From: Microcoleus sp. CAN_BIN18
GTDB taxonomy: Bacteria; Cyanobacteriota; Cyanobacteriia; Cyanobacteriales; Microcoleaceae
Length of the DNA stretch: 32,573 nt
Assembly (NCBI GenBank): GCA_026786085.1
Contig: JAJAYT010000056.1
Coordinates: forward strand, 1 to 32,573
Direction: 5' to 3'
Numbering within the stretch: the stretch's first letter is position 1; each line of letters starts with the position of its first letter. A program made the position numbers and the translations under genes. Below, in pieces: positions 1-32,573 of the stretch. Under the pieces are notes generated by a model. That model searched no databases. It was given only the letters and a program-made list of their open reading frames with translations, and had not been told where the DNA came from.

Positions 1-119
1 ATGGTGTGCTTTGTATTTTGCTATGTTCTGTTCGTTCTGCCGTATTACATGCGGGTTTTTTTTGGGTAATTAAAGTCTTATCTATTAACCAATCCGATCG
101 TTGTCAATCGATGGCGAAC

Positions 120-1943
120 TCATCGCGTTTTTTGGTGAGGCCTTCCATCTAAAAACTGCGATTTATCGGAATTTTGATGACCGTTTGAGACTTCTTGCAT
201 CGAATTTTTAAACCAGATGGACTGTTGGGGGAATGGCATAGAAATTTTCTCTTCATCAAATACCTGCTTCAATCGTCGGCGAAACTCGCGTCCGACTTCC
301 CACTTTTTCAGCGGTTGAGTTTGAATCAAGAGGCGAATCGTAATGCTATTTTCACCAAACGCATCAACGCCCAGTACCTTGGGAGGTTCTAAGATTAATT
401 CTTGCCACTCAGAATCCAAACTCATTTGAGTCGCTGCTTTTTTAATTACGGCGATCGCACGGTCAATATCGGTATCATAAGCAACCTCAATACCTAAATT
501 CACACGAGACCAACTGCTCGTATGGTTTTTTACCATCGTAATACTACCATTTGGAATACTAATTAGATCGCCATCTTGGTTCCGTAATTGAGTTACCCGC
601 AGGTTCATTGTTTCCACGGTTCCACTTTCATTGTTAGCAGTGATTATATCACCAACGCCATACTGATCCTCCAAGAGAAAAAACAGTCCGTTAATCATGT
701 CTTTGACAAGACTTTGAGAGCCAAACGAAATCGCCACCCCAAAAATACTCACACTTGCCAAAAGCGGCACAAGATTAACACCCAAAATTGACAAAGCAGT
801 CAATCCGCCAGCAGCAATACAACAGAAACCGCTAGCTCCCTTCATCACGCCGGAAAAGGTTTGTAGTCGCTGAATCGTTCGGACTGATGCACTGTCGGGA
901 AGGAATTGCCCCTGACTCAGGGCTGCTACAAAATGGTCAATTACAACGAAGCTGATGCGAAGTATTAGGTAAGTTGCAGCCCCAATTAAGATTAAGTTGA
1001 GTAAGGTGACGCTCAAACCCTTCAGCAATAGTGATTGCAGCCATCGAGTCTGCGGAAACAGGCTCAAGCAAAATGAAATTCCGCCTCCCCACAGGCCAAG
1101 CTGTCCCAGTTGCAATAACCGCTGTCGTACTTCGTACCAAAATTTGATCCGCTGCTTCTGAGCAATTTTTTGTTGCTGTTTGGAAGCACTCGCTGCTGCT
1201 TCATCCTGCTCCTGTTCTGACAAATCTTCTACTTGTTGCTCTTGGGAAGCATTGAGTTGTTCGATTTGTGTTAAGACTGCTCCATAACGGGCTTTGATAT
1301 AGCGCTGTCTGAGGCGCATTCCCAGACTGATCAGGAGCATAGATAGCATGACTCCGCCCGATCGCAATGCCTGCTTTGCTAAAAACTCTGGCTGATGTTC
1401 CCGTTGAGACGCAAGCAGGGCATTCTTAATAATTTGAGTCAAGTTTTGAGTGTGAGTGGTTAGCTCGACTCCGTACAGGCGAGCATCGTCAGTGGTAACG
1501 GTCATCAAATAGTTTCCATTAACAGAGATAATGGGAAGTTGACTGGTTTGGTCTACGTTGTAATCGACTTCTAATTTCCCTGTTTCAAAGTTGGTATTAG
1601 CAATTTCTTGAAGCTGATTTGTAACGGTTTGTACTCTTTGCTGAATGGGTGAGATAGAAATTGCTTCTTGCTGCTTGGTGTTGAGCGCAGGAGCTGTCAA
1701 AGCAAATATCTGACGACCATCTAAATGAACATCACCGACAACAAAGTTGGTGCTATCGTTGGCGGAATAGATATTGAATAATCGCTGTGGTTGTGGAGAT
1801 GAGGGTTGTCCGGCCACTGGCACTATTGACGCGCCCAAGAGGAAGATGAATGCACCAATTGCCAAAGCAATTTTGCGCCACAGGTAATTAGTTCGACGAG
1901 AATTAAGATTTATCCAGTTCAAGCAAGACATTTTTCTACACAT
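120..1943 (-). CDS. MscS-family mechanosensitive ion channel
   Basis: Predicted inner-membrane channel that opens under membrane tension to release solutes during hypo-osmotic shock. The 607-residue product begins with a signal-like segment (about residues 23-45, ending near VAGQ). A periplasmic domain of about 145 residues follows, then a membrane segment near 195-211 and a Glu/Gln/Ala-rich, probably coiled-coil stretch (about 222-265). Further membrane segments lie near 275-296, 305-335 and 366-402. The last leads into the MscS pore-helix signature (FGVAISFGSQSLVKD, 401-415) and a beta domain with VGDII and DGDLISIPNG. The C-terminal alpha/beta domain includes GVDAFGENSITIR. It is longer than minimal MscS (about 290 residues) because of the N-terminal half, like other extended channels. 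ATG at 1943 gives the longest form; Met5 (1931) is an equally possible start, and neither has a clear ribosome site. The channel class is secure; the sensed ligand or tension threshold is unknown. Confidence 0.9.
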   Translation of the reverse strand: MCRKMSCLNWINLNSRRTNYLWRKIALAIGAFIFLLGASIVPVAGQPSSPQPQRLFNIYSANDSTNFVVGDVHLDGRQIFALTAPALNTKQQEAISISPIQQRVQTVTNQLQEIANTNFETGKLEVDYNVDQTSQLPIISVNGNYLMTVTTDDARLYGVELTTHTQNLTQIIKNALLASQREHQPEFLAKQALRSGGVMLSMLLISLGMRLRQRYIKARYGAVLTQIEQLNASQEQQVEDLSEQEQDEAAASASKQQQKIAQKQRIKFWYEVRQRLLQLGQLGLWGGGISFCLSLFPQTRWLQSLLLKGLSVTLLNLILIGAATYLILRISFVVIDHFVAALSQGQFLPDSASVRTIQRLQTFSGVMKGASGFCCIAAGGLTALSILGVNLVPLLASVSIFGVAISFGSQSLVKDMINGLFFLLEDQYGVGDIITANNESGTVETMNLRVTQLRNQDGDLISIPNGSITMVKNHTSSWSRVNLGIEVAYDTDIDRAIAVIKKAATQMSLDSEWQELILEPPKVLGVDAFGENSITIRLLIQTQPLKKWEVGREFRRRLKQVFDEEKISMPFPQQSIWFKNSMQEVSNGHQNSDKSQFLDGRPHQKTR

Positions 1944-2344
1944 TGCATATTTGTATCAAGGTCTCACCTGGGTTTGATTGCTACAGAATGCAGTTGACGG
2001 CGATCGCAATCTGCGCGGCCGCTATTAAGCCAAGGATGATGGCGCAATACGGTGGCCTTGAGGTGGGATCGCTCAAAGCCAGAGGAATTGAGCCAATGAT
2101 GGTGGTGAGGCCTGACTCGATCGACTAAAGGGTTGAGTTCGATCGGCGGTTTCGCCACCAAAGCTGTCATTATAACGCTGTAGCCAGGACTGTTTGATTA
2201 GATGAGAAATTGAGGCGCTGTCACAGTCGTGGCTGGCAAATTCTGCGATCGCCCGATCGGCAATCATCTGTCGCTTTTAATCGGGCAAATTAAAAAATGT
2301 TTTAGCTGCTGCATAGCAAGCAAAGGTAACGCAGCAAGCGACAG
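1944..2344. other. Spacer without a convincing gene (mscS/DUF2358)
   Basis: About 400 bases lie between the 3' end of the DUF2358 gene and the 5' end of mscS. Only short overlapping open frames (about 60-70 codons) are present. On the minus strand, 2073-2267 is open from ATG and contains ADRAIAEFASHD. A different minus frame near 1984-2127 is hydrophobic (IILGLIAAAQIAIAV). This could be a decayed gene, but I recognise no family and frame changes would be needed. The mscS promoter should lie in this stretch; I cannot place it. Confidence 0.4.
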
Positions 2345-2737
2345 TCACTTTTGAGTTACGACGGGAAACACAAGCTGTTTGAGAACATCAAAGCGCGAAC
2401 AGTTCCAGTAATCGATGTGGGAAACGATTAAATCATCGCTGTTGACTTTCATTTCGCTTCTACCGCTAATTGCCATTTTCGGCCGCCAAGGTAACGGTGC
2501 GAACCAACTCAGCGTCCAGCGGGTTTCTATGCTATCTCCCGACTGCGAAATTCCGTGCAAGTCTAGATTTATATCCTGAAAAAAAGTCCCCATAAACCCG
2601 ATCATTTTGCGGTAGCGATCGACTCCTGTAAATCGATTCACAGGGTCTTCAAAATAAACATCTTTTGCGTAAATGTTGTAACTCTGATTTTCAGGAAATC
2701 TGCGGTAGTCATCTTTGAGAATTTCCAGAATATTCAT
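2345..2737 (-). CDS. DUF2358 family protein (SnoaL/NTF2-like fold)
   Basis: A 130-residue soluble protein matching the cyanobacterial and plant-plastid DUF2358 family as I remember it. The N-terminus (MNILEILKDDYRRFPENQ) is followed by YAKDVYFEDPVNRFTGVDRY, the most recognisable family block. A middle part rich in strands (ETRWTLSWFAPLPWRP) and a C-terminal HIDYWNCSRFDVLKQLV come next. The arrangement suggests an NTF2/SnoaL-like alpha+beta barrel with an aromatic pocket. No function is established and no catalytic residues can be named. It is full length for the family and the start matches the conserved N-terminus. It is probably monocistronic: mscS downstream on the same strand is 400 bases away and the next gene upstream is divergent. 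The spacer upstream of the start is AT-rich and offers several TATAAT-like boxes. Confidence 0.85.
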   Translation of the reverse strand: MNILEILKDDYRRFPENQSYNIYAKDVYFEDPVNRFTGVDRYRKMIGFMGTFFQDINLDLHGISQSGDSIETRWTLSWFAPLPWRPKMAISGRSEMKVNSDDLIVSHIDYWNCSRFDVLKQLVFPVVTQK

Positions 2738-2867
2738 TATTATTAATTATAGGCCTTAAATTACTATAATATAATCATACCAAAAAATAGGGTTTCCCAT
2801 CCGGGCCTCCCAGGATTCCCCAAGTTTTTAGAACAGGGTATAAATTCCCGTCTTAAAAACCTTGTCC

Positions 2868-2906
2868 TCAACTGTCCCAGGTCAACTGTCCCAGGTCAAC
2901 TGTCAA
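2868..2906. repeat. 14-bp tandem repeat upstream of GST gene
   Basis: The unit TCAACTGTCCCAGG occurs twice in full (2868-2881, 2882-2895) and is followed by a partial third copy (TCAACTGTCAA). The 14-bp unit is twice the 7-bp period of the other simple repeats in this window. It ends 11 bases before the GST start codon, so copy number could affect the leader of that transcript. Confidence 0.85.
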
Positions 2907-2917
2907 CAGCACAACTT

Positions 2918-3532
2918 ATGATCGACCTCTACACTTTTACCACACCCAACGGCCGCAAAGTCTCGATCATGCTCGAAGAAATAGGTTTACCCTACAACAC
3001 GCACATCATCGACATCAGCAAAAACGATCAATTTACCCCAGAATTCATCGCCATCAACCCCAACAGCAAAATACCTGCAATAGTCGATCGGGATAACGGC
3101 ATCACCATCTTCGAGTCAGGCGCAATCCTGATCTATTTGGCAGAAAAAGTAGGCAAATTTCTGCCCACAGACAAAGAAAAATACTTTCAAGTCATGGAAT
3201 GGCTGATGTTTCAAATGGCCAGCGTCGGCCCCATGTTCGGTCAACTCAACCACTTCAAACGCTTTGCACCCGAACAAATTCCCTATGCGATTGGGCGCTA
3301 CGAAAAAGAAACCCTGCGACTCTACGGAGTATTAGACAATCAACTAGCAAAACACGAATACATCTGTGGCGACTATTCCATTGCCGATATTGCTACTTAT
3401 CCGTGGGTTGCTATTTACGAATTTCAAGGATTAACCCTCGACAACCACCCCCACCTCAAACGCTGGGTAGAAACCTTGCAGAAGCGCCCAGCGGTTGAGC
3501 GCGGCATGGCAGTTCCATCTATACAAAAATAG
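2918..3532 (+). CDS. Glutathione S-transferase, YfcG-like (nu class)
   Basis: Cytosolic glutathione-dependent enzyme; by analogy with E. coli YfcG it is more likely a glutathione-disulfide-bond oxidoreductase than a classical conjugating transferase. The 204 residues comprise an N-terminal thioredoxin-fold domain (1-80) starting MIDLYTFTTPNGRK. Thr9 and Asn11 occupy the positions of the YfcG residues that contact glutathione sulfur. The cis-Pro and SNAIL-like segment are NPNSKIPAIVD and FESGAILIYLAEK. A helical C-terminal domain follows (about 88-200), with QMASVGPMFGQLNHF and the N-capping motif YSIADIATYPW. Length and order are normal. The start is fixed by the conserved N-terminus, although no strong ribosome site is visible. 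It converges on icd, sharing a hairpin-rich spacer. Confidence 0.92.
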   Translation: MIDLYTFTTPNGRKVSIMLEEIGLPYNTHIIDISKNDQFTPEFIAINPNSKIPAIVDRDNGITIFESGAILIYLAEKVGKFLPTDKEKYFQVMEWLMFQMASVGPMFGQLNHFKRFAPEQIPYAIGRYEKETLRLYGVLDNQLAKHEYICGDYSIADIATYPWVAIYEFQGLTLDNHPHLKRWVETLQKRPAVERGMAVPSIQK

Positions 3533-3540
3533 GACTTTTT

Positions 3541-3567
3541 TGTGGCGGGCTAGAAGCCCACCCCACA
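3541..3567. terminator. Hairpin in the GST/icd convergent spacer
   Basis: An imperfect inverted repeat (TGTGGCGGGCT, loop AGAA, GCCCACCCCACA) begins 8 bases after the GST stop. A second copy of the GCCCACCCCACA motif at about 3597-3609 pairs imperfectly with TTGTGGAACGGGC near 3625-3637. Lying between convergent genes, these could end transcription from both sides. They also resemble dispersed cyanobacterial intergenic repeats, so the terminator role is an inference. Confidence 0.45.
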
Positions 3568-3666
3568 GTAATCTTATGATTTTCGGCGCTGCTCAAAGCC
3601 CACCCCACAATCAAATTCACTCTTTGTGGAACGGGCTTCGACGCCGTTCAAAAAAATCCCTCAAAC

Positions 3667-5091
3667 CTAATCAGCGAAATGCTTAATAATCGCATCTGCA
3701 AACTCAGAACACTTAAGTTCCGGCACCGGCGGCTCCATCAAGCGAGCCAAATCATAGGTAACTTCACCATTAGAAATTGCCGCGCCCAAACCCTTCTTAA
3801 TCAAATCTGCGGCTTCCTGCCATCCCATATATTCCAACATCATCACCCCAGATAAAATCAGGGAACCGGGATTGACTTTATCCAAACCGGCGTGTTTCGG
3901 TGCAGTGCCGTGAGTCGCCTCAAAAACAGCACATTCATCACCAATATTCGCGCCCGGGCCCATGCCCAATCCGCCGACAATTGCGGCTGCTGCATCGGAC
4001 AAATAATCGCCGTTCAAATTCATTGTCGCCAAAATCGAATATTCACCGGGCCTGGTTTGAATTTGTTGGAAAATACTGTCAGCAATTCTGTCGTTGACCA
4101 TAATTTTTTCTTTCCACTTGCCACCGCCATGACTATCCCAAATTGCAGCCAGAACATCGGCGACTTCCTGAGTAATTTTGGCTTGTTTTTCGGGCGTCAA
4201 AGCATCGTATCCCGGGTCTATTTGGCGGGCATTGTCTTCTAAGCTAATCTCAGGATTTTGTTCTTTGTTGCCGAGAATCCAAGACTCTCTTTCTGTCACG
4301 CACTCAGCGCGATATTCGGTGGTTGCTAATTCGTAACCCCAATCTCGGAAAGCTCCTTCGGTGTATTTCATGATGTTGCCTTTGTGCACCAATGTTACTT
4401 GCTGCTTTTCTTTTGGCAACCGCAAAGCGTGAGTCATTGCCCGCCGCACTAAGCGCTGAGAACCGCTTTTGCTAATTGGTTTAATTCCGATTCCAGAATC
4501 GAGGCGAATTTGTTTTTTGCCGTGTTCTGGTGTGGCTGGAATTAACTCATTATTGAGATATTCAATTAATTTTTTGCCGATTTCGCTGTCTTTTGCCCAT
4601 TCAATTCCGAGATAAATATCTTCTGTATTTTCCCGGTAAATAATGACATCCAGCAGTTCTGGAGTTTTATGCAATGATGGGGTTCCATCATAATATTTGC
4701 AGGGGCGGACGCAGGCGTAAAGGTCAAAGATTTGCCGCAAAGCTACGTTGAGCGATCGAATTCCGCCACCGATTGGGGTTGTCAGCGGGCCTTTGATGGC
4801 GACTCCGTATTCTTTGATGGCGTCTAGGGAATCCTGGGGCAAATATTGGTATGTACCGTAGATATCGCAGGCTTCGTCGCCGACATAAACCTTAAACCAG
4901 TTGATTTTACGATCGCCACCATAGGCTATTTCTACCGCAGCATCCATGACTTTCTGGGATGCTGGCCACAGGTCTACGCCCGTACCGTCGCCGCGTATGA
5001 AGGGGATAATTGGGTCGTTGGGGACGATCGGCAAACCGTCTTTGAATGTAATTTTAGAACCAGTTGTGGGGGCTACAATCTTTTCGTACAT
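3667..5091 (-). CDS. icd: NADP-dependent isocitrate dehydrogenase
   Basis: Oxidises isocitrate to 2-oxoglutarate and CO2 with NADP+; in cyanobacteria this supplies the carbon skeleton for ammonium assimilation through GS-GOGAT. The 474-residue product shows the substrate loop [13 protein letters not shown] (the Ser aligns with the phosphorylated Ser113 of E. coli Icd). It also has KHNIMKY-type catalytic Lys context ([17 protein letters not shown]), acidic metal ligands around [13 protein letters not shown], and the cofactor segment [17 protein letters not shown]. It is about 55 residues longer than E. coli Icd because of an insert between [12 protein letters not shown] and [10 protein letters not shown], which I recall as usual for cyanobacterial enzymes. 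Start is ATG at 5091. No aceK-like gene is present, so regulation by phosphorylation is not implied. Confidence 0.97.
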
Positions 5092-5140
5092 ATCTTAATA
5101 GTGCGGATAGCAATTCTCCCTATTTTGCCACTATTATACC

Positions 5141-5194
5141 AGAAGGAAGAAGGAAGAAGGAAGAAGGAAGAAGGAAGAAAGAAAAAAGAAGAAG
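5141..5194. repeat. AGAAGGA heptamer array (STRR), icd leader side
   Basis: Five exact consecutive AGAAGGA units occupy 5141-5175. A sixth with one change (AGAAAGA) follows, then degenerate A/G sequence to about 5194. The array lies 50 bases upstream of the icd start codon. Heptameric tandem repeats are a known feature of filamentous cyanobacterial genomes. Confidence 0.9.
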
Positions 5195-5458
5195 CGATCG
5201 GCTGCAGGTCACTGTGCTAATCTGGCGATCGTAAATTTAAAACTAAATTTAAAAAAAGTAGCAAAGATAGCAGAAGTTTCTTTCAAGTATGCCCATCTAT
5301 CTTTCAGCGCTACTGTTCGGGACATCGTTGAAGCAAGTCACAATGGTGATTGCTTTTTGACCGCAGATGACAGCGGATGATAGCGGATTATTTTGAGGAT
5401 ATGACAACCACCAAGACATTTAGGACGTTCTTAATTTTGGAAATATAAGATTTTATTG

Positions 5459-5545
5459 CTTCTTCTTTCTTATTTCCTTCTTTCTGATTTCCTTCTTCCC
5501 TTCTTGTCTTATTTCCTTCTTCCTTCTTCCTTCTTCCTTCTTCCT
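5459..5545. repeat. Heptamer array abutting the dedA stop codon
   Basis: On the minus strand the sequence immediately after the dedA TAA reads AGGAAGA repeated in phase for about four units (5515-5545). It then becomes a degenerate A/G tract to about 5459. The unit is the same purine-rich heptamer as at 5141 and 15324, in the same orientation relative to the upstream gene as at 15324. It would form the start of the dedA 3' untranslated region. Confidence 0.9.
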
Positions 5546-6163
5546 TTATTTGCGATATTTTTCCTTCTGCATATTCTTCTTGATAACCCACAAAATAAAT
5601 CCGATGACAATGGTCACTGCAACTATTTTAGAAACTGGAGCTAGATAATCATCTACAAGTGCATAATTTTCGGCTAGCTTATATCCGGCAAAAGTGAGGA
5701 AACTCACCCACAAAATTGTGCCGCCTGTTGAGTAGATTAAAAACGGGATTAAAGGCATATTGTTGATGCCTGCGGGGAGGGAAATTAGGGTGCGAACTCC
5801 GGGGACGAGGCGACACAAAAATACGGCTTTGTTGCCGTGTCTGGTAAACCATCTATTTGCTTTGTCAATATCGGCACCGGATACTGCGATCCATTTGCCA
5901 TATTTGTCGGCTAAATCCCTCAAGCGTTCTTCGCTTAATAATTTACCTGCATAGTACCAGGGAAACGCTCCTAAAACTGTGCCGATTGTCCCTGCTGCGA
6001 TCGCCGGTGCCAACTGCATACCGTCGCCCTTGGATGCGGTGAATCCTGCCAGGGGCATAATCAATTCTGAGGGGATGGGCGGGAACAGGTTTTCTAAGAA
6101 CATCAACAGTCCAATGCCCAGATAGCCCATTGACTGCATTGTGTTAGTTATCCATTCAACCAT
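5546..6163 (-). CDS. DedA family integral membrane protein
   Basis: A 205-residue polytopic membrane protein of the DedA (SNARE-associated/VTT) family; members act as lipid transporters or flippases, possibly proton-coupled. Signatures seen are Glu24 in FLENLFPPIPSE (22-33), the amphipathic re-entrant region after it, WYYAGK (69-74), and the Arg motif CRLVPGVRTLISLPAG (117-132) with Arg118 and Arg124. C-terminal membrane helices are near 139-160 and 178-195, and the tail is very basic (IKKNMQKEKYRK). Length is typical. ATG at 6163 has only a weak ribosome site. A heptamer array begins at the base after the stop codon. A separate, truncated dedA relative lies at 7752-7979. The transported lipid cannot be told from sequence. 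Confidence 0.92.
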   Translation of the reverse strand: MVEWITNTMQSMGYLGIGLLMFLENLFPPIPSELIMPLAGFTASKGDGMQLAPAIAAGTIGTVLGAFPWYYAGKLLSEERLRDLADKYGKWIAVSGADIDKANRWFTRHGNKAVFLCRLVPGVRTLISLPAGINNMPLIPFLIYSTGGTILWVSFLTFAGYKLAENYALVDDYLAPVSKIVAVTIVIGFILWVIKKNMQKEKYRK

Positions 6164-6281
6164 TTTGATTTAATAATTGGTAATAGGTACAGCAGAAGGA
6201 AGTTCGGCAACGGATTATGTAACGGATTTAACGGATGTCAGGAAGACCGAATGCCGAAGTTGGAAGAAGGAAGTTCATGAA

Positions 6282-6310
6282 GTAGGGACACGGCAATGCC
6301 GTGTCCCTAC
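6282..6310. terminator. Perfect 14-bp inverted repeat downstream of ahcY
   Basis: Arms GTAGGGACACGGCA and its exact reverse complement are separated by a single A. The element starts 23 bases after the ahcY stop codon and could fold into a long hairpin in the ahcY 3' region. There is no run of T after it, so it may be a dispersed repeat or an RNA-stabilising hairpin rather than a true intrinsic terminator. Confidence 0.6.
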
Positions 6311-6333
6311 GGTGGGGATAGATAGATCGATGA

Positions 6334-7635
<1,302 letters not shown>

Positions 7636-7751
7636 TCAACTTTATCAGTTGTACCAGATTAACCTAAGTCGCTGCAAGTTTCCCGATTTATCGATCTTAT
7701 CTTGTGCCCGATCGACCTTTTTGACACATACCAGTCTCGCATTCGGGCCAC

Positions 7752-7979
7752 TCAATCTTTTTTGTGACTGCGGCGTTCTTGAATTATATGAATAATCGAA
7801 GGCACAAAAGAAAGTACGATTATTCCGAAAACAATCGGCAGTAAATATTTATCAACTCGATCGGCAGGAATCATCTTTCCCAAATAATAACCCAGCAGCG
7901 TTATCCCCACCGTCCACAAAAAACCACCGATCAGGTTATAAAACATAAAAGTTTTGTATTTCATTAAACCTGCTAGGTC
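7752..7979 (-). pseudogene. 3' fragment of a second dedA gene
   Basis: The minus strand encodes LAGLMKYKTFMFYNLIGG, then FLWTVGITLLGYYLGKMIPA and a C-terminal membrane helix ending in a basic tail (ERRSHKKD). This is the C-terminal third of a DedA family protein of a different subfamily from 5546-6163. The conserved N-terminal Glu and the Arg motif are absent. Similarity stops at about 7979, where the sequence switches to the mscS remnant on the other strand. An ATG at 7964 would give 70 residues, but this is a broken gene, not a small gene. Breakpoint position is estimated from where family-like residues end. Confidence 0.75.
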
Positions 7980-7981
7980 AA

Positions 7982-8809
7982 GGAATCGAGGCAGTGCCGT
8001 CGCTAGCAGTTGCAGTGGTAATTCTTTTCGTGACCCGGACGGTGGCTAGATCCGTCCAGCAAATAGTCTCGGCAGCTACCGAACGTATTGTTAAAAGTTG
8101 ATCTTTGCGATCGCTCACGAGTGCAAACTAGCTATGCCTTGACGTGGGTCATCGGCAGTTCCCTCGCCTGCGTGATTGCTTTCCCGGCTTTGCGTCCGGG
8201 AGACATCATCGGTTTGTTAGGATTGGGTTCAGTAGCTGTTAGTTTCGCTTTTCAAGACATCTTCAACAACTTTTTAGCACCTATATTGATGCTGCTGCAC
8301 GAACGGTTCCAATTAGGCGACCAGATAGTTGTAGAAGGCTTTGAAGGTACTGTTGAAGAGATTTCGATGCGATCGACTCAAATTCTGACTGATCGGGGAA
8401 AGCGAGTTATCGTGCCGAATGCGATCGTCTTTACCAATTCAGTGCGGGTACTCACAGCGATGCCGCACAGGCGAACCGACCTGCCTTTAATTTTAGACTA
8501 CTATCCGAACCTTCCTTAGCAATTTAAACCTTGCTTGAAGCTATTTTTGAAGTTGAAGGCGTTTTTTCGGAACCAACTCCAGAAGTAGATATTTCAGGCA
8601 TTAACGATGGTTCTTTTCATCTAATTGTCCGCTATTGGACATTGCCGGAACAAGCTCAGGTGCGACGGACAAAAACCAGGGCTGTGGTGGCGATTAAAGT
8701 CGCGTGCGATCGATCGGGCATGAGAATTCCTCAACCCGTAGCGATAAATTTGTACGACTTGCACTCGTCGAACAACTCTGCGTTAAATTCAGCTAACAAC
8801 GGAGAATAA
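7982..8809 (+). pseudogene. Frameshifted, 5'-truncated MscS-type channel gene
   Basis: Three reading frames are needed to read one MscS-like protein. Frame one (7982-8101) gives LAVAVVILFVTRTVARS and SAATERIVKS, then a TGA at 8099-8101. Frame two (about 8118-8519) gives QTSYALTWVIG, the pore region GLLGLGSVAVSFAFQDIFNN and HERFQLGDQIVVEGFEGTVE, then a TAG after DYYPNLP. Frame three (8531-8809) gives LLEAIFEVEGVFSEPTPEVD, RYWTLPEQAQVRRTKTRAVV and a short tail. In intact relatives these parts are continuous, so there are two frameshifts plus loss of the N-terminal membrane region. The gene is not functional as a channel unless the frameshifts are sequencing errors. It is a different subfamily from the intact channel at 120-1943. 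Confidence 0.8.
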
Positions 8810-8816
8810 GGAATGA

Positions 8817-8900
8817 GAATTAAATAACTTCCACAAGTTTGTGGGACGGGCTCTCCCGCCCATCCCTCAAGAACAATTAAAATTGTAAGTTATTTAATTC
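8817..8900. mobile_element. 84-bp MITE-like element with 14-bp terminal inverted repeats
   Basis: The ends GAATTAAATAACTT (8817-8830) and AAGTTATTTAATTC (8887-8900) are exact reverse complements. The interior carries a second nested inverted motif (GGGACGGGC / GCCCATCCC). No target duplication is obvious. It starts 8 bases after the stop of the mscS pseudogene. The size and perfect termini suggest a small non-autonomous element or an intergenic palindromic repeat. Confidence 0.55.
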
Positions 8901-9095
8901 GCGATCCTAAGCTGCTGCGCGATCGAGAGATTGTCTGTGATGTTCGAGGGAGATGGGGAGATCGGGCGAGCGAATCGATTGCCGAACTTCCTGCTTAAAT
9001 CAAGCAAAAGGCGAGCCGATTTCCCATCAGCGCGCCTGCAAATCTTATTCTTTTTTCTCAAACGTAAATTGAGCAGATCGTTCTAGCTAAAAAAA

Positions 9096-9797
9096 TTAGG
9101 AAACTGTCTTGCTCGCGCGGCGGCGACGTGCTGCAACCAAGCCGCCGAAACCGAGAGCCAAACCAGTCATGGTAATCGGTTCGGGAACTGCTTCGGCGCT
9201 CACGGTGAAGTCTTGGAAATCCTTGTCGTTAGCGTTACCGCGATCGTCAAAGGAGATTAGGGTGCCTCCCTTAGACAGAGAACTTAGTCCGTCTGTGTAT
9301 TGTCCAGCAGTTTGGAAGACGTTCGTTGTTTCTTTGCCTAGTGCGCTCCACAGCGGGGACGCACCGCCAAACACGGCTTGCTGACTGCCGCCGTTCAAGG
9401 AAGAGGTCGAGTAGACAGTGCCCGCCCTAGCGCCATTGTAGAGGCTGCTGAGTCCCAAAGTGTAAACTTGATTTGCCAGGAATTGGAACCTTACGGGGCC
9501 TGAACGGACTGTATTGCCCAAGGTTCCTTTCCATTCGTTGGCGCCGCCGTTGTCTGAGGATTTAGTTTCCGAAAACAGCGTGCTGACTAGAGATGCCACC
9601 GAATTGTTTACTTGGTAGATGCCCAAAGATGAAGTGTACGCACCGTGAGATTCTTTGAAGTTAAATTCGACCTGTTGGTCTTGGGCGAATGTGATGCCGT
9701 TGGTACCGAAAGAGAAGGCCTGCGCTGGAGTTCCGGCACCCAACAGAACTGTGGCGACTGCGGTGGCTGTTAAAGCGGAGAAGACTTTGGTATTCAT
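9096..9797 (-). CDS. PEP-CTERM sorting domain protein
   Basis: Predicted exported surface or extracellular protein that is processed by an exosortase. Starting at ATG 9797 the product is about 233 residues. It has a signal peptide (NTKVFSALTATAVATVLLG, cleavage near PAQA-FS), then a low-complexity Ser/Gly/Asn-rich domain of about 175 residues. It ends with the classic tripartite PEP-CTERM signal: VPEP, a hydrophobic stretch (MTGLALGFGGLVA) and the basic cluster ARRRRASK. A longer frame opens at 9866, but its extra 23 residues would precede a perfect signal peptide. AAAGG lies about 9 bases before 9797, so the shorter start is preferred. The central domain is not one I recognise; an FDDRGNANDKDFQDFTV segment resembles the DUF4114/PEP-CTERM 'ND-D-DFND' theme. 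No exosortase gene is in the window. Confidence 0.85.
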   Translation of the reverse strand: MNTKVFSALTATAVATVLLGAGTPAQAFSFGTNGITFAQDQQVEFNFKESHGAYTSSLGIYQVNNSVASLVSTLFSETKSSDNGGANEWKGTLGNTVRSGPVRFQFLANQVYTLGLSSLYNGARAGTVYSTSSLNGGSQQAVFGGASPLWSALGKETTNVFQTAGQYTDGLSSLSKGGTLISFDDRGNANDKDFQDFTVSAEAVPEPITMTGLALGFGGLVAARRRRASKTVS

Positions 9798-10420
9798 AAC
9801 TTGTACCTTTGGTGCTTTGTATCTTAATGATTTGATTATGGAATACTTTATTTGGGTTTTTGGCACTTTAGGTAAATTTTGACAGACTCTTTATCAAGCC
9901 TTTATTGATCCTTCACAAATGCTGTCGATTCGATCGACTATAGGACGATCGATCCCCAAGAACACACACCCAATAATTATATGATATCTGGCTGAAAACC
10001 TTGCATTGCAAAGCATCGGAGCGCCGAGTGGCTAAACTAATTTTGGGCTGGTTAGGCTAATTTTTTATTTTAGGCTCAAGTCTAAATCCTCAATAGTAAA
10101 CACTTACGTGTAAACACGGTGATACCATAACTAACTGACAGTTATGGGAGTTTTATATTAACCAGAAATTGAGAATCTTGGTTTTTTAACACTTGCGTAT
10201 GGGAGTTAAAGTAGTCGATCGATCGGGGAAATTACGTACAAACGGCGATCGCCCTAGTTTATGTATTTTGATTAAATTGGAGGGAGGCCTCGCCGTGAAA
10301 GCCCCCAAAAAGGCGATCGGGATGCGATTTCCGCAGATTGAAGCTGTCAAAGAGCGGATTGCTCCTCAACAAATACCGTATATAGAAGCTCTGGCAAGTC
10401 CTAATCCCGATCCGAGCAAA
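9798..10420. other. Long spacer, no supported gene
   Basis: About 620 bases lie between the PEP-CTERM start and the 3' end of the molybdoenzyme gene. The PEP-CTERM leader and promoter must be here. A hairpin with 8-bp arms (CCATAACT, 7-base loop, AGTTATGG) lies at 10125-10147. A plus-strand open frame from about 10193 runs into the antisense of the molybdoenzyme gene and has no recognisable protein character. I see nothing else. Confidence 0.5.
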
Positions 10421-11020
10421 TCAAAACAAACCGCTGTAGCGTTCCTCTGCCCAAGGTTCGCCCCGCTGGTGATAGCCGTTGCGTTCCCAAAAACCGAGTT
10501 GTTCGGTTTCTGTAAACTCCAGCCCGTTAATCCATTTCGCGCTTTTCCAGGCGTAGAGGTGCGGAACTACCAGCCGCATCGGGCCGCCGTGGTCTGGGGT
10601 TAGGGGTTCGCCGAAGACGGTATGGGCGAAAAAGTTTTCTGCTCGGATCAAGTCGCCGATCGCAATATTAGTGGTGTAGCCACCGTAGCAGTGTTCCAAG
10701 ATGTACAGAGCTTTCGGATCGACTTCTATGTAGTTCATAAAATCTGTGACTTTGACTCCCGTCCACTGTACGTCGAGTTTTGACCACCGAGTGACGCAGT
10801 GAAAATCGGCAGTAAAGTTACTTTGGGGCATGGCCTGGAAGTCCGACCAAGTGAAGGTTTTTGGTTTTGCCAATCCCCAGACTTTAAATTCCCAACTCTC
10901 AATGCTGACGGAGGGTGTATCGCCGTAGGTGAGGACGGGAAATCCGTTGGCGAGGTATTGACCCGGGGGGACGCGATCGCGGTTTTCTGATTCTGGTTTG
11001 CGAAAAAATTTGCCCTGCAT
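10421..11020 (-). CDS. Sulfite oxidase-like molybdopterin oxidoreductase
   Basis: A 199-residue protein consisting of little more than the oxidoreductase molybdopterin-binding domain (sulfite oxidase/YedY fold). The likely molybdenum ligand is Cys75 in DFHCVTRWS. Other family blocks are WSDFQAMP, WTGVKVTDFM, the pterin-contacting region TPDHGGPMRLVVPHLYAWKS, and WINGLEFTE. The short, apparently cytosolic form lacks a signal peptide, a haem domain and the C-terminal dimerisation domain. Many bacteria encode such 190-200 residue 'sulfite oxidase-like' proteins, whose substrate is not established. ATG at 11020 fits this length. It has no same-strand neighbour close enough for an operon, and no membrane cytochrome partner (YedZ type) is present in the window. 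Confidence 0.9.
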   Translation of the reverse strand: MQGKFFRKPESENRDRVPPGQYLANGFPVLTYGDTPSVSIESWEFKVWGLAKPKTFTWSDFQAMPQSNFTADFHCVTRWSKLDVQWTGVKVTDFMNYIEVDPKALYILEHCYGGYTTNIAIGDLIRAENFFAHTVFGEPLTPDHGGPMRLVVPHLYAWKSAKWINGLEFTETEQLGFWERNGYHQRGEPWAEERYSGLF

Positions 11021-11039
11021 TGATTCACGCTCTACATTC

Positions 11040-11058
11040 AGTTGACAGTTGACAGTTG
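11040..11058. repeat. GTTGACA heptamer repeat
   Basis: AGTTGACAGTTGACAGTTGA holds nearly three consecutive copies of a GTTGACA unit just upstream of the molybdoenzyme gene start (11020). Same 7-bp period as the other arrays in the window. Confidence 0.8.
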
Positions 11059-11107
11059 AGGGCGACTTTTACCTGGAAGTCCGAGGATTGGAGTAATGAA
11101 TAGTCTG

Positions 11108-11240
11108 CTTTTAATTTCGGCGTTGCTGATTCTGGGTATGATTCATCAATTATGCGATCGCTACAACCTTGGGTAGGGGCAATTCATGAATTGCCCCTAC
11201 CCAAGGTTTCATACCTCAATCCAGCAACGCCTTAATTTCT
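11108..11240. repeat. Composite inverted repeat with a perfect 44-bp palindrome
   Basis: The core 11165-11208 is a perfect palindrome of 22-bp arms with no spacer; each arm contains GGGTAGGGGCAATTCA. Outside it, the left flank near 11108-11140 (containing GGCGTTGCTG and GGTATGA) resembles the reverse complement of the right flank at about 11209-11240, at roughly two thirds of positions. Together this is an inverted-repeat element of about 130 bp, probably a dispersed cyanobacterial repeat or decayed MITE. A 26-codon open frame (11096-11176) ends inside the palindrome and is probably incidental. Confidence 0.65.
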
Positions 11241-11569
11241 CCCTACAAGAGAGAGGCTTTCAACCAATTCTTTCTGGTAACTGACGGCAATCCTCAGTAT
11301 AACTTCCAGACATGGGTGCATCGCAATTGATCTCAAGGTAGAAGGCTTTCATCACTTGTGCAGAAGAAAAATCCGCTAATCCTACCTGATTCCGACCTAA
11401 TTCTGCCTTCGGAGAGAGCAGGAGCTAAAAATTACCAAAATATTGGTACAGCATACAAATTACTCAACATTAAACAATATCGCAATTAATGGTGCATTCC
11501 CTAATATTTAATGTATCGTTACAATATGCTCATATGTCATCTGTAAAAAAAATTAATGGGGTAAAAACC

Positions 11570-11803
11570 ATGATCGCAAGTTGCTTGATTCCATTGACGC
11601 TTTGCTTAATTGCTGGGTGGGTTACTACTGGGACTGACGAAAGAACGCTAGACGGAATTCCGGCTCCGATAGCTGCAATTATTGGGGTGTGTTCGTTAAT
11701 CTGGTTTGTGGCGGTGTGTCCTTGGCCTGTTGAACTCGCTCTAGTATTGGCGGTGCTGGTTGTGGGCAAAGCTTATTTGCAAGATATTTTGAAATTAGGA
11801 TGA
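11570..11803 (+). CDS. Small hypothetical membrane protein
   Basis: A 77-residue hydrophobic protein with no family I recognise. One hydrophobic segment is near residues 2-17 (CLIPLTLCLIAGWV). After a short polar loop (TTGTDERTLDGIPAP) come two closely spaced segments (IAAIIGVCSLIWFVAV and LALVLAVLVVGKAYL), so two or three membrane spans are predicted. The open frame extends upstream to 11489. The ATG at 11570 is preferred because GGGG lies 6 bases before it and the upstream residues (MVHSLIFNVSLQYAHM) look untranslated. It is isolated between the molybdoenzyme and ktrA, both on the other strand. Being a real gene rests mainly on clean hydrophobic organisation. Confidence 0.5.
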   Translation: MIASCLIPLTLCLIAGWVTTGTDERTLDGIPAPIAAIIGVCSLIWFVAVCPWPVELALVLAVLVVGKAYLQDILKLG

Positions 11804-12006
11804 ATTTTTAGGGTCTCCGGCGATCGAGAGTTGCGACAGCGCGATCGGGTGCTTCTACTTTTATTTAATAATTTTCCGTTTTGGCTATTGTTTGGGTTGT
11901 GTTTTTAAAGGAAGCTGGAACGGCTCAAGTGACTCCTGTATCGTTGAAATTCAATTGAGATATCTCGATTAAAAATTAAAAGATCGAGGCGATCGTTCGA
12001 TCTCAG

Positions 12007-12041
12007 ATAGTATAAGGTGCAACGTCAGCACCTTATACTAT
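12007..12041. terminator. 14-bp stem hairpin downstream of ktrA
   Basis: ATAGTATAAGGTGC (12007-12020) and its exact reverse complement (12028-12041) flank a 7-base loop. The hairpin starts 24 bases after the ktrA stop codon on the minus strand. No T-tract follows, so it could end transcription weakly or protect the transcript 3' end. Confidence 0.5.
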
Positions 12042-12065
12042 GGAGTAAGTAAACAGGGCGAGCTA

Positions 12066-12767
12066 TTAAATTGGCAAGCGATTGATATCTTTATTAGAAC
12101 CAATTACTACCATCACTTCGCCGTTTTTCAAGCGTTCGTTTGGCTGCGGATTGATCTCGAACTTGTCGGCGCGACCGACTGCTAGCAAGTTCAAACCGTA
12201 CCGGCGCCGGAGTTCCAACTCCGAGATGGTTTTGCCGTCAAACTTTTCAGGAACGAGCAACTCAACAATGCTGTGATTTGGGTCGAGGTCAAAGCGTTCT
12301 AGAATGCTGGGTTTTGTAAGAATGCGGGCCAAAGAGCAACCCATTTCTCGTTCGGGAAAAACCACATGATCGGCGCCGACTTTTTTCAAAATTTTCAAAT
12401 GAGTTTCCGAGGAAGCTTTGGCTATTACGTGAGTTACTCCGCCTTCTTTCAGGTTTAGGGTGGTGGTAATGCTTTCTGCTAGGTAATTGCCGATCGCCAC
12501 AATCACTGTTTCAAATTCAAATATACCCGCTCCCTGAAGAGCACTAGGTTCTGTAGAATCTAACTGCACAACGTGAGCAGCTATACGATCGTTCAAAGCT
12601 TGAGTTACTTTTTTTTCGTCGGTGTCAACCCCGAGGACTTCGTAACCCAAGTCATGCAGGGTCGAACACACAGCTTTGCCGAAGCGTCCCAAACCAATAA
12701 CTGCAAACTGCTTGTTTTCCGCGCGCAAACTGCGAAAAAATTTTAAAGATGAAAGGTGCACGCTCAT
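12066..12767 (-). CDS. ktrA: KtrA-type potassium uptake regulatory subunit (TrkA-N/TrkA-C)
   Basis: Peripheral cytoplasmic subunit that forms a ring under the KtrB channel and gates K+ uptake in response to bound nucleotides. The RCK_N Rossmann domain carries FAVIGLGRFGKAV, with the acidic residue of the second strand in VLGVDTDEKKV, followed by VVQLDSTEPSAL and TVIVAIG. A TrkA-C (RCK_C) domain covers the last 80 residues (VELLVPEKFDGKTISELELR to the stop). The frame is open to ATG 12872, but the extra 35 residues (Gln-rich, LLLFTQKQSQGGG) are unlike the family. MSVHLSSLKFFRSLR from 12767 gives 233 residues, the size I recall for Synechocystis KtrA, so I use that start. It lies downstream of ktrB on the same strand, probably one transcript. 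Confidence 0.92.
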   Translation of the reverse strand: MSVHLSSLKFFRSLRAENKQFAVIGLGRFGKAVCSTLHDLGYEVLGVDTDEKKVTQALNDRIAAHVVQLDSTEPSALQGAGIFEFETVIVAIGNYLAESITTTLNLKEGGVTHVIAKASSETHLKILKKVGADHVVFPEREMGCSLARILTKPSILERFDLDPNHSIVELLVPEKFDGKTISELELRRRYGLNLLAVGRADKFEINPQPNERLKNGEVMVVIGSNKDINRLPI

Positions 12768-12905
12768 ATCCAGCGCTGAAGGTCTTGCTTGGCAAATTTT
12801 AGCATAGACAGCGCCGCCTCCTTGTGATTGTTTTTGAGTAAATAGTAAAAGTTGATTTGGGTTGTCACCCATTGTTTAGATTATCAGCAACTAGGCAGAA
12901 TTTTT

Positions 12906-14240
12906 CTAGCCGACTAACAAACTTTCCTCAGCATACTTAAAAGTTCTGGGTTTGGGGTCGCCGAGAGCGGCACTCATTAGCAGTAGCACGCCAACCCTGC
13001 CTATGTACATGGTAGCAATCAAAATTAATTTGCCGATCGCCGAAATCTTAGCCGTAATCCCTGTGGAAAGGCCGACTGTGCCAAAAGCTGACATTGCCTC
13101 AAATAGCACTTGGATAAATTCTAGTTCGGGATTGGTGAGTTCGATTAAAGTTGCAGATGCGATCGCGACCAACAGGGAACCAAAGACTACGCTAATAGTT
13201 TTTAGAATCAGTGCTGACGGGATTTGACGCTTATAGCACTGCACCTGTTCCTGCCCTTCGAGAACTGCTGCGGTACAGCTAAACAATATCCTAAAAGTTG
13301 TGGTTTTGATGCCACCGCCGGTGCTGCCGGGACTGGCACCAATAAACATCAGCACGATGGTCATAAATAACGAGGCTTCGGTCATTTTGCCAATGTCAAT
13401 TGTATTGAATCCTGCCGTGCGAGGAGTAACTGATTGAAACCAAGCTGCCATTACTTTTTGCGGAAAATTGAGAGGCCCGAAAGTTCCTGGGTTGTTGTAT
13501 TCCAGCACTAAATATGCTAGGGTTCCTGAAATTAAAAGGAAAGCAGTTGTACTGGTGACAACTTTGAAGTTGAGGGAAAAAACTGTGCAGATCGGACTTT
13601 TGTTGAAGCGATCGCGTAGCCACAGGTACATTTCCATAATTACTTGATAGCCGATGCCCCCAAATACGATCAAACCGGTGACTGTGAAGTTAATTACAGG
13701 CGAATTAACGTAGCGGATCAAATTATCTGAATAGATGCTAAATCCGGCGTTATTAAAGGAATTAACGCTGTGAAAGATGGCAGACCACAGACCGTCTTTA
13801 AATCCGTATTCGGGGACGAAAACCAACATGAACAAAAACACTCCTGTCAATTCAAACAAAGCGGTTGTTGCTAGAATTGACTGCACGAGTTGTACTACGC
13901 CGGCTAGTCCCGATTTGTCAAGTGATTGTTGCAGGGCAATTTTGTCTTTTAAACCAAAGCGGCGGCCCAATAACAGCAGCAAGAAAGTCGTGGCTGTCAT
14001 GTAGCCCAAGCCTCCTATTTGCACGAGTAAAACTAGGCACAGTTGCCCCCAAAAAGAGTAATATTTTCCAACATCCACAACCGACAAGCCTGTGACGCAG
14101 ACAGCGGAAGTAGAGGTAAAGAGTGCTGTGATTGGATCGCTCCAAGTTCCATCAATTGTGGAAAATGGCATCATCAATAATAGAGCACCTGCGGTGATGA
14201 CGGCGAGAAAGCCTAAGCAAATGGTTCGCGAGACAGTCAT
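12906..14240 (-). CDS. ktrB: KtrB-type potassium transporter subunit
   Basis: Inner-membrane K+ translocating subunit of a sodium-dependent Ktr system; in cyanobacteria Ktr is central to osmotic adaptation. The 444 residues form four membrane-pore-membrane repeats. Their selectivity-filter loops are visible: TSTSAVCVTGLSV (42-54), HSVNSFNNAGFS (157-168), SVTPRTAGFNTID (270-282) and SAFGTVGLSTGIT (384-396), each with the key Gly. The gating-loop region is GASPGSTGGGIKTTTFR (301-317). The C-terminus is cytosolic (DPKPRTFKYAEESLLVG). It is the first gene of the pair with ktrA 138 bases (or 33, with the longer ktrA form) downstream. A third Synechocystis partner (KtrE) is not in the window. ATTTTAG heptamers sit just upstream of the start, in a region shared with the divergent methyltransferase gene. 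Confidence 0.95.
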   Translation of the reverse strand: MTVSRTICLGFLAVITAGALLLMMPFSTIDGTWSDPITALFTSTSAVCVTGLSVVDVGKYYSFWGQLCLVLLVQIGGLGYMTATTFLLLLLGRRFGLKDKIALQQSLDKSGLAGVVQLVQSILATTALFELTGVFLFMLVFVPEYGFKDGLWSAIFHSVNSFNNAGFSIYSDNLIRYVNSPVINFTVTGLIVFGGIGYQVIMEMYLWLRDRFNKSPICTVFSLNFKVVTSTTAFLLISGTLAYLVLEYNNPGTFGPLNFPQKVMAAWFQSVTPRTAGFNTIDIGKMTEASLFMTIVLMFIGASPGSTGGGIKTTTFRILFSCTAAVLEGQEQVQCYKRQIPSALILKTISVVFGSLLVAIASATLIELTNPELEFIQVLFEAMSAFGTVGLSTGITAKISAIGKLILIATMYIGRVGVLLLMSAALGDPKPRTFKYAEESLLVG

Positions 14241-14242
14241 TC

Positions 14243-14264
14243 GATTTTAGATTTTAGATTTTAG
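14243..14264. repeat. ATTTTAG heptamer repeat at the ktrB start
   Basis: GATTTTAG is repeated three times in tandem with a 7-bp period, beginning 3 bases from the ktrB initiation codon. It therefore occupies the position where a ribosome-binding site of ktrB would be (CTAAAAT on the coding strand). This is unusual, and no better Shine-Dalgarno sequence is visible. Confidence 0.8.
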
Positions 14265-14408
14265 AGGGAACCCACAAATGGATTTTCAGGCTTGAAATCA
14301 GGACATCTCTGTCTGAACTATGCCTGCGGGCGATCGAACTCAAATCGCAAAAGATGACAACATTGGGAAAATAACGGTAGAATTCTTTTAATTACTTGCG
14401 ATTGTGCG

Positions 14409-15320
14409 ATGACATCAACACTTTACCAGCAAATTCAGCAACTCTACGACGCTTCTAGCGGTTTGTGGGAGCAGGTGTGGGGCGAACATATGCACCACGG
14501 TTATTACGGCCCGGATGGCAATTTGAAAAAAGAGCGCCGACAGGCTCAGATAGATTTGATCGAAGAACTGCTGGGCTGGGCTGGAGTACCGTCAGAGAAA
14601 GCGCTCTGTGAACCTTACCGCATTCTGGATGTCGGTTGCGGGATCGGTGGTAGTACGCTGTATTTGACCGAAAAGTTTGGTTCGATCGCGCAAAATAATT
14701 TAAAGTTAGATGGTGGGGTCGATCGGGTGACAGCCACCGGCATTACGCTGAGTCCGGTACAGGCCAATAGGGCAACGGAACGTGCTAAAATTGCTGGACT
14801 GGAAAGCAATGTTAATTTTTTGGTAGCAGATGCTTTAAATATGCCTTTTCCTGACGAGTCTTTCGACTTGGTTTGGTCACTCGAAAGTGGGGAACATATG
14901 CCAGACAAAATTAAGTTTTTGCAGGAATGTTGCCGCGTGTTGAAGCCGGGAGGAACTTTAATTTTGGCGACTTGGTGTCACCGCCCGCTGGGAGAAATGG
15001 CGGGAGAATTGACAGATGCAGAGAGAAAAGAATTGGCAGAAATTTATCGGGTTTATGCTTTGCCTTACGTGATTTCTTTGCCGGAATATGAGGAAATTGT
15101 TCGCAGTTTGCCTTTCACAAGTATTCGCACGGCTGATTGGTCAAAAGCTGTTGCTCCTTTTTGGGATGTGGTGATCGATTCTGCTTTGACTCCGAGCGCG
15201 ATTTGGGGTTTGCTAACTAGCGGTTGGACGACTATTCAAGCTGCTCTTGCTCTCTCGTTGATGAGCCGGGGATATCAAAGCGGATTGATTCGTTTCGGGC
15301 TGATTTGTGCTGTTAAATAA
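14409..15320 (+). CDS. Tocopherol-pathway C-methyltransferase (gamma-tocopherol methyltransferase-like)
   Basis: SAM-dependent methyltransferase, 303 residues, that closely follows the Synechocystis gamma-tocopherol methyltransferase as I remember it. Shared blocks are LYDASSGLWEQVWGEHMHHG (12-31), RRQAQIDLIEELL, the SAM loop ILDVGCGIGGSTLYL (72-86), GITLSPVQANRA (111-122), WSLESGEHMPDK (156-167), ATWCHRP (187-193) and SKAVAPFWDVVIDSA. It would convert gamma- to alpha-tocopherol, the last step of vitamin E synthesis. An oddity is about 15 extra residues (around 92-107, NNLKLDGGVDRV) between motif I and the next strand, absent from relatives I recall. The next gene is homogentisate phytyltransferase, which supports the assignment. 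A related dimethyl-plastoquinol or other quinone methyltransferase remains possible. The start is fixed by the conserved N-terminus; heptamers follow the stop. Confidence 0.85.
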   Translation: MTSTLYQQIQQLYDASSGLWEQVWGEHMHHGYYGPDGNLKKERRQAQIDLIEELLGWAGVPSEKALCEPYRILDVGCGIGGSTLYLTEKFGSIAQNNLKLDGGVDRVTATGITLSPVQANRATERAKIAGLESNVNFLVADALNMPFPDESFDLVWSLESGEHMPDKIKFLQECCRVLKPGGTLILATWCHRPLGEMAGELTDAERKELAEIYRVYALPYVISLPEYEEIVRSLPFTSIRTADWSKAVAPFWDVVIDSALTPSAIWGLLTSGWTTIQAALALSLMSRGYQSGLIRFGLICAVK

Positions 15321-15323
15321 ATC

Positions 15324-15400
15324 AGAAGGAAGAAGTAAGAAGGAAGAAGGAAGAAGGAAGAAGGAAGAAGGAAGAAGGAAGAAGGAAGAGGGAAGAGGGT
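15324..15400. repeat. AGAAGGA array, 11 units, after the methyltransferase gene
   Basis: Exactly eleven 7-bp units fill 15324-15400. Eight are perfect AGAAGGA. The variants are AGAAGTA in second position, then AGAGGGA and AGAGGGT at the end. The array starts 4 bases after the stop codon and would give a purine-only stretch in the mRNA between the two tocopherol genes. Confidence 0.93.
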
Positions 15401-15431
15401 TCGGTCGATGATATTTCTGGCGGCAAGTTCA

Positions 15432-15466
15432 ATTAAGTAAGGTAGATAATTTCCACCTTACTTAAT
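15432..15466 (+). promoter_or_regulatory. 12-bp stem hairpin before homogentisate phytyltransferase
   Basis: ATTAAGTAAGGT and its exact reverse complement flank an 11-base loop; the hairpin ends 27 bases before the phytyltransferase start codon. It may terminate or attenuate readthrough from the methyltransferase gene, or process the shared transcript. It is AT-rich and lacks a T-run, so its function is an inference. Confidence 0.45.
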
Positions 15467-15493
15467 ATTATTTCTGGTGCGTTTGTAGGATTT

Positions 15494-16489
15494 ATGGGAA
15501 ACGATTCGATTGGCAAGTCTTGGATTGATAAAGATGGGCCGGCTCCGCAAAGCTGGGTAAGTGCATTTTGGGAGTTTTCTCGGCCGCACACGATAATCGG
15601 GACTACGGTGAGTGTAATGGCTTTGTATGCGATCGCCCAAAGCTCGCGGATGTTTGCAAATCCTGTATTTCTGCCGCTAGCTTTGGCTTGGTTGGCTTGC
15701 ATTTGCGGCAATATTTATATTGTGGGATTGAATCAGTTAGAAGATGTGGAAATTGATAAAATCAATAAGCCATATTTGCCGATCGCCTCGGGAGCCTTTT
15801 CTCGAAAAACTGGAGAGTTGATTGTAATTGCTACGGGAATTATAGCAGTTTTGACTGCTGTTTTGCAAGGCCCGTTTTTGCTGGCTACAGTTGGCGTTAG
15901 TTTGGTGATTGGGACTGCTTATTCTCTGCCGCCAATTCGGCTGAAACGGTTTCCTTTTTGGGCGGCGCTGTGCATTTTTACGGTGCGTGGTGCGATCGTC
16001 AATCTAGGGCTGTTTCTGCACTTTAATTGGGTGTTGGGCTTGGGAATGGCGAAAAGCGCTTTCTCTGGCTGGAGTTGGGATAGCGCGTCTTTGGCGATTC
16101 CTGCGGAAGTCTGGGTGCTGACGGTGTTTGTGATTGTGTTTACGTTTGCGATCGCCATTTTCAAAGATATCCCTGACATGGAAGGCGACAAGCAATATAA
16201 TATTACTACATTTACGATCGAGCTGGGCAAACCCGCCGTCTTTAATTTATCTCGCTGGGTATTGACGGCTTGCTATTTGGGCGCGACTTTGGCGGGATCG
16301 ATCGCATTGTCTAATGTTAATTTAGTGTTTCTGGCAGTTTCTCATTTCGTGGCTTTGGGTTTGATGTGGTTTTGGAGTGTCAAAGTTAATTTGGAGGAGC
16401 AGAAAGAAATTGCTGATTTTTATCAGTTGATTTGGAAGTTGTTTTTCTTAGAATATTTGATTTTTCCAGCAGCTTGTTTGTTAGGGTAA
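15494..16489 (+). CDS. hpt: Homogentisate phytyltransferase (UbiA family)
   Basis: Integral membrane prenyltransferase that condenses homogentisate with phytyl diphosphate, the committed step of tocopherol synthesis. The 331-residue product has the first Asp-rich motif NQLEDVEIDKINKP (80-93: Asn80, Asp84, Asp88) and the second, IFKDIPDMEGDKQYNITT. These are separated by several membrane helices containing GTAYSLPPIRLKRFPFWAA and TVRGAIVNLGLFLHFN. The closing block FYQLIWKLFFLEYLIFPA matches the cyanobacterial enzyme (Synechocystis slr1736) as I recall it. Compared with that protein it has about 20 extra polar residues before FWEFSRPHTIIGTT, and a short insert (SAFSGWSWDSASLA) before the second motif. 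AGGA lies just before ATG 15494. It follows the methyltransferase on the same strand, making a likely tocopherol pair. Confidence 0.92.
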   Translation: MGNDSIGKSWIDKDGPAPQSWVSAFWEFSRPHTIIGTTVSVMALYAIAQSSRMFANPVFLPLALAWLACICGNIYIVGLNQLEDVEIDKINKPYLPIASGAFSRKTGELIVIATGIIAVLTAVLQGPFLLATVGVSLVIGTAYSLPPIRLKRFPFWAALCIFTVRGAIVNLGLFLHFNWVLGLGMAKSAFSGWSWDSASLAIPAEVWVLTVFVIVFTFAIAIFKDIPDMEGDKQYNITTFTIELGKPAVFNLSRWVLTACYLGATLAGSIALSNVNLVFLAVSHFVALGLMWFWSVKVNLEEQKEIADFYQLIWKLFFLEYLIFPAACLLG

Positions 16490-16490
16490 A

Positions 16491-16574
16491 AGTCATTAGT
16501 CATTAGTCATTGGTCATTAGTCATTAGTCATTAGTCATTAGTCATTAGTCATTAGTCATTAGTCATTAGTCATT
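16491..16574. repeat. AGTCATT array, 12 units, after phytyltransferase
   Basis: Twelve consecutive 7-bp units (AGTCATT, with one GGTCATT as the fourth) begin 1 base after the hpt stop codon. Degenerate copies reappear at about 16599-16618. Same period as the other arrays but a different unit. Confidence 0.93.
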
Positions 16575-16621
16575 AGTGCTGTCCCCGCTCGCGAACGTTA
16601 TTAGTCATCAGTCACTAGTAG

Positions 16622-16680
16622 GGGCGGGTTTAGCTAAGGAGCTATGATACTTATGACTAAAAAAAAGGCAAAACCCGCCC
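16622..16680 (+). promoter_or_regulatory. Inverted repeat enclosing the ribosome site and start of the giant gene
   Basis: GGGCGGGTTT (16622-16631) and its exact reverse complement AAACCCGCCC (16671-16680) could pair in the mRNA. The 39-base loop contains AAGGAG (16636-16641) and both candidate start codons (16644 and 16653). Such a G:C-rich stem could modulate translation. The arms also look like those of dispersed cyanobacterial hairpin repeats, so the first codons of the gene may come from an inserted repeat. Confidence 0.55.
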
Positions 16681-19600
16681 TCTCCCAGGGAAGAAGAAAG
16701 GAAGGAATAGTTAACAAATTAGAATCAGTTAGTAATTACAAGTTAGCGAACTCCCAAATAACAAAGACAACTATGGCTTCTAAGAAAAAATCGCAAAAAT
16801 CTGCCGTCAAAATGCGTGCTGAAGACTCTTTAAACATAGCTTGGGAACATCATCAAGCGGGGCGTTTGTTAGAAGCTGAAAGTTTGTACCGGCAAATCGT
16901 AGAAGTGCAGCCGGAATCAGCAAATGTGCTGTGTTTGTTGGGAATAGCGCTTAGACAGCAGGGGAAAGTTGCGGAGGCGATCGACTTTTACGATCGCGCG
17001 ATCGCCCAAAACCCCGATTTTGTAGAAGCACATTTAAATAAGGCTCAGGTTTTGCTGGATGTAGGCGAGTATCAAAGGGCGATCGCCAGTTATGAACAAG
17101 TTATCACAATTCAGCCAAGTTCCGTACTCGCCAACAATAATTTGGGCTGGCTCAAACAGCAATTGGGCGAAATTGACTCGGCAATTTCATATTATCAAAC
17201 AGCGCTCCAACTCGACCCCAACCTGCTCGAAACAGCGCACAATTTAGGAAAAATATTTACAGAAACAAATCAATTAAATGAGGCAGTCGCCTGTTATCTG
17301 CACGCCTTGCGAATCAATCCCAAATTGACATATTCTCTACTCGGTTTGGGAAGAGTTTTGCAGCAACAAGGTAAATTAGCCGAAGCTTTTAACTGCTACC
17401 AGCAAGCTGTAGAACTAGAGCCAAATAATCCCGAAGCTCACAATAATGTCGGAGCATTTTACCACGAACAAGGCAATACAAAAGCAGCAATATCTCACTA
17501 CCGACAAGCATTAAACTTAAAGCCGGACTTCGTGGATACTATTAACAATCTCGCCCACGCTTTAGTAGATTTAGGAGAATTTCAAGAGGCATTTACTTAT
17601 CACCATCGAGCCTTGGAATTGCAGCCAGACAACGCCATTGCACATCTGGAATTAGCCTTAACTTTACTATTGTTTGGAGACTTTAAGCGCGGTTTTGCTG
17701 AATATGAGTGGCGGTGGCGCACTGCGCAACTATCGCCGAGGGAATTTATGCAGCCTGTTTGGGATGGTGCGGATTTGCAGGGGAAAACTATTTTACTGCA
17801 CGTTGAGCAAGGTTTTGGCGATTCGATTCAGTTTATTCGATACGCGCCGATTCTGCGCAGCCGAGGCGCTAAAGTTCTGGTGGCTTGCTATCAAGAATTA
17901 ATGCGGTTATTTGCGACAGTTACGGGGATTGAATATTTATCAGTTAGTTTTGAGAATTTGCCAGCATTTGATGTTCACGCTCCGCTGATGAGTTTGCCGG
18001 GAATTGTGGGAACAACTCTGGAAACCATACCCGCAAATGTTCCTTATTTAGCTCCGCCTACTGAGTGCAAATTTGCTCTTTCTTCTGATGCAAAGTTGAA
18101 GGTGGGGATTGTTTGGGCGGGGAGTCCAAAACGGCGCAAAGATAATCAGCGCTCTGGCAATTTGACCGATTTTATTCAATTTTTTAATATTCCCGAAATT
18201 GCTTTTTATAGTTTACAAAAAAACTTGTCCGAGGGCGATCGCACTTTGCTCAACCAGCATTTGGTGCCGGATTTGAGTCCGCATCTGAATGACTTTGCTG
18301 ATACGGCTTCTGCTATCTCTCAACTGGATTTAGTGATTAGTGTCGATACTTCTGTTGCACATTTGGCTGGTGCGTTGGGAAAACCGGTTTGGGTGCTGCT
18401 TGGTTTTGCTCCTGACTGGCGCTGGCTGCTCGATCGCACTGACAATCCTTGGTATCCAACTGCAAGGCTGTTTCGCCAAAATCAGCCGGAAAGTTGGCAA
18501 GAATTGTTTGAAGAAGTGCAGGCGGCTTTGAGTTTATTTGCGATCGCCAATACTGCTAGTTATTCTCAGAATTTGGCGCAAAATCCGCTTGACTTTGCGG
18601 CCGCAATGGCTGTTAATTCTACGGCTTTTGTGGATGCGCTCGAAATGACGGATATTAGGATGATTGAGGACAGTAAACGGATAGTTGCGATCGCTAGTGA
18701 ATCGTTAGCGAAATCATCCGCAATCAACCAATCGCCGATCGTAATTGGCGACAATATACAAGATTTGTTGCGGCAAGCAGAACATTTAATGGAAACAGGC
18801 GATAAGGAAGAAGCGATCGCCCTTTATGAACAAATCATATCTGTTGACCCAAATTGCGTCCAAGCACGGATTAATTTTGGTTTTCTTAAGCAAGAAAAGG
18901 GGGAGTTAGACGCAGCAATCCCGCATTACCAACAAGCTTTAGCGCTCGATCCAAATGTTCCTCAAACAGCTTACAACTTGGCGAAGATTTTTGAGGAAAA
19001 AGGTCAAGTCGAAGAGGCGATCGCACATTACGAACAAGCTCTTGTCGTTGCACCGGATTTCGTGCCCGCACTGATCAATTTAGCGGTGGCGCTGCAAGAA
19101 AAGGACGAACTTTTAAGGGCGATCGAACTGTATCGGCGGGCGCTGGAAATTCAGCCACATAGCTGGGAAGCTTATAACAATCTCGGCACAGTTTTGCAAC
19201 ATCAGGGCAATTTAGAAGAGGCGCTGGAGCATTATCACAAAGCTCTAGAATTGCTGCCGGATTTTGTGGAAGCTATCAACAATTTAGGCAGGACGTTTCT
19301 GGAAAAAGGTGAGGTAGAAGATGCGATCGCCTGCTACAGACGGGCGATTCATCTAAATCCAGAACACGCTAGCGCTTACCTGAATTTGTCCTTGGCTTTG
19401 TTGTTGGTGGGAGATTTTGAAAATGGTCTTGCCGCCTACGAGTGGCGCTGGAAAATTCAAGAATTTAAAACTGGTCATTCCTGTTTTTTAAGTGGGCCGG
19501 AAAATGCAGTTTCGGCAAGAGAATATCGGCCGCTTTGGGATGGTTCTGATTTGCAGGGAAAGACGATTTTGCTGCACGCTGAACAAGGTTTTGGCGATTC

Positions 19601-22600
19601 GATTCAGTTTATTCGCTACGCGGCGATTGTTAAGGATAAAGGTGCTAGGGTAATTGTTGGCTGTTATCCGCAGTTGCACCGTTTGTTTGCAACGGTTCAG
19701 GGGATTGATTTGCTAATAGTTAAAGGTGAGCCAATGCCGGAATTTGACGTGCAAGTGCCGATGTTGAGTTTGCCATACATTATCGGTACAAATCTGGAAA
19801 CAATACCGGGAAATACTGCTTATTTGTCACCGCCTGCGAATGCTGAATTTGCGCTTTTACCCGGACGCAATTTGAAAATTGGGATTGTCTGGGCGGGGAA
19901 TCCCAAACATCGCAAGAATATGCAGCGTTCTTGCAGTTTAAGTCAGTTTCTCCCACTTTTGGACGTTTCGGGGGTAAGTTTTTATAGCTTGCAGAAAGAG
20001 CTTTCCGATGCCGATCGCGCGTTGTTGAATGTAACGCCGATCGTCGATTTGAGTCCGCATTTTGGCGATTTGGCGGATACTGCGGCTGCGATCGCCAAAC
20101 TGGATTTAGTGATTACTGTCGATACCGCTGTCGCCCATTTGGCGGGCGCTTTGGGCAAACCGGTCTGGATTTTGCTGGCCTTTTCCCCGGATTGGCGGTG
20201 GTTGTTGGATCGCGAAGATAGTCCTTGGTATCCGACGGCGCGGCTGTTTCGCCAGCATCAGCGGGGCGATTGGGAGGATTTGTTCGATCGGGTGGCGCAA
20301 GCTCTGGGCGCGCTGTCTGGGGCATTTGTACCGTCGGATTCGGCGGATGCAGAGTTTCGGTTGGGCCGAGATTTGCAGCAGCAGAGCAAGTTTGTGGGTG
20401 CGATCGAATGTTATCAGCGGGCGATCGCGATCGATCCGAATTATGCCGCCGCCCACAGCAATTTAGGTGTTGTCAAACAGCAAAGCGGGCGGTTAACAGA
20501 GGCGATCGCGCATTACCGACAAGCCTTAGAAATCGACCCGAATTTGGGGGAAACTGCGAGCAATTTGGGTAGCGCGTTGGCGGAAGCAGGGGACACAGCA
20601 GGGGCGATCGCAGAATACGAGCGGGCGCTTGCTTTGAACCCGAATTGCGCGGAAGCGCTGGTTAATTTGGGGGTGTTGCGGGAAGAGCAAGGGGATGTTG
20701 TGGAGGCTGTAAGATGCTACGAGCAAGCGATTCAAGTCAATCCTAATTGCGCTGCGGCTTATTTGAATTTGGGAATTGCTTTGGAGGAACAAGGGGAAGC
20801 GGCGGGCGCGAATTACGATCGCGCGATCGCAAGTTACGAACGGGCGATCGCGATCGAACCCAATTGTTTCGACGCTTTGCACAACCTAGCACACTGCTCG
20901 ATCCGACAGGGCAGAATTGCAGATGCGATCGCCTATTACGATCGAGCTCTGGCGCTGCAACCGGATTTGCCCCAAACCGGACTCGCGATCGGGAGTTGGC
21001 TGTCAAACCAAGATCAATTAGATGAGGCTCTAGTTGTTTGCCAGCAAGCAATTCAGGATTTTGCAGCCAGTGCGATCGCTCGCTGCAATCTGGCAATTGT
21101 CCTGCACAAACAGGGGGAAATTGCTGATGCGATCGCCTGCTATCAGGAAGCTTTGAGCCTGAAACCCGACTTCCCAGAGGCTTTGAACAATCTCGGTAAA
21201 GCTTTTGAGGAAGCCGGAAAAATGGCAGAGGCGATCGATTGTTACCGTCGGGCGATCGAACTCAAACCCGGTTATCTCAATTCCCTCAACGGTTTGGGAA
21301 ACATTTTGCACCAAAGCGGACAATTTGCCGGTGCTGTCACTTGCTACAGCGAAGCCGTTAAATTCAATATCGCCAACCCCGAATCTCACCTAAATTTAGG
21401 TTTAGCTTTGCTGCTGGCTGGAGACTTGCAGCGCGGTTTTTCCGAGTACGAATGGCGGCTATTGGTTGAACAAAAACAGTATCCGTGTCGCAACTTTCAA
21501 CAACCGCTTTGGGACGGCAAAGATTTGCAAGGAAAAACTATTTTGCTCTGCCCAGAACAGGGTTTAGGCGATGCCATTCAGTTTGTCCGCTACGCAGATT
21601 TAGTCAAGCAAAAAGGCGGCCAGGTAATAGTTTGGTGTTTGCCACACTTACAGCGCTTGTTTGCACAGGTTGCAGGAATCGATGAGTTAATAATTAATCC
21701 AGAGGATGCACCGGATTTTCAAGTTCGCGCGCAGTTAATGAGTTTGCCGCACCTGCTGGGAACAACTTTAGAAAGTATACCGACAAATGTTCCTTATTTA
21801 GCTCCGCCGCCCGGTTTGAAATTTACTCTGGGCCAAACTGCTAATCTCAAAGTAGGGCTTGTTTGGTCTGGTAATTCCAAACATTCGCAAAATAAAGTGC
21901 GATCGTTCCCGCTCAATTTGTTGACAAAACTGTTAGATATCCGGGGAGTAGATTTCTACAGTTTGCAAAAGGAAATGACAGCAGACGATCGCACTTTGTT
22001 AGAGAAAATGCCCGTCATCGATTTAAGCCCTGATTTGCACGACATGGCTGATACTGCGGCGGCAATTTCGGCTCTGGATTTAGTGATTTCTGTCGATACT
22101 TCGGTGGCGCACTTAGCTGGTGCTTTGGGTAAATCGGTGTGGATTTTGTTGTGCTTTGTACCGGATTGGCGGTGGATGTTGGAGCGGGAAGATAGTCCTT
22201 GGTATCCGACGGCGCGGTTGTTTCGTCAGTCAGCAGCCACAGATTGGGAAGCAGTTTTAGAACGGGTAATTTTGGCGCTGAAAGAAAGAGTTGGCGAGCA
22301 TCAAATAACTGGTTCGCCAATAGAAAGTCAGCCGAATATTCCGTTAGCTAAAAAACAGTTCGATCGCGGAAATGTGCTGAAATCTCAAGGAAAATTTACC
22401 GATGCGATCGCGTATTTTAAGAATGCTTTGGTTTTGCAGCCAGATTCGATCGAGTCCGCTACTAATTTGGCAGTGACGCTGCACCAAACAGGGGATTTAG
22501 CCGAAGCTGCCACGTATTATCAGCGCGCGATCGAAATCGACCCTAACTGCGCTCAAGCGCAAAATAACTTGGGTATTTTGCTACAAGATCGGGGCAGTAT

Positions 22601-25600
22601 CGCCGATGCTGTATCTTGTTTTCAAAAGGCGATCGCCCTGAATCCGCTTTACGCCAAAGCTCTCAACAATCTCGGTGCGACACTCCAGCAGCAGGGCGAG
22701 TTGTCGAGTGCGATCGTCTGTTTTCAGCAAGCACTTTCCGTCAATTCCAATTACGTGCCAGCCCTGGTAAATTTGGGCGCGGCGATGCAAGCAAAATGTC
22801 AGCTAGCAGAGGCAAAACGGCTTTACGAGCGTTCAATTGAAGCAGAACCGAACAATCCTACAGGACATTATCACCTGGGAACATTATGTTTGGGAATCAA
22901 CAAAATAGAACAGGCAATTTCTAGCTTGGAGCTAGCAATATCTTTACAGCCAAATTATGTAGAAGCTATCAACAATTTAGGCAGTGCTGTTGAACGATTA
23001 GGAGACGTAAACCGGGCTATTTTGTGTTACAATAAAGCCCTCGAAATCGATCCAAATTGTGCTAAAGCTCACTTCAATCTAGGCTTAGTCTTGCTGTTGA
23101 CGGGGGAATTGCCGCGTGGTTTAGCAGAGTACGAATGGCGCTGGCAAACAGATCAGGCCAAACAATTGCAACGGTTGAATTTTGACAAGCCAATTTGGGA
23201 TGGTTCCGATTTGAACGGACAAACTATTTTGCTTCGATCTGAACAAGGTTTGGGCGATGCAATTCAATTTGTACGTTACGCCAAAATGGTGCAGCAAAAA
23301 GGCGGTAAAGTAGTTATTTCTTGCTATCAAGAACTGAAGCGCTTATTTAAGCAAATTCCTGGCATCGAAAAAGTTGCGGTGCGGATGGAAGAATTGCCGG
23401 ATTTCCAAGTGCAAGCATCGCTGATGAGTTTGCCACACATTCTGGGAACAAATTTAGACAATATACCTGCAAATGTTCCTTATTTAGCTGCATCTCCGAA
23501 TTGGCAGTTTTCGCTAAATTCCGATGCCAATTTCAAAGTTGGGATTGTGTGGGCCGGAAGTTCGGAACATTTGAAGGATTTTGCGCGATCGAGCGATTTG
23601 AGATATTTCCTCAAATTGTTAGATATTCCGGGCATAACTTTTTACAGTCTTCAGAAACAGTTGTCGGTGGCGGAGCACACTTTGTTAACTCAAATTTCCG
23701 TCATTGATTTGAGCGACAATTTGAACGATTTTGCCGATACTGCGGCGGTGATATCGCAACTGGATTTAGTAATTTCTGTGGATACTGCTGTCGCACATTT
23801 AGCCGGTGCTTTAGGCAAACCAGTCTGGATCTTGCTGTCTTTTATGCCGGATTGGCGGTGGCTTTTGGATCGCGAAGATTCTCCTTGGTATCCAACAGCG
23901 CGACTGTTTCGACAGCAAACACTGGGTGATTGGGAGGGAGTGTGCGATCGGCTAAAAACCGCCTTGCAAGAGATTGTGGGCGCGGAAGCACCGCCCGTAA
24001 ATCAATTTTTGTCGCCTACACAGGTAGAAATTCACATCGCAAATGCCTTACAAAAACAAGGTAAAAAAGCAGCAGCAACCGCTCGATACGAACAAGTAAT
24101 TGTTGCCTCACCCAGCAACGCAGAAGCCCACAGTCATTTAGGTTATTTTCAACAAAAAAATGGGCAAATAGCCGAGGCAATATCGCACTACAAACAAGCC
24201 CTAGAAACTAATCCCAACCTGAGCGAAACGAACTTACACTTAGGTTGCGCCCTCGAAGAACAAGGAAAAGTTGCTGAGGCGATCGACTACTATACTAAAG
24301 CAATTCAACTATCTCCCGATTCGCCGAATTCGCGCTTGAGATTAGCATTAGCTTTGCTTTTAACTGGTAATTTACAGCGCGGTTTTGCCGAGTACGAATC
24401 GCGCTGGCAAACGAAAGAATTGGAGCCAAGATATTTCGCCGAACCACTTTGGGACGGTTCCGATTTGCAGGGAAAAACGATTTTGCTGCACCCAGAACAA
24501 GGTTTAGGGGATACGATACAGTTTATCCGCTACGCGCCTTTAGTCAAGCAAAAAGGCGGCCAAGTTATGGTGGCTTGCAATCTGTTGCTGAAGCGTTTAT
24601 TTGAAGGAATTGCCGGAGTCGATCGCGTAGTAGTGCAGCCGAGGGATTTAGTAGAGTTTCAAGTGCAAGCCCCGCTGATGAGTTTACCGCGAATTCTAGA
24701 AACAACTCTCGAAAATATACCTGCTACTATTCCTTATTTAGTTCCACCACAGGACTTTAAATTTGTCCTAGAACCGAACGATAGACTAAAAGTAGGTATT
24801 GTCTGGGCGGGCGGCCCGCTGCATCGCAAGAATCATGAGCGATCGTGTAAATTGATCGATTTTCTGAAATTTGTAGATGTTCCGGGAGCGAGTTTTTACA
24901 GCATTCAAAAAGATTTGTCAGCCGCCAATCTAACTTTATTAAATCAACAGAAAATCCCAGATTTGAGCCAACATTGCGTTGATTTTGCGGACACCGCAGC
25001 GATTATTTCGCAACTGGATTTAGTGATTTGTGTAGACACTTCAGTCGCCCATTTAGCAGGTGCTTTAGGCAAACCGGTGTGGATTTTGTTGTCCTTTATT
25101 CCCGATTGGCGGTGGATGTTGGAACGCGAAGACAGCCCTTGGTATCCTACTGCGCGGTTGTTTAGGCAGGAAAAAGCGGGTGATTGGGATGATGTGTGCG
25201 ATCGCGTAAAAACAGCCTTACAAGACACGGTGAACACGCACCATCCACAAGACAGGGCGAGTACGGAGGCTGCGCCCCTACAATCTGGGATTGAACTTGC
25301 ACAAACACCCATACAAATAACCGGAATCGGCATTAGTTGGCCAGTCAGCGTCATCAGCGGCTGGGGAATTTATGGCATGAATTTAACACTGCAACTGCTG
25401 AAAAATTCCGCCTGGGAAGTTGCACTTTTAGCACCGCCATCCATCACCTCAGAATCTATCAATCCCCTGCACAAATCCCTGTTATTACCTGTAGTAGAAA
25501 AGCACCAACAATTTCAGGAATTAGTAACCGCCAATGCAGACAAACAAATAAATTGCAACTTTCCCGTACTTTACGCTTTAGGAAATAATTTAGCATCCTC

Positions 25601-26495
25601 TGGAATTGAGCATCAAATTACCAGTGATTGTCAAGTAGGAGTGATATTTTTTGAAGACACCAGAATCACATCAGAAGCACTCGAAAAAGCCAAAAAATAT
25701 AGCACAATTGTCGCCGGTTCCAACTGGAATGCGGATGTTTTGCGAAACTGCGGCTTGACTAACGTGGCAATGGTAAATCAAGGAATTGACCCCACAATTT
25801 TCCATCCTGCACCTAAATCTAATCTATTTGGCGATCGCTTTGTCATCTTCTCCGGCGGCAAACTGGAATATCGCAAAGGTCAAGATATTGTAATTGCCGC
25901 TTTCAAACGATTTCGCGCCAAACATCCAGAAGCTTTATTACTAACAACATGGCACAACTTCTGGCCTCAGTATATGCTGGGAATCGAACAAACCGGAAAC
26001 GTTGCCGGACTTCCCCATATCAACCGCGACGGAAGTTTAGGAATTTCCCAATGGTTAGCGGCTAACGGTTTGCCAGTTGAATCTTTTATCGACATCGGCT
26101 TAATTCCCAATCACCTCGCCGGACAAATTTTGCGAGAAGCCGACTGCGCTGTTTTCACCAACCGCTGCGAAGGCGGCACTAATTTAGTCGCAATGGAAAG
26201 TATGGCCTGCGGAATTCCTACTATTTTATCGGCAAATACTGGGCATTTAGACTTAATTTACAGCAACATTTGCTATCCTTTATCGCATCAAGGACGAGTT
26301 AAACCGACTGCTCATTTTCCAGGTGTAGAAGGTTGGGGAGAGTCGGATGTTGCAGAAGTTGTTGAGGCTTTGGAGCAAGTTTATACTAATCGCGAAGTAG
26401 CAAAAACTCGCGGTTTAGCTGCGGCGAATTTTATGGTCGATTGGACTTGGGAAAAACAGGTGAAGCGTTTTCTGAATGTTATTAGGGAGCTTTAG
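16653..26495 (+). CDS. Giant TPR protein with five GT9-like and one GT4-like glycosyltransferase modules
   Basis: About 3280 residues, numbered here from ATG 16653 (AAGGAG 11 bases upstream; ATG 16644 is only 2 bases from it, and Met at 16773 is a third option). Blocks of 34-residue TPRs alternate with GT9/heptosyltransferase-like catalytic domains. TPR counts are 8, 6, 10, 7 and 3, starting near residues 56, 700, 1230, 1890 and 2455. Each GT domain begins at W-D-G (370, 962, 1620, 2182, 2600). It then shows EQG-GD-IQF-RYA, VWAG or VWSG, the acidic DTSVAHLAGALGK block, PDWRW and PWYPTARLFRQ. From about 2889 a GT4-like domain follows, with FSGGKLEYRKGQDIV and EGGTNLVAMESMACG. There is no signal peptide or membrane segment, so it is probably cytoplasmic. 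Sugar donors and acceptors are unknown; surface polysaccharide or protein glycosylation are both plausible. It follows hpt on the same strand after a heptamer array, so co-transcription is possible. Confidence 0.9.
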   Translation: MTKKKAKPALSQGRRKEGIVNKLESVSNYKLANSQITKTTMASKKKSQKSAVKMRAEDSLNIAWEHHQAGRLLEAESLYRQIVEVQPESANVLCLLGIALRQQGKVAEAIDFYDRAIAQNPDFVEAHLNKAQVLLDVGEYQRAIASYEQVITIQPSSVLANNNLGWLKQQLGEIDSAISYYQTALQLDPNLLETAHNLGKIFTETNQLNEAVACYLHALRINPKLTYSLLGLGRVLQQQGKLAEAFNCYQQAVELEPNNPEAHNNVGAFYHEQGNTKAAISHYRQALNLKPDFVDTINNLAHALVDLGEFQEAFTYHHRALELQPDNAIAHLELALTLLLFGDFKRGFAEYEWRWRTAQLSPREFMQPVWDGADLQGKTILLHVEQGFGDSIQFIRYAPILRSRGAKVLVACYQELMRLFATVTGIEYLSVSFENLPAFDVHAPLMSLPGIVGTTLETIPANVPYLAPPTECKFALSSDAKLKVGIVWAGSPKRRKDNQRSGNLTDFIQFFNIPEIAFYSLQKNLSEGDRTLLNQHLVPDLSPHLNDFADTASAISQLDLVISVDTSVAHLAGALGKPVWVLLGFAPDWRWLLDRTDNPWYPTARLFRQNQPESWQELFEEVQAALSLFAIANTASYSQNLAQNPLDFAAAMAVNSTAFVDALEMTDIRMIEDSKRIVAIASESLAKSSAINQSPIVIGDNIQDLLRQAEHLMETGDKEEAIALYEQIISVDPNCVQARINFGFLKQEKGELDAAIPHYQQALALDPNVPQTAYNLAKIFEEKGQVEEAIAHYEQALVVAPDFVPALINLAVALQEKDELLRAIELYRRALEIQPHSWEAYNNLGTVLQHQGNLEEALEHYHKALELLPDFVEAINNLGRTFLEKGEVEDAIACYRRAIHLNPEHASAYLNLSLALLLVGDFENGLAAYEWRWKIQEFKTGHSCFLSGPENAVSAREYRPLWDGSDLQGKTILLHAEQGFGDSIQFIRYAAIVKDKGARVIVGCYPQLHRLFATVQGIDLLIVKGEPMPEFDVQVPMLSLPYIIGTNLETIPGNTAYLSPPANAEFALLPGRNLKIGIVWAGNPKHRKNMQRSCSLSQFLPLLDVSGVSFYSLQKELSDADRALLNVTPIVDLSPHFGDLADTAAAIAKLDLVITVDTAVAHLAGALGKPVWILLAFSPDWRWLLDREDSPWYPTARLFRQHQRGDWEDLFDRVAQALGALSGAFVPSDSADAEFRLGRDLQQQSKFVGAIECYQRAIAIDPNYAAAHSNLGVVKQQSGRLTEAIAHYRQALEIDPNLGETASNLGSALAEAGDTAGAIAEYERALALNPNCAEALVNLGVLREEQGDVVEAVRCYEQAIQVNPNCAAAYLNLGIALEEQGEAAGANYDRAIASYERAIAIEPNCFDALHNLAHCSIRQGRIADAIAYYDRALALQPDLPQTGLAIGSWLSNQDQLDEALVVCQQAIQDFAASAIARCNLAIVLHKQGEIADAIACYQEALSLKPDFPEALNNLGKAFEEAGKMAEAIDCYRRAIELKPGYLNSLNGLGNILHQSGQFAGAVTCYSEAVKFNIANPESHLNLGLALLLAGDLQRGFSEYEWRLLVEQKQYPCRNFQQPLWDGKDLQGKTILLCPEQGLGDAIQFVRYADLVKQKGGQVIVWCLPHLQRLFAQVAGIDELIINPEDAPDFQVRAQLMSLPHLLGTTLESIPTNVPYLAPPPGLKFTLGQTANLKVGLVWSGNSKHSQNKVRSFPLNLLTKLLDIRGVDFYSLQKEMTADDRTLLEKMPVIDLSPDLHDMADTAAAISALDLVISVDTSVAHLAGALGKSVWILLCFVPDWRWMLEREDSPWYPTARLFRQSAATDWEAVLERVILALKERVGEHQITGSPIESQPNIPLAKKQFDRGNVLKSQGKFTDAIAYFKNALVLQPDSIESATNLAVTLHQTGDLAEAATYYQRAIEIDPNCAQAQNNLGILLQDRGSIADAVSCFQKAIALNPLYAKALNNLGATLQQQGELSSAIVCFQQALSVNSNYVPALVNLGAAMQAKCQLAEAKRLYERSIEAEPNNPTGHYHLGTLCLGINKIEQAISSLELAISLQPNYVEAINNLGSAVERLGDVNRAILCYNKALEIDPNCAKAHFNLGLVLLLTGELPRGLAEYEWRWQTDQAKQLQRLNFDKPIWDGSDLNGQTILLRSEQGLGDAIQFVRYAKMVQQKGGKVVISCYQELKRLFKQIPGIEKVAVRMEELPDFQVQASLMSLPHILGTNLDNIPANVPYLAASPNWQFSLNSDANFKVGIVWAGSSEHLKDFARSSDLRYFLKLLDIPGITFYSLQKQLSVAEHTLLTQISVIDLSDNLNDFADTAAVISQLDLVISVDTAVAHLAGALGKPVWILLSFMPDWRWLLDREDSPWYPTARLFRQQTLGDWEGVCDRLKTALQEIVGAEAPPVNQFLSPTQVEIHIANALQKQGKKAAATARYEQVIVASPSNAEAHSHLGYFQQKNGQIAEAISHYKQALETNPNLSETNLHLGCALEEQGKVAEAIDYYTKAIQLSPDSPNSRLRLALALLLTGNLQRGFAEYESRWQTKELEPRYFAEPLWDGSDLQGKTILLHPEQGLGDTIQFIRYAPLVKQKGGQVMVACNLLLKRLFEGIAGVDRVVVQPRDLVEFQVQAPLMSLPRILETTLENIPATIPYLVPPQDFKFVLEPNDRLKVGIVWAGGPLHRKNHERSCKLIDFLKFVDVPGASFYSIQKDLSAANLTLLNQQKIPDLSQHCVDFADTAAIISQLDLVICVDTSVAHLAGALGKPVWILLSFIPDWRWMLEREDSPWYPTARLFRQEKAGDWDDVCDRVKTALQDTVNTHHPQDRASTEAAPLQSGIELAQTPIQITGIGISWPVSVISGWGIYGMNLTLQLLKNSAWEVALLAPPSITSESINPLHKSLLLPVVEKHQQFQELVTANADKQINCNFPVLYALGNNLASSGIEHQITSDCQVGVIFFEDTRITSEALEKAKKYSTIVAGSNWNADVLRNCGLTNVAMVNQGIDPTIFHPAPKSNLFGDRFVIFSGGKLEYRKGQDIVIAAFKRFRAKHPEALLLTTWHNFWPQYMLGIEQTGNVAGLPHINRDGSLGISQWLAANGLPVESFIDIGLIPNHLAGQILREADCAVFTNRCEGGTNLVAMESMACGIPTILSANTGHLDLIYSNICYPLSHQGRVKPTAHFPGVEGWGESDVAEVVEALEQVYTNREVAKTRGLAAANFMVDWTWEKQVKRFLNVIREL
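16818..25250 (+). repeat. Five-fold internal duplication (TPR + GT9 units)
   Basis: The DNA of the giant gene is a set of five long imperfect direct repeats, with GT cores at about 17730-18560, 19510-20320, 21490-22290, 23180-23980 and 24430-25240. Stretches of exact identity persist: 32 bases shared by modules 1 and 2 (17808-17839 = 19584-19615), and 30 bases shared by modules 2 and 3 (20214-20243 = 22188-22217). Modules 3 and 5 share about 24 bases in the LVKQKGGQ coding segment (near 21597 and 24538). These suggest recent exchange between modules. Confidence 0.85.
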
Positions 26496-26501
26496 ATAAC
26501 A

Positions 26502-26567
26502 GGTTCGTAGTCAGGACTTTAGTCCTTCTTCATCCCATAGAGAGGACTAAAGTCCTCACTACAAACC
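26502..26567 (+). terminator. Long hairpin downstream of the giant gene
   Basis: Arms of about 25 bases with two mismatches start 6 bases after the stop codon. The left arm contains CAGGACTTTAGTCCT and the right arm AGGACTAAAGTCCT, around a 16-base loop. Its position supports a transcript-end role. Hairpins of this 'AGGACTAAAGTCCT' type are, to my memory, also dispersed repeats in cyanobacteria. Confidence 0.55.
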
Positions 26568-26699
26568 TGCCGGACTTAATAAATCGGGGTAGACTACCGT
26601 GTTGGGAACAATTTTGCAATATTTGAGGCTCATCAGTGAACGATGCCCCCCATTTATTGAGCGGATATGATAATAATTATTCTCAAGCCTAATGAAATG

Positions 26700-26845
26700 C
26701 AATACGGTTCACTTAACATATTTATGCCCCGGAGATCCCCCTAAATCCCCCTTAAGAAGGGGGACTTTGAGGGCATTCTTGTCCCACCCCCTACTCCCCT
26801 TTTTAAGGGGGGTTAGGGGGGATCTGTCTTAAGTAAACCGTATTG
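26700..26845. mobile_element. 146-bp MITE with 10-bp target-site duplication
   Basis: The termini CAATACGGTTCACTTAA (26700-26716) and TTAAGTAAACCGTATTG (26829-26845) are inverted repeats matching at 16 of 17 positions. Immediately outside, TAATGAAATG is present on both sides (26690-26699 and 26846-26855), a 10-bp target-site duplication. The interior contains two more G/C-rich inverted blocks (CCCCCTTAAGAAGGGGG and CCCCTTTTTAAGGGGGG types) and no open frame. It must be mobilised in trans by a transposase elsewhere. The right duplication ends 10 bases from the kinase stop codon. Confidence 0.88.
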
Positions 26846-26865
26846 TAATGAAATGGGCTATTACT

Positions 26866-28218
26866 TCAGTGTGTGTAAATCAGGGGCAAACTAACGGTAA
26901 AGACACTGCCTTTTGTCAGTTCACTTTGAACAATGATCCGACCTTGATGAGTCTGAGCGATCGCCTGAGCAATTGCCAAACCCAAACCCGATCCACCTGT
27001 GGTACGCGCCCGATCGCTCTGCACCCGATAAAAGCGATCGAAGATGCGGTTTTGCTCGGATGAAGGAATCCCAATGCCAGTGTCTTGAATGTGAATCAGA
27101 GCTTCATCCGGGGTGCGATCGAGAATTGCCAAAACGGTTCCTCCCATAGGCGTGTAGTGAATCGCATTGGTAATCAGATTAGAAACCATACGATAAAGTT
27201 GGGCTGAGTCTCCCAAAATGACGGTTGGCGCTGGAGTCCGTAAGTCTAATTTCAATGTCACCGATGCGTTGACAGACATTCCTTCGAGTTCTTCTACCAA
27301 ATCTGTGAGAACATCGATCAGATTGCAAGGATTGAGTTGCAGAGACGGACGTTGTTCCAGTCGGCAAATTAGAAGTAAATCTTTCACAAGCTGCGACAAC
27401 CGCCCTATTTGTCGCTCCATAATGTCTAAATTATGATGGATTTCGGGCAGTTCTTCAGCAAGTTTCGTTTCTTCTAACGCACTATACAGAACAGTCAGTG
27501 GCGTTCGCAGTTCATGGGCAGCATCGGAGGTGAACTGCTGCATTTGACGATAAGATCGATCGATCGGGCGCATGGCAAGTCCAGCCAGCCACCAGCTTGC
27601 ACCAGTCACTAAAAAAATGGCAAATGGGACTCCCAACAGCAGCAGTAACCGCAGCAGATATAGATAGGCATCCCACTCTTGTAGCGATCGCCCAACCTGT
27701 ACATAGCCCCAGGGGATATTTGACCGCGTTCTTAGGGGCATAGAGATTTGATAGAAGTTAGAATCGTCCTTAACACCAGATAATTGTTGCCAATATTCTG
27801 AAGCGACTAGAGAACCAGAAAATATTGGTTGTTGCCCGATGGTGGCAATCACTTGATTTGCGCGATCGACAAAACGAACGTAGTAGCCTTGCTGCTGAAA
27901 AACGCCTGCGATGTGTCGTCCAGAGGCATTCTCGATTGAGTTTGCTAAAGTCTGGCATACTTCGCCAGGGAAACATAAACCAGGCAACATCATAGTGACT
28001 TGAGAATTTAGCTTCCCAGGCTGCTCCAGCACTGGTTCAATAGTATCGTGTAGCGTTCCGGCTAATGATTCTAGCTTTTGGCGCAAAATATAGCGCTGCG
28101 TGTGTAGTACAGCCTGATATAACCCAAAACCACACAGACTCAATAGCAAGCCGATCGCCAACGCATACCAACCAGCCAATCGCCATTGAGTGCGGACAAA
28201 TATAGGATTGTGCTTCAA
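26866..28218 (-). CDS. Sensor histidine kinase, NrsS/RppB-like
   Basis: Inner-membrane sensor kinase of a metal-responsive two-component system. 450 residues: TM1 (about 15-37), a periplasmic sensor of about 150 residues, TM2 (about 188-215), HAMP-like RPIDRSYRQM, and the HisKA box FTSDAAHELRTPLTV with His235. The N box (NLITNAIHYTP), DTGIGIP, FDRFYR and GGSGLGLAIAQ of the ATPase domain are all present. The periplasmic domain carries Cys82 and Cys88 (LCFPGEVCQ), possible metal or disulfide residues. Start is TTG at 28218, supported by AGAGGTG (28224-28230) 5 bases upstream. The gene follows the response regulator and pump on the same strand. It resembles Synechocystis NrsS/RppB, known for nickel and redox sensing; which metal is sensed here is not shown. 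Confidence 0.9.
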   Translation of the reverse strand: MKHNPIFVRTQWRLAGWYALAIGLLLSLCGFGLYQAVLHTQRYILRQKLESLAGTLHDTIEPVLEQPGKLNSQVTMMLPGLCFPGEVCQTLANSIENASGRHIAGVFQQQGYYVRFVDRANQVIATIGQQPIFSGSLVASEYWQQLSGVKDDSNFYQISMPLRTRSNIPWGYVQVGRSLQEWDAYLYLLRLLLLLGVPFAIFLVTGASWWLAGLAMRPIDRSYRQMQQFTSDAAHELRTPLTVLYSALEETKLAEELPEIHHNLDIMERQIGRLSQLVKDLLLICRLEQRPSLQLNPCNLIDVLTDLVEELEGMSVNASVTLKLDLRTPAPTVILGDSAQLYRMVSNLITNAIHYTPMGGTVLAILDRTPDEALIHIQDTGIGIPSSEQNRIFDRFYRVQSDRARTTGGSGLGLAIAQAIAQTHQGRIIVQSELTKGSVFTVSLPLIYTH

Positions 28219-28406
28219 AAATACACCTCTTAAAAAAGTCGCAAATTATCTTAAAAAGCATCTGCGTTTATCCGCGTTTATCTGCCTGGAATCTGCGGTT
28301 GCATTCATCAAAAATTTATGCAACTCAAGTCTAATAGACCTCTCCCATAATTATTGTGGAGCAGGCATCTTGCCTGCTCTTAACAGGCTTTTTAGGAGAA
28401 CTCAAT
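28219..28406. other. Repeat-invaded gap between response regulator and kinase
   Basis: In most relatives the two regulatory genes nearly touch; here 188 bases separate them. The gap contains a GAGCAGGC hairpin (28359-28379, 8-bp stem, 5-base loop) and a stretch near 28256-28305 with repeated GCGTTTATC-type sequence like the spacer at 5357-5388. Both look like dispersed repeats inserted into an operon. Confidence 0.5.
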
Positions 28407-29096
28407 TTAACCAACCAGCCGATAGCCAAATCCATGCACAGTTTCAATCATACCTGCACAGCCACAGTCTGCCAGTTGTCGACGCAAGAGGCGAATTCTA
28501 GCAGAAACAACATTGCTGATGGGCTCAGCATCCATTTCCCAGAGTTGGGTAAGAAGCTGATCCCGGCTGAGAGTTTGATTGGGGTGTTTCATCATATATT
28601 CCAGCAACCGAAACTCGTTCGCAGTGAGTGGAATGGATTGACGTTGCCCTGAATTGTTCATGGTAGCGATACCAGAAATTGCGTAAACAAGCACCAGTCG
28701 CCCAACCTGGATCTGTTGGGGTTGGAAACAGGGCGATCGACGCTGAAGTGCGCGCAGCCTTGCCAGCAGTTCTGTTTTAACAAAAGGCTTCACAAGATAA
28801 TCATCTGCCCCTGCATCCAACCCCAGCACCAGATCCGACCTTTGATCTTTAGCAGTCAACATCAACACAGGTAAAGCACAACGCTTCTGACGCAACCGCT
28901 GACAGAGTTCGATGCTAGAAAGACCAGGCAGCAACCAGTCCAAGACAGCAACCGAGTATTCTGCCCACTGCTGTTCCAAATAGTCCCAAGCGACTAAGCC
29001 ATCCTGCACCCAGTCCACCAGATATTTCTCGCGACTGAGGGTTCGTTGCAAGAGTGCTCCTAAATCTGGTTCGTCTTCGACCAATAAGATTCGCAT
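28407..29096 (-). CDS. OmpR-family response regulator, NrsR/RppA-like
   Basis: DNA-binding partner of the kinase downstream. 229 residues. The receiver domain (1-115) has acidic pocket Glu7/Asp8, phospho-acceptor Asp53 in VAVLDWLLPG, Thr in VLMLTAKD and Lys in DYLVKPF. The C-terminal winged helix (about 130-227) has LTANEFRLLEYMMKHPNQTL, SNVVSARIRLLRRQL and the closing ETVHGFGYRLVG. Length is standard. ATG at 29096 lies 10 bases after the stop of the RND pump gene, so the regulator is very probably translated from the pump mRNA. By analogy with NrsR it should activate the metal-efflux promoter, which lies outside the window to the right. Confidence 0.93.
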   Translation of the reverse strand: MRILLVEDEPDLGALLQRTLSREKYLVDWVQDGLVAWDYLEQQWAEYSVAVLDWLLPGLSSIELCQRLRQKRCALPVLMLTAKDQRSDLVLGLDAGADDYLVKPFVKTELLARLRALQRRSPCFQPQQIQVGRLVLVYAISGIATMNNSGQRQSIPLTANEFRLLEYMMKHPNQTLSRDQLLTQLWEMDAEPISNVVSARIRLLRRQLADCGCAGMIETVHGFGYRLVG

Positions 29097-29106
29097 GGGA
29101 TTGATA

Positions 29107-32100
29107 CTAAAGGACTACAGCTTTCTCGTCAAAGAATTTTGTTGATCTGGGCTTGAGAAGCTTGCCAAATCGAGCATACAATGCAAGCAGTACCAACAAG
29201 GTCAACACCGTTGAGGTAAACAAGCCACCCAAAACAACGATCGCCAGTGGCTGCAACAATTCTTTCCCAGCACCGCCTCCTAACACGAGGGGAACTACTC
29301 CCAAGGCCGAAGTCAGGGCAGTCATCAAAATTGCCAGCAACCGTTCCATCGCCCCTTCCACAATAACTTTCGACATCGGCATTCCCTGAAGCAGCTTGAC
29401 GTTGTAGTTATCCACCAATAACAAGCCATTGCGAGTTGCCACGCCAAAGAGTGTCACAAAACCAACCATTGAAGGAACTGAAAGCGTTCCTCCGGTGAGT
29501 AAGACTGCAATCACACCGCCGACGAGTGCTAGCGGTAGATTGACCATAATCATCAGCATGGCGGGAACGGACTTGACGGTGAAATACATCAAAATTGCGA
29601 TCGCAACTACCGCGAATAGTCCAACAATCACAAAGTTACGAGTTGATTCTTGTTGTGACTTGTACTGTCCGCCATACTCGATCGAATATCCTTGAGGGAG
29701 TTGCACAGCTTGACCGACGCGATCGCGAATATCACCGACAACCGAGCCAACATCACGACTGTCAACGTTAGCAGAAACCACAATCAGCCGTGAGACATTC
29801 TCTCGGTTAATCGTATTCGGCCCTCTGCCGTAGTCAATCTTGGCTAACTGCGAGAACGGCACTTGTTGTCCAGTCGGAGTAGTAACGGGCAGGGCGCGAA
29901 TGGCATCTAAATTGTTCCGTGCCGATTTAGTTACCCAAACCATCAGATCCACTAACTGTTGTCCGTCCGACACTTGAGAGACAATGCGACCATTTAATGC
30001 TGTTTCAGCGAAATTTGAGACCTGCGTTAGTGTCAGCCCGTACCGTGCTGCTGCGTCGCGATCGAATTGAATCTGCACCTGACGAATTGGAATTTGAGGC
30101 TCTAGTTGCAAATCCACCAGTCCCTTGACATCTTTGATTGAGGTTTCAACCTGTTCTCCAATGCGCCGTAATTCCTGAAGATCGGGCCCGAAGACTTTAA
30201 TCGCGATCGCACTTCGCACCCCAGATAAAACTTCATCCATGCGGTGAGAAATAAATCCCCCAATATTGGTCACAACGCCTGGAAACTGTCCCATGATTTG
30301 TCGCAATGCCTGAATTGTAGCAGGACGATTTTTCATCGCCGCCTCACTCAATTCGACATCTAAGTGCGCCAAGTTCACTGAAGCAGCATCGGGATCGCCC
30401 GGAGCTCGTCCGGCGCGAAGTTGCACTGATTCAAATCGCGGATCTGCCTTGAGCGCATTTTGAATCGCCATTCCAATGCGGTTCGTGGATTCCAAGGAAG
30501 AACCGGGATAAAGCGCGATCGCATTCATCAAAGATTTTTCCTGAAATGTCGGTAAAAAATCCCGTCCGAGGGTAGGTACAACAACCATCGCCGCGACGCT
30601 AGCTGCGATCGTAACTCCCATAATTATCGTAGATTGTCGCATCGCCAACTCAAGCACGGGTCGGTAGATTCGCTTTGATAACTCCGCGACAAAAGATTCG
30701 CTAGTTTTCATTCGACTGTGGGGCAACAACACCGCACACAACGCAGGCGAAATCAGCATCGATTCCAAACTCGAAACAACTACCACAACCAAATACGCAA
30801 TTCCCATCGGCGTGAAAATTCGCCCTTCCACCCCTGACAATGTAAAAATTGGCGAGAACACAATAATACCGATTAACATTGCGCCAATCAGGGACTCTCG
30901 AACTTCCTGACCGCCTTCAAAAATCACCTGCATCACAGGTTTGGGATTTTCAGACAGATGATTTTCTCGCAAACGGCGATAAGTATTCTCACAGTAAACA
31001 ATGGCATCGTCAACCGCAGTACCAATGGCAACGGCAAGACCACCTAACACCATCGTATTGAGTTCTAAGCCAATCCAATTACAGATGAGCAGCGAAAATA
31101 GCAACGTTAAAAAGAAGTCTAAAAGGCAGACAGTTAATGTTCGCCAATTCATCAGAAATGGAATCAGAATAATAGCGACAATCACACTGCCTTCAATCAA
31201 TGCCGATCGCACATTATCCACAGACGCATTGATATAGGCATCTTGACGGAACGTTACCGTTGCTTTGACATCTTTGGGGAAACTAGCTTTCAATTCATCC
31301 ATTGTTCGCATGATGGCGCGGGTTACAGTGGGACTATCCACCAACGGCTGTTTGTTCACCATCACCACGATCGCGCGTTTTCCATTCCAACTCGCATCGC
31401 CGCGCTGAAGAGCGGCCCCGATCTTCACCTCTGCCACATTTTGCAGTTGAATCGGTTTCCCGTCGCGAATTGCCACCACAGCCTTTTGCAGATCTTCAAT
31501 ATTCTGAATTTGTCCTTCTCCACGCACCACCAATTCCAGATCCGGTGAAATCAGCAATCCGCCCGAAGTCTTTGCATTTGCTTCAGTTGCTGCCACTACC
31601 ACATCCTGAAGTGATATCTTCAATGCTTTGAGCTTTTCGGGATTGGCGATCACTTGAAACTGACGGACATCGCCACCATAAACCAACACCTGCGACACGC
31701 CGGGAACAGCCATCAAGCGATTATGAATCACACCATCAACCAAACTGCGAACATCCATCAGCGAGGTTTTTTCTGATGTGAACGCATACTGAATTACCGT
31801 GCCAATCGGTGGTGATAACGGCGAGATTTGAGGAGTTCCGACTCCTTCTGGGAGCTTATTCTGAGCTTCCTGAAGTCGTTCTGATACAAGTTCTCGTGCG
31901 GTTTGTGGATCTGTGCCCCACTTGAATACAATCCGCAGGACAGAAATCCCGACAGCAGAGGACGATCGCACTACTTGCACTCCAGGCGCACCATTCACAG
32001 CACTTTCTAAAGGCAGTGTCACCAGCGATTCGACGGCTTCCGGCGCAAGTCCTGGGGCTTCGGTTTGAACTTCGACTTGGGGGGGTGCAAAATTTGGCAA

Positions 32101-32214
32101 TACATCCAGGGGCATCTGACTGACGCTATGGATGCTCCAAATTGTCAGCGCGATCGCACCGGCAATCACAAACCATCGCTGTGCGATCGCCCATTTTGGA
32201 ATCAGGTTCAGCAT
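29107..32214 (-). CDS. Heavy-metal efflux RND transporter (CusA/CzcA/NrsA-like)
   Basis: Proton-driven inner-membrane pump that, with a periplasmic adaptor and outer-membrane channel, exports metal cations. About 1035 residues in the usual RND plan: TM1 near the N-terminus, a large periplasmic loop with PQVEVQTEAPGLAPEAVE, and TM2-TM6 with the proton-relay segment GGLAVAIGTAVDDAIVYCEN. That segment contains the paired Asp typical of the heavy-metal subfamily, followed by YRRLREN. A second periplasmic loop and closing helices (VGFVTLFGVATRNGLLLVDN) follow. The frame can start at TTG 32241, but ATG 32214 (MLNLIPKWAIAQRW) matches the family N-terminus. The C-terminus is basic and short. The adaptor lies upstream, the response regulator 10 bases downstream. 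Metal specificity (Ni, Co, Cu, Zn) is not decided by sequence alone. Confidence 0.93.
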   Translation of the reverse strand: MLNLIPKWAIAQRWFVIAGAIALTIWSIHSVSQMPLDVLPNFAPPQVEVQTEAPGLAPEAVESLVTLPLESAVNGAPGVQVVRSSSAVGISVLRIVFKWGTDPQTARELVSERLQEAQNKLPEGVGTPQISPLSPPIGTVIQYAFTSEKTSLMDVRSLVDGVIHNRLMAVPGVSQVLVYGGDVRQFQVIANPEKLKALKISLQDVVVAATEANAKTSGGLLISPDLELVVRGEGQIQNIEDLQKAVVAIRDGKPIQLQNVAEVKIGAALQRGDASWNGKRAIVVMVNKQPLVDSPTVTRAIMRTMDELKASFPKDVKATVTFRQDAYINASVDNVRSALIEGSVIVAIILIPFLMNWRTLTVCLLDFFLTLLFSLLICNWIGLELNTMVLGGLAVAIGTAVDDAIVYCENTYRRLRENHLSENPKPVMQVIFEGGQEVRESLIGAMLIGIIVFSPIFTLSGVEGRIFTPMGIAYLVVVVVSSLESMLISPALCAVLLPHSRMKTSESFVAELSKRIYRPVLELAMRQSTIIMGVTIAASVAAMVVVPTLGRDFLPTFQEKSLMNAIALYPGSSLESTNRIGMAIQNALKADPRFESVQLRAGRAPGDPDAASVNLAHLDVELSEAAMKNRPATIQALRQIMGQFPGVVTNIGGFISHRMDEVLSGVRSAIAIKVFGPDLQELRRIGEQVETSIKDVKGLVDLQLEPQIPIRQVQIQFDRDAAARYGLTLTQVSNFAETALNGRIVSQVSDGQQLVDLMVWVTKSARNNLDAIRALPVTTPTGQQVPFSQLAKIDYGRGPNTINRENVSRLIVVSANVDSRDVGSVVGDIRDRVGQAVQLPQGYSIEYGGQYKSQQESTRNFVIVGLFAVVAIAILMYFTVKSVPAMLMIMVNLPLALVGGVIAVLLTGGTLSVPSMVGFVTLFGVATRNGLLLVDNYNVKLLQGMPMSKVIVEGAMERLLAILMTALTSALGVVPLVLGGGAGKELLQPLAIVVLGGLFTSTVLTLLVLLALYARFGKLLKPRSTKFFDEKAVVL

Positions 32215-32247
32215 AAAATTTGGGTTAAAAATTAATAGCAAGCTCTA

Positions 32248-32273
32248 GGTATCTCCGAAGGCTCAGAGATACC
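32248..32273 (-). promoter_or_regulatory. Hairpin between adaptor and pump genes
   Basis: GGTATCTC (32248-32255) and GAGATACC (32266-32273) form an 8-bp stem around a 10-base loop, 20 bases after the adaptor stop and about 33 bases before the pump ATG. It could set relative expression of the two genes by mRNA processing or attenuation; this is an inference from position. Confidence 0.4.
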
Positions 32274-32293
32274 GCGATCGAATAGCTCAGACT

Positions 32294-32573
32294 TCACTTA
32301 TTAGAGTCACTCGACTTATTCAAGCCCAAGAATGCAATGATACCCACAACGCCGAATCCAGCGGGAATTCCCACCCACAGTAGAGGAGAGATTCCAGAAG
32401 CTGCTGTGGATTCTGATGTGGCGTTGGCTACTGTGCTAGAAGCTGCTGCGGATGCTGGTGTGGGGCTAGTCGTTGTGCCATTCGCTGCTGCGGATGCTGG
32501 TGTGGGGCTAGTCGTTGTGCCACCCCGCAATGCCTGTGAATACAACAATGTTGCACCTTGCGTCACCAGCATC
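32294..32573 (-). CDS. RND efflux periplasmic adaptor, C-terminal part (cut by window edge)
   Basis: The reading frame enters from the window edge and ends at 32294, so only the last 92 or so residues are visible. They begin LVTQGATLLYSQALRGG, which matches the end of the beta-barrel/membrane-proximal domain of metal-efflux membrane fusion proteins (VVTQGATLLYAQ-type). Next is a 14-residue unit, GTTTSPTPASAAAN, present twice (a 42-bp DNA repeat), then more Ser/Ala/Thr-rich linker. A hydrophobic segment (LLWVGIPAGFGVVGIIAFLG) and a short polar tail close the protein. A C-terminal membrane anchor is unusual, since most adaptors are anchored at the N-terminus. The Met at 32572 is probably internal. 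It is the first visible gene of the pump operon. Confidence 0.75.
   Translation of the reverse strand, partial: MLVTQGATLLYSQALRGGTTTSPTPASAAANGTTTSPTPASAAASSTVANATSESTAASGISPLLWVGIPAGFGVVGIIAFLGLNKSSDSNK
32442..32522. repeat. Tandem 42-bp repeat in the adaptor linker
   Basis: Two copies that are identical over 39 bases (32442-32480 and 32484-32522), with a 42-bp period, encode two in-frame 14-residue Thr/Pro/Ala units. Copy number could change by slippage without breaking the frame. Confidence 0.92.

Follow-up and report, generated by a model that had tools for sequence, protein, structure and literature searches.

In the passage of PMC3733652 that defines them, MITEs are elements of 70-300 bp that lack coding capacity and whose terminal inverted repeats measure 15-30 bp. 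For the IS4 subgroup of insertion sequences (ISs), the corresponding row in Table 1 of De Palmenaer et al. 2008 (PMC2266710) lists ends of the form -AATR--------WTW---- and a target duplication of 10-13 bp; a size range of 1400-1650 bp is given for the subgroup in the same paper, parts of which also describe modular IS231 elements. REP palindromes, according to PMC1525189, serve as targets of ISs. The window, i.e. the whole 32,573-nucleotide stretch of Microcoleus DNA that was analysed, holds a recently inserted MITE, which is of a known kind, with parents in the IS4 subgroup, and is mostly ordinary. No published description of this IS4-type MITE family was found in the titles and abstract openings searched.

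The element and its surroundings

The initial annotation had proposed a 146-bp element whose inverted ends are 17 bp long and which is flanked by an exact duplication of the 10-bp sequence TAATGAAATG, and all of this was borne out (Table 1), the left end CAATACGGTTCACTTAA and the right end TTAAGTAAACCGTATTG being complementary at 16 of 17 positions. When the own genome was searched with a 166-bp query, the five best other matches began at query positions 7-11 and stopped at 156-160, which places the edges of the element where they had been set. Judged by frame length, the claimed lack of coding capacity also held: four start-to-stop frames of at least 20 aa touch the element, the longest of which (47 aa) lies almost entirely outside it, while the longest frame inside (46 aa, 26692-26832) starts within the left target copy. 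The internal palindromic blocks are likewise real, since the element as single-stranded DNA has a folding energy of -36.4 kcal/mol, vs -19.2 on average for shuffled sequences (z -6.5). In addition to the size, ends and coding properties of a MITE, the element has multiple copies with duplications, a filled and an empty site, and an autonomous element with the same ends, as detailed below.

Table 1. Coordinates, in the window, of the element, its parts and the neighboring genes.
Feature	Position	Strand	Remarks
3283-aa ORF, convergent with the kinase gene	16644..26495	+	TPR-like and glycosyltransferase-like stretches read from the translation
Left target-site duplication copy TAATGAAATG, 10 bp	26690..26699	+	Present once, as TAATAAAATG, in the empty site of G004
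MITE, 146 bp, non-autonomous, IS4-type	26700..26845	+	Ends, flanking duplication, other copies
Left terminal inverted repeat, 17 bp	26700..26716	+	
Palindromic core, 94 bp, AGATCCCCC...GGGGGATCT	26733..26826	no strand	Occurs also without IS4-type ends
Right terminal inverted repeat, 17 bp	26829..26845	-	
Right target-site duplication copy TAATGAAATG, 10 bp	26846..26855	+	
Sensor histidine kinase gene, RppB type	26866..28218	-	Element just beyond its stop codon

The insertion lies between two convergent genes and interrupts neither ORF. As had been noted, 10 bases separate the right target copy, ending at 26855, from the minus-strand kinase ORF, whose end is at 26866. Above the NCBI cut-offs, the kinase matches RppB, the response regulator RppA and the upstream transporter a metal-efflux pump of the CusA/CzcA type, and the stretch 26866-32241, with an RppB-type kinase, an RppA-type regulator and a CusA/CzcA-type RND pump in a row, is probably a metal-response and efflux locus. 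In the 3283-aa ORF on the other side, the TPR-like and glycosyltransferase-like blocks appear repeated in our reading of the translation. A separate hairpin repeat is situated directly 3' of this ORF (26498-26571); its version in the relative G027 is longer, apparently by one extra unit. A consensus scan of 26480-26900 for a terminator or promoter role gave none, and the Rfam search returned six matches, all below the gathering score and all to microRNA families.

Copies, full-length relatives and the empty site

The genome search for the 17-bp ends that had been suggested as a check revealed many further copies. At up to two mismatches, 155 ends (73 forward and 82 reverse) were found in the own assembly, a 6.03-Mb draft in 668 contigs with 94% completeness, vs 0 and 1 in the reversed control, and with 155 ends against one the element is more than a product of chance. 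The 166-bp query gave 51 matching pieces in this genome and a match in 48 out of 59 genomes (the own genome and 58 relatives), some of which match the core only. The exact end of 18 bp, two of its positions being given as Y and S, is present in 23 of the 195 genomes of the order, the own genome included, and in 14 of the 94 genera; the control pattern for this end had no match across the 195 genomes.

The duplication was assessed in 64 end-pairs with at most three mismatches per end and 60-320 bp between the ends, taken from loci that had been fetched for other reasons; two pairs were treated as one only where the element and one of its flanks agreed letter for letter, and a few pairs may therefore represent one insertion in two genomes. 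Exact 10-bp flanking repeats were found in 34 of these pairs, compared with a mean of 0.5 when the flank pairing was shuffled, and no exact repeats of 6-9 or 11-13 bp were present among the 64. The remaining 30 pairs are without an exact 10-bp repeat, and a separate count identified a 9/10 match in 12 out of 56. The 10-bp duplication is thus a property of the family, in agreement with the earlier suggestion of a transposase family that makes duplications of this length. The 34 exact targets have the consensus nnnTATAnnn, with 62, 58, 58 and 62 out of 68 at the four TATA positions, where each target was counted in both orientations and the symmetry arises by construction. The target of the window itself, TAATGAAATG, with TGAA at its centre instead of TATA, is one of the exceptions.

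Full-length ISs with these ends were found in relatives, as had been looked for in checking the ends against complete elements. The IS at L158, which is identical to that at L180 in Microcoleus sp. FACHB-61, is 1486 bp long, and the one at L258 (genome G078) 1488 bp; both have perfect 18-bp ends, an exact 10-bp duplication and an intact transposase. The right end of the window element together with the next bases matches one end of the FACHB-61 IS at 22 of 23 bp. The two transposases, identical in 310 of 423 aligned columns, have the Y-x2-R-x3-E-x6-K (YREK) motif at residue 329, and that of L158 contains the domains PF13006 (Nterm_IS4) and PF01609 (DDE_Tnp_1) and scores 185.8 bits, vs a cut-off of 115, for the NCBIfam IS4 family NF033592. 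The DDE domain, the Y(2)R(3)E(6)K spacing, the end pattern and the 10-bp duplication that characterize an IS4-subgroup parent are all present. No sequence match to this transposase was found among solved structures. Copies without an exact duplication are a 1483-bp one with a broken frame (L161, in G016) and a 1067-bp one with a truncated gene and MITE-type ends (L259, in G089), while a more distant relative in Desmonostoc has different ends and also a 10-bp duplication. The L158 and L258 transposase frames open ~35 bp inside the IS, and their first 71 codons lack an ATG; codon 13 of L158, a GTG, is the first common start.

When the own draft assembly was searched, a 420-aa transposase query found nothing and a 150-aa query only a 27% match, although the latter did detect closer relatives in other genomes searched alongside. 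The 150-aa query derives from G011, where a broken relative of the IS4-type transposase, i.e. of the true parent type, lies beside one end (L102). Another transposase-like ORF in G011, recognized by reading and situated beside a 156-bp end-pair (L101), was set aside as a parent, since a complete element bounded by these ends was not seen there.

Empty sites were searched for with the right flank alone as query, which gave three close orthologous places, 96-98% identical over this flank. One is in a congener, G004, where the alignment runs without gaps across the insertion point, with 170 of 186 columns identical (170 being derived from the alignment score), and contains a single TAATAAAATG, which differs from TAATGAAATG in one of ten bases. 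G024 likewise aligns across the junction with no gap, 123 of 135 columns being identical, on a left side that has diverged and soon stops matching, and in G027 the site has been lost within a deletion and there is no element. The finding that had been named in advance as speaking against the insertion, i.e. a relative lacking the element and still carrying both copies of TAATGAAATG, was not seen, as G004 has one copy, and the empty site that had been asked for in relatives was thereby obtained. The best-matching copy elsewhere is in G019, of the same genus; it is identical at 144 of 146 positions, lies at a different site and has an exact duplication of its own, so that the family has moved recently. 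The youth claimed for the insertion accordingly has the support of the exact duplication, the absence from the three closest orthologous places and this G019 copy. Each of the three checks suggested at the outset (further copies, full ISs with the same ends, an empty site) thus favoured the initial interpretation.

Palindromic core and interior

The window element has 17-23 bp at each end in common with the parents. Beyond the ends, no similarity of its interior to the parent ISs was found, which gives no support to descent by simple internal deletion. The interior is a palindromic repeat set between parental ends rather than a remnant of the known parents.

The 94-bp core has 54 matching pieces in the own genome. 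Among the 30 of these that were examined as core copies, 21 had both IS4-type ends, three had one (L189 at a contig edge; L192 and L216 diverged) and six had none. A second MITE family, with the ends TACCAATTTAATGTGAAG, contains the core in all nine fetched copies (L217-L225; eight by a strict string test), and no 10-bp repeat was found in its printed flanks. TTA follows the right end in seven of the nine. Plasmids of Nostoc, Kovacikia and other cyanobacteria carry pieces of the element as well, all within element positions 34-126, in eight records of which none covers 80%. Conversely, elements of 100-103 bp with the same IS4-type ends carry another, unrelated palindromic repeat, ATTGCGAGGAACGAAGCAATCGCA. 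Of its 35 places, 30 copies were examined: both ends were present in 11, one in four and none in 13 (L237 and L250 among these being an identical stretch), and two lay at a contig edge. The 94-bp core is hence found within two MITE families that have different ends, and the IS4-type ends enclose at least two unrelated palindromes. Frames and cores are thus combined in more than one way, which looks like interchangeable cores within a transposon frame.

Origin of the element and comparison with known systems

Taking the ends, the duplication, the full-length relatives and the empty site together, we consider it almost certain that the element is a MITE that has the ends of an IS4-subgroup IS and landed, with a 10-bp duplication, after the split from G004, probably moved in trans by such a transposase. 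An IS4-type transposase supplied in trans would recognize both 17-18-bp ends, excise the element and join it to a 10-base staggered cut, most often around TATA, after which gap repair would leave the 10-bp duplication. The landing, between two convergent genes and 10 bases past the kinase stop, would have followed the separation of the lineage from that of G004. The cut-and-paste mode and the action in trans are presumed from what is typical of the family; movement in trans is moreover probable because the own draft assembly yielded no close transposase, and we infer that the parent has either been lost from this genome or is missing in its assembly.

An element that is ancestral and was precisely lost from G004 and G024, and hence is not recent, would leave the same single target copy behind. 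Such a history requires precise removal in more than one lineage, though, while the third relative, G027, shows a deletion instead and the duplication in the window is still intact at 10 of 10 positions; we regard it as very improbable. Another source of the transposase was suggested by a 1723-bp stretch in G020 that combines IS4-type ends and a 10-bp duplication with an intact transposase of the Tn5 type, so that an IS50/Tn5-type element between such ends could be the parent. The transposase, however, does not lie directly between the MITE ends and belongs to a separate 1576-bp element with ends of its own (CTATGCCTTACTCACATC...). Out of the 10 copies of this IS in G020, eight distinct loci were examined (L107, L115, L120, L122-L126); it has its own ends at all eight and its own exact 9-10-bp duplication at six, whereas only one lies inside a copy with both IS4-type ends. 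The other two loci tested with the ends of the G020 element had one end (L108) and none (L109). The Tn5-type element is therefore ruled out as parent, an origin with hardly any probability left, and is instead an independent element that in one case sits inside a MITE copy. It was inserted in a core-type CCCCCTT...AAGGGGG palindrome at all eight loci, seven of which are without both IS4-type ends nearby, and thus appears to target this type of palindrome. The palindromic interior and the many copies might finally bring to mind a REP/BIME-type repeat, spread by a tyrosine (RAYT) transposase instead of a DDE element. Fixed 10-bp duplications are not known from elements of that type, which counts against this reading; with ends that match a DDE IS exactly, and an empty site with a single target copy, it is extremely unlikely.

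A different proposal concerns the interior, namely that the core palindrome is itself mobile, with the IS4-type frame as one of several landing places, so that the window would hold a mobile repeat inside a MITE. The six of 30 own-genome core copies without IS4-type ends and the three with one agree with this, as does the core in all nine fetched copies of the TACCAATTTAATGTGAAG family. No transposase is tied to the core, however, and the same picture would arise if ends were captured or if palindromes underwent gene conversion with one another, for which reasons we find a mobile core doubtful. The 10-bp duplication and the empty site are not affected by this proposal, since they belong to the outer element. 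For that outer element we retain an IS4-type MITE that inserted recently. As to the interior, we put forward tentatively that cyanobacterial MITEs may be built of exchangeable end frames of ~20 bp and a palindromic core, with one core shared by frames from two or more kinds of transposon whose ends are unrelated, and that this core may act as a cruciform-forming hub where frames are swapped and where the Tn5-type IS of G020 lands by preference. If the cores are indeed exchangeable, the same palindromes would recur across cyanobacterial genomes by travelling in the frames of several transposons. This modular interior goes beyond the first reading of the locus and is the part for specialist follow-up.

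These data give the cyanobacteria an IS4-type MITE family whose full-length parents are known, whose duplication is defined as 10 bp and whose targets mostly centre on TATA, together with a filled and an empty site. Broadly, the element resembles the cyanobacterial MITE Nezha in its small size, inverted ends and host. The mobile insertion cassettes MIC231 carry passenger genes. With these IS231-type cassettes the window element shares IS4-family ends around a non-transposase interior, but window-type elements, of 100-173 bp, have as their interior a palindrome without a recognizable gene. The landing of the G020 Tn5-type IS in core-type palindromes is similar to the use of REP palindromes as IS targets in PMC1525189, from which it differs in that the IS is of IS50/Tn5 type, the host is a cyanobacterium and the palindrome lies inside a MITE in one of eight loci. 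Compared with the subgroup as summarized in PMC2266710, lastly, the end pattern, the 10-bp duplication, parents of 1486 and 1488 bp and a YREK transposase are all those of the IS4 subgroup, whereas the window element differs from the ISs of this subgroup in being without a transposase and in having only 17-23 bp per end in common with its parent.
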